Below are positions 1 through 61,006 of a stretch of DNA of 61,006 nt, in pieces; the stretch's first letter is position 1, and every line of letters starts with the position of its first letter. The DNA comes from Planctomycetaceae bacterium (GTDB taxonomy: Bacteria; Planctomycetota; Planctomycetia; Pirellulales; PALSA-1355): the NCBI GenBank assembly GCA_003153375.1, contig PLYM01000205.1:1-61006 (forward strand). Direction: 5' to 3'. The notes under the pieces are model-generated. The model was not told the origin of the DNA and ran no database searches. It saw only the letters and a program-made list of their open reading frames with translations. Position numbers and translations under genes: made by a program.

Positions 1-1
1 C

Positions 2-631
2 GACTATCGCTACTTTCCCGATCCCGACCTGGCGCCGGTGCTCACCACGCCGGCAGAAATCGAAGCCACCCGCGCTGCCCTGGGCGAATTGCCCGCGGCC
101 CTGCGGCACCGCCTGGAGACCACGTTCGGCATCAAGCCCTATGACAGCGACGTGATGGTCAGCGCGGGTCGGCCGTTGGTCGACTACTTCGTGCGGCTGG
201 CCGAGTTGTGCGGCGACGGCAAGCTGGCCAGCAATTGGGTGCAGCAGGACGTGATGCGCACCCTGAACGAACAAAAGATCGAAGCCGACCGGTTCGCGCT
301 CACGCCCGAGGGACTTTGCGAATTGCTCAAGGCCATTCAGGAAGGCCAGATCAACACCAGCCGCGCCCGCGAGGTGTTCATCGAGATGGTCCAAACCGGC
401 AAGCGAGCCGGCGAAGTGATGAAAGCCCACGGCATCGAGAAGGTCGACGAGAGCGAGCTGGTCGCCTTGTGCCAGGAGCTGATCGCGGCCAATCCCAAAA
501 TCGTCGAAGACATTCGCGCTGGCAAGCTGCAAGCGGCCGGCAACCTGATCGGCCAGGCCAAGAAAAAAAATCCCAACGTCAATCCCGCCCGCCTGCGCGA
601 GCTGGTGATTGAGCTGGTCGGAAAAATGTAA
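2..631 (+). CDS. gatB: Asp-tRNA(Asn)/Glu-tRNA(Gln) amidotransferase subunit B, C-terminal part
   Basis: GatB is the kinase-like subunit of the GatCAB amidotransferase, which converts Glu-tRNA(Gln) and Asp-tRNA(Asn) to the amidated forms in the cytoplasm. The frame is open from base 2 and the visible protein starts with DYRYFPDPDLAPV, a highly conserved GatB segment near the end of the catalytic domain. The remaining ~190 residues match the helical linker and the YqeY-like tail (KAIQEGQINTSRAREVF, IGQAKKKNPNVNPARLREL) that contacts tRNA. The 5' end lies outside the window. A gene 40 bases downstream runs the same way. The recognisable conserved motifs make the assignment firm. Confidence 0.95.
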   Translation, partial: DYRYFPDPDLAPVLTTPAEIEATRAALGELPAALRHRLETTFGIKPYDSDVMVSAGRPLVDYFVRLAELCGDGKLASNWVQQDVMRTLNEQKIEADRFALTPEGLCELLKAIQEGQINTSRAREVFIEMVQTGKRAGEVMKAHGIEKVDESELVALCQELIAANPKIVEDIRAGKLQAAGNLIGQAKKKNPNVNPARLRELVIELVGKM

Positions 632-670
632 TCGGCCGCTCTCAGAGGGTGCCTCGTTCGCGGTCTAGCC

Positions 671-1456
671 ATGCCTCGCATCATCACGCTGACGACCGAT
701 TTTGGCGTTGGCAGTCCTTATGTGTCGGCCATGCGGGGCGTCATCCTGTCGATCAATCCGGTGGCCACCCTGGTCGACATCACGCATGCCATCGCCCCGC
801 AGAACATCCGCGAGGGGGCCCTGGCGCTGGAGCAGGCGACTCCCTGGTTTCCCCCGGACACGATCCACGTGGCGGTGGTCGATCCGGGCGTGGGCACGGC
901 GCGAAAGATCGTCTACGCCCGCATCGGCGAGCACCACTTTATTGCCCCCGACAACGGGCTATTGAGCCGTTTGGCGCTTCGCACTCGTCCCTCTACAATC
1001 ATAACCGTCACCGAGCCGGAGTTTTGGCTGCCCGCGGTTTCGGCGACGTTTCATGGTCGTGACATAATGGCGCCGCTGGCGGCCCGCTTGAGCCTGGGGC
1101 TCGAACCGTCAAAGCTAGGACCGCCACAGGCGGGGCTCGTCGAGCTCCGGTGGCCGGAGGCTCGCGTGAGTGGAAAAAAAATTGACGGCCTGGTGCAGTC
1201 GATCGATTCGTTCGGCAACCTGATCACCAACATCCCGGCCGACGCGCTGACCAACGTGCCCCGCGGCGAGGATACGGCCGTCGTCTGCGACGAGCACGAA
1301 ACCCGCGGCATTTTCACGGCCTATGGCGAGCAGCCGCCCATGACGCTGATCGCCCTGGTCGGCTCCAGCGGCCATCTGGAGCTAGCCATCGTCGACGACA
1401 GCGCCGCGCTGATGCTGGGCGTGACCGTGGGCACGCCGGTCAAGGTCACGTGGTAG
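671..1456 (+). CDS. SAM hydroxide adenosyltransferase (DUF62 / SAM hydrolase family)
   Basis: This 261-residue protein belongs to the family related to chlorinase/fluorinase enzymes. Characterised bacterial members use water to cleave S-adenosylmethionine into adenosine and methionine. The N-terminus has the family's TTDFG signature (residues 7-11), followed by VVDPGVGT (about 74-81) and APDNGLLS (about 96-103); a C-terminal beta domain contains NLITNI. Family length is typically 250-280 residues. It overlaps the open frame of the next gene, bioA, which also consumes SAM. There is no signal peptide, so it should act in the cytoplasm. The fluorinase-specific halide loop cannot be judged by eye, so hydrolase is the default call. 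Confidence 0.88.
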   Translation: MPRIITLTTDFGVGSPYVSAMRGVILSINPVATLVDITHAIAPQNIREGALALEQATPWFPPDTIHVAVVDPGVGTARKIVYARIGEHHFIAPDNGLLSRLALRTRPSTIITVTEPEFWLPAVSATFHGRDIMAPLAARLSLGLEPSKLGPPQAGLVELRWPEARVSGKKIDGLVQSIDSFGNLITNIPADALTNVPRGEDTAVVCDEHETRGIFTAYGEQPPMTLIALVGSSGHLELAIVDDSAALMLGVTVGTPVKVTW

Positions 1457-1479
1457 ACGACGCGCCGGGAGAGCCTGTC

Positions 1480-2847
1480 ATGCCGCACCGCTCGGCCGAG
1501 CCCTCGCGCGACCAACTGGTCCAATGGGACCGCGAGATCGTCTGGCACGCCTTCACGCAGATGAGCGAGTACGAGCCGCTCATCATCGAGCGCGCCAGCG
1601 GCTGCACGCTGGTCGACATCGACGGCCGCGAATATCTGGACGCCACGAGCAGCGTCTGGTGCAACGTACACGGACATCGCCATCCGCGGCTCGACGCCGC
1701 CCTGCGCGAGCAGCTCGATCGCGTGGCCCACGTCACTTCGCTGGGCTCGTCGAACCCCACTACGATCAAGCTCGCCCGGCGACTGGTCGACATCGCCCCG
1801 CGGGGACTCACGCGGGTCTTCTTTTCCGACGACGGCGCCACGGCTGTCGAAGTGGCCCTGAAAATGGCCCTGCAATACTGGCGGCAGCGCAGCGACCCGC
1901 GGCCGAAAAAGACCACGTACCTGGCGTTGGGCAACGCCTATCACGGCGATACGCTGGGCAGCGTGAGCGTCGGCGGCGTCGAACGCTTTCACGCCATGTT
2001 CCGGCCGCTGCTGTTCGACGTGCTGCGCGCGCCGGCTCCCGACATGTATCGACTGCCGCCCGACGTGACTCGCGAGGGCGCGCTGGCGCATTACCTGGCC
2101 GAGGTCGAACGCATCCTGGCCGCCGAACATGAGCGGATCGCGGCCATCATCGTCGAGCCCTTGCTGCAAGCCGCCGCCGGCATGGTGCTGCATCCCGCCG
2201 GCTTTCTGCGCGAACTGCGCGAGCTGACGCGACGCTACGACGTGCTGCTGATCGCCGACGAGGTGGCGGTCGGTTTCGGCCGCACCGGTACGATGTTTGC
2301 CTGCCAACAAGAAGACGTCACGCCCGACCTGCTCTGCCTGGCCAAGGGACTGACCGGTGGCTACATGCCCGTGGCGGCCACCTTGGCCACCGACGCGATC
2401 TGGCAAGCGTTCCTGGGTACCTACGCGGAGTCAAAAACGTTCTTCCACGGCCACACTTATGGCGGCAATCCCCTGGGCTGCGCCGTGGCCCTGGCCACGC
2501 TCGAAGTTTTCGACGAGGAACGCACTCTCGAAAAGCTGCCGGCCAAAATCGCCCGCCTGGCCGAACACCTGGCCCGTATCGCCCGCAATCCGCACGTCGG
2601 CGACGTCCGCCAATGCGGCCTGATCGGCGCCGTGGAACTCGTCCGCGACCGCGCGACCCGCGAGCCCTATCCTTGGGAAGAAAAACGCGGCTTGGCCGTC
2701 TGCGACTGGGCCCGCACCCAAGGCGTCCTCCTCCGCCCCCTGGGCAACGTGCTGGTCATCATGCCCCCGCTCTCCGTCACCGACGAAGAACTGGACCACA
2801 TCGCCCGCGCCGTCGAAGGCGGAATTCAAGCGACGCTGGAGGCGTAA
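1480..2847 (+). CDS. bioA: Adenosylmethionine-8-amino-7-oxononanoate aminotransferase
   Basis: BioA is the PLP-dependent step of biotin synthesis that converts KAPA to DAPA with SAM as amino donor. The protein is a class III aminotransferase of 455 residues. It has the BioA-type start (WDREIVWHAFTQM), SVWCNVHGHRHP, the glycine-rich FFSDDGATAVEVALKMALQYW, the PLP-ring aspartate in IADEVAVGFGRTG (D260) and the Schiff-base lysine in CLAKGLTGGYMP (K289). I chose ATG at 1480. A GTG at 1450 in the same frame would overlap the preceding gene by 7 bases and is also possible. The close packing with a SAM-cleaving enzyme suggests co-transcription. No other biotin gene is in the window. Confidence 0.93.
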   Translation: MPHRSAEPSRDQLVQWDREIVWHAFTQMSEYEPLIIERASGCTLVDIDGREYLDATSSVWCNVHGHRHPRLDAALREQLDRVAHVTSLGSSNPTTIKLARRLVDIAPRGLTRVFFSDDGATAVEVALKMALQYWRQRSDPRPKKTTYLALGNAYHGDTLGSVSVGGVERFHAMFRPLLFDVLRAPAPDMYRLPPDVTREGALAHYLAEVERILAAEHERIAAIIVEPLLQAAAGMVLHPAGFLRELRELTRRYDVLLIADEVAVGFGRTGTMFACQQEDVTPDLLCLAKGLTGGYMPVAATLATDAIWQAFLGTYAESKTFFHGHTYGGNPLGCAVALATLEVFDEERTLEKLPAKIARLAEHLARIARNPHVGDVRQCGLIGAVELVRDRATREPYPWEEKRGLAVCDWARTQGVLLRPLGNVLVIMPPLSVTDEELDHIARAVEGGIQATLEA

Positions 2848-2864
2848 CGCCGCCTATCCGGCGT
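2847..2864 (+). other. Hairpin directly after bioA
   Basis: The stem ACGCCG/CGGCGT is 6 bp with a 6-base loop and starts at the last base of the stop codon. No T-run follows, so it is not a classical intrinsic terminator. It could protect the mRNA 3' end or pause transcription. Confidence 0.3.
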
Positions 2865-2946
2865 CACGACTGCGCACTCGCCCCGAGTTGCCGTCACGGG
2901 CGGCGCGCCTTCGTTTGTGGGCCAACGGTCCAGCCAGCCTCAGCCC

Positions 2947-3007
2947 AGGGCATTGCCCTCGTGGCTGGTCACGGCACCTATCAATTCCTCTCAAGCCCCA
3001 TCGGGGC
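2947..3007. repeat. Two short palindromes upstream of the small membrane protein gene
   Basis: AGGGC-ATT-GCCCT lies at 2947-2959 and GCCCC-ATC-GGGGC at 2995-3007. Each is a 5-bp stem with a 3-base loop. They sit just upstream of a good promoter and could be remnants of an intergenic palindromic repeat or an operator. Only the symmetry is seen. Confidence 0.35.
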
Positions 3008-3010
3008 GAT

Positions 3011-3046
3011 CTGACGCGCTATCCCGCCCGCTATATAATGCGGCTA
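3011..3046 (+). promoter_or_regulatory. Sigma-70-type promoter for the small membrane protein gene
   Basis: CTGACG at 3011-3016 and a perfect TATAAT at 3034-3039 are separated by 17 bases. Transcription would be expected to start near 3046, which is the A of the chosen start codon, so the mRNA may be leaderless. This is one of the clearest promoters in the window. Confidence 0.65.
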
Positions 3047-3567
3047 TGTGGCATGGCTCGGACTTTCAACCGCCGCGGTTCACATTCAGCTTGCGGACCT
3101 TGTTCGTGGCGATCGCACTCCTTGGAGTGGCGATTCTGGCGGCCGACGTCGTGTTGCCTGGCTTCGCATCGAATTGCGGGGGCAACTCGGCAGCACTAAC
3201 AGCATGTGACTCACATCTCTGCGTGCTGAAGGGGTGGTCCCATGCTCATCCTGGCCATGCCTTCGAATACGATAGCGCCGACGCGGAAATCCACAGAGAG
3301 TTATCGAACCTTCCGGGAGCTTTTTGGCTCCACTCGGCAAGAATACTGGCCAAACTAAATGGCGTTCGCATTAACTCCTCCGGGCCAAGGCAAGTGATCG
3401 TCGTCTGTGACAGGGCTTACGACAATGTTCCGCAGCATGCGATTTGGAAGGCTCCGATGACACACGCGGTGGGTTACTCGACGGGTGAGACTGGGTTGAT
3501 TAGTCCCGCCGAATTTGAGGCGTTGGATTTGAGGGGCTTTGCTGACGTGCAGTCGCCAATTCGCTGA
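3046..3567 (+). CDS. Small membrane-anchored hypothetical protein
   Basis: The protein has 173 residues and I do not recognise its family. Its N-terminus (MWHGSDFQPPRFTFSLRTLF, then VAIALLGVAILAADVVLPGF) shows the basic stretch plus single membrane helix common in planctomycete proteins that begin with an FSLRTLF-like motif. The remainder, about 135 residues, looks soluble and has several cysteines (CGGN, CDSHLCV, VVCDRAY) in its first two-thirds. The start was placed at 3046 because a promoter ends immediately upstream; the open frame extends to 2917 but that part reads as random sequence. It is monocistronic, with gaps of about 200 and 310 bases on either side. Confidence 0.65.
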   Translation: MWHGSDFQPPRFTFSLRTLFVAIALLGVAILAADVVLPGFASNCGGNSAALTACDSHLCVLKGWSHAHPGHAFEYDSADAEIHRELSNLPGAFWLHSARILAKLNGVRINSSGPRQVIVVCDRAYDNVPQHAIWKAPMTHAVGYSTGETGLISPAEFEALDLRGFADVQSPIR

Positions 3568-3879
3568 ATTTCCAAGGTCAACGGCGCGTGCTTTGATGCC
3601 GCTCGAGTTCACCCGCACGCCGGGTTCGTGGGCTACAGCCCGCCCCCGCTACCTGTACTTTTTCTCCGCGGGCGGACTATAATCGGGTGTATGCTGCGGG
3701 GAGGGTCGGATTGCTGATTTCCGACGCCCCAGACTCTGTAGATTGCCCTGCTAATTGGGTGCTCGCCTTCGCCCCGCGTTGGGCGGAGCGCTAACTGCCT
3801 GTTGAGCGCGAATGGGCCTCGCGGCCGATTCGTCTCCCCGCCTGGAAATACCGCACCCCTCGTGAGAAACTGAGCTATC
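3568..3879. other. 312-bp intergenic region with a -10 box
   Basis: No convincing gene is present. A perfect TATAAT lies at 3678-3683 on the plus strand, without a good -35 hexamer (the best is TGTACT at 3654-3659). It could drive the lipoprotein and cytochrome assembly genes with a leader of about 190 bases. No riboswitch-like fold was recognised. Confidence 0.5.
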
Positions 3880-4581
3880 ATGATCGACTTTTACCGTGGG
3901 CGGACGGGTTCGTGGTTTGCGGTGGCATCTTGCGCCACGGCCCTGCTGATTTCGGCCGCCGGCTGCGGCAAGACCGAACACATCGCCCACTATCGCGCCC
4001 CCAAGCCGGTGCCGATCGATCCGTTGCCGGAGCCAGACCCGCAAAATCCGCACGCCGGCATTGCCGGAGCGCCGGGCGGTCCGCCGGCCGAAGCCGCCCC
4101 GCCAACGGGCGAGCCGACCGATCGGATGCTGGCCGCCATCGTGCCAGCTGGCGAGAACTTCTGGTTTTTCAAGCTGATGGGAGCGAAGGATCCGGTCGCC
4201 GCTCAGAACGATAACTTTCTGACGCTGATCAAGAGCGTTCACTTCACGGCCGCCGGAGCGCCGCAATGGACGTTGCCCGCGGGCTGGACGGAACAACCGG
4301 CCACGGCGATGCGCTATGCGACGTTTGTGATTTCCGGCGAAGGCAAGCCGCTGGAAGTGACTGTTACGAAATTGCCGGGCACGAGTGGCGTGCTGGCCAA
4401 TGTGAATCGTTGGCGGGGGCAATTGCGATTGCCGCCGATCAGTCAGGAACAATTGTCGAGCGAGGCGACCCAAGTGCCGGTGGACGGGGCGACGGCGACC
4501 TTCGTGAATTTGCTAGGCACCGCGGCTCCCAATTCGATGGGACGCCCGCCCATGATGTCCGGAGGCCGCGATGGCAACTGA
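3880..4581 (+). CDS. Lipoprotein of unknown function, coupled to cytochrome c assembly gene
   Basis: The protein has 233 residues with a lipoprotein signal peptide: a basic start, a hydrophobic core and the lipobox SAAGC with Cys29 as lipidation site. After it comes a proline- and acid-rich linker (residues ~38-75), then a soluble domain of about 150 residues with TLPAGWTEQPATAMRYATFV and SGVLANVNRWRGQLRLPPIS. I do not know a named function. The gene overlaps the start of the ResB/CcsA fusion by 11 bases, and the Shine-Dalgarno of the fusion (GGAGG) lies inside this gene. The two are therefore almost certainly translated together, and the lipoprotein is probably a periplasmic helper or an associated membrane protein. 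Confidence 0.8.
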   Translation: MIDFYRGRTGSWFAVASCATALLISAAGCGKTEHIAHYRAPKPVPIDPLPEPDPQNPHAGIAGAPGGPPAEAAPPTGEPTDRMLAAIVPAGENFWFFKLMGAKDPVAAQNDNFLTLIKSVHFTAAGAPQWTLPAGWTEQPATAMRYATFVISGEGKPLEVTVTKLPGTSGVLANVNRWRGQLRLPPISQEQLSSEATQVPVDGATATFVNLLGTAAPNSMGRPPMMSGGRDGN

Positions 4582-7500
4582 AACGGTCGATTTGTTAACC
4601 ATTCAGGAATCGGACGAGCTTGAGGCCGCCAGCCGCGTGCGGGCGATCTCGGCCAGCTCGACGATCGCGAAGTTCCTGATGCCGTTGGCCTCGTTGCGAC
4701 TGACCGTGGTATTGTTCGCGTTGGCGATCTTCCTGATCTTCGCCGGCACGCTGGCCCAGGCCAACCAGGATATCTGGGAGGTCATGAATCAATACTTTCG
4801 GGCAGTCATCGCTTGGATCGATTTGCAGGTCTTCTTTCCCAAGGCGTTCTTCCCTGGCGATCCGCCGCACGTGCCGGGCAGCTTTCCGTTTCCCGGTGGG
4901 TTTGCAATTGGCACCGCGATGGGCATCAACCTGCTGGCGGCGCACGCGCTGCGCTTCAAGGCCCAGGCGCGCGGGCCGCGGCTCGTGGCCGGGCTGGCCG
5001 TGATTGCGCTGGGCGTGGTGCTCACCTGGATGGTCGTGCTCGGCGGCTCGGGCAAGGAGACCATCGAAGGCGTGGCCTCGTTCGAGTGGTCGATGCTGTG
5101 GAACGTGATGAAGTGGAGCCTGCTGGCCCTGTGGGCCGCGGGAATTTATACGGTCGTCAAGCTCGATCGCAAGCGGCCGGTTGAACGCTGGACGCTGATT
5201 GTCTTCGAGCTGGTGGTGGGCACGGTGCTGTTCTGGATTTTCCTCAACGGCAACGACGCTGCGCTAGGCGATTCGTCGATGCGCATCCTGTGGCAACTGA
5301 TCAAAGGCGGCCTGGCCGGATTGATCCTGCTGGCGGGCTGCGTCCTGGTGTTTCGCAAGCGGGCCGGCATCGTGCTGTTGCACGCCGGCGTGGCGCTGGT
5401 GATGGCCAACGAGCTGGTCGTCTACGGCTTGCACGTCGAAGGCCAGATGCAAATCAAGGAAGGCGAGACGGTCGACTACGTTTACGACATCCGGGCCATC
5501 GAGTTGTCGCTGGTCGACACCTCGGATCCCAAGAGCGATGACGTCGTCGTGGTGCCTGGCACGCTCTTGAAGACGAAAGAATTGATCGACGACGAGCAAT
5601 TGCCTTGCGACGTGCAGACGGTCGAGTATCTGCAAAACTCCTCGCTGCACGACGTGAAGGCCGGCCAGGAGAATCGGGCCACGGCCGGCAGCGGACTGAA
5701 CACAATCGCTGAGTCGCGCCGTGCCGGCACCGGCACCGACGCCGGCGGTTCGGTCGACGTGACGTCGGCCTATGTGAAACTCATCGACAAGAAGAGCCAC
5801 CAGGACATCGGCACCTACCTGGTGAGCGCGGGGCTCAAGCCGCAGAAGGTCGACATCGACGGCAAGAACTACGAGCTGGCGCTGCGGTTCAAGCGGACGT
5901 ATAAGCCCTATGCGATGAAGCTGCACGACGTGCGCTTCGATAAATACTTGGGCACCGAGACGGCCAAGAACTATTCGTCGGACCTGCGTCTGGTCGACGC
6001 CAGCCGCAACGTGGATCGCGACGTGAAGATCTGGATGAACAACCCGCTACGATTCGCCGGCGAAACGTTTTATCAGAGCAGCTACTTCCTCGACGGCAAT
6101 CGCGAAGGCACGATCCTGCAAGTGGTGACCAACACCGGCTGGATGATTCCCTATGTCGCCTGCATGCTGGTGGGCACCGGCATGTTGGCCCAGTTTTCGG
6201 TCACGCTGCTGCGGTTCTTGAAGCGCCGCGGCGCCGCCGAAGCCAGCGAGATCAAACCGATCAGCCGCAAGAAGCTGGCCCGCGCGGCCTCGCGCGTGCA
6301 GGGTGGCCGCCTGTCCGGATGGTATTTTCCCGGCGCGGTCGTGCTGTGCTTCGCGGTTTGGATTGCTTCGATGGCCCGCATGCCGCAAACGCCGATCAAC
6401 GAGATGCAGATCGAGGAATTTGGCCGGCTGCCGGTGGTTTATGAAGGCCGCGTCAAGCCGTTCGACACCATGGCCCGCAACATGCTGCGTTATTTGTCGG
6501 GCAAGCAGACGTTTCTGGACGAGACCGGCAAAGCGCCGAAAAAGGGGCAGCTGGCCATCAAGTGGTTTTTGGACGTCGTGGCCCGGCCCGACAACGCACG
6601 CAAGCACAAGATCTTTCGCATCGAGAACCTGGACGTGCTCGAGACGATGGGGCTGAAGCGTCGTGAGGGATTTCGTTATTCGATCGCCGAGTTCGCTCCG
6701 AAGATCGACGAAATGGAACGACAGGCACGCTCGGCCCTGGAGTTGGAGCCGGGCAAGGCCAGCGTCTATCAGAAGAAGCTGATCGAGCTTTTCAAGAAAT
6801 ATCGCCTGGTCGAGTTGGTCGGTCTGTCGTTCGATCCGCCGCAGTTGCGTCCGGATCATGCCGAGGAAGATCTCAAGATGGCCATGCGACAGTTGGCGGC
6901 CTTGTCGCGCATGCAGGCGCCGTTGGCGGTTCCGCCCGACGCCGTCGACGGTCAGTGGGAAACCTTTACGGCCGCCTGGTTCAATGGACTGAAGGACCAC
7001 GTGCGCGGCTTGCAGCCCAGCCCGGCAATGGTCGACATGACTTCGATGATCGTGGCCTATAGCAAGGACGACGCCAAGACGTTCAACGAGGAATTGGCCA
7101 AGTATCAGGTCTGGCTCGCCGACCACAAACCCGAGGGCTACGACGGCAAGAAAGTTGCGTATGAGGCGTTCTTCAACGTCTTCGAGCCGTTTTATGGTGC
7201 GCTGGTGCTTTATGTGGCGGCCTTTGTGTTGGTCGCGCTGGGCTGGCTCGGTTGGACCAGTACGTTCAATCGCGCGGCGTTCTGGCTGATCGTTCTGGCA
7301 TTGTGCGTGCACACGTTCGCGCTGGTGTCGCGGATTTATATTTCCGGTCGGCCGCCGGTGATCAATCTCTATTCCACGGCGGTGTTCATCGGCTGGGGCG
7401 GCGTGATCCTGGGTCTGATTCTGGAAATGGTCTATCGCCTGGGCATTGGCATCGTGATTGCCTCGGTGACCGGGTTCGTAACGCTGTTAATCGCCAATCT

Positions 7501-8131
7501 GCTAGCCGGCGGCGATTTCTTGTTTTTCACGGGATTGTCGACCGAGACCGACACGCTGGGCGTGTTGCAGGCCGTGCTCGATACGCAGTTCTGGCTGGCC
7601 ACGCACGTGGTCTGCATCAACCTGGGATATGCCACGACCTATATCGCCGGCTTGTTGGGCGCGTTGTACATCCTGCGCGGCGTGCTCACGCCCAGCCTTT
7701 CATCGGACGTGAGCAAGGACCTGGGCCGTATGATTTATGGCAGCGTCTGTTTTGCCATGTTCTTCAGTTTCGTGGGCACCGTGCTCGGCGGTTTGTGGGC
7801 CGACGATTCGTGGGGACGCTTTTGGGGGTGGGACCCGAAGGAAAACGGCGCGCTGATGATCGTGCTGTGGAACGCCCTGGTGCTGCACGCTCGCTGGGGC
7901 GGCATGGTCAAGGAACGGGGCATGGCGGCGCTGGTCGTCATCGGCAACGTCGTGACCAGCTGGTCCTATTTCGGCGTCAACGAGCTGGGCGTCGGCTTGC
8001 ACTCCTATGGCTTTACCGAAGGCGTGCTGCTGGCCCTGGGAATTTTCTCACTCAGCCAATTTGCGATCGTGGCGTTGGCCGCGATGCCCAAGCACCTGTG
8101 GTGGAGTTTCCGCGCCACGCCAGCGGCATGA
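4571..8131 (+). CDS. ResB-CcsA fusion, system II cytochrome c biogenesis protein
   Basis: System II (Ccs) machinery carries haem across the membrane and attaches it to CxxCH apocytochromes. This 1186-residue protein joins a ResB-like N-terminal half (first helix SLRLTVVLFALAIFLIFAGT, large periplasmic domain ~290-500 with NNPLRFAGETFYQSSYF) to a CcsA-like C-terminal half. The second half carries the tryptophan-rich haem-handling signature WGRFWGWDPKEN (residues ~1078-1089) and is multi-spanning. A soluble insert of ~250 residues (about 610-860) separates the halves. Fused ResB-CcsA proteins are known in several phyla, including epsilonproteobacteria. Start ATG 4571 has GGAGG five bases upstream. 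The need for c-type cytochromes fits the CxxCH protein encoded at 22.9 kb. Confidence 0.92.
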   Translation: MATETVDLLTIQESDELEAASRVRAISASSTIAKFLMPLASLRLTVVLFALAIFLIFAGTLAQANQDIWEVMNQYFRAVIAWIDLQVFFPKAFFPGDPPHVPGSFPFPGGFAIGTAMGINLLAAHALRFKAQARGPRLVAGLAVIALGVVLTWMVVLGGSGKETIEGVASFEWSMLWNVMKWSLLALWAAGIYTVVKLDRKRPVERWTLIVFELVVGTVLFWIFLNGNDAALGDSSMRILWQLIKGGLAGLILLAGCVLVFRKRAGIVLLHAGVALVMANELVVYGLHVEGQMQIKEGETVDYVYDIRAIELSLVDTSDPKSDDVVVVPGTLLKTKELIDDEQLPCDVQTVEYLQNSSLHDVKAGQENRATAGSGLNTIAESRRAGTGTDAGGSVDVTSAYVKLIDKKSHQDIGTYLVSAGLKPQKVDIDGKNYELALRFKRTYKPYAMKLHDVRFDKYLGTETAKNYSSDLRLVDASRNVDRDVKIWMNNPLRFAGETFYQSSYFLDGNREGTILQVVTNTGWMIPYVACMLVGTGMLAQFSVTLLRFLKRRGAAEASEIKPISRKKLARAASRVQGGRLSGWYFPGAVVLCFAVWIASMARMPQTPINEMQIEEFGRLPVVYEGRVKPFDTMARNMLRYLSGKQTFLDETGKAPKKGQLAIKWFLDVVARPDNARKHKIFRIENLDVLETMGLKRREGFRYSIAEFAPKIDEMERQARSALELEPGKASVYQKKLIELFKKYRLVELVGLSFDPPQLRPDHAEEDLKMAMRQLAALSRMQAPLAVPPDAVDGQWETFTAAWFNGLKDHVRGLQPSPAMVDMTSMIVAYSKDDAKTFNEELAKYQVWLADHKPEGYDGKKVAYEAFFNVFEPFYGALVLYVAAFVLVALGWLGWTSTFNRAAFWLIVLALCVHTFALVSRIYISGRPPVINLYSTAVFIGWGGVILGLILEMVYRLGIGIVIASVTGFVTLLIANLLAGGDFLFFTGLSTETDTLGVLQAVLDTQFWLATHVVCINLGYATTYIAGLLGALYILRGVLTPSLSSDVSKDLGRMIYGSVCFAMFFSFVGTVLGGLWADDSWGRFWGWDPKENGALMIVLWNALVLHARWGGMVKERGMAALVVIGNVVTSWSYFGVNELGVGLHSYGFTEGVLLALGIFSLSQFAIVALAAMPKHLWWSFRATPAA

Positions 8132-8178
8132 AGCGAGGTGCTTTTCGCCGTTAATATTGAAGCGGGCCATCATCTCGT

Positions 8179-8255
8179 GTGCCACTGCTGGCTTGTCCAG
8201 CAGTGCTCCGCCCCGTGATGGCACCTTTCACTGCTGGACAAGCCAGCAGTGGCAC
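8179..8255. repeat. Perfect 27-bp inverted repeat between convergent genes
   Basis: The left arm (8179-8205) and the right arm (8229-8255) are exact reverse complements over 27 bases, separated by 23 bases. The arms contain GCCACTGCTGGCTTGTCCAG and its complement. Each arm also carries an internal smaller palindrome (CTGCTGG...CCAGCAG). The element sits between two genes that converge (ends at 8131 and 8306), so it can fold in both transcripts and may serve as a bidirectional terminator. It looks like a REP- or MITE-type dispersed repeat. Confidence 0.85.
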
Positions 8256-8305
8256 CCAAATTGGAACATGCTTGCGAAGCGCTAACATGGCACCGTCGCG
8301 GTTCA

Positions 8306-8902
8306 CTACGACTTCGCGATGCGCGTCGGTCTGACTAGCACGTGGCCGAGAAAGGCGCCGCACCTGGCGAAGAGCGTTGTCGTCGCCAGGGTGATGTAGA
8401 TCACGGGCCACGAGTCGGGCGGAAAGAAGAATAACGGCAGGCATTGAACGGCTAGCGCGGCGACGATGACGCCCAGGCCCTGCACAATCCAATTGCGCGC
8501 CCAAAACCCGGCTGCCGCGCCACCGGCCAGGGCGGCGATGCAGTTGAGCAGCACCACGATGACGGTGATCTTGAGTTGTTGCTGTGGCGACAGCACGCCG
8601 TTCGGCGAATTCATGATGAAAAAGAAGGTGGTGATCCGCCGGCTCCAGCGGGCCACGAAGAAGTACGTGGAGAATCCCGCACCAATTTGCGCCCAGCGAA
8701 ACGCCCAGGGCGCTTCGATCTCCTCATACCCAAACGCGTGCTCGTTCCGCCACGTCGGTTCCTCGGGCTCGTCGAGCGTGGCGACCGCCGTGGCGCGCGG
8801 ATCGACCAAGGTCATTCGCATCCGACCGCCGCACTGCGGACAGCCGGGCGCGTGATCGCTTTGGGCGTCGAAAAAGTCGCAGCCTTGGCAGACGTATGCC
8901 AT
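8306..8902 (-). CDS. Zinc-ribbon membrane protein of unknown function
   Basis: The protein has 198 residues. It opens with a zinc ribbon (C5-x2-C8 ... C21-x2-C24, within MAYVCQGCD and GCPQCGGRM). A charged linker follows, and then three or four hydrophobic segments, including ITVIVVLLNCIAALAGGAAA and LGVIVAALAVQCLPLFFF. The start at 8902 is preferred because GAGG lies six bases upstream; an upstream in-frame ATG at 8938 adds twelve unremarkable residues. The ribbon probably faces the cytoplasm as a metal-stabilised protein-protein or nucleic-acid module. No catalytic motif is visible. It converges on the cytochrome assembly gene. Confidence 0.72.
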   Translation of the reverse strand: MAYVCQGCDFFDAQSDHAPGCPQCGGRMRMTLVDPRATAVATLDEPEEPTWRNEHAFGYEEIEAPWAFRWAQIGAGFSTYFFVARWSRRITTFFFIMNSPNGVLSPQQQLKITVIVVLLNCIAALAGGAAAGFWARNWIVQGLGVIVAALAVQCLPLFFFPPDSWPVIYITLATTTLFARCGAFLGHVLVRPTRIAKS

Positions 8903-9070
8903 CGAAAGCCTCGCGATGGGACTGGCGGCCAGCTCCATGCATCCAGAGCGGGGATGCGATGGATTTTTCCAAGCATAGGCTGCAATCGAGCGCCTTCGCT
9001 TGCCGGCTCGGACGGTCGGCGCGGCTGTGCCGAATTTGAGGTCGACTCGCGCGGCCGGCGTTGCCAGCGA

Positions 9071-10387
9071 TTACTTCACCGTCGAACCATTGTGCACTCG
9101 CGTGGCTTTGGCCTGCGGAGTCGCTGGCCGGCCGTTGACCGTGGGATGGATCGAGGGAATCGGCAGTGCGCGGGTCAGGGCGTCGGTCTCGCGCGTGGCC
9201 GGCACTTGCAGGTTGTCTGGCGGCACCAAGGTGCGCACCAGGTTGACGACTGGCTGGGCGTCGGCCGTGGGCTCGCTGATCAAGACGCGGCGCTCGCTCG
9301 CCAGAATTCCGTCCGTTGTGCCCGGCAACGTGCCGTGCACCGTCAGTCCGGCCGCCGACAGTTCGAAGGCTAAGGCCAGTTGCTTGTAGCTAATCAAGCT
9401 GCCCGAGCCCAGCAAGACTTCGTTCAGGACTCGCAGTTGCAAATGCCGTTGGGCCGCTTCGACGAACGACCGGCCGATCACGCCGGGGCCCGAGGTCAGC
9501 TTTCCGGAGGCCGATTCGATGCGGCCGTCTTCGATCGCCAGGTGCTCGATCGTGGCGGTTGCCGGGCCAGTGAGTTGATGGATGGAGTGCTGGCCGACCG
9601 AGCGGTCGAGATCGACGTCGCTGAGCTGCCCGGCGAACTCGGCTCGCCAGTGTCCCTGACACTCGACCACGGCGATGCGGCCCTGGAACTGGCTGCCGCG
9701 GCCCAACTGGGTGAGAATCGGCCAGATCGGCGCCGCGCTCGAGCAAGGCAACGGGGTCGGTCCTGAGACAAATTGAATCGTGCTGCTGGGCGCCACGGGG
9801 TCGCGGCGCCAGGAGATAATCAGCTCGGCGCCCTGGTCCGTCGCATTCTTTGCGCCCGCCCGACGGCCGACGAGTTGCAGCCGCGTCTCTTCGCCGATGT
9901 TGTCGATGCGGCCGTGCAAGTCGGTCAGGCTTTGATCGTCGCCTTCGCCGAAGTGCAGCGTCAGGTTTTGGGCCTCGAGGTGAACTTCGCGCCACGCCCG
10001 GGCTTGCCGCACCTGGTCGCGGGTCAGATTCCAAAACACGTCGAGCCGGGCGCCATTGATCGTCGCGGGATGCGGCAGCCGCAGGTGTACGTCTTCGTCC
10101 TCGGCGCGAACTTCGACAAACGGCAGCCGGGCCAGCAACTGGTGGGTGTCGGGATCCGACAATTCGAGCCCTTCGTAGAGCATCATGCCGGGGCGGGGCG
10201 AGCTGGCGCGGCTCAGCTTCGCTTTCATACCCAGTTGCGCCGCGATGGCCTGTTCGTGGGCCTGCGTATAGTGGGGCAGCCGGATCACGAAGCTGTAAAT
10301 GAGCACGAGCGCGGTCGGAATCACGACCAGCGCGACAAACGCCGCGCGGCAGACGTGAATCTTCGTTGCTTCGTGCAGTGAGAACAT
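9071..10387 (-). CDS. Membrane-anchored AsmA-like hypothetical protein
   Basis: The protein has 438 residues with one N-terminal membrane helix (about residues 12-38, AFVALVVIPTALVLIYSF). A long beta-rich periplasmic part follows, with alternating hydrophobic strands and repeated phrases such as LTDLHGRIDNIGEETRLQL and IEHLAIEDGRIESASGKLTS. The layout resembles AsmA/DUF3971-type repeating beta-groove proteins that act in the envelope, but sequence similarity is only suggestive. ATG 10387 was chosen because the helix begins shortly after it; an upstream in-frame start at 10471 would add 28 residues of poor quality. Its start lies 47 bases downstream of the aroC stop on the same strand, so co-transcription is likely. 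Confidence 0.72.
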   Translation of the reverse strand: MFSLHEATKIHVCRAAFVALVVIPTALVLIYSFVIRLPHYTQAHEQAIAAQLGMKAKLSRASSPRPGMMLYEGLELSDPDTHQLLARLPFVEVRAEDEDVHLRLPHPATINGARLDVFWNLTRDQVRQARAWREVHLEAQNLTLHFGEGDDQSLTDLHGRIDNIGEETRLQLVGRRAGAKNATDQGAELIISWRRDPVAPSSTIQFVSGPTPLPCSSAAPIWPILTQLGRGSQFQGRIAVVECQGHWRAEFAGQLSDVDLDRSVGQHSIHQLTGPATATIEHLAIEDGRIESASGKLTSGPGVIGRSFVEAAQRHLQLRVLNEVLLGSGSLISYKQLALAFELSAAGLTVHGTLPGTTDGILASERRVLISEPTADAQPVVNLVRTLVPPDNLQVPATRETDALTRALPIPSIHPTVNGRPATPQAKATRVHNGSTVK

Positions 10388-10434
10388 CCGTGTTCCCCGG
10401 CTTGTTGGCCGCGCGCCCCACCGTTCTCGTGGGC

Positions 10435-11574
10435 TTAGCGCTCGCGGGCCATCTCGTGAAACAATTTCCAACGGGCCTGCATCTCGGCCAGGCTGTCGCC
10501 GCCAAACTTGTCGATCAGGGCGCAGGCGATCTCGAAGGCCACGACGTTTTCCAGAATCACGCTGGCGGCCGGCACGGCGCAGACGTCGCTGCGCTCGTAG
10601 TTGGCCGACTCGGGCTGCTTGCTATCGAGGTTCACCGACTCGAGCGCCTTGCGCAGCGTGCTGATCGGTTTCTTGGCGGCGCGAATCACCAAGGGCTGGC
10701 CGTTAGTCATGCCCGCCTCGAGCCCGCCGGCGTTGTTCGTGGGTCGGGTATATCCCAGGTTGGGCGAATTCTTTTGCGCGGCGTCGAAATGAATCGGATC
10801 GTGGACCTGCGAGCCGGGCAGACGGGCAGCCCGAAAGCCCATGCCGATCTCGACTCCCTTGATCGCCTGCACGGCCATTACGGCCTGAGCCAGTCGGCCA
10901 TCGAGCTTGCGATCCCACTGAGCGTGCGTGCCCAATCCGAACGGCAGGCCTTCGACGCGGATTTCCAGAATGCCGCCCAGCGTGTCGCCTTCCTTGCCCT
11001 TGGCGTCGATCAGCGCCTTGACCGCGTCATCCTGATCAGGATTCAGGCTATAGATTTCGCTCCGCTCGCGCAGGGCGCGCTGCTCTTCGAGCGTGCCGGG
11101 CTGGGGAATGATTTCGATGCCGCCGAGTTCGACGACATAGCCGAAGGCTACGATGCCAAAGGGCTTGAGCAGTTGTTTGGCCAACGCGCCGGCGGCGACG
11201 CGTGCGGCCGTTTCGCGAGCACTGGCCCGTTCCAGGATGCCACGAATGGGGCCCAGGAATTTGATCGCGCCGGTGAGATCGCCGTGGCCTGGCCGCGGCC
11301 GGGAGAGGTCGTCGAGCCGTTCGAGCTTGGCGTCCTTGTTGATGACTTCCAGCGCGATGGGGCTGCCGAGAGTTTGGTTGTGCCAAATGCCGCTGCGGAG
11401 TTCGACCTGATCGGTTTCGATTCGCTGCCGCCCGCCGCGGCCGTAGCCACCCTGACGACGACGCAGCTCGAAGTCGATCGATTCGGTTTCGATTTCCACC
11501 CCGGCGGGAAAACCGTCGACCAAAGCCAGCAGGGCTTTGCCGTGCGATTCGCCGGCCGTCCAGTAACGCAGCAT
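10435..11574 (-). CDS. aroC: Chorismate synthase
   Basis: AroC catalyses the last shikimate-pathway step, EPSP to chorismate, with reduced FMN. This 379-residue protein has the family motifs in order: WTAGESHGKALLALVDGFPAG near the start, the arginine/glycine-rich RRRQGGYGRGGRQRIETD, the GIWHNQTLGSPIAL segment, RPRPGHGDLTGAIKF, and the C-terminal VAFEIACALIDKFGGDS. ATG 11574 gives the canonical MLRYWTAGESHG start; the open frame continues 20 codons further but that extension is not family-like. It is divergent from holA across about 280 bases. No other shikimate gene is nearby. Confidence 0.96.
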   Translation of the reverse strand: MLRYWTAGESHGKALLALVDGFPAGVEIETESIDFELRRRQGGYGRGGRQRIETDQVELRSGIWHNQTLGSPIALEVINKDAKLERLDDLSRPRPGHGDLTGAIKFLGPIRGILERASARETAARVAAGALAKQLLKPFGIVAFGYVVELGGIEIIPQPGTLEEQRALRERSEIYSLNPDQDDAVKALIDAKGKEGDTLGGILEIRVEGLPFGLGTHAQWDRKLDGRLAQAVMAVQAIKGVEIGMGFRAARLPGSQVHDPIHFDAAQKNSPNLGYTRPTNNAGGLEAGMTNGQPLVIRAAKKPISTLRKALESVNLDSKQPESANYERSDVCAVPAASVILENVVAFEIACALIDKFGGDSLAEMQARWKLFHEMARER

Positions 11575-11854
11575 GGCTAACTTTCGCTGGGCACGAGGAT
11601 TGCGCCGAAACGCGCGAGGCCAGACCGGCCCCAAATTTGGATTCTACTCAGAGATTTAGGACGCCGATAGGCCGGTTCTGGTGAGACAGGCAAACCGAGT
11701 AGAATGCGAGAACCCGGGAAACTCATCGCCAAAACCTGATGCCCTGCGATCGAACCACTGGCAGCAAGCATTTGTCACGCTAACTTGTAGTGCGGGCAGA
11801 TTGCGTCCGAGCACGACACGCACCCTGTGGATTTCCAGTCTTCTCGAATTGCCC

Positions 11855-12937
11855 ATGCCCAAGCCTGTCGACGCCCTCGATTATCTGGCCCATCCGGGCA
11901 AACATCCGGCTGCGGGCGTGTGCGTGCTGTTTGCGGACGAATCGTTCCTCAAACGGCACGTGTTGGGCATGCTCAAAGAGCAGGTTCTTTCGGGCGAAGA
12001 CGCCGAGTTTTCGGTGACGGCCTTTGCCGGGGGCGAGGTGCAGTGGCGCGACGTGGCCGATGCGCTGTCGACGAGGGCTTTGTTCGGCGGCGGGCGAAAC
12101 GTGGTCGTGATTGACGAGGCCGACGATTTTGTCAGCCGCAACCGGCCTACGCTCGAACAATACGTCGCACGGCCCGGCTCGGCGTCCCTGTTGGTGCTCG
12201 ACGTCAAGCAATGGCCGGCGACGACGCGGTTGTACAAGGCGCTGGCCGAAAGCGGTTTGCAGATCGAGTGCCGGTTTCCGCCACCGGCGCGGCTGCTCAA
12301 GTGGCTTGCTAGCCGTGCTCAGCAGGAACACGGCGCGAAGCTCGACCCCGCGGCCGCGGAGTTGCTGGCCGAAACGGTCGAATCGGACCTGGGCCTGTTC
12401 GATCAAGAGCTGGCCAAGCTGGCGGCGCTGGCCGGCGCCGGCGGCACGATCACGAAAGAATTGGTGAGCGAGGCGGTGGGCGGCTGGCGCGCGAAAACGG
12501 CTTGGGAAATGCTCGATGCGGTGCTGGCGGGCGAGACCCGGAAGGCGCTCGTGCAGTTGGATCATCTGCTGCTGGGGGGCGAAGTGCCGATCGCGCTGTT
12601 GGCCCAGCTTTCGTCGAACCTGCGGCGCTTCGCGGCGGCCACGCGGCTGATCGATCAGGCCGACCGTGCTCGGCGGCGCATCACGCTGCGCGACGCGCTC
12701 GAACAGGCGGGCGTCAAACCGTTCGTGATGGGAAAGGCCGAAGGCCAGTTGCGCCGGCTGGGGCGCGATCGCGGCCGGCAACTCTATCGCTGGCTGCTCG
12801 ACGCTGACCTGGCGCTCAAGGGCTCGAGCTCCTCGCCCGTGCGCTCGCGTCTGGAACTGGAAGAACTGATCGTGCGGCTCTCGGCGCCGCCGCCCGCGAC
12901 GGGTCCACGGCCACTGAGCGCGGCCCGTCCGCGCTAG
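11855..12937 (+). CDS. holA: DNA polymerase III delta subunit
   Basis: The delta subunit opens the beta sliding clamp as part of the clamp-loader complex. The 360-residue protein follows the family plan. An AAA+-like N-terminal domain starts with a degenerate nucleotide fold (VCVLFADESFLKRHVLGMLK), continues with SLFGGGR-like ALFGGGRNVVVIDEADDFV, and has the typical LVLDVKQWPATTRLYKAL strand. A helical middle domain follows (LDPAAAELLAETVESDLGLFDQELAKL). The C-terminal collar domain contains GGEVPIALLAQLSSNLRRF and FVMGKAEGQLRRLGRDR. ATG 11855 was chosen; upstream in-frame codons have no protein character. The similarity is characteristic of divergent HolA proteins. Confidence 0.9.
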   Translation: MPKPVDALDYLAHPGKHPAAGVCVLFADESFLKRHVLGMLKEQVLSGEDAEFSVTAFAGGEVQWRDVADALSTRALFGGGRNVVVIDEADDFVSRNRPTLEQYVARPGSASLLVLDVKQWPATTRLYKALAESGLQIECRFPPPARLLKWLASRAQQEHGAKLDPAAAELLAETVESDLGLFDQELAKLAALAGAGGTITKELVSEAVGGWRAKTAWEMLDAVLAGETRKALVQLDHLLLGGEVPIALLAQLSSNLRRFAAATRLIDQADRARRRITLRDALEQAGVKPFVMGKAEGQLRRLGRDRGRQLYRWLLDADLALKGSSSSPVRSRLELEELIVRLSAPPPATGPRPLSAARPR

Positions 12938-12973
12938 CACATCGACCGTGGGAAACTCCGTAGAGGACCAGGC

Positions 12974-13486
12974 ATGAACGCAGCGGACACGAACACAGCG
13001 GCCGCGTTTCTGGCGGAAGCCGGCAGGCAATTGGAAGAATGCCACCAGAAGGTGCGCCACTGCCTCGGCCAGCTCAGCGAGGAACAAGCCTGGTGGCGGG
13101 CCGAGGCGGGGCTCAACAGCATCGCGAACCGGGTGTTGCACCTGACGGGCAACGTGACGCAACGCATTGCGTCGCTCATTGGCGGCGATCCGGACCATCG
13201 CAATCGGGACTTGGAATTCGCCGAACGGCGCGTGATTCCCGTCGGCGAGTTGCTCGCGCGCTTCGAGGTGGCGATCCGCCGGGCCGAGGTCGTGCTCTCG
13301 GAGTTACCGCCCGAGCGGCTGCACGAGACGCGCTGCTATCGGATGCTGCGCGGCGAAGTCGAAGCGACGCTGCTGGTGCTGATTCTGCAAACGCTGACGC
13401 ACCTGGCCGGCCACACGCAGGAGATCATTACCCTGACGCGCCTGCAATTGGGCAGCCGCTATCGATTTCTGCAAACACCGGCCTGA
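12974..13486 (+). CDS. DinB-like protein (DUF1572 type)
   Basis: The protein has 170 residues and is all helical. Its arrangement matches the DinB/YfiT four-helix-bundle superfamily, specifically the DUF1572 branch: SEEQAWWRAEAGLNSIANRVLHLTGNV near the start and LQTLTHLAGHTQEIITLTR near the end. Candidate metal-ligand histidines sit in VLHLTGN, LTHLAGH and HTQEI, as is usual for the fold. Members are metal-binding proteins of uncertain or thiol-dependent transferase function. GAGGACC precedes the start. It lies 36 bases after holA on the same strand and converges on the antiporter gene with only 14 bases between stops. Confidence 0.82.
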   Translation: MNAADTNTAAAFLAEAGRQLEECHQKVRHCLGQLSEEQAWWRAEAGLNSIANRVLHLTGNVTQRIASLIGGDPDHRNRDLEFAERRVIPVGELLARFEVAIRRAEVVLSELPPERLHETRCYRMLRGEVEATLLVLILQTLTHLAGHTQEIITLTRLQLGSRYRFLQTPA

Positions 13487-13500
13487 CGCGTGGCGCGCTT

Positions 13501-14913
13501 TCAGACCGAGCGGGCGACTTCGGCGCCGCGCGACCGAGCGGGCAGGGCGGCCACGCTGGGAATGAGTGCGTGCAAGATGGGCGAGGTGGCGATGGTCGTG
13601 GCCAGAGCCATCAGCACCATCATCGCGAACAGCGTCGGCGAAATGATGCCCAGGTCGAGACCGATGTTGAGCACGATCAGTTCCATTAGCCCTCGGGTGT
13701 TCATCAGCACGCCCAGGCTGGCCGCGTCGCGCCAGCCCTGTCCCATCAGCCGCGCGGCGGCCAGGGTGCCGCCGAATTTTCCCAGCGTGGCCACGGCGAT
13801 GATGGCCAGGCAGATCAGCCATTGCTCGGTGCCGCTGACCAGGCCGATCTCGGTGCGCATGCCGGTGAAGGCAAAAAACGCCGGCAACAGCAGCGTGGTT
13901 ACCAGGGTCGAAAGCTTCTCCGACATTTGCTCGGCGATCTGACTGTCGTGCGGAATCACGGCTCCGAACAGGAACGCGCCGAAAATCGCGTGTATTCCAA
14001 TCGCCTCGGTGGCCACGGCCGAAAGTAACATACCCACGAGCAGCGCGGCCATGGCGCCAGGAGTCAGACCCTGGGGGCAGAACCGTGGCACGGCACGGGC
14101 GACGAGGGGCCGCACCACGGCAAACATAAACACGATATAGCTGAGCGTCAGCAGCGTCACCCAGAGCGCGTCGGTGACTTGCGAATGGGCCACGCCGACG
14201 ACCAGGGCCAGCAAGCACCAGGCACTGACGTCGTCGATCGCCGCGCAGGCCAGAGCCATGACGCCCAGGTCGGTCTTGTGCAGCCCCCGGTCGGTCAAGA
14301 TGCGGGCCAGGACCGGAAAGGCCGTGATCGACATCGAGACGCTCAAGAACAGGGCAAACGACGTGAAGGAATAGCCGCCACTGGAAAGCAGCGGATAGAG
14401 CCAGATGGCGAGCAGCGCACCGAGCGAGAAGGGCACGATGATGCTGGCGTGTGAAATGGCCAGTGTCACGTGCCCTTGCTTGTGCAGGATGCCGACATTC
14501 AGCTCCAGCCCGACGACGAACATGTAGAGGATGACGCCCAACTGGGCCACGATCGAGAGCGACGGCGCCACCGAATCGGGCAAAACGAAGTGGGCGACGT
14601 CGGGAGCCAGGCGGCCGAGCAACGATGGGCCCAGGCAAATGCCGGCGAGCACTTCGCCGATCACCGGCGGCTGTCGAAACATGGCGAACAAACGCCCCAG
14701 CAGCCGGCCCAGCAGAATGACCGCGGCCAAGGCCAGCAGCAGATGTAACAACGGGTGTGATGCGGCCGGTGGACGACTCGCCCCGGCCGCGACCGTCGCC
14801 GCTTCGGGAGCGGCGAGCCCCTCGCCATAGCCGCGAACGGCAAAGAACAACGCCACTGTAGCGGCGATCATCAGCAGATAGCCCAGCAACGTGCGAATCA
14901 ACGACGTATTCAC
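13501..14913 (-). CDS. Cation/proton antiporter, CPA2 (KefB/GerN-like) family
   Basis: The protein has 470 residues with 12-13 hydrophobic segments. An N-terminal helix and a periplasmic Ala/Pro linker precede the antiporter core. Family features include QPPVIGEVLAGICLGPSLLG (first core helix), VVGLELN, SITAFPVLARILTD, the ion-binding acidic motif ALACAAIDDVSAWCLL, and FGAFLFGAVIPHD. There is no TrkA-type nucleotide-binding domain at the C-terminus, unlike KefB/C. Its start overlaps the end of the ABC permease gene by 4 bases (ATGA type), so it is translationally coupled to an ABC exporter, an unusual pairing. Which cation is exchanged cannot be told from sequence. Confidence 0.9.
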   Translation of the reverse strand: MNTSLIRTLLGYLLMIAATVALFFAVRGYGEGLAAPEAATVAAGASRPPAASHPLLHLLLALAAVILLGRLLGRLFAMFRQPPVIGEVLAGICLGPSLLGRLAPDVAHFVLPDSVAPSLSIVAQLGVILYMFVVGLELNVGILHKQGHVTLAISHASIIVPFSLGALLAIWLYPLLSSGGYSFTSFALFLSVSMSITAFPVLARILTDRGLHKTDLGVMALACAAIDDVSAWCLLALVVGVAHSQVTDALWVTLLTLSYIVFMFAVVRPLVARAVPRFCPQGLTPGAMAALLVGMLLSAVATEAIGIHAIFGAFLFGAVIPHDSQIAEQMSEKLSTLVTTLLLPAFFAFTGMRTEIGLVSGTEQWLICLAIIAVATLGKFGGTLAAARLMGQGWRDAASLGVLMNTRGLMELIVLNIGLDLGIISPTLFAMMVLMALATTIATSPILHALIPSVAALPARSRGAEVARSV

Positions 14914-16256
14914 GTTTGCTCTTCCAGCCCCAACAAACCCCAGGACAGCACGATGAATCCGACGCCAAACGTGGCCAGCACGCCGCAGGCTTGAGCCACG
15001 GCGTGCAGATTCGGCTCGCCGCCGCTGGCCAGCAGTTGCTTGTAGGCCAGCAAAGCCCAGGCGTGCGGCGTGACCAGGCTCAGCCGCTGCATGTTCTCGG
15101 GCATGAGTTCGCGATCGCCCATCAGGCAGCCGCTGATGCCGGCCAAAACCAGCACGAGCAGCGTGCCATAGATCGCGACCTGCGCTTCAGTGCGCGCTAT
15201 TGAGGCCACGAGCAGTGCCAGGCCCATGGCCGACAGCGAGGTCGTGAACACGACCGCCAATAGCCAAAACGGATCGGGCCCCCAGCTCATGTCGAACACC
15301 AGCTTGCCGGCGCCGAGCAGGAACAACCCCTGGCCCAGCGAGAGCAGGAAGCAGGGCACGAGCTTGCCCAGCAGGATTTGCGTCCGCGACAGCGGCGCGG
15401 CGCGGAGACGCTTGAGCGTGCCGCCGCGGCGCTCGCCGACAAACAGCCAGCCGACGGTCAGCACCAGAAAGTAGGCAAACATCACCATGTACGAGGGAAC
15501 CAGGGTCTGATAGCGCTGTGCGCCGCGGCCCAACAACCCATTGCCACTGGGAGCCTGATACTCGGTGATCGTGGCGCCTTCGGCGGTGCGCGGCTCGGCG
15601 CGGGTCAGGGCCTGCCAGGTTTTGCCGCGCAGGTTGTAGTTGGGAAACATCGATTGCAGTGCGTTCTTCACGAAGACGCCCAACTGATCGCCGATGCGCT
15701 CGAACGCGCGGCCGATCATCCACGGCAGAACGACGCGCAACATGGTCACCTGGCCCACCTGTTCGATGATTGAGGCGGCAGTCAATTGCGTGGGATCGCG
15801 CAGCATGTGGGCGTCGAGCGCATTGATGTCGACGCCATCGCGAAACAACGGGTTGACGCCTCCGCGGAGAAACGAGCTGCGCGTGACCTGCTCGCTGAAC
15901 TTGGGTCCAAACACGATCACCGCTGCCCGCTTGCCGTTTTTCACCAGCTCTTCGGCTTCCGCCTCACTTCCAATCACCTCGACGCGAATGCCGGCCGTAT
16001 CGGCCAGGTCGCGCTCGACGATTTTGGACCAGTGCATGTGCTCTCCGCCTTCCTTCGCCGCCGGGTCCTCATAACCCTGGTCCAGGTCGACGATGGAAAT
16101 CCGCAACCGATCGTCGGGCTTTTGCCCAAACCCTTCGCCCAGCGATGCCCCCAGCACCAGGATGAAGATGAACGGCATGAGCAACAGCACCACCATCGCC
16201 CGCGGATCGCGGATCAGCAAGCGAAAGTCTTTTTTTGCGAGCGTCCAGATGAGCAT
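14910..16256 (-). CDS. ABC-2 type transporter permease
   Basis: The protein has 448 residues. The N-terminal helix follows MLIWTLAKKDFRLLIRDPRAMVV, the standard beginning of ABC-2 permeases. A periplasmic domain of ~200 residues comes next (residues ~45-230), and then five membrane helices, among them SYMVMFAYFLVLTVGWLFVG and the conserved ERRGGTLKRLRAAPLSR elbow preceding ILLGKLVPC. The size and long external loop fit the YhhJ/DrrB-type exporters that move drugs or lipids with a separate ATPase. It starts 43 bases after the ATPase gene stop and overlaps the antiporter gene. The upstream purine-rich sequence around 16260-16285 lies on the wrong strand for its ribosome binding site. Confidence 0.88.
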   Translation of the reverse strand: MLIWTLAKKDFRLLIRDPRAMVVLLLMPFIFILVLGASLGEGFGQKPDDRLRISIVDLDQGYEDPAAKEGGEHMHWSKIVERDLADTAGIRVEVIGSEAEAEELVKNGKRAAVIVFGPKFSEQVTRSSFLRGGVNPLFRDGVDINALDAHMLRDPTQLTAASIIEQVGQVTMLRVVLPWMIGRAFERIGDQLGVFVKNALQSMFPNYNLRGKTWQALTRAEPRTAEGATITEYQAPSGNGLLGRGAQRYQTLVPSYMVMFAYFLVLTVGWLFVGERRGGTLKRLRAAPLSRTQILLGKLVPCFLLSLGQGLFLLGAGKLVFDMSWGPDPFWLLAVVFTTSLSAMGLALLVASIARTEAQVAIYGTLLVLVLAGISGCLMGDRELMPENMQRLSLVTPHAWALLAYKQLLASGGEPNLHAVAQACGVLATFGVGFIVLSWGLLGLEEQT

Positions 16257-16299
16257 GGAAGCGAAGGATGAAGGAGGAAGGATGAAAATCCGGGACGAG

Positions 16300-17235
16300 T
16301 CAATCGCGCAGGGCGCGGCCGGTCAGGTGGAGGAAGACACGTTCGAGGTTGGGTTCGGTGGTTTCCAGGCTGATGAGTTCAATTTGCAGTTCGTTCAGCA
16401 GGGCGATGAGGCGCATCAGGGAGGACTTTACGTCGCGGCATTCGAGCTCGAGCCAGGACGCATCCTTGCCATTGAGGTGCGTGTCGGGAAGTTGACGCAG
16501 GCGCTCGTCGAGGACGGGCGTGACTTCGGGAACGCGAAAGCGAATTAGGCCATCCATCTTTTGCAGCAGCGCGGCCAGGTGATCGCAGACGATCAAACGT
16601 CCGTGATCGATAATGCCGATGCGCGAGCAGAGGGCCTGCACCTCTTCGATGTAATGACTCGTATACACCACGCACACGCCGCCGGCCGCCAGGCGGCGTA
16701 CTTCCTCGAAAATGTGATTGCGCGATTGCGGGTCGACGCCCGTGGTCGGCTCGTCGAGCAACAGCAGCTTGGGCTCGTGAACCAGGGCGGCGCCCAGGTT
16801 GAGCCGCCGTTTCATGCCGCCTGAAAAATGAGCCACCCGGTCGCCGGCGCGGTCGGTCAGCCCGATGGCTGCCAGCACGTGGTCGACACGTTGCCTCAGC
16901 CGATCGCCGGTGATGCCATACAAGCTGCCGAAGAAATTCAGGTTCTCGCGAGCATTCAGCTCGCCATAAATGGCCAGCTCTTGCGGCACGATTCCGATCA
17001 GCCGCCGCAGCTCGCGGTCGCGGGTCGAGGCCTTGCGGCCCAGGATGCGGGCCTCGCCCGAGGTGGGCTCCAGCAGGCAGGAGACGATCGACAGCAGGGT
17101 TGTCTTGCCGGCTCCGTTGGGCCCCAGCAGGCCGAACAACTCGCCCGCGCCGGCCTCGAAACTGACGCCGTCGACGGCCACAGTCTGGCCATAGAGCCGC
17201 CGAAGATCCGTGATTTTCAGAATCGGCTCGCTCAT
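16300..17235 (-). CDS. ABC transporter ATP-binding protein
   Basis: The protein has 311 residues and is the ATPase partner of the ABC-2 permease that follows. It has Walker A (GLLGPNGAGKTTLLS, ~residues 36-50), the Q-loop region IVPQELAIYGELNARENL, the ABC signature FSGGMKRRLNLGAAL, Walker B with LLLLDEPTTGVDPQSR, and a switch histidine in YTSHYIEEV. The ~75-residue C-terminal extension after the ATPase core is typical of DrrA/CcmA-like exporters. ATG 17235 gives MSEPILKITDLRRLYGQ; an in-frame start at 17277 adds 14 residues without similarity to the family. No promoter was recognised upstream. Confidence 0.92.
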   Translation of the reverse strand: MSEPILKITDLRRLYGQTVAVDGVSFEAGAGELFGLLGPNGAGKTTLLSIVSCLLEPTSGEARILGRKASTRDRELRRLIGIVPQELAIYGELNARENLNFFGSLYGITGDRLRQRVDHVLAAIGLTDRAGDRVAHFSGGMKRRLNLGAALVHEPKLLLLDEPTTGVDPQSRNHIFEEVRRLAAGGVCVVYTSHYIEEVQALCSRIGIIDHGRLIVCDHLAALLQKMDGLIRFRVPEVTPVLDERLRQLPDTHLNGKDASWLELECRDVKSSLMRLIALLNELQIELISLETTEPNLERVFLHLTGRALRD

Positions 17236-17447
17236 CACCGGCACGCAAGACTTGGATGGGGCAGGGCAGGGGGGCAATATGCCGCGCTCGACGGCGTCAA
17301 ACCATCGCCAGACGGGCCAACGAAGCGGGCGCGCTTACCTTACCGCTGATGCCTTGCCAGCACAAGCGCAGGGGGCGGCACTCCGCGGGGTGGCTTGGGA
17401 AGAAATGAGCCGGCCACACGCAGAACCCTTGCCAGCCAACGTGCCGA

Positions 17448-19418
17448 TCAATCGTTCGCTTGTGCTGGGGGCGCGGTTCCCTCGACGGCGGCTGCCATTT
17501 CGAGCGATCCCGGCACCGAGACGGTGACGAATTCCAGCGGCGAATTGTCGTGGACCAGGATTCGCTGTTGGCCGACGAAATAGTTGTGCCAGTTGCTGAC
17601 CACGAGATTATAGACCTCGACCGGCCGTTCTTCCTCGATCGCATCGATCACGCTGGCGCCGAGCATGCCGTGCATGCGATCGCCGACGTTCAAGAACTTT
17701 GCCATCCGCCAGCCGGCGCCGACCACCCAGATCGGATGTCCCTTGGTGACGCGGATCGTTTCCGATCCGAGCGATAGCTTGACGAGCGGCATCGGCGAAC
17801 GCAGCGTCGTGTCTTGCACGGTGCGGTAGTTCAATTCGCCGGTTTGCACGTTCTGGGCCAGGACCCGGTCGCCGTTGCGAATGTCTTCGATCGGTCGCAG
17901 GCCCGTGAGCGTGAGCACGGGAGTGCCGGCCGGAAAGCAGGAGTGGTGCGTGCTCGTTTGGGAGAAGAACAAGGGATTGGCGATTTGGGCGGCGGTGGGC
18001 TTTTGCGACGCGACCCCGTGCGTTGGGGCGGAGGTGGGGCGCTGAGCTTGCGGATAGTTACGAGGTGAGTAGTCGCGAGCAGGCACTGCGGCCCCATACG
18101 ACGGCATGTAGTTGTAGGTGTTCTCCGAGTACGCGCGATAGGGCTGCATGGAGAACGGCGAGTTGTACCAGCCGTTGTAGTCGTTCCATTGCTTTTCCCA
18201 CAGCCGCGGATCGCTGGTGTTGAGAAACCCGGTTGTCTCCTCGAGCACGTAGCGAATGCGCCCGGTCAAGGCCTGGCGCCACAGCTCATATTGCCGCGCC
18301 GCCGGGTTGCTCGCCGCGGCGCCGGGAACGTCGGTCGTGGCCACATTTTGCAATTGATCGGCCGCGCCGGTGAAAATGCCAGGGCCAGCGCCGAGCAGAC
18401 TCGGCCGATCGATGACGTCGTGAGAGATCGAATACTCGAAGTCGCGGCCTTCCAGCACAATCTCCGAACGGCGCACGAGCTGGCCATCGCCATAGGTCAT
18501 CACGTGGAAGCGCGTTTTGAGGTTCGCGGGCACGGCGGCAATCAGTTGCGGCACGTAGGTGAACGTGGGCCGCTTTTTCAACTCGTCGGTCGCGGCCTTG
18601 CGAATCGCCACCGAGTCCGGATCCAGGGCCAGTTGCAGCAGTAGGTCCGTGGCGTCCTGGCTGAGCATCCGTCCGATGGCGGCGATGACCAGCAGTTGCA
18701 GGGCTTCCTTCTTCTTGGCGTCGCCCCCAGGCTTGAAGCAGGACACGAGCGCGACCATCGCGGCCGGATCGGTCAGCTTGTCCAGTTCGGCCGTGGCGTC
18801 CGCTCGCTGGCTCGCGGTGCCGTGCTCGAAGGCGGCCCGCCACCGCGTCACCGCCGGCTTGTACTTCTGGTTGGCCCGTTGCTGCTCGGCGTTGCGCTTC
18901 TTGGCCTGGGCGATTTGCTCGTTGGTCAGCAGCCGGCCCTCGAATTCGTGCAGCCCCAGCGCGCCGCGGGCTTCGTTATCGTCGGGCTCGAACTCGAATA
19001 CCTTGAGCCAGTGGGCCCGAGATTCGTCGGCGAGCTTGTTCTTGTGGCTCCAGCGGGCCAGCGTCCGGTGCGAATCGGCCGAGTCGACCGACTCGGAGCG
19101 CAACTTGCGATACGCGGCCAAGGTCTTGTCGTCGGCTGTGCGCGCGGCGACGTCCTCGGGGCTGAGCCACTCGTCTTGCCAGCGTACAAAGCCCGACTGC
19201 CAACGGGCGGGCGCGAAGTTGGGGTCGCGCGCGAGCGCTTGCTCTAGCAACGTCGCGCGAGCCGCCGACGGTCCTTCGCGCTCGGAGTCGAGCGCGGCTT
19301 GAACGAGCCGTCCGGGCTCGTTATCGACCGCGGGCGTTTTGGCCGAAGCAAGACCTCCGCCGACGGCAACCAACCCCGTCGCCGCCAGCGCGCCAAGGAT
19401 GAAGTGAAGGAGTCGCAT
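17448..19418 (-). CDS. Secreted protein with TPR/HEAT-like region and C-terminal Hint (autoprocessing) domain
   Basis: The protein has 656 residues. A signal peptide (LLHFILGALAATGLVAVGGG) is followed by a helical repeat region rich in WxxxA patterns (~50-300) and a linker rich in Tyr, Pro and Asn. The Hint domain spans residues ~494-625: it opens with the nucleophile Cys494 in CFPAGTPVLTLTG, includes IEDIRNGDRVLAQN and VTKGHPIWVVGAGW, and ends in ILVHDN followed by Ser. This is the pretoxin-type Hint, whose family members cut proteins at that junction. Only 31 residues follow it and no toxin domain is recognisable. ATG 19418 was chosen because the signal peptide starts there. Confidence 0.8.
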   Translation of the reverse strand: MRLLHFILGALAATGLVAVGGGLASAKTPAVDNEPGRLVQAALDSEREGPSAARATLLEQALARDPNFAPARWQSGFVRWQDEWLSPEDVAARTADDKTLAAYRKLRSESVDSADSHRTLARWSHKNKLADESRAHWLKVFEFEPDDNEARGALGLHEFEGRLLTNEQIAQAKKRNAEQQRANQKYKPAVTRWRAAFEHGTASQRADATAELDKLTDPAAMVALVSCFKPGGDAKKKEALQLLVIAAIGRMLSQDATDLLLQLALDPDSVAIRKAATDELKKRPTFTYVPQLIAAVPANLKTRFHVMTYGDGQLVRRSEIVLEGRDFEYSISHDVIDRPSLLGAGPGIFTGAADQLQNVATTDVPGAAASNPAARQYELWRQALTGRIRYVLEETTGFLNTSDPRLWEKQWNDYNGWYNSPFSMQPYRAYSENTYNYMPSYGAAVPARDYSPRNYPQAQRPTSAPTHGVASQKPTAAQIANPLFFSQTSTHHSCFPAGTPVLTLTGLRPIEDIRNGDRVLAQNVQTGELNYRTVQDTTLRSPMPLVKLSLGSETIRVTKGHPIWVVGAGWRMAKFLNVGDRMHGMLGASVIDAIEEERPVEVYNLVVSNWHNYFVGQQRILVHDNSPLEFVTVSVPGSLEMAAAVEGTAPPAQAND

Positions 19419-19550
19419 GACACCGTCCCTCGCAGGTTCCGTGATGCCCTCGCTGTGTATTAGCTCTGATGGACAGCGGTGCGTCAACACGATTCTTGTG
19501 AGGCGCAGCGGCGCGAGCGAAACGCGGCGGAGAATTGCCGGACGCGCCAG

Positions 19551-20768
19551 CTAGCGAGCATACCAGGAGAGAACTCGCTTTCTTTCGAGTTCGTAAGGAA
19601 ACGGAACGTAGCTTGAGAACATTTGTAGTTTGCTCTCGGCACTGGTGGCGTGCGGCCGCAGGGAGTGTTCGGCCTGGTCGGCGCGCCGCTCGGCGTGCAG
19701 GCCGCGATTGCCGTTCTTCTCGGCGGCGATCGAATCGTAGGTGGCGGCATTCGCATGCGCGGCGATGGCCGCTTGGAGATGCAGAGCGTCGTCCCAGGGT
19801 TTGCGATAAGCCGAGTCAAGCGTTTGGATCTCACGTTCGATGACTTGAATTTCCTTTCTCAGCGTTTGCTCAAGATTCTGGTTGCGGTTGGTCATCGCTT
19901 CCAGCTCTTTGATTTGGTTCTTCTTGAGCAGAATCGCCGAGTTCAGCGTTTGTCGCTGCCTGACATAGGGCGCCAGTTGTGTTTGCAACTCGCCAAATTG
20001 TTGCCGCAGGTTTTCAATCTGCTCGACGTGGACGTGCGCACGCTCCTGCGAGGCTTCGACCGCAGCCTGGGCGTTGATCGCGATGGCATTATCCTTTTCC
20101 TTGCGCTGGGTGATGCGGGCGGTCAGCTCATCGCGCTGCGACTTGATCTGACCTTCCAAGTCCTTATGCAGCCGGGCCACGGCGTTGGCGCCCTCTTGAA
20201 ACGCCGGAAAGTAGCGCTCGCCGATCGCCGTGGTCACTTCGTCCTTGGCTTGGCTCAGCAGTTTGGTGTCGACGGCATCGGGCCGCATCAGCTCGAGATA
20301 GCGGAAGAAGCTGCCCAGGAATCGGGCGGCATCCCGATATTCCTCGTCGCCTCCCGCCGGCGGTGTCTTGGGAAACCGCTGGGCCAGCGAGCCGGCTTCG
20401 TCCAAGGCCTTGGCGTTTTCGCGCAGCGGCAAGAGCGTGGCGATCTCCAGGCAGTAGGCGCTGAGCTGCGGCTTGCGGCCGTTCAGATAGCGCGAAAAGG
20501 CTTCGGTCGCCTCGCGAAACTTGTGTTGATTCGCCAGCACGATGCCGAAGGCGTAATCCAGCCGCGCGTCGTCGGCATACCGAGCTCGCAACTGGTCGTA
20601 TTTTTCCTGGGCGGCCGTCACGGCAGATGGCGTGCTCTTGCGCCCCTGGTCGAGCAGTTCCTTCATCTCGGCCGCGGGACTGGCGGCGTGAACCCCCGTG
20701 GCCACGATCACCAGCGTGATCGCCAGCGCGGCCGACGCAACGCGGCAGGTTGTGCGGGTCGGGCGCAT
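19551..20768 (-). CDS. Secreted coiled-coil protein of unknown function
   Basis: The protein has 405 residues. An N-terminal signal peptide (RVASAALAITLVIVATGVHA) leads into a TPR-like helical part (~40-150: FGIVLANQHKFREATEAFSRY). A long heptad-rich coiled coil follows from ~200 to ~350 with many Gln/Glu/Lys residues (RKEKDNAIAINAQ, LKKNQIKELEAM). The end has SSYVPFPYELERKRVLSWY. I do not recognise a named family; the shape suggests an envelope-spanning or surface structural protein. ATG 20768 was chosen because it immediately precedes the signal sequence. It lies downstream of the cyclase gene on the same strand, with the 13-bp tandem repeat between them. Confidence 0.72.
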   Translation of the reverse strand: MRPTRTTCRVASAALAITLVIVATGVHAASPAAEMKELLDQGRKSTPSAVTAAQEKYDQLRARYADDARLDYAFGIVLANQHKFREATEAFSRYLNGRKPQLSAYCLEIATLLPLRENAKALDEAGSLAQRFPKTPPAGGDEEYRDAARFLGSFFRYLELMRPDAVDTKLLSQAKDEVTTAIGERYFPAFQEGANAVARLHKDLEGQIKSQRDELTARITQRKEKDNAIAINAQAAVEASQERAHVHVEQIENLRQQFGELQTQLAPYVRQRQTLNSAILLKKNQIKELEAMTNRNQNLEQTLRKEIQVIEREIQTLDSAYRKPWDDALHLQAAIAAHANAATYDSIAAEKNGNRGLHAERRADQAEHSLRPHATSAESKLQMFSSYVPFPYELERKRVLSWYAR

Positions 20769-20895
20769 CGACGCGGCTTCCTCGTCCAGGGCACGCGGCG
20801 GGTGCTCGTCGTCCGGCGAAGGGGCCGTCCGGTGCGCCGCCAGCGCCATTTTCGCGATTCAACGGGTCGAAAGTCAATCGAAATGGCTCGCGACG

Positions 20896-20960
20896 GCGCC
20901 TTTCAAAAGCGCCTTTCAAAAGCGCCTTTCAAAAGCGCCTTTCAAAAGCGCCTGTCAAAA
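20896..20960. repeat. Five tandem copies of a 13-bp unit
   Basis: The unit GCGCCTTTCAAAA is repeated exactly four times from 20896 to 20947. A fifth copy (20948-20960) has one change, GCGCCTGTCAAAA. The last copy overlaps the end of the cyclase gene and supplies its stop codon (TGA at 20957-20955 on the minus strand). The repeats sit between two genes read in the same direction. Copy number could vary between strains. Confidence 0.95.
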
Positions 20961-22700
20961 GAACGCCAAGGCCCGGCCCGGGCCGCCATGACAGCCGCGA
21001 ATCTTGACCGGGGCGAACAGGAAGTAGGCGCCCTCGGGCAATTTGCCCACGCCGGTCAGAAACTCGACGCCGACCAGACCTTTACTGCCCAGCGCCCAGT
21101 AGGTCATCAAGGCCCGCTTGGGCTCGGGTCCGCCCAACGTCGGACCATCGGTCGCGACGCAGCGAATGCCTTTGCTGGCCAGGTACAGGATCGCGTCGGG
21201 GCCCGGCGCCGGCCAACCTTCGCGCTTGCCGTCGAGAGGTTCGGCCAGGCAAGCCAACCCCGCGGGCAGTGGCTTGTAATAGGCGTCGCTGTAGCCGCTG
21301 TGGAAGATCACGATCTCGCCCGGCTTGAGCGTGCCGTGAGCTTCTTCATGTTTCTTCACGTCGTCGACCGTGATTTCCGGCGACCGCGGCCAGGTATTCT
21401 GGCCGGTCGTTCCAATTCGATGCTTGACGTCGATCACACGCGCGTTTCCGCAGGTTTGCGCGAGCGGTACTTGTTCGGTCGTCACGTCGCTGTTACCGCG
21501 CGGACCGTACTTCTGTTCGTACTCGGCGAGCCACGTTCTCACTTCGGGCGCATAGGTCTGGTTGTCGAAACCGGCCGGTGGCAGCGCATAGGACGGCGGA
21601 ACCAAGTGCGTGCCGCTGTGCGAATCGAACAGATGCGTCTCGTGGTACCGCCCCAGGTTGGCCGCGAAGAACAGGGGCACCTTCGAATAAGGCTGACGAT
21701 GCCGCCCCGCGCCGGCCCCGGGCCAGGCCACCGGAAGGTCAGGCGCCATCACGACCGAGAGATCGACCGCCTGCTTCTTGCGGGCCGACTCGATCAGTCG
21801 CCGCGCCAGCGGGTCGCCGACCACGGCCAGCGCTCGACCCTCGCTATACGGTCCGTCGGCATGCTTGGGCGCCAACATGCAATAGAACGCGCCGGTGACC
21901 GGCAGCTTGTCGAACGCCGTGCCCGACTCGGTCCAGATCATGCCGTACTTGAGACCCGCCAAGTGCGTGGGCTCGGCCAGATCGGGAATGGGGCCCATGC
22001 TGGGACTGTCGGTCGCCAGCGCCATCACTTTGCGGCTGGCCAGAAACTCCATGCAATCGGGATTGGGGTCGGGCCAGGCCGGCGCGCGGCCTTCGACCGG
22101 ATCGGCCAGGTAGCGGCGCCCCGCCGGCAGCGGCTCGTAGTATTTATCGGTGTAGCCGCTGCGAAAGAGCACGACGTCGCCGAAGCCGACTTGCCGATGC
22201 TTTTTCTCCCAATCCTTGATGCGCTCCTCCTTGATCAGATCGCTGCGGCCGACAGTTTTCGAATTGAGAATGTCACGGCAATCGACCACGCAGGCCTCGC
22301 CGCCAAATTGCCAGGCGGAGACCTTGTCGGTCGTGATCCGGCCATAGGGTCCGGCGTTGGGAAGATTGGTCTCGGGCAGCGGCACCGAGTGGGGCGGCAC
22401 GTCGAGTTGCGTTCCGGTGTTGCCATCGAGCGCCAGGATGTCGCTGTTGTAGGCGCTCAGCGGCCCGATCTGCAGATAATGGTTCATGTGAAATGGTGGA
22501 AAGCCGGCGTTTGGCCACGAGCCTGGCATCTCCGGTGCCACGAGCAACGACAGATCGACGAAGCGCGGCTCGCCCGCGCTTGCGGGCTCGTCGGCGCGAG
22601 TGAGCGTGGTTCGTGGCGCCATGAACACGGCCACGGTGAACCACACTGCCAGGCAAACGGTTTGTTTTCTTCGCGATGCCATCTCGATAGCGTGTGCCAC
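20955..22700 (-). CDS. Exported tandem-domain cyclase-family protein (kynurenine formamidase-like)
   Basis: The protein has 581 residues with a signal peptide (VCLAVWFTVAVFMA) and two copies of the cyclase/kynurenine formamidase fold, at ~46-300 and ~311-575. Each begins VDLS and has matching blocks (VLFRSGYTDKYYEPLPAG and VIFHSGYSDAYYKPLPAG; ATDSPSMG and ATDGPTLGG). The metal-site motif HxGTHxDxPxH is incomplete in both: N-T-G-T-Q-L-D-V-P-P-H at 94-104 and H-S-G-T-H-L-V-P-P-S-Y at 361-371. Start GTG 22700 is supported by GGAGG six bases upstream; an ATG at 22682 is internal. It is divergent from the DUF1549 gene. The substrate is unknown; related enzymes hydrolyse amides or cyclic compounds. 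Confidence 0.85.
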   Translation of the reverse strand: MAHAIEMASRRKQTVCLAVWFTVAVFMAPRTTLTRADEPASAGEPRFVDLSLLVAPEMPGSWPNAGFPPFHMNHYLQIGPLSAYNSDILALDGNTGTQLDVPPHSVPLPETNLPNAGPYGRITTDKVSAWQFGGEACVVDCRDILNSKTVGRSDLIKEERIKDWEKKHRQVGFGDVVLFRSGYTDKYYEPLPAGRRYLADPVEGRAPAWPDPNPDCMEFLASRKVMALATDSPSMGPIPDLAEPTHLAGLKYGMIWTESGTAFDKLPVTGAFYCMLAPKHADGPYSEGRALAVVGDPLARRLIESARKKQAVDLSVVMAPDLPVAWPGAGAGRHRQPYSKVPLFFAANLGRYHETHLFDSHSGTHLVPPSYALPPAGFDNQTYAPEVRTWLAEYEQKYGPRGNSDVTTEQVPLAQTCGNARVIDVKHRIGTTGQNTWPRSPEITVDDVKKHEEAHGTLKPGEIVIFHSGYSDAYYKPLPAGLACLAEPLDGKREGWPAPGPDAILYLASKGIRCVATDGPTLGGPEPKRALMTYWALGSKGLVGVEFLTGVGKLPEGAYFLFAPVKIRGCHGGPGRALAFF

Positions 22701-22706
22701 GTTCCA

Positions 22707-22711
22707 CCTCC
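22707..22711 (-). promoter_or_regulatory. Ribosome binding site deciding the GTG start of the cyclase gene
   Basis: GGAGG on the minus strand lies six bases before GTG at 22700. The ATG at 22682 has no comparable sequence, so translation most likely starts at GTG. Confidence 0.7.
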
Positions 22712-22920
22712 GTTGGCCATAACTCGCTGCGCAAGCAAACGGGGAAAGAGCCCTCGCTTGCGCCGCGGGTTAGTAATTCGTTACAAAACAATCAACACGG
22801 CGGACAAATGCTGAAAAAGCAGGCTTCAACGCCGCTGTCCGTTGAACGGCTATCCTACGCGCGTTATTCTGGCCAATCAACCAGGCGTCGAGGGTGGCGC
22901 CGGCATGGGGGACGTCGGCC

Positions 22921-25608
22921 ATGGTGTACGATCCATCGCGCGGCTGCGAATCACTCGCTCGGCGAGGTCGGCACCGTTGCCGCTCGGGCGTGCGGCTGTT
23001 CGGCGTGGTGTTCCTGCTTGCTGGCGCGGCTGCGGCCGCCGAGAGCGAGCCGCCCTCGTTTGAGCGCGACGCCTGGCCGATCTTGGCGGTGCATTGCACC
23101 GGTTGTCACGGGGCGGAGGAGCCTAAAGGCGGGCTCGACGTGCGCACGGTGGCATCGCTGGCTCGCGGCGGCGACAGCCGGCCGGCTCTCGTGCCTGGCG
23201 ATCCAGCGGCCAGCTTGCTGCTCGAAAAGATTACCTCCGGCGAAATGCCCCCCAAGGGCCAGCGCAAGCTATCGAGCGCCGAAACGGCCACGCTCACGGC
23301 CTGGATTCGCGGCGGGGCCGTGGCGCAAGATCGCGACCGCGTGCCGCCGCCGATTTCGCCGGTCAGCGAAGCCGATCGCCGCTTCTGGTCCTTTCGGCCA
23401 CTGGCAGCGAGCAGCGCGCCGGCGGTCAAGCAGACGCCGCTGGTGCGCACGCCGGTCGACGCGTTCCTGCTCGCGCGGCTCGAAGCCAAACAACTCGCGT
23501 TCTCCGCCGAGGCCGACCCGGCAACGCTGGTGCGGCGGGCTCATCTGGACTTGATCGGCATTCCGCCCACGCCCGAGGAAGTGGACGCGTTCGAGAACGA
23601 CGCATTGCCCGATCGGTTCGAACGGCTGGTCGATCGGTTGTTGGCCTCGCCTCATTTCGGCGAGCGGATGGGGCGGCACTGGCTCGACGTGGCGGGCTAT
23701 GTCGACACGATCGGCTTCGACACCGATGCGACGAACATCCTGCTGAGCGAGGGAAAGTGGCGCTATCGCGACTATGTGATCGCGGCCTTTAACCAAGACA
23801 AGCCCTACGATCGGTTCGTCCGCGAGCAACTGGCTGGCGACGAGATCTACGACTGGCGACGGGCCGCGCGGTTCACGCCCGAGATTCGCGAGGCGCTGGT
23901 TGCCACCGGTTTTCTGCGGACTGCGCGCGATTTGACGCACGAGGACGTGGGCGTCATTCAGCAGAACTTTTTCGGCATCGTGCACGACACGCTGGAAATC
24001 GTCGGCACCGGTTTGCTGGGGCTGACGCTCAACTGTGCGCGCTGTCACAGCCACAAATTCGATCCGATTCCGCAGGAAGACTATTACCGGCTGATGGCAC
24101 TGCTCACGCCGGCCTACAATCCGCACGCCTGGCGGACCGTGGTGGCGACGGAAACGAAAAAAGACCAGCAGCGCGTGTTGGCCGACGTCTCGCCGGCCGA
24201 GCAGGCGGAAATCGAACGGCACAACGCCACGCTCGATCAGCGACTGGGCGAATTGCGCGCGGCGCTGGCGAGTCTCCGGCAGCCCCATCAGACGCGGCTG
24301 TTCGAGGAGCGCCTGGCGGCGCTGCCAATGGCGATTCGCGAGGACGTCCGCGCGGCGCTGGCGGCGCCGGCCGACAAGCGAAACGAAGTGCAAAAGTATC
24401 TGGCCGGCAAGTTCAGCGGCGTGAGCGTCAGGAATGAAGACGTGACGGCGGCCTTGAGCGAGCCCGAACGAGCCACGGCCGCGAAACTGAACAGCGGAAT
24501 CTCAGCGATTGAGGCGGGACGCCGCCGCTGGGGCACGATTCAGGCGCTCTACGACGTCGGTCCGCCCCCCGAGACGCGGTTGCTCGTGCGCGGCAGCGAG
24601 TTGACGCCCGGCCAAGTCGTCTCGGCCGGATTCTTGCGCGTGCTGTGCCGCACGGAAGACGCCGCCGTGGCGCGCGAGACGGCCGTGCCCGAGGGAACCA
24701 GTGGCCGCCGCACGGCGCTGGCACGGTGGCTGACCGAGCCCGATTCACCAGCCGCGGCCTTGTTGGCGCGGGTGATGGTCAATCGGCTTTGGCAGCAGCT
24801 CTATGGCCGTGGGATTGTGGCAACGCCCGACAATTTCGGCATTCAAGGACAGGCCCCCTCGCATCCTGAGCTGCTCGAATGGCTCAGTGCGCGGTTCATC
24901 GCCGGCGGCTGGCGCGTCAAGCCGTTGGTGAAGTTGATGATGACCTCGACCGCCTATCGTCAAACGTCGCATCCGACGCCGGTGTCGGGCGGAGTCGATG
25001 CCGAGGCGATCGATCCGGGCAACGAACTGTTGTGGCGGATGCGGTTGCGCCGGCTCGAGTCGGAAGTCGTGCGCGATTCGGTGCTGGCGGTCAGCGGCAA
25101 GTTGAATCGCAAGGCAGGCGGGCCGCCGGTGATGCTCAACTCGCGAGCCGACGGCATGGTGGTGATCGCCCAAGACAAGCTGGGCGAGCCGGCCGACGCC
25201 TGCCGCCGCAGCATCTATCTGCTCACGCGTCGGGCTTACAACCTGTCGCTGCTGACCGTGTTCGACCAGCCGCTGGTGGCCACCAACTGCCTGCGGCGCG
25301 ACGATTCAGCCGTGCCCTTGCAGTCGTTGGTGATGCTGAACGACGCCACCATTGCCGCCGGCGCCGAAGACTTCGCGGCCCGCGTGGAGTCACTCGCGGC
25401 GATGCACGCACGGATCGAGGTTGCCTTTCGGCTGGCGCTCGCCCGGCGGCCGAACGCGCAAGAAGCCGGCACGTGCGCTGAACTGATGGCTCAGCAAACT
25501 GAATTGGGTCGCAAGGCGGGGCTGTCGGCTGAAATCGCCGCGCATCAGGCCCTGGTGCAATTGTGTCACACGTTGCTCAATACGAGTGAGTTTTTGTACG
25601 TCGAATAA
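22921..25608 (+). CDS. Secreted DUF1549/DUF1553 protein with cytochrome c-like motifs
   Basis: This is the planctomycete-typical large secreted protein, 895 residues. Order: signal region (RLFGVVFLLAGAAAAAES), planctomycete cytochrome C domain with VHCTGCHGAEEPKGGLD (CxxCH) and GEMPPKG, and DUF1549 (~155-370) with FGERMGRHWLDVAGYVDT, FVREQLAGD and a second CxxCH in LNCARCHSHKFDPIPQEDYY. A helical spacer follows, then DUF1553 (~590-870) with VNRLWQQLYGRGIV, TPDNFGIQG and LVKLMMTSTAYRQ. Family function is unproven; genomic context elsewhere suggests polysaccharide or organic-matter use in the periplasm. ATG 22921 was chosen over GTG 22894. The DUF1501 gene follows 24 bases later. Confidence 0.92.
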   Translation: MVYDPSRGCESLARRGRHRCRSGVRLFGVVFLLAGAAAAAESEPPSFERDAWPILAVHCTGCHGAEEPKGGLDVRTVASLARGGDSRPALVPGDPAASLLLEKITSGEMPPKGQRKLSSAETATLTAWIRGGAVAQDRDRVPPPISPVSEADRRFWSFRPLAASSAPAVKQTPLVRTPVDAFLLARLEAKQLAFSAEADPATLVRRAHLDLIGIPPTPEEVDAFENDALPDRFERLVDRLLASPHFGERMGRHWLDVAGYVDTIGFDTDATNILLSEGKWRYRDYVIAAFNQDKPYDRFVREQLAGDEIYDWRRAARFTPEIREALVATGFLRTARDLTHEDVGVIQQNFFGIVHDTLEIVGTGLLGLTLNCARCHSHKFDPIPQEDYYRLMALLTPAYNPHAWRTVVATETKKDQQRVLADVSPAEQAEIERHNATLDQRLGELRAALASLRQPHQTRLFEERLAALPMAIREDVRAALAAPADKRNEVQKYLAGKFSGVSVRNEDVTAALSEPERATAAKLNSGISAIEAGRRRWGTIQALYDVGPPPETRLLVRGSELTPGQVVSAGFLRVLCRTEDAAVARETAVPEGTSGRRTALARWLTEPDSPAAALLARVMVNRLWQQLYGRGIVATPDNFGIQGQAPSHPELLEWLSARFIAGGWRVKPLVKLMMTSTAYRQTSHPTPVSGGVDAEAIDPGNELLWRMRLRRLESEVVRDSVLAVSGKLNRKAGGPPVMLNSRADGMVVIAQDKLGEPADACRRSIYLLTRRAYNLSLLTVFDQPLVATNCLRRDDSAVPLQSLVMLNDATIAAGAEDFAARVESLAAMHARIEVAFRLALARRPNAQEAGTCAELMAQQTELGRKAGLSAEIAAHQALVQLCHTLLNTSEFLYVE

Positions 25609-25632
25609 GCGGTGGACCGTGGAAGGAGATCA

Positions 25633-27096
25633 ATGATAAACAATCCGTTCACGCTGCCGAGCCGCCGTGCGTTTCTCGAACAGGCAACCTGCGGCTTCAG
25701 CACGCTGGCCCTGACGCATCTGTTCAGCCAGCAGCGCGCCGGCGCCGTGGAAGTGGAGATCGCTCGGCCGGGCGGATCCGATTTGCGACAGCGGCCCGGT
25801 CATCGGCAGCCGCGCGCCACGGCCGTGATCATGCTGATGCAGGTTGGCGGACCCAGCCAGGTTGACTTGTTCGATCCGAAACCGGAGCTGCAAAAGCGCG
25901 ACGGCCAGGAATATCCGGGCGACGTCGAAACGTTGCAGCCGGGCAGCGAAAAGAAAAAGTTGATGGCCAGCCCCTTCCAGTTCAGCCGCTACGGCCGCTC
26001 GGGTCTGGAGATGTCGCAACTTTTGCCGCATATCGGCTCGGTGGCCGATGAGTTCTGCCTGGTGCGGTCGATGTTCAGCGACAACAACAACCATCCGCAA
26101 GCCACGCGGTGCTTGAACACCGGCAAGATTTTTCCCGGCCGGCCCGCGCTGGGCTCGTGGATCAGCTATGCGTTGGGGACCGAAAATCAGAACCTGCCGG
26201 CCTACGTCGTGCTGCGCGACCCCGATGGCTACAACAATGGTGGCACGACGATGTGGGAGAACGGCTGGCTGCCGGCCGTGTTTCGCGGCACCGAGATCCA
26301 GTCGCGCGGCGCCGCCGTGCTCGATCTGCATCCGGCCGTGGCGCTGCCCGAGGGCGCGCAGCGCAACAATCTGCTGGCGCTGGCCCGCTTGAACGAGGAG
26401 CGTCGAAAAATGTATCCGCGCGAGACGGAACTCGACGCGCGGATTCGCAACTATGAGCTGGCCGCGCGGATGCAGCACAGCGCCGAGGCCGTACTCGACA
26501 TCAGCGGCGAAACCGAGGCGACCGGCAAGCTTTATGGGCTCGACAATCCGGTCACCGAGAACTTTGGCCGCCGTTGCCTGATGGCCCGACGGCTGGTCGA
26601 GTCAGGCGTGCGGTTCATTCAACTGATGTCGCCGATCAAGTCGGGCACCATGGCCTGGGACCATCACGAGGGACTCAAGCCGGGTCTCGAGGCGCTTTGT
26701 CCGCAAGTCGATCGCCCGACGATGGCCCTGATCCAGGATCTCAAGCAGCGCGGGCTGTTGGATTCGACGATCATCTTGTGGACCGGCGAATTCGGCCGGC
26801 TGCCCGTTTCGCAAAAAGGGACCGGCCGCGATCACAACCGCAATGCCTTCAGCCTGATCGTGGCCGGCGGCGGTTTTCGCGCGGGCCACGTGCATGGCAA
26901 CACCGACGAGTTTGGCTACAAGTCGGTCGAGGGTCGCGTGAGCTGTCCCGACCTGCTGGCCACGATCTTGCACCAGTTGGGGCTCGATCACGACCAGTTG
27001 AAGTACCAGCACTTGGGCCGCGAAGAGTCGCTGACCGATTCGCCGGTGACAGGTGCGCACGTGGTCGGCGAGCTGCTGGCCACGTCGCTGGGTTGA
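25633..27096 (+). CDS. DUF1501 family exported protein
   Basis: The protein has 487 residues and is related in fold to alkaline phosphatase/sulfatase enzymes. It starts with a Tat-like SRRAFLEQATCGFSTLAL segment and continues with VIMLMQVGGPSQVDLFDPKPEL, SFQFS-type MASPFQFSRYGRSGLEMSQL, FCLVRSMFSDNNNHPQA, and the C-terminal WTGEFGRLPVSQKGTGRDHN and HGNTDEFGYKSVEGRVSCPD. These are hallmark blocks of the family. Start 25633 has GGAAGGAG six bases upstream; an earlier in-frame ATG at 25612 has no such site. It is the standard partner of the DUF1549/DUF1553 protein encoded just before it, and both are exported. Confidence 0.92.
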   Translation: MINNPFTLPSRRAFLEQATCGFSTLALTHLFSQQRAGAVEVEIARPGGSDLRQRPGHRQPRATAVIMLMQVGGPSQVDLFDPKPELQKRDGQEYPGDVETLQPGSEKKKLMASPFQFSRYGRSGLEMSQLLPHIGSVADEFCLVRSMFSDNNNHPQATRCLNTGKIFPGRPALGSWISYALGTENQNLPAYVVLRDPDGYNNGGTTMWENGWLPAVFRGTEIQSRGAAVLDLHPAVALPEGAQRNNLLALARLNEERRKMYPRETELDARIRNYELAARMQHSAEAVLDISGETEATGKLYGLDNPVTENFGRRCLMARRLVESGVRFIQLMSPIKSGTMAWDHHEGLKPGLEALCPQVDRPTMALIQDLKQRGLLDSTIILWTGEFGRLPVSQKGTGRDHNRNAFSLIVAGGGFRAGHVHGNTDEFGYKSVEGRVSCPDLLATILHQLGLDHDQLKYQHLGREESLTDSPVTGAHVVGELLATSLG

Positions 27097-27124
27097 CGGG
27101 TCGCCAGGTTAAGGAGGCCGCCGG

Positions 27125-28039
27125 CTATTTGACGACCGACGAGCGTTGGATCTTCAGGTCGAGCTTGGCGGGCAGGTTCATGTCGTTGATGGTGAACGTC
27201 AGGTCGCCGGTGATGCGCATCTTAGAGTTGGAATCGACGACGCGGCCGATTTCGCGATCGAAGAGGATCATTCCCTCGCTCTCGGCGGCCTTCAGGTCGC
27301 TGTTTTTCAGGCCCAGCGGCAAGGGTGAATTTTGCAGCATGTAGTTCACTTCGAGCGTTTTGGAAGTGATCTTGTCGAGTTTTTTCCCGTCCTTCTCAAC
27401 GGGCCCGGCATAGGTGTACTCGGTCTTGAATTGCATCATCTGCCCGGCGCCGAAGTTCATCGTGCTGCTGCGCTGCCAGGTGTCGCCTGGTTTCACCGTG
27501 TCGCTCTTAATCTGGTCCAGCTCCTCGTTGGCGGCCTCTTTCAAGACGTTCGGATCGAGCTGGCTCTTGACGATGCTTTGCACGTCCGTTCCCAACGCAT
27601 TGACCGCGGTTTGGTCGCTCTCGACGGCGGCGACGCGATTGGATTTGTCGTAGACCAGCGTCGTGGTGCGCTTCGCCAAGGCCTTGTGGAAATCGCGCAG
27701 GGCTTCGAGTTGCGATTCGCCCTTATTGTCGGGGTTGGCCGAATCGAAATCGTAGCCCATGCCCATGACCGACATGCTGATCTTCATGGACTCGATCGTG
27801 ATCGGCACGCGCAGTTTGCCCTCGGCGTCGCGCTCGCCGATGACGCCCTTGCTGGTCGTGTGCGTGGTGGCGCCGGTGTCGACGTCGGTGCCATTGATGA
27901 TTAGCTTTTGTTCGACTTGTTCATCGGTGTCGACGGTGAAGGTGCCGGCGGGGAATTTGGGTTCCAGGGTCACCTGAGCCAGGGCGACGGCGCAAAAGCC
28001 ACACAACAGGGCGCCGACAAGCAGGACGCGGCGTAACAT
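27125..28039 (-). CDS. Secreted DUF6263-like hypothetical protein
   Basis: The protein has 304 residues with a clean signal peptide (VLLVGALLCGFCAVALA, cleavage before QVTLEPKF). The mature part is beta-rich, with FTVDTDEQVEQKLIINGTDVD, ALRDFHKALAKRTTTLVYDK and VKPGDTWQRSSTMNFG. This pattern of a strand-rich domain with a central GDTW motif resembles the DUF6263 family of exported proteins. That name is from memory and not verified. Function is unknown. It is divergent from the lactonase gene and converges on DUF1501 with 28 bases between. A plausible promoter lies at 28102-28131. Confidence 0.75.
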   Translation of the reverse strand: MLRRVLLVGALLCGFCAVALAQVTLEPKFPAGTFTVDTDEQVEQKLIINGTDVDTGATTHTTSKGVIGERDAEGKLRVPITIESMKISMSVMGMGYDFDSANPDNKGESQLEALRDFHKALAKRTTTLVYDKSNRVAAVESDQTAVNALGTDVQSIVKSQLDPNVLKEAANEELDQIKSDTVKPGDTWQRSSTMNFGAGQMMQFKTEYTYAGPVEKDGKKLDKITSKTLEVNYMLQNSPLPLGLKNSDLKAAESEGMILFDREIGRVVDSNSKMRITGDLTFTINDMNLPAKLDLKIQRSSVVK

Positions 28040-28101
28040 GGGAATACTCCGGAGAAAACAGGAGCAACAAGGAATCCGACACCGTCAGGGCCGACGAACT
28101 G

Positions 28102-28131
28102 TTTATAACGTACTTTCGCCGCGGAAGACAA
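28102..28131 (-). promoter_or_regulatory. Sigma-70-type promoter for the DUF6263-like gene
   Basis: On the minus strand TTGTCT (28131-28126) and TATAAA (28107-28102) are spaced by 18 bases, about 65 bases upstream of the start codon. On the plus strand a TATACT at 28164-28169 could serve the divergent lactonase gene, but it has no good -35 hexamer. Confidence 0.5.
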
Positions 28132-28223
28132 ATTATTGCCGAAAATCGCCGGTCGGCATCGACTATACTGGCACTCGCTTTTTTGAGTGTACTGAAGCCA
28201 GGCAACCCGAAGGGCCTCTCACC

Positions 28224-29405
28224 ATGTTGCGCACCACGTTGCTTTTGTTCTGTTTCGCTGCGGCGCTGCACGGTGCTTTCGCCGCTCGGGGCCATGCCAC
28301 CGACGCCTCTCGTCCCTTGGCTGGCACTTGCCTGGTCTATGTGGGCACCTACACGGGTCCCAAGAGCCAGGGAATTTATGCCTATCGGCTCGATCTGGCC
28401 AGCGGGCAGTGTACTCCCTTGGGTTTGGCTGCCGAGGTCAAGAGTCCGTCGTTCCTGGCCGTGCATCCGAATCGCAAATATTTGTATGCGGTTAGCGAGA
28501 TCGATCAGTTGGACGGCAAGCCGGCCGGCGGCGTCAGCGCATTTGCCATCGACGCGGCCAGCGGCAAGCTCAAGCTGCTCAACCAGCAGTCATCGGGCGG
28601 CGCCGGACCGTGTCACCTCGTGGTCGACGCATCGGGCAAGACGGTGCTGGTGGCCAATTATGGTGGCGGCAGCGTGGCGGCCTTGCCGATCGAATCCGAT
28701 GGCAGCCTGCGTCCAGCGTCAACCTTCATTCAACACACCGGACACAGCATCACGCCCGAGCGGCAGGCCGGACCGCATGCCCATTCGATCAACGTCGACC
28801 CGAATAATCGTTTCGCCGTGGCCGCTGACCTGGGTTTGGACCAGGTGCTGGTCTACCGGCTCGACCCGGCGGCCGGCAAGCTGACGCCCAACGATCCGCC
28901 GTCGACGTCGGTGGCGCCGGGCAGTGGTCCGCGCCATTTTGCCTTTCATCCCAGCGGCAAGTATGCCTATGTGATCAACGAAATTCTCTGCACGGCCACG
29001 GCCTTTGCTTACGACCCGCAAGCCGGCAAGCTCACCGAACTGCAAACCATCACCACGCTGCCCGACGGAATCAAGGTGCGACCCGAGTTGAGCACTGCCG
29101 AAATTCAGGTGCATCCCTCGGGCAAGTTCGTCTACGGCTCGAACCGGGTACACGACAGCATCACGGTCTTTGCCGTGGATGACAAAACGGGCAAGCTGAG
29201 CTTCGTGCAGAACCAGTCCACGCTCGGCAAGGTTCCGCGCGGATTCGGCATCGACCCCAGCGGAAAGTATCTGCTGGCCGGCAATCAGGATTCGCACACC
29301 GTGGTCGTCTTTCGCATCGATCCGCAATCGGGCAAGCTAACGCTCACGGGTCAGAAGCTCGAAGTTGGCTCGCCGGTGTGCGTCAAGTTTGTCACGCTCA
29401 ATTGA
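28224..29405 (+). CDS. Secreted lactonase-family beta-propeller protein
   Basis: The protein has 393 residues. A signal peptide (TTLLLFCFAAALHGAFA) precedes a seven-bladed propeller of the 6-phosphogluconolactonase (YbhE/Pgl-like) family. Repeated blade motifs are visible: VYVGTYTGPKSQGIYAYRLD, FLAVHPNRKYLYAVSE, CHLVVDASGKTVLVANYGGG, PHAHSINVDPNNRFAVAADL, PRHFAFHPSGKYAYVINE and GFGIDPSGKYLLAGNQD. The enzyme family hydrolyses lactones. Because this one is exported, a role in sugar-acid or other lactone breakdown outside the cytoplasm is more likely than the pentose phosphate pathway. ATG 28224 was chosen as the start of the signal peptide. Confidence 0.88.
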   Translation: MLRTTLLLFCFAAALHGAFAARGHATDASRPLAGTCLVYVGTYTGPKSQGIYAYRLDLASGQCTPLGLAAEVKSPSFLAVHPNRKYLYAVSEIDQLDGKPAGGVSAFAIDAASGKLKLLNQQSSGGAGPCHLVVDASGKTVLVANYGGGSVAALPIESDGSLRPASTFIQHTGHSITPERQAGPHAHSINVDPNNRFAVAADLGLDQVLVYRLDPAAGKLTPNDPPSTSVAPGSGPRHFAFHPSGKYAYVINEILCTATAFAYDPQAGKLTELQTITTLPDGIKVRPELSTAEIQVHPSGKFVYGSNRVHDSITVFAVDDKTGKLSFVQNQSTLGKVPRGFGIDPSGKYLLAGNQDSHTVVVFRIDPQSGKLTLTGQKLEVGSPVCVKFVTLN

Positions 29406-29432
29406 CGGTTCCCTTCCAGGCGGAGGTTTGCG

Positions 29433-30416
29433 ATGTTGCCGACGCGACTGACCGAGATGCTGGGAATCAAATACCCGATCATGCTGGCCGGCATGGCGGG
29501 CGTCTCGTTGGCCGAGCTGGTGGCGGCCGTCAGCGAAGCGGGTGGATATGGCGTGCTGGGAGCCGGCAACCTGTCGCTGGACGAGATCAGCGAGGAACTG
29601 ACTCGCATTCGCAGCCTGACCAGCAAGCCGTTCGGCGTCGATTTGTTGCACGCCCGCAACGATAATCCAGTCGAGGAAGTCAGGCGGATCATCGACGGCG
29701 GCGCGACCAGCTTTGCCTCGGGGCTGGGCGTGCCGCAACGCGTGATGGGCATGTGCCACGAGGCCGGGCTGAAAGTGATTACGGTCACGGCCAACGTGAA
29801 ACACGCCCGCAAGGCGGCCGAGGCGGGCTGCGACATGATCATCGCGCAAGGTTCGGAAGCCGGCGGGCACACCGGTTCAGTCGGCGCCTTCGCGCTGCTG
29901 CCGCAAGCGGTGGACGCCGTGTCGATCCCGGTGATCGCGGCCGGCGGCGTGTTCGATGGACGTGGGCTGGTGGCAGCGCTAGCGTTTGGATGCGCGGGCG
30001 TGTGGATCGGCACGCGGTTCATCGCTTCGACCGAAGCGCGGGCGGCCAAGGTGTATCAGGATGCCATTCTCAAGGCCAGCGACAGCGACACCGTGGTCTC
30101 GCGCTGCTGGACGGGCAAGACGCTGCGGGCCTTGCGAAACCCCACGACCGACGAGTGGGAAAAACGGCCGCAAGACATCAAGCCCTTCGGCGAACAAGGC
30201 AAGCTGATGCGCGAGAAGAAGCTAATGGGCTTCCTGGTGCCCGAGTGGGCCGAGGCCGATCCGGTACACAGTTGTTTCCCCGCCGGCCAGGGCTGTGGCG
30301 GCATTCACGAGGTGAAGCCCTGCAGCGCCATCATCGCAGAGATCGTTGCCGACGCCGAGGCGATTTTGGCGCGGGGTATCTTGCCGAATGGCCAGCCCGC
30401 GCGGACCAGCCGATAG
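29433..30416 (+). CDS. NAD(P)H-dependent flavin oxidoreductase / nitronate monooxygenase
   Basis: The protein has 327 residues with the TIM-barrel fold of the 2-nitropropane dioxygenase family. Key blocks: LGIKYPIMLAGMAGVSLAEL, GYGVLGAGNLSLDEI, AEAGCDMIIAQGSEAGGHTG (flavin phosphate site and catalytic His region), IPVIAAGGVFDGRGLVAAL and GCAGVWIGTRFIASTEA. Members oxidise nitronates or reduce enoyl groups using FMN. GGAGG lies six bases before the ATG. The thiolase-like gene starts 14 bases after the stop, so the two are co-transcribed and may act on the same acyl or carbonyl substrate. Confidence 0.9.
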   Translation: MLPTRLTEMLGIKYPIMLAGMAGVSLAELVAAVSEAGGYGVLGAGNLSLDEISEELTRIRSLTSKPFGVDLLHARNDNPVEEVRRIIDGGATSFASGLGVPQRVMGMCHEAGLKVITVTANVKHARKAAEAGCDMIIAQGSEAGGHTGSVGAFALLPQAVDAVSIPVIAAGGVFDGRGLVAALAFGCAGVWIGTRFIASTEARAAKVYQDAILKASDSDTVVSRCWTGKTLRALRNPTTDEWEKRPQDIKPFGEQGKLMREKKLMGFLVPEWAEADPVHSCFPAGQGCGGIHEVKPCSAIIAEIVADAEAILARGILPNGQPARTSR

Positions 30417-30429
30417 CCGGGGGACGTGC

Positions 30430-31959
30430 GTGGAACCTTCGACCCCGATTCTGGTGGGTTGCGGCGAGGTGAGCGACCAGACCACGCCGTGCGAGGCGGC
30501 GCGGTCGCCATTCGACTTGATCGCAGCGGCCGGTCGAGTGGCACTGGCCGATGCGGGCGGAGCGGGGCTGGCCGCCGCGATCGACACCGTGGCCATGGTG
30601 CGGCTGTTTGCCGACAGCTCTTACCGCTTTGCCACGAACCTGGGCACGTCGACCAATCCGCCCAAGAGCATCGCCCAGCGGTTGCACATCGCGGCGCGTC
30701 GTCACATCTATACGCACAGCGGCGGCAACATGCCGCAGTTTCTGGTCAACCATTTCGCCGAGGCCATTTCGCGCGGCGAGATGCGGGCCGTGCTGCTGGC
30801 GGGCGGCGAGGCCTTGCGCACGCAGCGCGGGTTGGAACGGGTCGGCGCCAGCGCCTCGTGGAACGAAGAGCCGGGCGGAGAGCCCGAGATGATCGGCGAT
30901 GCGCGCCGCGCGTGGAGCGACGAAGAGGCTCGCCACAACCTGCGGGCGGCGATCGCGATGTATCCGCTGGTCGAAAACGCGATTCGCGGCAAACTGGGGC
31001 GGACGATCGAGGAGCATCTGCTGGAGATGGGCCGTCTGTTCGCGCGATTTTCGCAGGTGGCCGCCGCCAATCCGCTGGCCACGCGCCGCGAGGTCTATTC
31101 GGCCGAGCGCTTGGCCACGGTTGACGCGGACAATCGTTGGATCGGATTTCCCTATCCGAAGCTGATGAATTCGAATGCCTTCATCGATCAGGCGGCGGCG
31201 TTGGTGATGACGTCGGTGGGAGAGGCCCAGCGATTGGGGATTCCCCAGACCAAGTGGGTCTTCCTGCACGGTTGCGCCGATGGTCACGATCATTGGCATG
31301 TCTCCGAGCGCGTCGAATTGGCCGGCTCGGCGGCGATTCGCATGGGCGCGCGGCGGGCGCTGGCCATGGCGGGGCGGCGGCTCGATGAGATCGACTCGTT
31401 CGATCTGTACAGTTGCTTTCCGGCCGCGGTCGAAATCGGCTGCCAGGAAATCGGCCTGACCGAGGACGATCCGCGCGGCTTGACCGTCACTGGCGGGCTG
31501 CCGTTCTTCGGGGGACCCGGCAACAACTATGTCACGCACTCGATCGCCGAGATGATGCGTCGGGTGCGCGCCAAGCCCGGTGCCTTCGGTCTAGTGACCG
31601 CCAACGGGAACTATGTGACCAAGCATTCGTTCGGCGTCTATTCGACCAGGCCGGTGGAGGGCCGCTGGCAGCGCGAAGATCCGAGCGTGTTGCAGCGAGA
31701 GCTCGACTCGCTGCCCAAAGCCGCGCTCGTGGAGCAAGCGGCCGGGCCCGCCACGGTCGAAACCTATACCATCATGCACGGCAAGAATGGCCCCGAGCGC
31801 TGCGTGCTGTTCGGCCGGCTCGACGTGGGCGGGGCGCGATTCATCGCCAACACGCCGATCGACGCGCAGGTGCTGGCGGACTTCCAGTCGCGCGATCAGT
31901 TGGGCCGGCGGGGCAGCGTGAGGCCGAGCGAGGCGGGCAATCTCTTCGTGCCGCAATAA
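30430..31959 (+). CDS. Thiolase-like protein lacking the usual catalytic cysteine
   Basis: The protein has 509 residues and the sequence style of the acetyl-CoA acetyltransferase/SCP2-thiolase superfamily (FDLIAAAGRVALADAG, RGEMRAVLLAGGEALRTQ, LDEIDSFDLYSCFPAAVEI, GLPFFGGPGNNYVTHSIAEM). The nucleophile motif CASG is replaced by SGGNMPQF, and the GHPxGxSG block by FGGPGNNYVTH. Normal thiolysis is therefore doubtful; it may condense or bind acyl-CoA by another mechanism. GTG 30430 is chosen as start because the typical PILVGCGEVSDQT beginning follows at once and GGGGGA lies six bases upstream. Other in-frame starts further upstream would overlap the preceding gene. Confidence 0.8.
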   Translation: MEPSTPILVGCGEVSDQTTPCEAARSPFDLIAAAGRVALADAGGAGLAAAIDTVAMVRLFADSSYRFATNLGTSTNPPKSIAQRLHIAARRHIYTHSGGNMPQFLVNHFAEAISRGEMRAVLLAGGEALRTQRGLERVGASASWNEEPGGEPEMIGDARRAWSDEEARHNLRAAIAMYPLVENAIRGKLGRTIEEHLLEMGRLFARFSQVAAANPLATRREVYSAERLATVDADNRWIGFPYPKLMNSNAFIDQAAALVMTSVGEAQRLGIPQTKWVFLHGCADGHDHWHVSERVELAGSAAIRMGARRALAMAGRRLDEIDSFDLYSCFPAAVEIGCQEIGLTEDDPRGLTVTGGLPFFGGPGNNYVTHSIAEMMRRVRAKPGAFGLVTANGNYVTKHSFGVYSTRPVEGRWQREDPSVLQRELDSLPKAALVEQAAGPATVETYTIMHGKNGPERCVLFGRLDVGGARFIANTPIDAQVLADFQSRDQLGRRGSVRPSEAGNLFVPQ

Positions 31960-31994
31960 GGGAATGACAGCGCTTGATGGTCGTTTTGCGTGTG

Positions 31995-32044
31995 GCACTG
32001 GCGTGTCGCCAGTGCAATGCCAGGACACGGGCAAGATGCCCGTG
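31995..32044. repeat. Pair of hairpins between convergent genes
   Basis: GCACTGGCG-TGT-CGCCAGTGC (31995-32015) is a perfect 9-bp stem with a 3-base loop. CACGGGC-AAGAT-GCCCGTG (32026-32044) is a 7-bp stem with a 5-base loop. They occupy the gap between two genes that converge (31959 and 32096), as does the inverted repeat at 8179, and share short GTGGCAC-type blocks with it. They probably act as terminators in both directions and may belong to a dispersed repeat family. Confidence 0.7.
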
Positions 32045-32095
32045 GCACCCGACGTTTAAGCGCAGACAGTCCAAGAAGCCACGTCGGCAGCGCGG

Positions 32096-33802
32096 CTACC
32101 GCTGCTCGAGCGCCGGCGGCGGCAGGTGTTCGATCGGTCGCGGCGGCACGGCGGGCACGACCTCGGGTCGCGGCGTGCCCAGGCCGGGAGCGGTGTTCGA
32201 AGCGGGGTCGAGGCGATAGTCCCAGCCGCCGCCCAACGCGCGATAGGTGGTGATCAAGCCCGTAACGATAGCGCCGCGGGCTTGGGCCAACAGGAGTTGA
32301 TATTGCACGAGGTTTTGTTCCAACAGCGCCACGCGGTTGAAGTCGATCAGCCCTCCCTTGTATTGCACGACGGCGATGTTGACGGCCTTGCCGGCTGCGT
32401 CGACCGCGTTGACCAGCTCGAGGGTTTGCTGCTGCGACTTGAGGAAGGTGACCAGGCCGTTCTCGACCTGCTGCGCAGCGTTCAGTACAGTAATTTGATA
32501 CTGTAAAACTTGTTGCTGAAAGAGGGCGTCTTGGGCTCTGACGTTATTCAGAATGCGGCCGTAGTTCAGCACGTTCCACTGAAAGCTGGGCCCGGAAGTG
32601 GCTTGCAGGGCCTTTGAGTTGAACAGTTTAGGGAAAGTCTCGGCTGAATAGCTCATCGTCGTGTTGAGATAAATGTGCGGATAAAACTCGGCCATGGCGA
32701 TGCCGATTTGCTCGGACTGGGCGGCGGCAGTGCGTTCCGCGGCGCGAACGTCGGGCCGCCGCCGCAACAGGTCGGCCGGAATGCCCACGACCACCTCGGG
32801 CGGAGCGGTGGGAATGGCTCCGTCGCCAATCCGATGCAACAGTTCCTCGGGCGGCATGCCCAATAACACGCACAGGGCGTTGCACGTCTGGCGCATATTG
32901 ATTTCCAACGCCGGAATCTGCGAGGCCGTTTGCGCACGCACGCTTTCGGCCTGGTCGACGTCCAGCTCGGTGACGGTGCCGCCTTGATAGCGGGCCTTGA
33001 CCAGCGTGAGCACCGAGTTTTGCAGCTCGACGTTGGCGCGGGTGTAGGCGATTTGGGCCTGGTAGATGCGAATCAGCGCATAATCCGACGCCACGTCACC
33101 CAACATCGTCACCAGCACGTCATCGTAGTTCTCCACCGAGACGTCGACTTGGTCTCCGGCCGCCTCGATCGCGCGGCGCAAGCGACCCCAAAAATCGAGT
33201 TCCCACCCCATGGTGAGCCCGAAGTCCCACTGTGGATAGTAGCGCTGAGCCACGAAGCTGCGGTTAGCAGTCTGCGTGGTCACCGCGTTCTGGGTGTGGT
33301 CGCCCGTCAACTGCTGGGCTTGCGGGAAGATATTGCCAAAAGCCACTCCGAACACCGCCCGGGCCTGCAACACCCGAAACGCCGCCTGTCGCAGGGTCAG
33401 GTTTTGGCGATAGGCGTCGGCAATCAGCCGATCGAGCACCGGATCGTGAAAGCAGCTCCACCAGCGCGAGAGATCATCGGTCTTGCTGCGAATGCGGACG
33501 TCGTTGGCGTCGATCCAGTGCTCGGCCACCGGGGCGGCCGGCTTTTTATAATTGGGACCCACCTTGAAGCGGTTGCCGACATACTCGCGAAAGCTTGTGC
33601 ATCCGCTGGTGAGCACCAGCACCAGGATCATCAACAGGCAAGGCGCCAGCGTGGCGGGGCGCTGGGTTGAGCGCGGCGCGATCGCGGTCGCAAGAGCCCG
33701 CGCGGCCCTCGAGTGCAGCGTCGAATCGGGTTGCCGCGGGCGTCCTGCCTGCACAACTGCGTCCCTGCGGGCGAAAGCGAAGTCTCGCCCAATGGCCGTC
33801 AC
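32096..33802 (-). CDS. Outer-membrane channel lipoprotein of RND efflux system (NodT/OprM family)
   Basis: This is the TolC-like outer-membrane channel of the efflux operon, about 568 residues as drawn. The family core begins at VGPNYKKPAAPVAEHW and contains WWSCFHDPVLDRLIADAYRQNLTLRQA, WDFGLTMGWELDFWGRLRRAIEAA, the duplicated RRRPDVRAAERTAAAQS and the C-terminal ALGGGWDY. A lipobox (LTSGC, about residue 67) lies much further in than normal. The real start is therefore probably downstream, perhaps near the MILVLVLTSGC segment, with 50-60 residues at the front not translated. The protein ends in a Pro/Arg-rich tail. It lies about 300 bases after the second permease gene. Confidence 0.88.
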   Translation of the reverse strand: MTAIGRDFAFARRDAVVQAGRPRQPDSTLHSRAARALATAIAPRSTQRPATLAPCLLMILVLVLTSGCTSFREYVGNRFKVGPNYKKPAAPVAEHWIDANDVRIRSKTDDLSRWWSCFHDPVLDRLIADAYRQNLTLRQAAFRVLQARAVFGVAFGNIFPQAQQLTGDHTQNAVTTQTANRSFVAQRYYPQWDFGLTMGWELDFWGRLRRAIEAAGDQVDVSVENYDDVLVTMLGDVASDYALIRIYQAQIAYTRANVELQNSVLTLVKARYQGGTVTELDVDQAESVRAQTASQIPALEINMRQTCNALCVLLGMPPEELLHRIGDGAIPTAPPEVVVGIPADLLRRRPDVRAAERTAAAQSEQIGIAMAEFYPHIYLNTTMSYSAETFPKLFNSKALQATSGPSFQWNVLNYGRILNNVRAQDALFQQQVLQYQITVLNAAQQVENGLVTFLKSQQQTLELVNAVDAAGKAVNIAVVQYKGGLIDFNRVALLEQNLVQYQLLLAQARGAIVTGLITTYRALGGGWDYRLDPASNTAPGLGTPRPEVVPAVPPRPIEHLPPPALEQR

Positions 33803-34099
33803 CGTTTAACTCCGGTGCGGCATGGTCTGCGCGCGTCCGTGCGCGCATCGAGCCGCCGTCGCCAGCGACCCAATCTGAGTATCGGCCTCCCCCAAGCCGT
33901 CTCAGGACGAAAGACGGTTGCACCTGCACGCACACTTGTAGCAGGCGTGACGGGAAATCGCGTTGGGTAAGCTGTGCGGGTGTCGGGAAATGGGCTCATG
34001 CCCTCGGGCCGGCAAAGTTTAACACCCAGAGAATTGGACACCGAACAGATGGCTGAACGCAAAGGAAAAAGCCAGTCCGCTTCAGCAGGTTTGAGATGG

Positions 34100-37000
34100 C
34101 TAGACGCTGTCGCTCGCCACCGGCTTTTCTTCGGTCTTGGGCGATTCCTCGCGCGTCTTCGGTTTCTTTTCGCCACCGCCGAAATAGCTGATCACGTAGA
34201 AGAAGACTGGCGTGAGGAAAATGCCGAACAGCGTCACGCCCAACATGCCGCTGAACACGGCCACGCCCAGGGCTCGTCGCATTTCGGCACCCGCGCCCTT
34301 GGCCACGACCAGCGGCACGACTCCCAGGATGAACGCGAAGGAAGTCATGAGAATGGGCCGAAGACGCAGTCGGCTGGCCTCGAGCGCCGCGTCGAGCCGC
34401 GACTTGCCCTGCTCGTGGCTCTGTTTGGCGAACTCGACGATCAAGATCGCGTTCTTGCTGGCCAGGCCCACGAGCACGACAAAACCAATTTGCGTGAACA
34501 GATTCACTTCCGACCGCGCCACGCCGACGCCAATCACGGAGCAGAGCAGGCACATCGGCACCACCAGGATGACCGCCATCGGCAACGACCAGCTTTCATA
34601 CTGGGCCGCCAGCACCAGGAACACGAACACCACGGCCAGTCCGAAAAAGTACATGGCCGTGCTGCCGGCTTGCAATTGCAGATAGGCCAACTCGGTCCAA
34701 TCGATTGCCATGGACTGCGGAATTTCTCTCTCGGCGATTTCCTGCAACTTGGCGACAGCCTCGCCCGAGCCCGTGCCCGGCGCGGCGTTGGCCGTGATCG
34801 CGGCGGCTGAATAGATGTTGTAGCGCATCACCATCACCGGGCCGCTGGTGTCGCGTTCTTCCATCAGCGTGCCCAGGCGGATCATCTGGCCTTGATTGTT
34901 TTGCACCTGAAGTTGGCGAATGTCGGGCACTTTGTCGCGGAACCGCTCGTCGGCCTGGACGTTCACCTGCCACGTGCGGCCGAACTCGTTGAAGTTGTTG
35001 ACGTAATAGCTGCCGACGTAGATCTGCAGCGTGTTGAATACGTCGCTCACCAGCACGCCGAGGGCCATGCACTTGGTGCGATCGATTTCAAGATAGACCC
35101 AGGGTGTATTGGCGCCCGAGCTGCTGAACAGCCCTTGCAGCCCCGGCGTCTTGTTGCCCGTCTCGACGATCTTGTTGGCCACCCGCTCCAACTCGGGCAG
35201 GCCCAGGTTGCCGCGGTCTTCGAGCACGAGCTTGAATCCGCCGGTCGTGCCGAGTCCGTCGATCGGCGGGGCGCCGAAGGCCGTCACGATCGCCTCGCTG
35301 ATGTCGCGCTGGCAGCGATCGCGCAGTTCGGCCGCGATCGAGTCGGCGTCGAGGTTCGCGCCGTGACGGTGCGAGAATTCGTCGAGCATCACATACATCG
35401 ACCCCAGGTTGGGCGCGTTGGCGTTGAGGATCAGCGACTGGCCCGAGATGCCGACCGTGTGGGCCACGCCCGGCGTGTTGCGGGCCAGCGTTTCGATCTG
35501 GGCCATCACGCGCTCCGTGCGCTCGACCGAGGCCGAGTCGGGCAGTTGCACGTTGAGCAGCAGATAGCCCTTGTCTTGCTGGGGAACGAAGCCGGTCGGC
35601 GTGCGATTGAATTGCCAGTAGGTGAGCAGCAGCAATCCGCCGTAGACGAAACAGACGATGGCGCTCATCTTGAGCACGAGGCCCACGGTGCGACCGTAGA
35701 AGTCGGTCATGCGATCGAAGTAGCGGTTGAAGGCGCGGAACAGCCAGCCCAGCGTGGCGTTGACGGGCCGGATGATGATCCAGCCCACGATTGCGCCGGC
35801 GAGCGCGCCCGGAATGAAACAACCGACCCAGACCGTCCACGGTAGCCACCAGGCGGATGGTTCGACGTTGGCGCCGGGGGCTGGCAAGCCGAAGTGGCCG
35901 GCCGCCAGATCTTCACCGAGCCAACTGGTGATGAAGCCCCCCACGAAGGCAAAGATCCACCACGGCAAGGCTTCCTTATGGGGTGCGTGCCCCGCGCCCC
36001 CTTCTTCGGTCTTGAAGATCACGACGGCTCGCGAAGGGGTCATCGTCAACGCGTTGACCGCCGAGATGATCGTCGACACCGCGATCGTGACCGCGAACTG
36101 CCGGAAGAACTGGCCGGTCACGCCCCCCAAAAAGCAGCAGGGAATGAAGACCGCGGCCAGTACCAGCGTGATGGCCAGCACCGGGCCGGTGATTTCCTCC
36201 ATGGCCTTGATCGTCGCGGTGCGCGGATCGAGCCCCGTGGCGATCAGCCGTTCGATGTTTTCCAACACCACGATCGCATCGTCCACGACGATGCCGATGG
36301 CCAGCACCAGGCCGAACAGCGTGAGATTGTTGAGCGTGAAGCCGAGCGCGGCCATGACCGCGAAGGTGCCTATCAGCGATACTGGCACGTCGATCATCGG
36401 CAAGATCATGGCCTTCCAATCCTGCAGGAACACGAGCACGACGATCGCCACCAGGATCACCGCGTCGCGTAGCGTGTAGTAAACCTCGTTCACGCTCTCG
36501 CGAATGAATGGCGTCGTGTCGTAAACGATCTGGTAGTCGAGGCCGTCGGGAAATCGCGCCTTCAATTCGCGCATCTTGGCATAGACCTGGCCCGCGGTAT
36601 CGAGCGCGTTGGAACCAGGCAACTGATAGATCGACAGCGCGACCGAGGGCTGGCCATCGAGCGTGCAGCTTTGCTCATATTGTTGCGAGCCCAGCACGAC
36701 CTGGGCGACGTCGCGCAGCCGCACGATGCCCGTGGTCTGCGCGACCGGCCCGGTGGCCATCGTGGGCGAGGCATTTTGGGCTAGGCCTTGGGTGTTGGCG
36801 GCCGGCAACTGGTTGGACATGCCCGCGGGCGATTGGATCAGCGGGTTGCTACCGGAGCCAGCCTTGAGAATGATGTTGGCGAATTGCTCGGGATCGGTGA
36901 GCCGGCCCAGGGTGTTGATTGTGAGTTGGAATTGCTGTCCCTTCGGCGCCGGTTGCTGGCCGATTTGGCCGGCGGCCACTTGCAGGTTTTGCTGGCTGAT

Positions 37001-37624
37001 GGCATTGACCACGTCCATCGCGCTCAGGCCGAGAGCCGCCAGCTTGTCGGGATCGAGCCAGGCTCGCAGGCTGTAGTCGCGCTGCCCGAGATAGGTAATG
37101 CCGGCGACGCCCGGCAGTCGGCCCAGTTCGTCCTTGAGATAGATCGTGGCGTAGTTGCTGAGGAAGATGGCGTCATAGCGATTGTCGGGCGAAACCAGGT
37201 TCACCATCATCATCGTGTTGGGCGACATCTTCTTGACGGTGATGCCTTCGCTTTGCACCAGTGGCGGAATCACGGGCAGCGCGAGCGACACCCGGTTTTG
37301 CACGAGCACCTGGGCCATGTCCGAGTCCATGCCCAGCTTGAAGGTAACGGTCAGGTTGTAGGCGCCGTCGTTCGTCGATTGCGACGACATGTACATCATG
37401 CCTTCGACGCCGCTGACCTGTTCCTCGATGGGCGCGGCCACGGTGTCGCGCACCGTTTCGGCGTTGGCCCCGGGATAGCGGGCGGTGACCAGCACGGTGG
37501 GGGGCGTGACATCGGGATATTGGGCCATCGGTAGCGTGAACACGGCCACGCCGCCGGCGAGCACGAACACGATCGACACGACCGTGGCGAAAATGGGGCG
37601 GTCGATGAAGAAATTGGAAATCAT
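34100..37624 (-). CDS. RND efflux permease (HAE1/AcrB family), second of tandem pair
   Basis: An inner-membrane proton-driven exporter of 1174 residues. It has the family start FFIDRPIFATVVSIVF, the TM4 proton-relay aspartates in GIVVDDAIVVLENIERL (~447-448) and the partner lysine in GLASKNAILIVEFAKQ. Compared with AcrB (about 1050 residues) it has two insertions. One is a ~43-residue Ser/Asn/Pro/Gln-rich loop (residues 256-298) in the docking region. The other is an ~84-residue block (539-622) between TM6 and the cytoplasmic helix, containing two extra hydrophobic segments (WWIFAFVGGFITSWLG and WTVWVGCFIPGALAGAIVGW). It overlaps the previous permease gene by 4 bases, so translation is coupled. 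Confidence 0.93.
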   Translation of the reverse strand: MISNFFIDRPIFATVVSIVFVLAGGVAVFTLPMAQYPDVTPPTVLVTARYPGANAETVRDTVAAPIEEQVSGVEGMMYMSSQSTNDGAYNLTVTFKLGMDSDMAQVLVQNRVSLALPVIPPLVQSEGITVKKMSPNTMMMVNLVSPDNRYDAIFLSNYATIYLKDELGRLPGVAGITYLGQRDYSLRAWLDPDKLAALGLSAMDVVNAISQQNLQVAAGQIGQQPAPKGQQFQLTINTLGRLTDPEQFANIILKAGSGSNPLIQSPAGMSNQLPAANTQGLAQNASPTMATGPVAQTTGIVRLRDVAQVVLGSQQYEQSCTLDGQPSVALSIYQLPGSNALDTAGQVYAKMRELKARFPDGLDYQIVYDTTPFIRESVNEVYYTLRDAVILVAIVVLVFLQDWKAMILPMIDVPVSLIGTFAVMAALGFTLNNLTLFGLVLAIGIVVDDAIVVLENIERLIATGLDPRTATIKAMEEITGPVLAITLVLAAVFIPCCFLGGVTGQFFRQFAVTIAVSTIISAVNALTMTPSRAVVIFKTEEGGAGHAPHKEALPWWIFAFVGGFITSWLGEDLAAGHFGLPAPGANVEPSAWWLPWTVWVGCFIPGALAGAIVGWIIIRPVNATLGWLFRAFNRYFDRMTDFYGRTVGLVLKMSAIVCFVYGGLLLLTYWQFNRTPTGFVPQQDKGYLLLNVQLPDSASVERTERVMAQIETLARNTPGVAHTVGISGQSLILNANAPNLGSMYVMLDEFSHRHGANLDADSIAAELRDRCQRDISEAIVTAFGAPPIDGLGTTGGFKLVLEDRGNLGLPELERVANKIVETGNKTPGLQGLFSSSGANTPWVYLEIDRTKCMALGVLVSDVFNTLQIYVGSYYVNNFNEFGRTWQVNVQADERFRDKVPDIRQLQVQNNQGQMIRLGTLMEERDTSGPVMVMRYNIYSAAAITANAAPGTGSGEAVAKLQEIAEREIPQSMAIDWTELAYLQLQAGSTAMYFFGLAVVFVFLVLAAQYESWSLPMAVILVVPMCLLCSVIGVGVARSEVNLFTQIGFVVLVGLASKNAILIVEFAKQSHEQGKSRLDAALEASRLRLRPILMTSFAFILGVVPLVVAKGAGAEMRRALGVAVFSGMLGVTLFGIFLTPVFFYVISYFGGGEKKPKTREESPKTEEKPVASDSV

Positions 37625-40600
37625 GGATGTTTATTTCCGCCGGGCCCTGGTTCGGGCGAGTCGGTGATGTGTCGCCGCAGGAAGGGGAACGGCCGGCCCG
37701 TGCGCCACAGCACCATCAGCGCCACGAGGACGCCGCTCGAGCCGCCGACAACCATCGCCAAAATCGGCCGTGCGACGTGCATCTCTCCCAGCATGTAGCC
37801 GATGCCCAGGCCCACGCAGCCGCCTAGCAGGCAGGAGCCGATCCACTGCGTTAGCACGGCGGTGAACAGCCGCGTCTCGCTCAGCCCTTGGATCACGTAA
37901 AAGAAGACCGGCGTCAGAAAGATGCCGAATAGCGTGACGCCCAACATGCCGCTGAACACGGCGGTGCCCAGCGAGCGGCGCATTTCGGCGCCGGCGCCGT
38001 TGGCCACCACCAGCGGAAAGACGCCCAGGATGAAGGCAAACGACGTCATCAGAATCGGCCGCAGCCGCAACCGCGAGGCCTCGACGGTCGCCTCGAAGCG
38101 CGAGCGCCCCTCGTCGTGCATCGCCTGCGCGAACTCGACGATCAGGATCGCATTCTTGCAGGCCAGTCCGACCAGCACGACCAGGCCGATCTGCACGAAG
38201 ATGTTTACCGAGTTGTTCGTGTAGAGCACGCCAGCGACCGAGCACAGCAAGCACAACGGCACGACCAGAATCACGGCCAGCGGCAGCGACCAACTTTCGT
38301 AGAGCGCGGCCAGAGCCAGGAAGACGCAGGCCACGGCCAGCGCGAAGATGTAGATCGTGGTGTTGCCCGCGCGAATCTGCATGAACATCAGCTCCGTCCA
38401 CTCGGTGTTCATCGACAGCGGCAGCTCGGAGTCGGTCAACTCGTCGATCTCCTTGATCGCATCGCCCGAACTGGCGTTAGGAGCCAGGTTGCCGGTGATC
38501 GGGACAGCCGTGGACAAGTTGTAGCGCGTCATGAAGACCGGTCCACCGATCGAGCGCAGGTTGACCAGGCTCATCAGTGGTACCATCTGGCCCCATTTGT
38601 TGCGCACCTGGAGCAGATTGAGGGCCGAGACTCGATCGCGAAAATTTCCCTCCGCTTGCAGATTGACTTGCCAGTGGCGGCCGAAGGCGTTGAAGCTGTT
38701 GACGTAGAGCGAACCGAGATAAATCGCCAACGTCTGATTGACGTCTTCGATCTTCACGCCCACCGATTCGACCTTGGCGCGATCGATATCCATGAAGAGC
38801 TGCGGCGTGTTGGAGCGGAACTGGCTCGAGACGCCGGTCAGGCTAGGCATGGCCTTCATCTTTTGCACGAGCTTGTCGGTCTGCTTCTGCAATTCGCGCA
38901 CGCCCAGGCCGCCTCGGTCTTCGACCATCAGCTTGAAGCCACCGGCCACGCCCAGGCCTGGAATCGGCGCGGCGCCGTAAACGGTCGCCAGCGCGTCCTT
39001 GACGTTGGCGGCCCATTTCTTGCGCAGCGCGGCCATGATTGCCGTATCGCGCAGCTCCGGGGTACGCCGCTCTTCGAACGGATCGAGCACGATGAACATC
39101 GAGGCGAAGTTGGCGCTGTTGGCCTGTTGTAGAAACGACAAGCCGGAGACCGAAGTGACGTGGGCCACGCCCGGCGTCTCGCGCGTCAACTTCTCGACTT
39201 CGCGCATCGCCGCCATCGTGCGCTCGAGCGAAGCCGAGTCGGGCGTCTGAATGCTGGCGATCAATCGCCCTTGGTCTTGCTGCGGCACGAAGCCGGTGGG
39301 CGCCCTGCCAAACATCCAAAACGTCAGCACGATTAGTCCCGCATAGCCCAGCAGCACGATCACGTTGAGGCGCAGCGCCTTGCCCACGAGCCAGGCATAG
39401 ACCTTGGTGCCGGTGCCAAACGTGGCATTGAACAGGCGGAAGAACCAGCCCAGGGACATATCGATCGTCCAGGTCAGCGGATCGCGCTTCGCGCCGCGCG
39501 GGCGCAGCAAGATCGCGGCCAGGGCCGGACTGAGCGTGAGCGAATTGATCGCCGAGAAGATCGTCGAGACGGCGATCGTGACGGCAAACTGGCGGAAGAA
39601 CTGCCCGGTGATGCCGCTAATGAATGCGCAGGGGACGAACACGGCCGTCAGCACCGAGGCCACGGCGATCACCGGTCCGGTCACTTCGTCCATCGCCCGG
39701 CGCGTGGCCTCGCGCGGGGAGAATCCCTGGTCGAGCCAGCGTTCGACGTTCTCGACCACCACGATCGCGTCGTCCACGACGATCCCGATCGCCAACACCA
39801 GGCCGAACAGCGAGATGTTGTTGAGGCTGAAGCCCAACGCCAGCATGACGGCGAACGTACCGACGATGGCCACCGGTACGGCCACGAGCGGCACGATGCC
39901 GGCTCGCCAGTTTTGCAGGAACACGAGCACCACGAGTCCCACGAGCACCACGGCCTCGAAGAGCGTGATCAGCACGTCTTTGACCGATTCGCGGATGTAG
40001 GGCGTGATGTCATACGCGATTTCGTAGTCGATGCCGTCGGGAAAGCGCTTGCGCAGCTGCTCCATTTTCGCCCGCACGCGCTCGGCGACGTCCAATGCGT
40101 TGGTGCCGGGCAGTTGCCGCACGCCCAGTCCGACCGAGGGCTCGCCGTCGAACGTGCAGGTCATGTTGTATTGCTGGGCACCCATCTCGACGCGGCCCAC
40201 GTCGCGCAATCGAACGATGCTGGTCGAAGGTGTCGTCGGTCCGGTACGTGGCGCCCCGCCCGAGGAGATGCCGATGCCAGAGGCCGCTCCGGTCGCGGCG
40301 CTGGTCGTCAATTCGCTGGCCGTCTGGCCCGGCGTGCGGCCGCCGAGAGCGCCGCCGGTCGTGGTGCCGCCGCCAATCGTGTTGGCGCCGCCGGTGGTGG
40401 TGCCGCCGCCGGTGGCCGTGGCGCCGCCGGCGCTGGTCGCCCCGCCGCTGAGGCCGCTGGTCGAACCGAAGCTGTTGGCGCCGGTGCCGGTGCGCGTGCC
40501 CATCAGCGTGGTGGTGCCGATGCCTTGGGCGATGGCGGCCCGGCTCAACACCGACGAGCCGACGGCCGGTACGGTGAGCGCGCCGACGGCCAGTCCGGGT

Positions 40601-41625
40601 GCGCTGACCGAACCTCCGCCCATGCCCAAGCCAACGGCGCCGGCGGCGCCGGTTTGGCTCAGGCTGGCGCTGGTCGTAGCGGCTCCGCTGGTCGTCAGCA
40701 CCGACAAGGCCGTGGCGGCGCCGCCGGTGCCGCCGACGCGCGAGGTGGTCAGCGCTTGGGAAGTCTGTCCTCCGCTGGCTCGCCCAGGGACGGGCATGCC
40801 AAAGGCGGCTTGCGACGGCGGCGTGGCGCCGGAAAGACTGGGGGCCGGCGTGCCACGATCCACTTTGACGATGATGTCGGCAAATTGTTCCGGCTCGCTC
40901 AACCGGCCCAGCGTGTTCAGCGGCAATTGAAACGTCTGGTCGCTCGAGGCCGGCGGCACGCCGATTTGGCCGATCGGCGCTTGAATATTCTGGCTACGCA
41001 CCGCCTTGGCCACGTCCGTGGCGGTCATGTTGCAAGCCGCCAACTTCTGTGGATCGAGCCAGACGCGAATGCTGTAGTCGCGCTGGCCCAGGTAGGTTAC
41101 GTCCGAGACGCCAGCGACACGAAATAACTCGTCGCGGATGTAGATCGTGGCAAAGTTGCTCAGATAGATGTCGTCGTAGCGGTGATCGGGCGAGATGAAG
41201 TTCACGATCATCAGGATGTCGGGCGTCTTCTTGCGAATCGTGATTCCCTGTTGCTGCACTTCGTTGGGCAACTGGGGCATGGCCAGGGCCACGCGGTTTT
41301 GCACCATGACCAGCGCTGTGTTCAGGCTTACGCCGATGTCGAACGTGACGGTCAGCGTGTAGGAGCCGTCGTTGCCCATCTGCGACGCCATGTAAAGCAT
41401 GCCCGGCACGCCGTTGACTTGCTGCTCGATGGGGGCAGCGACCGTGTCGGTCACGATCTGAGCGCTGGCGCCCGGATAATTGATCGCCACCTGCACCGAA
41501 GGGGGGGTGATCGGCGGATATTGCGCGATCGGCAAGAACAAGACCGCGATCGCGCCGCAAAGCGTGATGACGATCGACACCACGGCCGCGAAGATCGGAC
41601 GATCGATGAAGAAATACGAAATCAT
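37621..41625 (-). CDS. RND efflux permease (HAE1/AcrB family) with large low-complexity insertion
   Basis: The first permease of the pair, 1334 residues. The family core is intact: FFIDRPIFAAVVSIVI, the relay aspartates in GIVVDDAIVVVENVERW, GFVPQQDQGRLIASIQ, and GLACKNAILIVEFAQA with the relay lysine. Residues ~256-468 are an insertion of ~213 residues made almost only of Gly, Thr, Ser and Ala (for example GGATATGGGTTTGGANTIGG). It lies between ADIIVKVDRG and SIVRLRDVGRVEMGAQQY, which are neighbouring strands of the TolC-docking subdomain in AcrB. A ~60-residue membrane C-terminal tail after the last family helix (WIGSCLLGGCVGLGIGYMLG) is also extra. It is encoded 12 bases after the adaptor gene. 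Confidence 0.94.
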   Translation of the reverse strand: MISYFFIDRPIFAAVVSIVITLCGAIAVLFLPIAQYPPITPPSVQVAINYPGASAQIVTDTVAAPIEQQVNGVPGMLYMASQMGNDGSYTLTVTFDIGVSLNTALVMVQNRVALAMPQLPNEVQQQGITIRKKTPDILMIVNFISPDHRYDDIYLSNFATIYIRDELFRVAGVSDVTYLGQRDYSIRVWLDPQKLAACNMTATDVAKAVRSQNIQAPIGQIGVPPASSDQTFQLPLNTLGRLSEPEQFADIIVKVDRGTPAPSLSGATPPSQAAFGMPVPGRASGGQTSQALTTSRVGGTGGAATALSVLTTSGAATTSASLSQTGAAGAVGLGMGGGSVSAPGLAVGALTVPAVGSSVLSRAAIAQGIGTTTLMGTRTGTGANSFGSTSGLSGGATSAGGATATGGGTTTGGANTIGGGTTTGGALGGRTPGQTASELTTSAATGAASGIGISSGGAPRTGPTTPSTSIVRLRDVGRVEMGAQQYNMTCTFDGEPSVGLGVRQLPGTNALDVAERVRAKMEQLRKRFPDGIDYEIAYDITPYIRESVKDVLITLFEAVVLVGLVVLVFLQNWRAGIVPLVAVPVAIVGTFAVMLALGFSLNNISLFGLVLAIGIVVDDAIVVVENVERWLDQGFSPREATRRAMDEVTGPVIAVASVLTAVFVPCAFISGITGQFFRQFAVTIAVSTIFSAINSLTLSPALAAILLRPRGAKRDPLTWTIDMSLGWFFRLFNATFGTGTKVYAWLVGKALRLNVIVLLGYAGLIVLTFWMFGRAPTGFVPQQDQGRLIASIQTPDSASLERTMAAMREVEKLTRETPGVAHVTSVSGLSFLQQANSANFASMFIVLDPFEERRTPELRDTAIMAALRKKWAANVKDALATVYGAAPIPGLGVAGGFKLMVEDRGGLGVRELQKQTDKLVQKMKAMPSLTGVSSQFRSNTPQLFMDIDRAKVESVGVKIEDVNQTLAIYLGSLYVNSFNAFGRHWQVNLQAEGNFRDRVSALNLLQVRNKWGQMVPLMSLVNLRSIGGPVFMTRYNLSTAVPITGNLAPNASSGDAIKEIDELTDSELPLSMNTEWTELMFMQIRAGNTTIYIFALAVACVFLALAALYESWSLPLAVILVVPLCLLCSVAGVLYTNNSVNIFVQIGLVVLVGLACKNAILIVEFAQAMHDEGRSRFEATVEASRLRLRPILMTSFAFILGVFPLVVANGAGAEMRRSLGTAVFSGMLGVTLFGIFLTPVFFYVIQGLSETRLFTAVLTQWIGSCLLGGCVGLGIGYMLGEMHVARPILAMVVGGSSGVLVALMVLWRTGRPFPFLRRHITDSPEPGPGGNKHP

Positions 41626-41637
41626 GCCCGGTGCGTC

Positions 41638-43119
41638 TTACCGCGGGTTGGAATCGGCCGGCTGCTGGGGTCGGCGGGGCACTTGAGGCAGACGGTCGGC
41701 GCCCCCGGTTGGTGCGGCCGGCTGATCGGCGCGCGGCGTGGCGGGTTGGTCGCGCGTCGGCGCTTGCGGCCGAGCGGGCTTCGCCGCGGGCGGCTGGTCG
41801 CCTGGGGGCTCGCTTGCTTTCGTCGGTCGGCCAGTCTTCGGCGGCTTGTCACCTTTCGGCGGCTGGTCGGGCGAGGGGCCCGTGGTGTCAGGCTGCGCGC
41901 CGGCGGCTGCTTTGGGCTCGGAGTTGTCACCCGGAGAGGATTTGCCGCTTTCGGCGGGGCCGAGCGTGGGCATGGGCATGCGTTCGGGCCGGATCTCGGT
42001 GCGCGGTCGCACTTGCTGCAGCGCTCCGACCACGACCCACTCGCCCAATTTCAGCCCGTCGGAGATCACCCGCAATCCGTCTTCCTGCAACGGGCCGGTC
42101 GTCACGCGGCGATATTGCACCTGGTTCTTCTCATCGACCACGTAGACGAATTTCAAACCCTGGTCCGAACCGACGGCTCGGTCGATCACCAGCAGCTCGG
42201 GATGCGGTTGGCCGATGGGCAGCCGGATGCGCACGAACATACCCGGCGAGAGCAGCCGCGCGCCCGAGGCCGGCTTGGGATTGGCGAACACCCCGCGGAC
42301 CAGGATGCTGCCGGTGGTGGGATTGACCTGGTTGTTGATGAAGTTGATCGTGCCTTCGTGCGGATAGCCTTGCTCGCCTTGCAAGCCCATCATCACCGGT
42401 ACGCTGCCGCGCTCGGGCACCTTGATGCGACCCTCGTTGATGGCTCGGCGAATGCGCAGCAGGGTCGGCTCGTCCATGTCGAAGTAGGCAAACATCGGGT
42501 CGAGCGAGACGACGGTCGTGAGCAGGGTCTGATCTTGATTGACCAGGTTGCCGCGCGTCAGGTAATAGCGGCTCACCTGGCCGTCGATGGGCGAGGTGAC
42601 GCGCGTGAAATCGACATTCAGGTGATACACCTCCATGCTGGACTGCGAGGCTTTGATCTGGGCTTCGGCCTCTTCGACGGCGGCCTTGTCCTGATCGAGC
42701 TCCTGCACGCTGATGGCCCCGGGCGTCTTGGCGATGGCCAGGGCCCGCTCATACGTGGCCCGCGCCAACCGCAACTGGGCCAGATAAAGATTCACCTGTC
42801 CCTTCGATTGATCGAGCTGGCTCTGATAGGGACGCGGGTCGACCTTGAAGAGCATGTCGCCGGCCTTGACCTCCGAGCCTTCGACAAACGGCATCTCGAC
42901 CAGATAGCCAGTGACGCGCGGCAGGATGTCAACGCGCTCCACCGCCTCGGTGCGGCCGGTGAAGTCGGCATAGTCGGTGACGTCGCGCCGCAATGGCTGG
43001 CTGACTGGGACCACGGGCACTTCCTGTTGCACCTTCGGCGGTCCTTCGCCGCAGCCGGCAACCGCCAAGCCCAAGGCAACCAAGAAGCCCGCACGAACCG
43101 ACGCGGTTGGCAAGTTCAT
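41638..43119 (-). CDS. RND efflux periplasmic adaptor lipoprotein with Pro-rich tail
   Basis: The protein has 493 residues and is the membrane-fusion protein of the pump. A lipoprotein signal ends in LAVAGC. Then come the barrel-sandwich half (RVDILPRVTGYLVEMPFVEG, VKAGDMLFKVDPRPYQ), a helical hairpin (SQLDQSKGQVNLYLAQLRLA), the second lipoyl half (TRVTSPIDGQVSRYYLTRGN) and beta-barrel/MP domains (LLSPGMFVRIRLPIG). From ~residue 385 on, a ~110-residue tail rich in Pro, Lys, Asp, Gln and Ala (PDQPPKGDKPPKTGRPTKAS) has no counterpart in AcrA. It begins the operon adaptor-permease-permease-channel. The extended tail may reach through the peptidoglycan or interact with the low-complexity loop of the permease. 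Confidence 0.93.
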   Translation of the reverse strand: MNLPTASVRAGFLVALGLAVAGCGEGPPKVQQEVPVVPVSQPLRRDVTDYADFTGRTEAVERVDILPRVTGYLVEMPFVEGSEVKAGDMLFKVDPRPYQSQLDQSKGQVNLYLAQLRLARATYERALAIAKTPGAISVQELDQDKAAVEEAEAQIKASQSSMEVYHLNVDFTRVTSPIDGQVSRYYLTRGNLVNQDQTLLTTVVSLDPMFAYFDMDEPTLLRIRRAINEGRIKVPERGSVPVMMGLQGEQGYPHEGTINFINNQVNPTTGSILVRGVFANPKPASGARLLSPGMFVRIRLPIGQPHPELLVIDRAVGSDQGLKFVYVVDEKNQVQYRRVTTGPLQEDGLRVISDGLKLGEWVVVGALQQVRPRTEIRPERMPMPTLGPAESGKSSPGDNSEPKAAAGAQPDTTGPSPDQPPKGDKPPKTGRPTKASEPPGDQPPAAKPARPQAPTRDQPATPRADQPAAPTGGADRLPQVPRRPQQPADSNPR

Positions 43120-43611
43120 GAACCATCAGCCCTCGAGGCCAGGGAAGTCGACGCCCATGCACGTATTTGAGCAGAGACGCAAACTTCGGGGAAGGCTGAA
43201 GCGAATCTCGCGCGCTAGCTCGCGGTGGCAGAGAAAAAATCGAAATCGCATGCGCCCGGTTTTTTATTGTTCCAATTGCAGGTCTCAGGCAACTCGGGCT
43301 CAGGCTTTGGCCAACGGACCAAAGCGGCGCCGCAGGTCTCTGATGTTGGTTTTGTCGTCAACGATTGCCAGCGGCGCAACGTGCCGGCCTGGCACGCGGG
43401 CGTCCCGCGCGGCAGCGATCATCGAGCGGAGAAGCCAGCAGCGTGACCGCCAGCGGGCGGCCGGGTTTACCCCGAATGGCATAGGCCAAACTGCCGTTGT
43501 CGCGTGATCGCTCGATCGTGACGGCCTGAGATGCACAATGCCCGCCGCGCGACAACGTGCGCACGACGGGCATGGGTGAGAAACTTCCGGCAAGACGTGC
43601 TTGCGGCGGCG
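43120..43611. other. 492-bp intergenic region upstream of the efflux operon, with possible gene remnant
   Basis: No intact gene is convincing. On the minus strand, two overlapping frames at 43300-43593 each give a short coherent stretch (AVTIERSRDNGSLAYAIRGK in one, and APLAIVDDKTNIRDLRRRFG in the other). This looks like one small protein broken by a frameshift. The efflux promoter should also lie in this region, but no clear -10/-35 pair was found. Confidence 0.4.
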
Positions 43612-44703
<1,092 letters not shown>

Positions 44704-44728
44704 TCATTTCACGGGTAATTTGAGCCGG

Positions 44729-44757
44729 ATTATACCCCTGGGGGCGAAAGTCGACAA
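44729..44757 (-). promoter_or_regulatory. Sigma-70-type promoter of gap
   Basis: On the minus strand TTGTCG (44757-44752) and a perfect TATAAT (44734-44729) are separated by 17 bases. The expected leader to the GTG start is about 75 bases. Confidence 0.6.
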
Positions 44758-44965
44758 GCGAGTGAAACGCGGCCGAGCGAGGGTTATGGCGGTCGCCGTG
44801 TGTCGAGACCGGAGATCGTTGCACGGCTTGCGCGGCGCGTGCAACCGAGGCGCACCGAGCCGCAGCGTCTGCGTACTCCGTTGACGCGACCTGGGCGGCA
44901 ACTCACAATTGATGAGCCTCCGTTATCTCCACCCTCCCGCGACCCAGCCCCGAGCGAGGAAACCG

Positions 44966-46273
44966 ATGATCTCCGAGCACATGGAACGGCGCGCGTTTTT
45001 GCGCAAGGCAATGGCGGCCGGCACGGCCACGTTCAGCGCCGGCCTGCTTGCCCGCCCGCAACGGTCCTGGGCCGCGCGCAGCCCCAACGAAAAGCTCAAC
45101 CTCGCTTGCATCGGCGTGGCCAACAAAGGCGCCGACAACATCAACAACCTGGTCAGCGAAAACATCGTCGCGCTGTGCGACATCGATTCGCAGAACCTGG
45201 GCAAGATGACCGAGCGGTTTCCGCAAGCCAAGACCTATGTCGATTTCCGCAAGCTGTTCGATCAGGAGAAGGGGCTTGATGCCGTGGTGGTGTCGACGCC
45301 CGACCACACGCACGCCATTCCGGTGATGTGGGCGCTGCGCCGCGGGCTGGACGTGTATTGCGAGAAGCCGCTGGCCCACTCGGTGTACGAAGTGCGGCAG
45401 ATGCGCAACCTGGCGGCCGAAAAGAAGGCCGTCACCCAGATGGGCACGCAGATTCATGCCGGCGAGAATTATCGCCGCGTGGTCGAGATCGTCCAGGCCG
45501 GGCAGATCGGCCCGGTGTCGCGGGTCCACGTGTGGATGGGAGGTGGCATTCGACCGGGCAAGCGGGCCACGAGCGGCATGCCGCCGTCGACAGTGGATTA
45601 CGATCTGTGGGTCGGTCCCGCTCCGATGCGGCCGTTCGGCCCCGCGCACTTCCACTTCAATTGGCGGTACTGGTGGGACTTTGGCGGCGGCACGCTGGCC
45701 GACTTTGGCTGTCATTTCATGGATTTGCCGTTTTGGGCCCTCGACTTGCGCTATCCGACGTCGGTCGAAGCCAAGGGCGAGAAAACCTCGACCGGCGACA
45801 ACGACGTGCCCGACAACATGCAGGTCGACTATCATTTCCCCGCCCGCGGCAGCCAGCCGTCGGTACACCTGACGTGGTATCACGGCGCGTGGCGTCCGCC
45901 GGGCGCCGAGGAATATGGCAAGACCTCGGCCGTGCTGTTCGAAGGCGCCGGCGGCAGGCTGCTGAGTGACTATGGCACCCGCAAACTGTTCATGCTTGAC
46001 GGCAAGGACCCCGCCGCGCCGCCGCAGACGATTCCCAATTCGATCGGTCATTGGGCCGAATGGGCCCAGGCCTGCAAGTCGCGCGGGCCCACCACCTGCA
46101 ACTTCGACTACTCGGGCGCATTGGCCGAGGCCGTGCTGCTGGGCAACGTGTGTTATCGTGCCGTCGGGCAAAAACTGCTGTGGGATGCCGAGGCACTCAA
46201 GGCCACGAACAACTCGGCGGCCGACGAATTCATTCGCCGCACTTATCGCGCGGGCTGGTCGCTCGACGGTTGA
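44966..46273 (+). CDS. Exported Gfo/Idh/MocA-family oxidoreductase
   Basis: The protein has 435 residues. A Tat-type signal (RRAFLRKAMAAGTATFSAGL) is followed by a Rossmann NAD(P)-binding domain (LNLACIGVANKGADNINNLV, VVVSTPDHTHAIPVMWALRR, DVYCEKPLAHSVYEVRQM). The E-K-P lysine typical of the catalytic triad of this family is present. The C-terminal domain is the planctomycete type with WRYWWDFGGGTLADFGCHFMD. Such proteins are thought to act on sugars or inositols, some with a tightly bound cofactor in the periplasm. ATG 44966 has CGAGGAAA upstream and begins the signal; an ATG at 44909 is also in frame but adds an odd 19 residues. Confidence 0.9.
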   Translation: MISEHMERRAFLRKAMAAGTATFSAGLLARPQRSWAARSPNEKLNLACIGVANKGADNINNLVSENIVALCDIDSQNLGKMTERFPQAKTYVDFRKLFDQEKGLDAVVVSTPDHTHAIPVMWALRRGLDVYCEKPLAHSVYEVRQMRNLAAEKKAVTQMGTQIHAGENYRRVVEIVQAGQIGPVSRVHVWMGGGIRPGKRATSGMPPSTVDYDLWVGPAPMRPFGPAHFHFNWRYWWDFGGGTLADFGCHFMDLPFWALDLRYPTSVEAKGEKTSTGDNDVPDNMQVDYHFPARGSQPSVHLTWYHGAWRPPGAEEYGKTSAVLFEGAGGRLLSDYGTRKLFMLDGKDPAAPPQTIPNSIGHWAEWAQACKSRGPTTCNFDYSGALAEAVLLGNVCYRAVGQKLLWDAEALKATNNSAADEFIRRTYRAGWSLDG

Positions 46274-46328
46274 GGTTGCCTTTTTTGAAACGGCGCGCTT
46301 TTGCCATGAGGGCAGCGGGTTTTCGGTC

Positions 46329-47105
46329 ATGATCTTTTCCTGGCTGCGCAGGCGGCGGCGACAGAAGTTGCTCGCCACGCCGTTTCCCGCCGCGTGGTCG
46401 ACGTATCTGGAAAAGAACGTCGAGCACTACGCCTTGCTCACGCCCGACGAGCAGGCCCGGCTGCGCGATAACCTGCGGGTGTTCATCGCCGAAAAGAATT
46501 GGGAGGGCTGCGGCGGGCTCGAACTGACCGACGAGATGAAAGTCACCATCGCCGGCCAGGCCTGCCTGATGGCGCTGGGGCTGGAGGGCGAGCCCTTTCG
46601 TGGCGTGATGTCGATCCTGGTCTATCCGACCAGCTATGCCGTGCCGCAGGAGCGGCAGTACGAAGGTTGGTCGATCGCCGGCGAATCGCAGCGGTCGGGC
46701 GAGGCCTGGTATCGTGGGCCCGTGATCCTCTCCTGGGCCGACGTGCGCCGCGACTCGCGCCATCCCGGCTATGGCCGCAATCTCGTCTGGCACGAATTTG
46801 CCCATCAGATCGACATGCTCGATCGCAGCACCAACGGCACCCCTCCGCTGGCCAGTGGCGAGTTGCGCCGCCGCTGGCACGAAGTCATGACCCAAGAGTA
46901 TCAGCAACTCATCACCGACGCTGAAGCCGGCCGCGCCACGCTACTGGATACCTACGGCGCCGAAAGCGAGGCCGAGTTCTTCGCCGTGGCCACCGAGTGT
47001 TTTTTCGATTGCCCGGTGGAACTCAGGGGCGACCATCCCCGGCTCTACGATCTGCTGCGCGACTACTATGCCCAGGATCCGGCGGCGCGACTCGCGACGA
47101 ACTGA
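46329..47105 (+). CDS. MtfA-like zinc peptidase
   Basis: The protein has 258 residues and belongs to the MtfA (DgsA anti-repressor) family of cytoplasmic metallopeptidases related to anthrax lethal factor. The start MIFSWLRRRRRQKLLATPFP matches the family's basic opening. The conserved DRAF-like NLRVFIAEKNWEGCGGLELT, SILVYPTSYAVP, WADVRRDSRHPGYGRN and zinc motif HEFAHQIDMLD (His155, Glu156, His159) follow. The third-ligand region is AESEAEFFAVATECFF. In E. coli MtfA binds the Mlc repressor of glucose transport; here the partner is unknown. It starts 55 bases after the oxidoreductase stop. Confidence 0.9.
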   Translation: MIFSWLRRRRRQKLLATPFPAAWSTYLEKNVEHYALLTPDEQARLRDNLRVFIAEKNWEGCGGLELTDEMKVTIAGQACLMALGLEGEPFRGVMSILVYPTSYAVPQERQYEGWSIAGESQRSGEAWYRGPVILSWADVRRDSRHPGYGRNLVWHEFAHQIDMLDRSTNGTPPLASGELRRRWHEVMTQEYQQLITDAEAGRATLLDTYGAESEAEFFAVATECFFDCPVELRGDHPRLYDLLRDYYAQDPAARLATN

Positions 47106-47126
47106 CGCTGGCGTCGGCCAGTTTCG

Positions 47127-48026
47127 TTACGACAGCTCCAACACGCGGTTCATGCGCTGGGCGACGTCGCGGAGTTCTTTTTCGCCTCCGCCGGAGACTT
47201 CGGCCGTGGCCCAGCCGTGAAAGCCGACTTCGTCGAGGGCCTTGAGCACCTCGGGCCAGTTCTCGTCCCCCTCGCCGATCGCGACCCACTGGTTCTTGTG
47301 GCTGTAGCCTTTGAAGTCGAACTTCAGCATCCGCGGGCCGAGTTTGCGAATCCAGGTGGCCGAGGGCACGCCGTACTTGAGCATGTTGCTGCAATCGAAA
47401 TAGGCCCCCACGGTCGGCGTCTTGAAATCGTCGACGTATTGCACCAGTTGCTCGGGCGTGGTGATGAAATCGTTCCAGACGACTTCGATCGCGATCTTCA
47501 CGCCCGCGTCGGTCGCTCGCGGAATCACTTTGCGAATCTCAGCCTGCGAGCGCGCGTAGCACTGATCGTAGTTTTCCGTTTCCTTGTTCGTCACCTTGCC
47601 GGGCACCAACAGGACCGTGTCGGCGCCGTAGAGTTTAGCGTCGTCGATCGCGCCGCGCAGTGCCGCGACTCCCTTGGCCCGCACGGCCGGATCGGGGTCG
47701 GACAAGCGAATTTGCCAGTGCACCGAGTCGATGACGCCGTGGATCTTGATGCCGGTCTTGTCGCGGGCTCGCACGGCTTCCTGGCGATCGATGTCGCTGG
47801 GGCTGTCGAACTCGACACCTGCGAAGCCGAGCGACTTGATCAGGTTGAACTTGTCTTCGATCGACGCGCCGGGCACTTTGATCATGCCGTACTTGACGGC
47901 CTTTTTCAGTTTGGGCTTCGCCTCGGCGGCCACCAGGCTCGACGACCCTAGCACGGTGGCGGCCGCGGCGAGCGCCAGGGAGTTTTGCAGGAATTCGCGG
48001 CGCGAGGCGTGGGACGAGGATTTAAT
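47127..48026 (-). CDS. Exported TIM-barrel sugar isomerase/epimerase, apparent ATT start
   Basis: The protein has 299 residues. Its signal is the Tat-like SRREFLQNSLALAAAATVLG. The mature part is an AP-endonuclease-2-like TIM barrel as in xylose isomerase/hydroxypyruvate isomerase homologues: LKKAVKYGMIKVPGASIEDK, GFAGVEFDSPSDI, GADTVLLVPGKV, VKIAIEVVWNDFI, PTVGAYFDCSNMLKYG and WATAEVSGGGEKEL. No ATG, GTG or TTG precedes the signal at a sensible distance. AGGAG lies seven bases before an ATT codon at 48026, which fits the family start. An ATG at 48236 is in frame but runs into the divergent gene. Its promoter is at 48099-48128. Confidence 0.85.
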   Translation of the reverse strand: MKSSSHASRREFLQNSLALAAAATVLGSSSLVAAEAKPKLKKAVKYGMIKVPGASIEDKFNLIKSLGFAGVEFDSPSDIDRQEAVRARDKTGIKIHGVIDSVHWQIRLSDPDPAVRAKGVAALRGAIDDAKLYGADTVLLVPGKVTNKETENYDQCYARSQAEIRKVIPRATDAGVKIAIEVVWNDFITTPEQLVQYVDDFKTPTVGAYFDCSNMLKYGVPSATWIRKLGPRMLKFDFKGYSHKNQWVAIGEGDENWPEVLKALDEVGFHGWATAEVSGGGEKELRDVAQRMNRVLELS

Positions 48027-48033
48027 GGCTGGG

Positions 48034-48038
48034 CTCCT
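48034..48038 (-). promoter_or_regulatory. Ribosome binding site in front of the ATT start
   Basis: AGGAG on the minus strand, seven bases before ATT at 48026-48024. It is the only good site near the beginning of the signal peptide and is the main argument for the unusual start codon. Confidence 0.55.
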
Positions 48039-48098
48039 GTTGCAGTCGGTTGGTCGCGTAATCGCGCTATGGATGACATCGAAGATGCCGCGTCTGGC

Positions 48099-48128
48099 AT
48101 TATAGTCGGCCTGAAAATAGCGACACAA
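48099..48128 (-). promoter_or_regulatory. Sigma-70-type promoter of the sugar isomerase gene
   Basis: TATAAT at 48104-48099 and TTGTGT at 48128-48123 on the minus strand with 18 bases between. Transcription would start near 48092, giving a leader of about 65 bases to the ATT start and excluding the ATG at 48236 from the transcript. Confidence 0.55.
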
Positions 48129-48224
48129 CCGACCGTGACCCGTTCGGTGGAAGGGGGTTGGGGGGCGTGATAGACTGGCAAGGGAATTGCCCTGCCTCGA
48201 AGTGATCCAGCCCGGAGACCCGCC

Positions 48225-50555
48225 ATGCCTGCGCACCCCTGGAAACTCTTGGCCGCGACGCTCCTCGCGCTGTCGGGAATGGCGACGCTGGCCCTGGCCG
48301 ATCCGCTGCCGGGCACGAAGCCGTTGGACATGCAGGGCGACCTGGCCGAGCAGATGGTCGCGGGCATCGATCGCTTTCTGCTTCGCGAGATCGCCGAATC
48401 AATCGGGCGCCGACCACGCCATTGGCATCGCGACCTCTCCTCGCCCGAAAAATACAATGCGTCGGTCGCGCCCAATCGCGCGCGGCTGGCCAAGATCCTT
48501 GGCGCGCAGGATCCGCGAGCGTCGTCGACGGCCATCGAACTCATCACCACGACCGCCGACCCGGCGCTGTTGGGGGGCAACGAGCGCTTCGAGGCGTATG
48601 CGGTTCGCTGGCCGGCGGTGCGCGGCGTGACAAGCGAAGGTTTGCTGCTGGTGCCCAAGGGACGCGTGATCGCCGACGTGGTGGCGATTCCGGACGCCGA
48701 TCAAACGCCCGAGCAACTGGCGGGGCTGGCGCCGGGCATCGCGCCCGAAGCGCAATTTGCCCGGCGGCTGGCCGAAAGTGGCTGTCACGTGATCGTGCCG
48801 GCGTTGATCGATCGGGCGGACACCTTCTCGACCATTGGCACGAAAACGACCAACCAGCCACATCGCGAGTTTCTCTATCGGCCGGCGTTCGAGATGGGCC
48901 GCCACATCCTGGGCTATGAAGTGCAAAAGGTGCTGGCCGCCGTCGATTGGTTCGCGCGCGAGAGCGCCGGCAGCCAGCGGGCGATCGGCGTGATCGGTTA
49001 CGGCGAAGGCGGGGCTGTGGCCCTGTATGCCGCGGCGCTCGACACGCGCATGGGCGCGGCCGCCGTCAGCGGTTACTTCGACGCTCGACAAGACCTGTGG
49101 CAAGAGCCGATTTATCGCAACGTGTTTGGGCTGCTCGACCAGTTCGGCGACGCGGAGCTGGCCACGCTGGTGGCGCCCCGCGCGTTGATTGTCGAGGCCT
49201 GCCAGGCGCCGCAAGTCACGGCCCCGCCGCAACCGCGCGACGGCCGCAATAACTCGGCCGCGCCGGGTCGGCTGGTCACGCCCACCGTGGCCACGTTGCA
49301 GGCCGAACTCGATCGCGCCCGCGAGCTGGTGCCGGGCCTGGCGATGGCGCGCGGTTTCGAACTGGTGGCCAGCAAGGAAGGGCAGGGGCCCCCGGGAAGT
49401 CCGCTCGCCCTGGAGAAGTTTCTCACGGCGCTGGTGCCGGGCACGCCGTTGGCGCCGCTTTCGACGCCGCCTGGTGCCTCACGCAAATTCGACGCGACGG
49501 CCCGCCTACAACGGCTCTTCGATCAGATCAACGACGACACCCAGCAGGTGATGCGCGCGGGAGAGGGCGTGCGCGTCGAGCACTGGGCCAAAGCCGACCG
49601 CGCGTCGCGCGACGTGGAGAAGTGGAAGGGCTCGACTGCGCCCTATCGGCAGCATTTCTACAACGACGTGATCGGCCGCTTCGAGCAGCCGTTGCTGCTG
49701 GCCAACGCCCGCACGCGGCAGGTTTATGACGAGACGTTGTACACCGGCTACGAGGTCGTGCTGGACGTGTTTCCCGATGTGTTCGCCTACGGCATTCTGC
49801 TGGTGCCCAAGAACATCAAGGAAGGCGAGCGGCGGCCGGTCGTGGTCTGTCAGCATGGCCTCGAAGGCCGGCCGACCGACGTGGCCGATCCCAAAAAGCT
49901 CAATCCCTATTACAACCAGTTCGCCTGCCGCCTGGCCGAGCGAGGCTTCATTACCTACGCGCCGCAGAACCCGTATATCTTTACCGACAAGTTTCGCACG
50001 TTGCAGCGCAAGTCGAACCCGCTGGGCAAGACGCTCTATTCGACGATCGTGCCGCAGCACCAGCAGACCGTCGACTGGCTGGCCAGTTTGCCGCAAGTCG
50101 ATCCCGAGCGGATCGCGTTTTATGGCCTGTCGTATGGCGGCAAGACGGCGATGCGGGTGCCGGCCCTGGTCGAGCGCTACTGCCTGTCGATCTGTTCGGC
50201 CGATTTCAACGAATGGATTTGGAAGAATGCCTCAACCCAGTCGCCCTATAGTTATGTGGCGACCGGCGAGTATGAAATCTTTGAGTTCGATCTGGGCAAC
50301 ACCTATAACTATGCCGAGATGGCCGCGCTGATCGCGCCGCGGCCGTTCATGGTCGAGCGAGGGCACCACGACGGCGTCGCGCCCGACACCTGGGTGTCGT
50401 ATGAATTCGCCAAGATTCGTCAGTTGTATGCCGACTTGAAGATTCCCGAGCGCACGACGATCGAGTACTTCGACGGCCCGCACACGATCCACGGCGTCGG
50501 CACGTTCGACTTTCTGCACAAGCACTTGAACTGGCCGATGCAACTGAATCGCTAG
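48225..50555 (+). CDS. Secreted two-lobed alpha/beta hydrolase (acetyl xylan esterase-like)
   Basis: The protein has 776 residues with a signal peptide (LLAATLLALSGMATLALA). It carries two alpha/beta-hydrolase lobes. The first (~130-400) has the nucleophile elbow G-Y-G-E-G-G with Glu261 where Ser is expected, so it is probably inactive. The second (~430-775) has an intact elbow GLSYGG with Ser636, an oxyanion region VVVCQHGLEGRP, a late acidic residue in VERGHHDGVAPDTW and the catalytic His region DGPHTIHG. This second lobe resembles the acetyl-xylan esterase/dienelactone hydrolase group, so carbohydrate esters are a plausible substrate. The TPR gene follows 41 bases downstream. Confidence 0.85.
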   Translation: MPAHPWKLLAATLLALSGMATLALADPLPGTKPLDMQGDLAEQMVAGIDRFLLREIAESIGRRPRHWHRDLSSPEKYNASVAPNRARLAKILGAQDPRASSTAIELITTTADPALLGGNERFEAYAVRWPAVRGVTSEGLLLVPKGRVIADVVAIPDADQTPEQLAGLAPGIAPEAQFARRLAESGCHVIVPALIDRADTFSTIGTKTTNQPHREFLYRPAFEMGRHILGYEVQKVLAAVDWFARESAGSQRAIGVIGYGEGGAVALYAAALDTRMGAAAVSGYFDARQDLWQEPIYRNVFGLLDQFGDAELATLVAPRALIVEACQAPQVTAPPQPRDGRNNSAAPGRLVTPTVATLQAELDRARELVPGLAMARGFELVASKEGQGPPGSPLALEKFLTALVPGTPLAPLSTPPGASRKFDATARLQRLFDQINDDTQQVMRAGEGVRVEHWAKADRASRDVEKWKGSTAPYRQHFYNDVIGRFEQPLLLANARTRQVYDETLYTGYEVVLDVFPDVFAYGILLVPKNIKEGERRPVVVCQHGLEGRPTDVADPKKLNPYYNQFACRLAERGFITYAPQNPYIFTDKFRTLQRKSNPLGKTLYSTIVPQHQQTVDWLASLPQVDPERIAFYGLSYGGKTAMRVPALVERYCLSICSADFNEWIWKNASTQSPYSYVATGEYEIFEFDLGNTYNYAEMAALIAPRPFMVERGHHDGVAPDTWVSYEFAKIRQLYADLKIPERTTIEYFDGPHTIHGVGTFDFLHKHLNWPMQLNR

Positions 50556-50596
50556 GCCGTTGCCAAAAACTTCCGAAAGCAGGGAGCAGTGGACCG

Positions 50597-52003
50597 ATGA
50601 CGATCACTCGAAGCTTCTTGCAGGGCGCGATCTTGCTGGCGCTATTCGGCGTCGCGGCATCCGCTGCTGACGAGTTGCAGGCGGCGCCCGATGCGAAGCA
50701 GGCGGCTCCTGACGCCAAACCCGCGGCTCTTGACGCCAAACCAACCCCTGCCGATGCCAAGAAGGCGGCTGTCGAGGAGGAGAAGCAGCGGCTCGCGGAG
50801 GCCGAAGCGGCTTTCAAACAAATCATCGAGGCCACGACGAAGCTCGTGCAGCTTTTTCCCCGCGAGGCGAGCTATCAAAATGAATTGGCTCGATGTTACG
50901 CGGGGCTCGCGAGCGTTCAATTTCGCGGCGGACACCCGCAAGAGGGCGAAGCGAGCTACAAGCGTTCGATCGAGCAGTTGGAGAAACTCGCGGTCGACAA
51001 TCCGAAGGTCATCGACTATCGCGTCAATCTGATTCAATCCTACAGTTGGCTGGGGGCTGAGCAAGTTCGAACTGGCCGCGCCAACGAAGGCAAGGAGATC
51101 TATCAACGTGCAGTCGCGGCGCAGGAGAAGTTGATTCGAGACTTCCCAGCGGCGAAGGACCAGGAAGAGTTGCTGGCGACTCTTCACCTCTATGCCGGCA
51201 TCGCCGCGCGCACGGCCGGCGCGTTGAACGAGGCGGAGTTGATTCAGCAACAGACGATCGAGCTATTGCGCAAGCTGGCCGCCACCAAGCCAGCCCTGCG
51301 GTCGAGCCTCGCTTTTGCGTTTGTCGCTTACGGCGACACATTGGCCATGTCGGACCGGTGGCAAGATGCGGCCGATGCCTATTCTTCTGCCGTTACCATC
51401 GACAATCGCGTTCGTGTCTACTGCACGCGCCGGGCGGTGTTGTTGTTAGCCGCCGGCGACACGCAAGGCTATCAGGCCGCTTGCGCCGATCTGATCGAGC
51501 GCTTTGGCAAGACCGATAATCCCGTCGATGCGATGTACATCGCCGAGACCTGCGTCCTAGGCGAACGAGCACTGGCTGACATGGCGCCCGTGATCGCGCT
51601 GGCACAGCGCGCCGTTGCCGCCAATCCGGCTTCTCCGATCGCGAAAACCGTGCTTGGCGCCGCCGAGTTGCGAAATGGCCAGACCGAGCAAGCGATCACG
51701 ACGCTCAAGGCTGCCTCACCGCAATTTGCCGCCGGTGCGTTCTTGCCGCCGCCGCAGCGCGACTTGCTGCGGCTCAGCCGCTTGCTCGCCGAAATGTCGC
51801 TGGCCGTGGCTTTTCAAAAGCAAGGAAATCGCGAGGACGTTGACAGCCAGGTGAAAACCATTCGCAAGGTGATCGAAAAGCTGGGTGAGGCCGCGCCGCC
51901 GGCAAACGACAGTCCGTTCGCGCCGTGGTCGATTTCGGTGGCCGTGACAATTGCCAACCGGCAGCTGGCGGAGCTCGCCGGCGATAAGGTCGAGCAAAAG
52001 TAA
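50597..52003 (+). CDS. Exported TPR-containing protein
   Basis: The protein has 468 residues. A signal peptide (LQGAILLALFGVAASA) is followed by a short Ala/Pro/Asp/Lys repeat region (units like AAPDAK and AALDAK, residues ~28-55). Helical tetratricopeptide-like repeats take up the rest: YQNELARCYAGLASVQF, GEASYKRSIEQLEKLAVDNP, LGAEQVRTGRANEGKEIYQR, ALAFAFVAYGD-like LAFAFVAYGDTLAMSDRWQD, and KTVLGAAELRNGQTEQAITT. Similar TPR stretches occur C-terminal to kinase domains in planctomycetes, and here a kinase gene follows. Its role is likely protein-protein interaction in the periplasm. No enzyme motif is visible. Confidence 0.82.
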   Translation: MTITRSFLQGAILLALFGVAASAADELQAAPDAKQAAPDAKPAALDAKPTPADAKKAAVEEEKQRLAEAEAAFKQIIEATTKLVQLFPREASYQNELARCYAGLASVQFRGGHPQEGEASYKRSIEQLEKLAVDNPKVIDYRVNLIQSYSWLGAEQVRTGRANEGKEIYQRAVAAQEKLIRDFPAAKDQEELLATLHLYAGIAARTAGALNEAELIQQQTIELLRKLAATKPALRSSLAFAFVAYGDTLAMSDRWQDAADAYSSAVTIDNRVRVYCTRRAVLLLAAGDTQGYQAACADLIERFGKTDNPVDAMYIAETCVLGERALADMAPVIALAQRAVAANPASPIAKTVLGAAELRNGQTEQAITTLKAASPQFAAGAFLPPPQRDLLRLSRLLAEMSLAVAFQKQGNREDVDSQVKTIRKVIEKLGEAAPPANDSPFAPWSISVAVTIANRQLAELAGDKVEQK

Positions 52004-52104
52004 CCGACACAGGCGCTACGTCGCGAGTTTTGCGCCCCTCATTTCCCAGCCGCCGCGCCCCTAGAGGCCAATCCTCCGCCTCGCCCGATCCGCTCGGGCC
52101 CAGG

Positions 52105-52133
52105 TTGTCAGTCGGGGAGAATCGTTCCATACT
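52105..52133 (+). promoter_or_regulatory. Candidate promoter of the Ser/Thr kinase gene
   Basis: TTGTCA (52105-52110) and CATACT (52128-52133) are spaced by 17 bases. Transcription would begin near 52140, about 70 bases before the start codon at 52209. Confidence 0.4.
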
Positions 52134-52208
52134 GAATGAGTGCCAACGGCCCTTGGGCAGAGCGGCGTTGGCCTCGGTTCGACCTGTGACAGGACAGAGA
52201 TTCGTCGG

Positions 52209-54104
52209 ATGTCGGAAGCGATCCAACCCATGGCCCACGGCCATGCCGATGCCGATCTTTCGGGCCGGCAATTGGCCGGCTATCGCCTATTGCGGCGGTT
52301 GGGCCGGGGGGCGATGGCCGAGGTCTATCTGGCCGAGCAGCTTTCGCTGGCGCGGCAGGTCGCGGTCAAAGTGCTCCGCAGCACGCTGGCCACCGATGCC
52401 ACGTACGTGCAGCGTTTCGACCAGGAAGCCCGGGCGGCGGCCGGCCTGGTACACGCCAACATCGTGCAAATTCACGAAGTGGGCTGCGTCGACGGCATCC
52501 ACTTCATCGCCCAGGAATATGTGCAGGGCATGAACCTCGCCGAGCTGCTGGCTCGCAAGGGCTCGGGCGACGTCTCCAAATCGGTGACGATCGTGCGCCA
52601 CGTGGCCGCGGCGCTGTCGAAGGCGGCCGAGCAGGGCATCGTGCATCGCGATATCAAGCCCGAGAACATCATGCTCTCGGCCAGCGGCGACGTGAAGGTA
52701 GCCGATTTCGGGCTGGCCCGGTTCTATACCCAGGACGACGCCGGCAACCTGACGCAAGTGGGCGTCACGATGGGCACGCCGCTGTACATGAGCCCCGAGC
52801 AGGTGGAAGGCCGCGCGCTCGATCCGCGCAGCGACATCTATTCGCTGGGCGTCACCTGGTATCAGATGCTGGCGGGCGAGCCGCCGTTTCGCGGCGACAC
52901 GGCGCTGAGCATCGCCGTGCAGCACTTGAGCAGTCAGCCGCCGCGCCTGGAAAATATCCGGTCCGATTTGCCGTCGGCCGTCTGCCGTATCGTACACAAG
53001 ATGCTGGCCAAGAACCCCAGCGAGCGGCACGATTCGCCCCGCCAGCTGCTGGCTGAGTTGCGGGCCGTTTCGATCGATCTGTTTGGCGACGACCCGGGCG
53101 ACGAGTTCAGCGGTTGGGGTGGCGATCAGGTGGTTTCGACGGTCGAAGCCCGGCGACTGGCAACCGAGCGGTTGGGCTTGGCGATGCGCACCGCGGCCAT
53201 GCCGGCCGTGCGGCGCGGTGGCCGTTGGTGGGTTGCGGCGCTGGTGGGCGGCTTGCTCGTGGGCGTGGCGGCGGCCTGGGCCCTGCGCGAGCGGCCGTTG
53301 ATCACCGCCACGGCCGACGATGACGAGGCGGTCGAGCGCTACGATACGGCCGAAGCTCAATACGTCTACGCTTTCGTGCGCAACAGCGAAGCCGCCTGGA
53401 AGAGCGTCGGAGAATACTTTCCGGGCGACAAGAACTACACGCGCCGCGCGATGCAGGGTTTGGCGCTGCTCTATCTGCAAGACTACGACTACAAGCGGGC
53501 CGATGCGGTGTTTGATTCGTTGGCCCGGCTCAATGCGGTCGAGGTGCAGTTCGTCGCCTTTGGGCTGGCCGGCCAGGCCGTGGTGCTCAACCGGCAGGGC
53601 AAGTATCAGGAGTCTGCCCAAAAGCTGGCCGAGCTGTGGCCGTTGCGCGACAAGTTGGAAGGCGAGATGCGGCCGCTGGTGCGGCAAACGTTGCAGAGCA
53701 ACCGTCAATCGCTCGGCAATTCGAACACGCTGCGCGGCTGGACCCAATGGTTCCGCGACTCGACGCCTCCGCCCGCCCGTCGCCCCGGCGACCCCACTGG
53801 CGACCGCCCCGCGCCTCCCGATCGCCCGACCTCGCATCGGCCGCGTCCCTCGGATCGCCCCGGGGCCAACGTTTTACCCCCGCACCAGCGGCTGATTGTT
53901 GACCGCGCGCCGTCAGCGGTTGACAGCCCAGCCGCCGATTTGGTAGCACTTAACGACTGGCCTTCGTGCGTGCCGATCGTAGTGTGGCGTGTCCACCTTG
54001 CCCTCGTCCCGTCCCGCCGCGAACAAGGTAACTCCTTGCCGCCGGGCACTTTGGCCCGCTTTGCAACAACCGACAGCGAAAAAAAACCCGCCCCCATCGT
54101 CTAG
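52209..54104 (+). CDS. Membrane-tethered Ser/Thr protein kinase (PknB-like), ending inside a tRNA gene
   Basis: The protein has 631 residues. The Hanks-type kinase domain (~24-290) is complete: glycine loop LGRGAMAEVYLAEQ, Lys54 in VAVKVL, HRDIKPEN with Asp148, DFG with Asp166, YMSPEQ, and SDIYSLGVTWYQM. A membrane helix (~341-358) separates it from an extracellular helical part (~365-520), then a Pro/Arg/Asp-rich tail (PPPARRPGDPTGDRPAPPDR) and ~70 residues of unfamiliar sequence. The frame ends at a TAG inside the tRNA-Glu gene, overlapping it by 15 bases. That tail may be a later extension. The extracellular part probably senses an unknown signal. Confidence 0.9.
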   Translation: MSEAIQPMAHGHADADLSGRQLAGYRLLRRLGRGAMAEVYLAEQLSLARQVAVKVLRSTLATDATYVQRFDQEARAAAGLVHANIVQIHEVGCVDGIHFIAQEYVQGMNLAELLARKGSGDVSKSVTIVRHVAAALSKAAEQGIVHRDIKPENIMLSASGDVKVADFGLARFYTQDDAGNLTQVGVTMGTPLYMSPEQVEGRALDPRSDIYSLGVTWYQMLAGEPPFRGDTALSIAVQHLSSQPPRLENIRSDLPSAVCRIVHKMLAKNPSERHDSPRQLLAELRAVSIDLFGDDPGDEFSGWGGDQVVSTVEARRLATERLGLAMRTAAMPAVRRGGRWWVAALVGGLLVGVAAAWALRERPLITATADDDEAVERYDTAEAQYVYAFVRNSEAAWKSVGEYFPGDKNYTRRAMQGLALLYLQDYDYKRADAVFDSLARLNAVEVQFVAFGLAGQAVVLNRQGKYQESAQKLAELWPLRDKLEGEMRPLVRQTLQSNRQSLGNSNTLRGWTQWFRDSTPPPARRPGDPTGDRPAPPDRPTSHRPRPSDRPGANVLPPHQRLIVDRAPSAVDSPAADLVALNDWPSCVPIVVWRVHLALVPSRREQGNSLPPGTLARFATTDSEKKPAPIV

Positions 54105-54162
54105 TGGCCCAGGACGTCGGGTTCTCAGTCCGAAAACCGGGGTTCGACTCCCCGTGGGGGTA
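54090..54162 (+). tRNA. tRNA-Glu (anticodon CTC)
   Basis: The 73-base gene folds as a standard cloverleaf. The acceptor stem GCCCCCA pairs with TGGGGGT with one G-T pair at the end. The D arm has GTCTAGTGGCCCAGGAC as in bacterial tRNA-Glu. The anticodon stem is TCGGG/TCCGA around the loop TTCTCAG with anticodon CTC, and the T arm is CGGGG-TTCGACT-CCCCG. No CCA is encoded; CTG follows. The kinase gene overlaps its first 15 bases on the same strand and the integrase gene its last 38 bases on the other strand, which is the usual position of an integration site. Confidence 0.95.
54125..54162. other. Probable left attachment site inside tRNA-Glu
   Basis: Tyrosine integrases commonly insert elements at the 3' end of tRNA genes and leave the tRNA intact, with the integrase gene beside it. 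Here the integrase frame ends within the tRNA 3' half, so the attL core should be in this stretch or just before it. The matching direct repeat (attR) was looked for by eye to the end of the window and was not found. The exact core is therefore unknown. Confidence 0.5.
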
Positions 54163-55444
54163 CTGTACAAATTTTCACTAACTCGCTGGAAGCCGCTGCG
54201 AGCAGCAAAGGCTCCTGTTTTCCAGGGGCCTTTCGCAGTTTCTGCGATGTGGTGCCACTCTCTGCGGCAGCCTGCTGCGCCTGATTTTGCGCCCCCTGTG
54301 CGCCGGATTCTGCGCCGCTTTTTTCGACGGCACCTGTGGCGCGTTCAAAGTCAATCTCGGTCACTTGCAGATAGTGCCGAGCGGCGATTGGGGCCGAGTT
54401 GCCGAGCCACGCCACCACAACATGCAGCGGATGGTCTTGGGCCAGCTCCGTCTCCCTGCTGGCTCGTAAGTTTTGGAACAATCGGGGCCAAGTCATCAGT
54501 CCGGCCCGCGTCACGATCCGTTGGAATTGAGTCCGCAGATTGTTGCTGCCGCCACGGTGCGTGGACACCACAAATTCCGTCCCTGGCTCGGCAGCGTCGA
54601 AGACAGCTTCCAAGTATGGTCGCAGTTCGGTGAACAACGGGATCAGACGTGACTCGCCCCCCGCATGGTGTTCCGTCTTGGGGCTCTGGACGCAAATCTT
54701 CTGACGTTCCCAATCCACATCGCCCCATCGCAGGGCATATGTCTCCGAAGGCGTCCGCAAGCCGCCGTAGCGTGCCAGAGCGACGATCAGCCGCCACTCA
54801 GCATCCGGGCAGGCCGCAATGATCTTCTCTGTCGCCTCCCGCGTTACATAGAATTCCCGGCTCTTGTTCACCTGGGCCGCCGCTTTTACTTCGCCAAACG
54901 GATTCTCCGCGATCAGTCGCTTGCGCACGGCCGCACGAAGAAATTGCTTCGCCCGCTTTACGTTCCGACCAACCGTTGCCGCTGCCTGTCCGCGCCCAAC
55001 TTCGTGCGAGTGCCAGTCGTCGCAGTCGCCTGGAGTCAGGTCCGCCAGCGTCTTTTCATGGCCGAAAAAGTCGATCAAGATCCGCTCGGTCTGGCGGTAA
55101 TTCTTGAGCGTATTGGGCTTCTTGAGCTGCCGGCCGGAAATGTATTCGGCGATGAACGCGGCAAGCGTAATTGTCTGGGCCGCCGGCAGCCCCCGCTTGG
55201 GGATCAGTCCAACGGCCGCCAACTTGTTGGCCATCTTGGGGTCCAGGTCGGTCACCCATTTGGCCAAGTCTGCTTCCATCGACCGTCTGAGCATTACTGC
55301 TTCCAGCAATTGTTCCACGCGGTATTTGAACCCTTCGGCAGCGCGATTAGAGACCTTTCCCAACCGAATCGCCTCGCGCTCGCCATTCGGATTCACGAAC
55401 TGAATTCGTCGTCGCCCCCCCGGGTCGTTTGCAATACTCGCCAC
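54125..55444 (-). CDS. Tyrosine-type site-specific integrase
   Basis: The protein has 439 residues. The N-terminal arm-binding part (SIANDPGGRRRIQFVNPNGE, IRLGKVSNRAAE) and SAM-like core domain lead to the catalytic domain. Box I is ALARYGGLRTPSETYALRW with Arg230. The beta-hairpin lysine sits near SPKTEHH. Box II is reduced to LFQNLRASRETEL, with Arg327 or Arg330 and without the usual His. The nucleophile is Tyr358 in ARHYLQV after HVVVAWLGNS. The final ~13 residues (PPRGVEPRFSD end) are encoded by the antisense strand of tRNA-Glu. GTG 55444 is the start. It is the last gene of the element's minus-strand run and should integrate the element at this tRNA. Confidence 0.92.
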   Translation of the reverse strand: MASIANDPGGRRRIQFVNPNGEREAIRLGKVSNRAAEGFKYRVEQLLEAVMLRRSMEADLAKWVTDLDPKMANKLAAVGLIPKRGLPAAQTITLAAFIAEYISGRQLKKPNTLKNYRQTERILIDFFGHEKTLADLTPGDCDDWHSHEVGRGQAAATVGRNVKRAKQFLRAAVRKRLIAENPFGEVKAAAQVNKSREFYVTREATEKIIAACPDAEWRLIVALARYGGLRTPSETYALRWGDVDWERQKICVQSPKTEHHAGGESRLIPLFTELRPYLEAVFDAAEPGTEFVVSTHRGGSNNLRTQFQRIVTRAGLMTWPRLFQNLRASRETELAQDHPLHVVVAWLGNSAPIAARHYLQVTEIDFERATGAVEKSGAESGAQGAQNQAQQAAAESGTTSQKLRKAPGKQEPLLLAAASSELVKICTVPPRGVEPRFSD

Positions 55445-55600
55445 AATGCACCTGCCTTTCGATTAATCGGCTCCCGCCGAGCAATAGTCATCGGTTAGAC
55501 ACTCGCCTCCTAGTCCCCTCAAGGGGTCCACAGAATATCCCCAGACACACTTCAAATCGTTCGGCCAAGGAGTTGGTTCGATTCTTGGCACCGCCAAATT

Positions 55601-55981
55601 CTATCCGATCCCGTTCATTTCAGTGTTTTGCCCGTACCATACGGTGAAAAGGCTGATTCGCCCGCATTGGGCGCAATCGCGGCGGACGGACTGGCCGCGG
55701 TGGACTGACACATCGCGCCAGCTCGCCGAACCACACCTACAGACGGTCTTGACCACGGGCGAGACATTGGCCGTTGGCCTTGCTGCTGTCATAGTTGGAA
55801 CTGCACTTGGCACAGCCTGAAGCACCGCCAGTAGCTCGCCCTTGTGGGCCCTGAGCCGATCCATTAAGCCGACAGTCAGGGCGCCCCGTGGAGCGTTTAT
55901 GACCAAGCTGAAGTCGCCGCTGAGCTGGAGCCGGATATCGCGGGCCTCACAGTCGGCCAGTAGATCGACCAGTGTCGTCAC
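55601..55981 (-). CDS. TubC-like docking-fold protein with C-terminal zinc ribbon
   Basis: The protein has 126 residues. Residues 1-55 (LVDLLADCEARDIRLQLSGD, then INAPRGALTVGLMDRLRAHK and GELLAVLQ) fit the TubC N-terminal docking domain pattern: helix, beta strand with GD turn, a PxGALT strand start, and two helices ending in HKxELLAxL. In polyketide/peptide synthetases that domain docks megasynthase subunits. Residues 60-75 are a Pro/Ala linker. Residues 81-106 hold a C-x-C ... C-x2-C zinc ribbon (Cys81, 83, 103, 106). The gene overlaps the primase gene by 4 bases. Its role is more likely to assemble replication proteins than to make a natural product; this is inference. Confidence 0.75.
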   Translation of the reverse strand: MTTLVDLLADCEARDIRLQLSGDFSLVINAPRGALTVGLMDRLRAHKGELLAVLQAVPSAVPTMTAARPTANVSPVVKTVCRCGSASWRDVSVHRGQSVRRDCAQCGRISLFTVWYGQNTEMNGIG

Positions 55982-58107
55982 ACGATCACCTCCTCCCGAT
56001 CTTCATTCTCGGTGTGCTCGAAATCGTTCCCAATATTCCCAGAATCATCCTCTTCAGGTCTCTCGGCCGGATTACGGGAATTGTGGGAGCGCTTTTGCAA
56101 GTTCTCATCTGCGAAAATCGATGGATTCACTTCATAGGTTGGCGACGGGGGCCGTCCAGGCCCGCTTACTTGGGCTGGCCGCAATCGGATATACCCACGC
56201 CGAACCAGCTCATTTAATGCGGCGTCGATTGCATTTGCTTTGGGGAATCGTCGCTTGCCATGGTGCTGCGCTTCACTCTTGGTGAACTCTCGCCTCTTGT
56301 GGCGCTCGATCCATCGCAGCACGTAGCGGGCATCGTCATCCCCTGAATCCTCCTTTGCTTCCATCATTTCCAGAACGGCCTCGGCGTGCGGAACGAGATA
56401 CCGGGCGATCTCGATGGCCGCTTCGATAGTTGCAACACTGATGCATAACGAGGGATCGTGCTCCACACAGTGCAGCACGCCGGCCAGTCGAAGCGTCTCG
56501 CCGGCCAACTTCCCACCCCAGTCACGCATGATTTCCATATCGCCCCCTTCGGCGAGCATTCGTTCGATTTCAGCTTCCCACTTTCGAAACCTCGCTGACG
56601 CATCGGGAGTAAGTTCAATGAACCATTGGCCTTCAAATCGAGCCAAGTCGCGCACGACCTGTTGGTAGGCTTCGCGTACCACATCAGCCACCGGTTCAGG
56701 CGCAATCTGTCGACGTCCGATCCAGCTTTGAGGGCTCGCATACAGGAATCGGGCCAATAACCCGCGGCCACGAAAGGCCGCATTTTCGGCTAGACCAACT
56801 ATTACCTGAGGCTGCACCGCGTAAGCACACGTCAGCGCTGGGCGCTGAACATGCACCGACTTACGAGAAACTCGGTCGGTAATCATGTCGTCGCCACTGT
56901 GGCCCTTTAAGTACGCATCGAATTGGGCGATGCCGCTTTTGGAATACAAGCCGGCCATAAGGTCGTATACATTTCCCTCGGCCGACATACTCGCAATCCG
57001 TCCGCCTTGGTCTGCCAGCATCATGCACAACTTTTCGCTCGTAGCGTCATCGACAAGTAGCCGCGATGGAACGGGCTCGGGGCGCTCGGCTAGCGCCGCC
57101 GCTAGGTTGTTGGCTTCATATCTGGCTTCGGCGTCGCCCTTCTCGCCCGCTGCTTTTTCCAGTTTCCGCAGACGGCACTCGTCTTGTCGTCGCTCGGTTT
57201 GCGCGCATGCAATGATTGGCCTTTCAGCTTCGATTAACTCTGCTTCCAGATCCCGCAGCGGTCGCGTTGCATCCGCGAAGACAGCTGACTTGCGGTTAGC
57301 CGGTTCCAGCAATACGACTACGAATAAATTGACGGGCTCACGCCAGCTGGACCGCGGCATAACCTCCACCTTTCGGGCGATCGCGGCGGCGCACACAGCT
57401 AGGGACAGGAGGGCGGCAAGATCCAAAGGCGTTTGTGTAGCGTGTGATTCGGCTTCAACCCAGTCGCGCAAAACCGTAGGCAGCACTTCTGCTGGAAACT
57501 CTGGCAGTGTCGACTGATCGAACGAGTCAACTTCGGCCCAAGGCTTGTCTGCCAGAGTCGATGGGGACCAATCCGGCGTCGCTTCGATCAGCTGTTTCAA
57601 TTCGTCTTTTGTGCCGCCAGCCGCTATCCAATCGGTGATGTCCCCTTTCGGAGGTAAGCCGGGAAGATCAACAATGGTCACTGATGCCGCGATGCCATGT
57701 AACGTAACGGCGACTTGATGGGCGTGGTTACGCCCTGGTTCGTCGTTGTCGGGCAGCACGACAACTTGCCGGCCCCGCAGAAACTCCGCATGCTCGACTG
57801 TCCATTTCCCTGCCCCACCGGCATTGCAAGTCGCCAAAACGTCGATGCGGGCGAGGTTGTCCACGTCCTTTTCACCTTCGGCAACGACGGCTGGCCGGTC
57901 TGGTGCTGCAAGGAGTTCTGGCAGGCGGTAAATGAGGGTACGGACATCTTTAACTGACCACTGCCACGCACCCTTGCCACCGCCGGGCTTAGGTTTTCGC
58001 TGCCGAAAGGCTTTTGGTTCAGATCGCACGACCTGAAACACTAAATTCCCCGATTCGTCGCGGTAGTCGTACGTGGCGACGATCGAGGATTTGCGATTGC
58101 CAGTCAC
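55978..58107 (-). CDS. Primase-helicase-like protein with Toprim and DUF3987 domains
   Basis: The protein has 709 residues. A Toprim-type domain occupies ~70-130, with catalytic Glu77 in VVAEGEKDVDNLARI and the metal acids in VVVLPDNDEPG (Asp120, Asp122). The DUF3987 helicase-like part (~205-600) carries the degenerate P-loop LLEPANRKSAVFADATRPL, then SRLLVDDATSEKL, ASMSAEGNVYDLM, FRGRGLLARFLYASP and a C-terminal winged-helix-like SEAQHHGKRRFPKANAIDAALNEL region (shown in parts). It begins with GTG 58107, overlapping the zinc-binding gene by 4 bases. It lacks its own zinc finger, which is encoded separately just upstream. It should prime and unwind the element during replication. Confidence 0.88.
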   Translation of the reverse strand: MTGNRKSSIVATYDYRDESGNLVFQVVRSEPKAFRQRKPKPGGGKGAWQWSVKDVRTLIYRLPELLAAPDRPAVVAEGEKDVDNLARIDVLATCNAGGAGKWTVEHAEFLRGRQVVVLPDNDEPGRNHAHQVAVTLHGIAASVTIVDLPGLPPKGDITDWIAAGGTKDELKQLIEATPDWSPSTLADKPWAEVDSFDQSTLPEFPAEVLPTVLRDWVEAESHATQTPLDLAALLSLAVCAAAIARKVEVMPRSSWREPVNLFVVVLLEPANRKSAVFADATRPLRDLEAELIEAERPIIACAQTERRQDECRLRKLEKAAGEKGDAEARYEANNLAAALAERPEPVPSRLLVDDATSEKLCMMLADQGGRIASMSAEGNVYDLMAGLYSKSGIAQFDAYLKGHSGDDMITDRVSRKSVHVQRPALTCAYAVQPQVIVGLAENAAFRGRGLLARFLYASPQSWIGRRQIAPEPVADVVREAYQQVVRDLARFEGQWFIELTPDASARFRKWEAEIERMLAEGGDMEIMRDWGGKLAGETLRLAGVLHCVEHDPSLCISVATIEAAIEIARYLVPHAEAVLEMMEAKEDSGDDDARYVLRWIERHKRREFTKSEAQHHGKRRFPKANAIDAALNELVRRGYIRLRPAQVSGPGRPPSPTYEVNPSIFADENLQKRSHNSRNPAERPEEDDSGNIGNDFEHTENEDREEVIV

Positions 58108-58409
58108 ATTGGCAACGGGGGGGGGGACTTCAGGTGCTCAGCCGCCAAGCGAATCGCATCGACAAGGGAAACGCCTTGATGCCAGGCCACTGCCGATAGC
58201 CAATCGCCATTTCCCTTTGAGAAGCACTTCCGGCAGAGCACCGCACCAGCTGCGGCATCAATTAGCGAGAACCTATCTGTCCCCCCGCACTTCGGGCAGG
58301 GATGCCCACGCCCGTCGAGCAATTCGACGGGGATGCTGCCAAGGGTAGTTAGCAGTTCTGTTTCGCGGCCCTTTGCCAGGGATTTGAGTCTGTCAATCGA
58401 GGAGGTCAT
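58104..58409 (-). CDS. Primase zinc-binding domain protein
   Basis: The protein has 101 residues. It matches the zinc-binding domain that normally sits at the N-terminus of phage and plasmid primase-helicases: CPKCGGTDRFSLID (Cys38, Cys41) and VLCRKCFSKGNGDWLSAVAW (Cys59, Cys62). A helix follows (SLVDAIRLAAEHL). The C-terminus is Ser-Pro-Pro-Pro-Leu-Pro-Met, encoded across a run of ten C. The gene ends in the overlap with the Toprim/DUF3987 gene. Physically this is the missing front part of that primase. A -1 slip on the C-run would join both into one polypeptide of about 810 residues. Confidence 0.85.
   Translation of the reverse strand: MTSSIDRLKSLAKGRETELLTTLGSIPVELLDGRGHPCPKCGGTDRFSLIDAAAGAVLCRKCFSKGNGDWLSAVAWHQGVSLVDAIRLAAEHLKSPPPLPM
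58117..58126 (-). other. Run of ten C (ten G on plus strand), possible slippage site
   Basis: The homopolymer lies ten bases before the stop codon of the zinc-binding gene (between 58126 and 58104). Reading one base back on it leads without a stop codon into the frame of the Toprim/DUF3987 gene. This may be a programmed frameshift or transcriptional slippage site, or a mutated or miscounted homopolymer in a formerly single gene. Confidence 0.6.
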
Positions 58410-58415
58410 CGGAAT

Positions 58416-58616
58416 TCAACCCCCTTGCCGTTGTGATTCGATCCAGTTTTGCAGATCAACTACAGAGTATCGGACCAGTCGACCACAACGGATGTACGGC
58501 AGCCCCGGTTGCTCTTCAAACGTCATCGCCCACAATTTCCGGGGTGACACAGCCAGTAATCGTGAGGTCTCCCTGGGGTTCACCAACAGAGAGGGGTTTA
58601 TGCCTTGTGCCTGCAT
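58416..58616 (-). CDS. AlpA/excisionase-like helix-turn-helix protein
   Basis: The protein has 66 residues and resembles the small MerR-like HTH proteins (AlpA, Xis, HTH_17) that control excision or expression of integrated elements. LLVNPRETSRLLAVSPRKLW is the helix-turn-helix, PGLPYIRCGRLVRYSVVDLQ the wing with the conserved R-Y-S-x-x-D-L motif, and NWIESQRQGG the last helix. It lies six bases before the primase zinc-binding gene and so shares its transcript. AAGGGG precedes the start. Repeated TTCGGAA-type sequences upstream are candidate binding sites. Confidence 0.85.
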   Translation of the reverse strand: MQAQGINPSLLVNPRETSRLLAVSPRKLWAMTFEEQPGLPYIRCGRLVRYSVVDLQNWIESQRQGG

Positions 58617-58683
58617 TACGATTCCCCTTGTTACCGTCGCTTGCCACGAAATGTGGCTCGCACGGTCGCAAATCTAGGAGGCA

Positions 58684-58817
58684 TTCCGACAGAATGATTT
58701 TTTCGGAACCATTTTTCGGAATAATTCGCACCAGGAAGTGCAGAGTTGCCGCAGAAAGCAACTAGAAGTTTTTCTCTCCGAAGAATTCACGTTGCTTTCG
58801 GAGGAATTATTCGGAAG
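58684..58817. promoter_or_regulatory. Cluster of TTCGGAA-type repeats upstream of the HTH gene
   Basis: TTCGGAA occurs at 58702-58708, 58715-58721 and 58810-58816. Near copies are TTCCGA (58684-58689), CTCCGAAGAATTC (around 58776) and TTCGGAGGAATTATTC (58798-58812). CGGAATAATTC and GAATTATTCGG are inverted with respect to each other. The stretch is AT-rich compared with its surroundings. It may be an operator set for the HTH protein or an iteron-like replication origin. Confidence 0.4.
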
Positions 58818-59253
58818 GGCGCTTTCGCTTCGCCACGCGGTCCAAGAGTTTGTCCAGCTCCTTTACCGTCAGTTTGATTCCCTTGGCGAAATCGGGTTTG
58901 TAGACACCGCTGTCCCGCGCCTGCTCCCAGTCGGCCGCAATCTTTGCTTCGCGTTGTACGGTTTGGTAGTCGGCCTTGTGTCGGCCACCGCGTTTTGGCT
59001 TTGAGGGGGTCGGCTTCTTGTCGTCGGCCTGGCTATCAGTTTCCGGCTCAGCCTTGGCCGTCGCGTCTGAAAAGCCGTCCTTCACCGTTTGCATTGTCTT
59101 TACAAAGTCAATGAGCGGCCCGACAACAATCTGAACAGCTTCGCGGAGCCCAATCGGGGTTGGCACCGACCCGGATGGCACGGCGTTCTGAACCGCATCC
59201 GAGGATTCAGGGGTCGCCGGTGTGGTGTCGACTCGCTCTTCCACGTCGTTCAT
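58807..59253 (-). CDS. Basic hypothetical protein of the integrative element
   Basis: The protein has 148 residues and I do not recognise its family. The N-terminal half is acidic and Thr/Pro/Ser-rich. A hydrophobic stretch follows (LREAVQIVVGPLIDFVKTMQ), then a very basic segment (KKPTPSKPKRGGRHKADYQT), and a helical C-terminus with WEQARDSGVYKPDFAKGIKL and LDKLLDRVAKRKRPSE. The charge suggests DNA binding. ATG 59253 was selected because upstream codons in the same frame (to 59637) look random. As the most upstream clearly associated gene it may be the first in the element's transcription unit. Confidence 0.6.
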   Translation of the reverse strand: MNDVEERVDTTPATPESSDAVQNAVPSGSVPTPIGLREAVQIVVGPLIDFVKTMQTVKDGFSDATAKAEPETDSQADDKKPTPSKPKRGGRHKADYQTVQREAKIAADWEQARDSGVYKPDFAKGIKLTVKELDKLLDRVAKRKRPSE

Positions 59254-59569
59254 TAGTCCTGACCCTTCTACCGCCGGCCGGCCAGGGGTGCAGTCACGGC
59301 GAGGGTCAGGAAGAAGCCATGGACCGCTCCCGAGGCCGATGATGCGGGGATCAGCCGCATTGCCAGCGAACGGCGTTATTTTAGCACCGGCGCAGCGGTG
59401 CGCAACAGGCTTGCGGTAGCACGGTCCCGTAAGGCAGTTTAGAAGTCCGCTGCCGGCCAATCGGAAACCTAAACACACCAAGGCTTTGCCGCCGGTCCAG
59501 AATCCTGTTGCACTCCCTGTTGCACTAGAAGTTGGAAAAACGAGGCCGACGGACGCCGACTTGGCAACG
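59254..59569. other. 316-bp intergenic region at the edge of the integrative element
   Basis: No credible gene. It contains an 8-bp inverted pair CCTGACCC (59258-59265, partly in the start region of the basic protein gene) and GGGTCAGG (59303-59310), and a short direct repeat, GTTGCACTCCCTGTTGCACT near 59510. No sequence resembling the tRNA-Glu 3' end was seen. The change from element to flanking DNA may lie here, but nothing proves it. Confidence 0.4.
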
Positions 59570-60025
59570 CTAGTTGAGACTTGGGAACGTCTGCCCGAAG
59601 TGATCCGAGCCGGTATCGTGGCCATGGTGCGCGCCACGGATAAGCGAGGTCAAGATGCGTGAAGCACCGTCACAAACGGTTCCAGATTCAGTCATCGGAT
59701 CGGATCCGGGGAATGCCATTTCGGCCGAGTTCTTGTGGCGCCGAATTACTGATCCTTCGCTTTGATCACAAATTTCTTTGACCAAAACGTAAGTGGCTGC
59801 GTCGTTCCCTACAATTTCGCCCTTTAGGCCCCATCCCTCTCCGGTCGCGGTATCGATTAGAAACGGCATTCCCTGATTCTTTTGGGTGACCACTACCTGA
59901 TAGCGACCTATCGGCAACGGCTCACGTGGTTGCGCCTGGGTTGTCATTGGCGCCATGACCAAGTGTGAAATGAATGCTCCAAACAGTGCGGCAGCCACGA
60001 CGGACAAGACTTTACGGATGCTCAT
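59570..60025 (-). CDS. Small secreted protein of unknown function
   Basis: The protein has 151 residues. A signal peptide (VLSVVAAALFGAFISHLVMA) is followed by a short Gln/Pro linker and a compact beta domain with PIGRYQVVVTQKNQGMPFLI and DTATGEGWGLKGEIVGNDAA. GRYQ followed by FLIDTATG-W is a recurrent pattern in small planctomycete exported proteins, but I know of no function for it. The C-terminal third has two cysteines (EICDQ, TVCDG) and low similarity to anything I recall. ATG 60025 has GGAG at a rather long distance. A further in-frame start at 60079 exists. Confidence 0.65.
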   Translation of the reverse strand: MSIRKVLSVVAAALFGAFISHLVMAPMTTQAQPREPLPIGRYQVVVTQKNQGMPFLIDTATGEGWGLKGEIVGNDAATYVLVKEICDQSEGSVIRRHKNSAEMAFPGSDPMTESGTVCDGASRILTSLIRGAHHGHDTGSDHFGQTFPSLN

Positions 60026-60096
60026 GGCGTTATTCGCTCCTTTCTTGTGGAAGGATCTGACCAGGGCACATTTTATCAATTAGCGTGGGGCGCATG

Positions 60097-60118
60097 AAAA
60101 AGCCGCGCGGAGGCGGCT
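60097..60118 (-). terminator. Intrinsic terminator after the PDZ gene
   Basis: On the minus strand the stem AGCCGC...GCGGCT (6 bp, loop of 6 bases, 60118-60101) is followed directly by a T-run (60100-60097). It lies about 90 bases after the stop of the PDZ protein gene and before the start of the next gene on that strand. Confidence 0.7.
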
Positions 60119-60209
60119 CGGAGTTTGTGAACTATTTTGGCGGCCGGCTCATCCCAGCTGTCAACGCTCTAATTGCCTTGGGATCTCAGAGGCGACGGTA
60201 GGGACTCGC

Positions 60210-60719
60210 TCAGCGAAGTGGCGGCACCCCCGAGGTGGGCTTGCGCGCGACGTATTTTTTGGTTATAGTTGGCCCTGTCTTCTGATCGAGTTTTATAACG
60301 GGGTAAAAATACTGATAGTCCCCGTTGTCATCCTCAAACGCCACAGTTAATTGTACTGAGCCGCTTGTACCAGTTGGATACCGCTTCCACACGTAGTAAG
60401 TACGCGACCCATACGTTCCGACCGGCACCCCATCAACCTCTAATATGACGTCGTCCTTTACCAGCCCCCCTTTTTCTGCGGCCGTTCCAGGGCCCACGGC
60501 AGAAATCAAGAGGCCTGGCGCGAAGTCGCAGTCGTCACTGTAGCTACCCTCAACACCTAATAACAGCGTTACGCTCGTAAAGTCGTCGTCGGTGTATCGG
60601 GCTAGGTGACGCGTTTGGCTCTCTGAATGCGCGCGATCAGTCGGCTTGGCCGGCTGGTCAGAGAAGACGGACGATACAATACTCAAATGCATCATTACAA
60701 CCACACAAATAAACCGCAT
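60210..60719 (-). CDS. Secreted PDZ-domain protein
   Basis: The protein has 169 residues. A signal peptide (FICVVVMMHLSIVSSVFS) is followed by a spacer and one PDZ domain (~55-140): LLISAVGPGTAAEKGGLVKD, DVILEVDGVPVGTYGSR, and a final strand GSVQLTVAFEDDNGDYQY. No protease domain is attached, so it should bind peptide ends or act as a scaffold in the periplasm. ATG 60719 has GGAGATG upstream; a TTG at 60755 in the same frame is less likely. The gene is 16 bases downstream of another PDZ-coding stretch and probably arose by duplication. Confidence 0.75.
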   Translation of the reverse strand: MRFICVVVMMHLSIVSSVFSDQPAKPTDRAHSESQTRHLARYTDDDFTSVTLLLGVEGSYSDDCDFAPGLLISAVGPGTAAEKGGLVKDDVILEVDGVPVGTYGSRTYYVWKRYPTGTSGSVQLTVAFEDDNGDYQYFYPVIKLDQKTGPTITKKYVARKPTSGVPPLR

Positions 60720-60735
60720 CAGTACATCTCCGTAA

Positions 60736-60966
60736 TTAAGGGTTTGCTTTGTCAAGCGCCACGGTGACAGTCTTGGGGATGTTTGAATCCTTAGGTAAGA
60801 TGGTAAGATTCACCGTTCCCGTCTTTGATGCATTCAGCACGCGCCAAAGCACCCAATGGGCGTTGTTGCGATTTCCAACAGGGTGACCGTCGACATCTGT
60901 GATCGTATCGCCTAATTGCAAGTGTGCCTTAGCGGCCGCAGATTGAGGCGCGACGAACGCAACCAA
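60736..60966 (-). CDS. PDZ-domain protein fragment, 5' part missing or disrupted
   Basis: Seventy-six residues form most of a PDZ domain: VAFVAPQSAAAKAHLQLGDT, ITDVDGHPVGNRNN and TGTVNLTILPKDSN. The open frame starts after an in-frame TAA at 60993-60991, only eight codons before the TTG used here. There is no signal peptide, unlike its neighbour. Either an upstream part exists in another frame (frameshift), or the gene has decayed, or a short cytoplasmic PDZ is made. The window ends 40 bases further on, so this cannot be settled here. Confidence 0.5.
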   Translation of the reverse strand: MVAFVAPQSAAAKAHLQLGDTITDVDGHPVGNRNNAHWVLWRVLNASKTGTVNLTILPKDSNIPKTVTVALDKANP

Positions 60967-61006
60967 GCACCCAGCAGTGGTGGTAATTGGTTACCGTTCG
61001 TGCTGG

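Follow-up and report, generated by a model that had tools for sequence, protein, structure and literature searches.

The window, that is, the whole 61-kb stretch of DNA that was analysed, belongs to a draft genome of 291 contigs and contains an integrative element whose integrase adjoins a tRNA-Glu gene, as in tRNA-inserted integrative elements. The primase locus of this element, read on the minus strand, is divided between two open reading frames (ORFs) that meet next to a run of ten C's. The features of the locus are the following:

54090–54163, plus strand: tRNA-Glu (CTC) that overlaps the end of the integrase; probable site of insertion
54125–55444, minus strand: the element's tyrosine integrase, with 50% identity to the integrase of a related element (L297)
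55601–55981, minus strand: TubC_N-like small ORF between primase and integrase (Pfam)
55978–58107, minus strand: Toprim and DUF3987 primase/helicase ORF, 709 aa (ORF call, Pfam, PHROG)
58010–58116, minus strand: stable predicted RNA structure directly 3′ of the C10 run (folding against shuffles)
58104–58107, minus strand: GTGA, the stop TGA overlapping the next start GTG (bases, ORF call)
58104–58409, minus strand: zinc-ribbon ORF, 101 aa, primase N-terminal module (ORF call, PF08273)
58117–58126, minus strand: C10 run where the frame breaks (base listing and run search)
58416–58616, minus strand: HTH_17-type small ORF (E 3.8e-5; sub-threshold at 24.3 bits, cut-off 27)

Zinc ribbon, Toprim and DUF3987 are all present in the window, and they do not lie on one polypeptide as is the rule for Zn-ribbon/Toprim primase-helicases. 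The zinc-ribbon ORF matches PF08273 (Zn_Ribbon_Prim, E 5.1e-8) and has a CxxC...CxxC zinc ribbon of the primase type, with cysteines at positions 38, 41, 59 and 62. In the 709-aa ORF, we found DUF3987 (PF13148, E 1e-93), whose helicase part also matches phrog_2373 (DNA helicase), and matches to the PHROG primases 239 and 6088. Toprim (PF13155) was detected at 22.9 bits when residues 1–186 were scanned alone, barely above the cut-off of 22.1. The HTH_17-type ORF precedes the zinc ORF by 6 bases, and an HTH-like sequence is also seen by eye 5′ of the primase in two related loci (L036 and L297).

The zinc-ribbon ORF ends at a TGA (58106–58104), with the C10 run near its end, and the 709-aa ORF begins with a GTG at 58107 in the −1 frame relative to it. 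The last stop before this GTG in the downstream frame is at 58140, 5′ of the run, so that the downstream frame reads without a stop from the run into the 709-aa ORF. The initial annotation had described a C10 run on the minus strand just before the first stop, a four-base overlap with a −1 change of frame between the zinc and Toprim/DUF3987 ORFs, and a stop-free path from the run to the GTG. Our analysis agrees on all of this: ten C's were counted at 58126–58117, the GTGA follows from the ORF coordinates, and the listing of stops by frame gives the same open path. As to the overlap itself, TGA accounts for 66% of the stop triplets in the window and 72% of all its TGA triplets are preceded by A, G or T, which places a start-type codon in the −1 frame; a four-base overlap is thus nearly automatic and constitutes weak evidence. 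No ribosome-binding sequence was seen by eye in the bases 5′ of the GTG. The window copy retains, in frame, 10 residues N-terminal to the matched Toprim stretch. The break is located in the variable linker between the zinc ribbon and Toprim, and both domains therefore survive whole.

We then considered the run itself. It is the sole C or G run of at least 8 in the window, where C8 gives three matches, overlapping and all inside the C10 run. At least three C8 matches were also present in 46 of 100 dinucleotide shuffles of the window, so a C8 in 61 kb is not unusual. On both strands of the 6.7-Mb draft genome, exact C8, C9 and C10 runs occur 34, 7 and 5 times, respectively, and there are no C runs of 11 or more. 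It is very unlikely that a break in the primase frame would fall by coincidence on one of only five genomic C10 runs, which makes the run its likely cause. A frame-break test applied to 42 of the 46 C8–C10 runs, weak as a genome-wide test because many of these runs lie outside clear genes, flagged three, and by eye only the primase run joins real gene parts. With this one convincing case among the 42 runs tested, we rejected an assembly that breaks many genes at C runs. Another C10 run of the source genome (L061, G000:C28:7948–7957) is found right where a 440-codon open frame begins; by eye, this frame resembles an FAD-dependent enzyme, and the run is perhaps 5′ of its true start.

Toprim loci were collected by genome searches (relatives, class, order and family), one named-genome scan and one viral-contig scan. 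The relatives were the best 80 of 499 and the best 80 of 564 in two scans, and each genome search contributed at most 30 loci. This yielded 225 loci, own copy left out, of which 23 were duplicates; since only best matches were kept, the 202 distinct loci represent nearest relatives and no random sample. By a mechanical criterion (at least 60 aa in frame), 195 of the 202 have an N-terminal extension, four are at a contig end and three are shorter (L209, L086 and L028). All 19 relatives with at least 60% identity to the window Toprim carry the extension. A C or G run of at least 8 was found in none of the 202 within the 400 bases preceding the start of the match and the first 30 following it, as far as each locus reaches. 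The most similar relatives, L266, L267 and L268, show 75, 74 and 73% identity (69–71% over 200 residues) and have a zinc module and Toprim in one frame, as do L102 (71% identity), L036/L271, L287 and L293. L102 (3719–5963) has an out-of-frame break inside Toprim, by eye deleting part of the domain, which indicates that primases of such elements do decay.

The initial annotation had named homologues split without a homopolymer as an observation that would count against slippage at the run. Among the relatives examined, such a split at the zinc/Toprim joint was seen only in the distant L086. In L086 (an Agathobaculum record), the zinc motif is in the same frame as Toprim, with an in-frame stop between them. 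Two further splits, in L050 and L057, are inside Toprim and do not share the joint. These two zinc-ribbon primase loci (G266:C1 and G096:C57) come from two genomes of one genus and are split out of frame at the same place, with an ATG in the overlap and, by eye, a GAAAGG stretch before it; L039 and L049, from the same genus, are long single frames. L050 and L057 are possibly a real two-gene Toprim.

Copies of the element itself were also sought. No near-identical copy was found in viral contigs with a pattern across the run that allowed variable length; four genomes of the family gave the own copy and one piece at 68% DNA identity (G002), and the element copy is absent from the single other genome of the genus examined.

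When the zinc ORF was used as query, a match was obtained in 42 of the 397 class genomes, among them the window's own. Among the best 30 loci, one is the window; 18 of the 29 others have a Toprim/DUF3987 match in the zinc frame, two have it out of frame (L050 and L057), eight have no match and one has a stray match. A search with zinc patterns in 182 loci found the pattern in frame in 107, at the edge in 8 and in another frame or ORF in 7, and none in 60; six of the seven in another frame or ORF look like chance by eye, and L086 looks real. Typed with module patterns of our own making, 178 distinct loci comprise 103 with a CxxH-type zinc module, two with a CPxCGG zinc ribbon like that of the window, 53 with a non-zinc module and 20 that are other or too short. 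The window's zinc type is in frame with Toprim in L287 and L293. The same Toprim part is thus preceded by at least three modules (CxxH zinc, CPxCGG zinc ribbon and a non-zinc "GS..HE..GGG"), and the module joints lie near the linker that holds the window's break, an arrangement of module swapping. Among the relatives examined, none is known to pair the window's exact zinc type with a closely similar DUF3987 region.

The nearest known systems are planctomycete integrative-element primase-helicases with DUF3987 (L297/L266, L002, L003 and L004), which are 65–75% identical to the window over Toprim and DUF3987. Unlike the window, they have a CxxH (CHC2-like) zinc module in frame and lack the C run. 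L297 (G163; 75% identity over Toprim) also has TubC_N, an integrase and a tRNA alongside its primase, and its gene order, HTH-like (by eye), primase, TubC_N, integrase and tRNA-Val, is that of the window element. Its primase is one frame, an 806-codon ORF if the earliest start codon is used, although initiation may really occur a few codons in. The small ORF at 4094–4519 of L297 has no Pfam match. L036/L271 (G192) shares with the window the zinc-ribbon type (50%), Toprim (70%) and an HTH-like ORF directly upstream (by eye), but it is a single 859-codon frame without the run, and no DUF3987 match was obtained in the 612 aa scanned.

Directly 3′ of the run, folding predicts a 7-bp stem, a loop holding the stop/start and then a longer stem. 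This region, picked post hoc, has a z of −3.91, and none of 200 shuffles reached its stability; in a second estimate with 60 shuffles, its z was −4.76, below all 21 related loci tested. For these 21 loci (two duplicate pairs included), the equivalent region, set by a fixed offset, has a mean z of −0.55 and a lowest value of −3.77 (L087). Along the primase gene, 39 folding windows gave a mean z of −0.28 and a lowest of −3.21. The first stem lies in the linker of the window copy only, 0 bases from the run, and the second lies in conserved codons, with a similar core stem predicted in L066, L024 and L102.

From the sequence, we consider it probable (roughly 0.8) that an ancestrally single primase-helicase was broken here by a change in run length, either a slippage indel or an assembly miscount. 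The integrative element beside the tRNA-Glu would have carried one gene, zinc ribbon, Toprim and DUF3987 in this order, and a length change of the C run in the linker would have left the halves in different frames. The length may have changed in the organism itself, through an indel from replication slippage, or only in the draft, where the assembly may have miscounted the run; the sequence fits both. If the indel is real, one may speculate that the 709-aa part would be produced by termination-reinitiation at the GTGA, giving a zinc protein and a zinc-less primase-helicase. A recent frameshift was one of the two readings of the initial annotation, and it is the one favoured by the relatives, which are in frame without a C or G run, the break at the joint being confined to the window copy. 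For frame breaks that are singletons and have BLAST support, the authors of GeneTack anticipate either a sequencing error or a recent indel as the cause (PMC3711429). We infer a fused ancestor of the window copy; its reconstruction joins relatives that share the Toprim/DUF3987 part to others that share the zinc and Toprim parts, no relative examined being known to unite this exact zinc type and a closely similar DUF3987. A near-identical copy that would display the unbroken state directly was not found in the viral contigs, the family or the genus genome. The stable hairpin abutting the run in the window copy is a point against an ordinary frame break, and since both halves are otherwise undamaged, two separate functional proteins, or a functional product of recoding, are possible.

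Recoding would here mean a programmed −1 frameshift, through a ribosomal slip with the hairpin or through transcriptional slippage, that yields the zinc protein and a full-length primase. It was the other reading of the initial annotation, and the C10 run, the −1 geometry, the open frame and the stable hairpin directly 3′ of the run all fit it. However, the slippery run and the split are absent from the 202 relatives, and such lack of conservation leaves a programmed switch unsupported. The equivalent region in relatives is mostly not unusually stable, and the position of the second stem in conserved codons, together with the similar core stem in three relatives, also argues against this reading. 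Ribosomal slips usually have a spacer of more than 0 bases between the slippery site and the stem, and a stem 0 bases after the run is tighter than this. Transcriptional slippage is considered unlikely in view of PMC5574713, which reports insertions during transcription in E. coli and Buchnera only in A/T runs and none in G/C runs; most of the runs it describes consist of A or T and none exceeds 9 to 11 bases, so that long C runs are hardly tested there. Among the matches listed in a literature search on programmed frameshifting and primase, no primase with a programmed frameshift was seen in the titles and opening lines of the abstracts. We regard this reading as very improbable. A newly arisen −1 ribosomal frameshift in which the stop/start hairpin sets the ratio of zinc protein, zinc-less and full-length primase-helicase would amount to a long/short pair like that of T7 gp4 made by recoding, and is slightly less probable again.

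A run of ten bases is of typical length for a phase-variable poly-C or poly-G tract, and the one described here is located where switching would be tolerated. Frequent length changes could then switch a population between fused and split primase, and poly-C/poly-G tracts are indeed given as known slipped-strand switches in the quoted part of PMC3711429. Against this, the tract is kept in 0 of the 202 relatives, and a second copy with another length was not found in the viral contigs, the family or the genus genome, which makes phase variation unlikely. The split could also be an established state, in which the zinc and Toprim/DUF3987 proteins are coupled at the overlap as a stable two-gene primase. 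The GTGA overlap and the two complete domains agree with such an arrangement, and so do the natural forms of phage T7 gp4 with and without the zinc domain, in the extract of PMC9198812 used here; but such an overlap would mostly be expected by chance, a ribosome-binding sequence before the GTG was not seen by eye, and among the relatives examined the joint is split only in the distant L086. This was judged the least probable of the readings, and highly improbable in itself.

Like the window locus, T7 gp4 has a zinc domain, Toprim and a helicase. The same extract describes a 63-kDa form and a zinc-less 56-kDa form, the latter helicase-active and unable to make primers (PMC9198812). Unlike the window locus, gp4 has no frame break: its gene is intact, and both forms arise from it through an alternative start (codon 64). 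By analogy with the zinc-less form, which keeps its helicase, the split gene of the window might still be partly functional. Genes with poly-A/T slippage, of which T. thermophilus dnaX, mxiE and IS transposases are named in the excerpt of PMC1088944 consulted, resemble the window, as far as this excerpt describes them, in having a homopolymer at an ORF junction. In the window, by contrast, the run is of C's and unconserved, and slippage is putative.

Taken as an ordinary frame break at a homopolymer, in a gene of a mobile element and in a draft assembly, the locus has little significance as it stands, and calls for caution when "split" primases are counted. If recoding were true, the locus would offer a new route to long and short primase forms of the T7 type and an example of C-run frameshifting in a planctomycete.

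In the rest of the element, TubC_N, a docking domain, is an odd neighbour for a primase and an integrase, and it is kept in the related element L297. No attachment repeat was found: searches with 14-mers of the tRNA-Glu gave no same-strand repeat in the window, whose contig ends at 61006, so that the far border of the element is out of view. Near this end, two adjacent ORFs occupy 60210–60966; the first (60210–60755) matches PDZ, and the second looks similar by eye.
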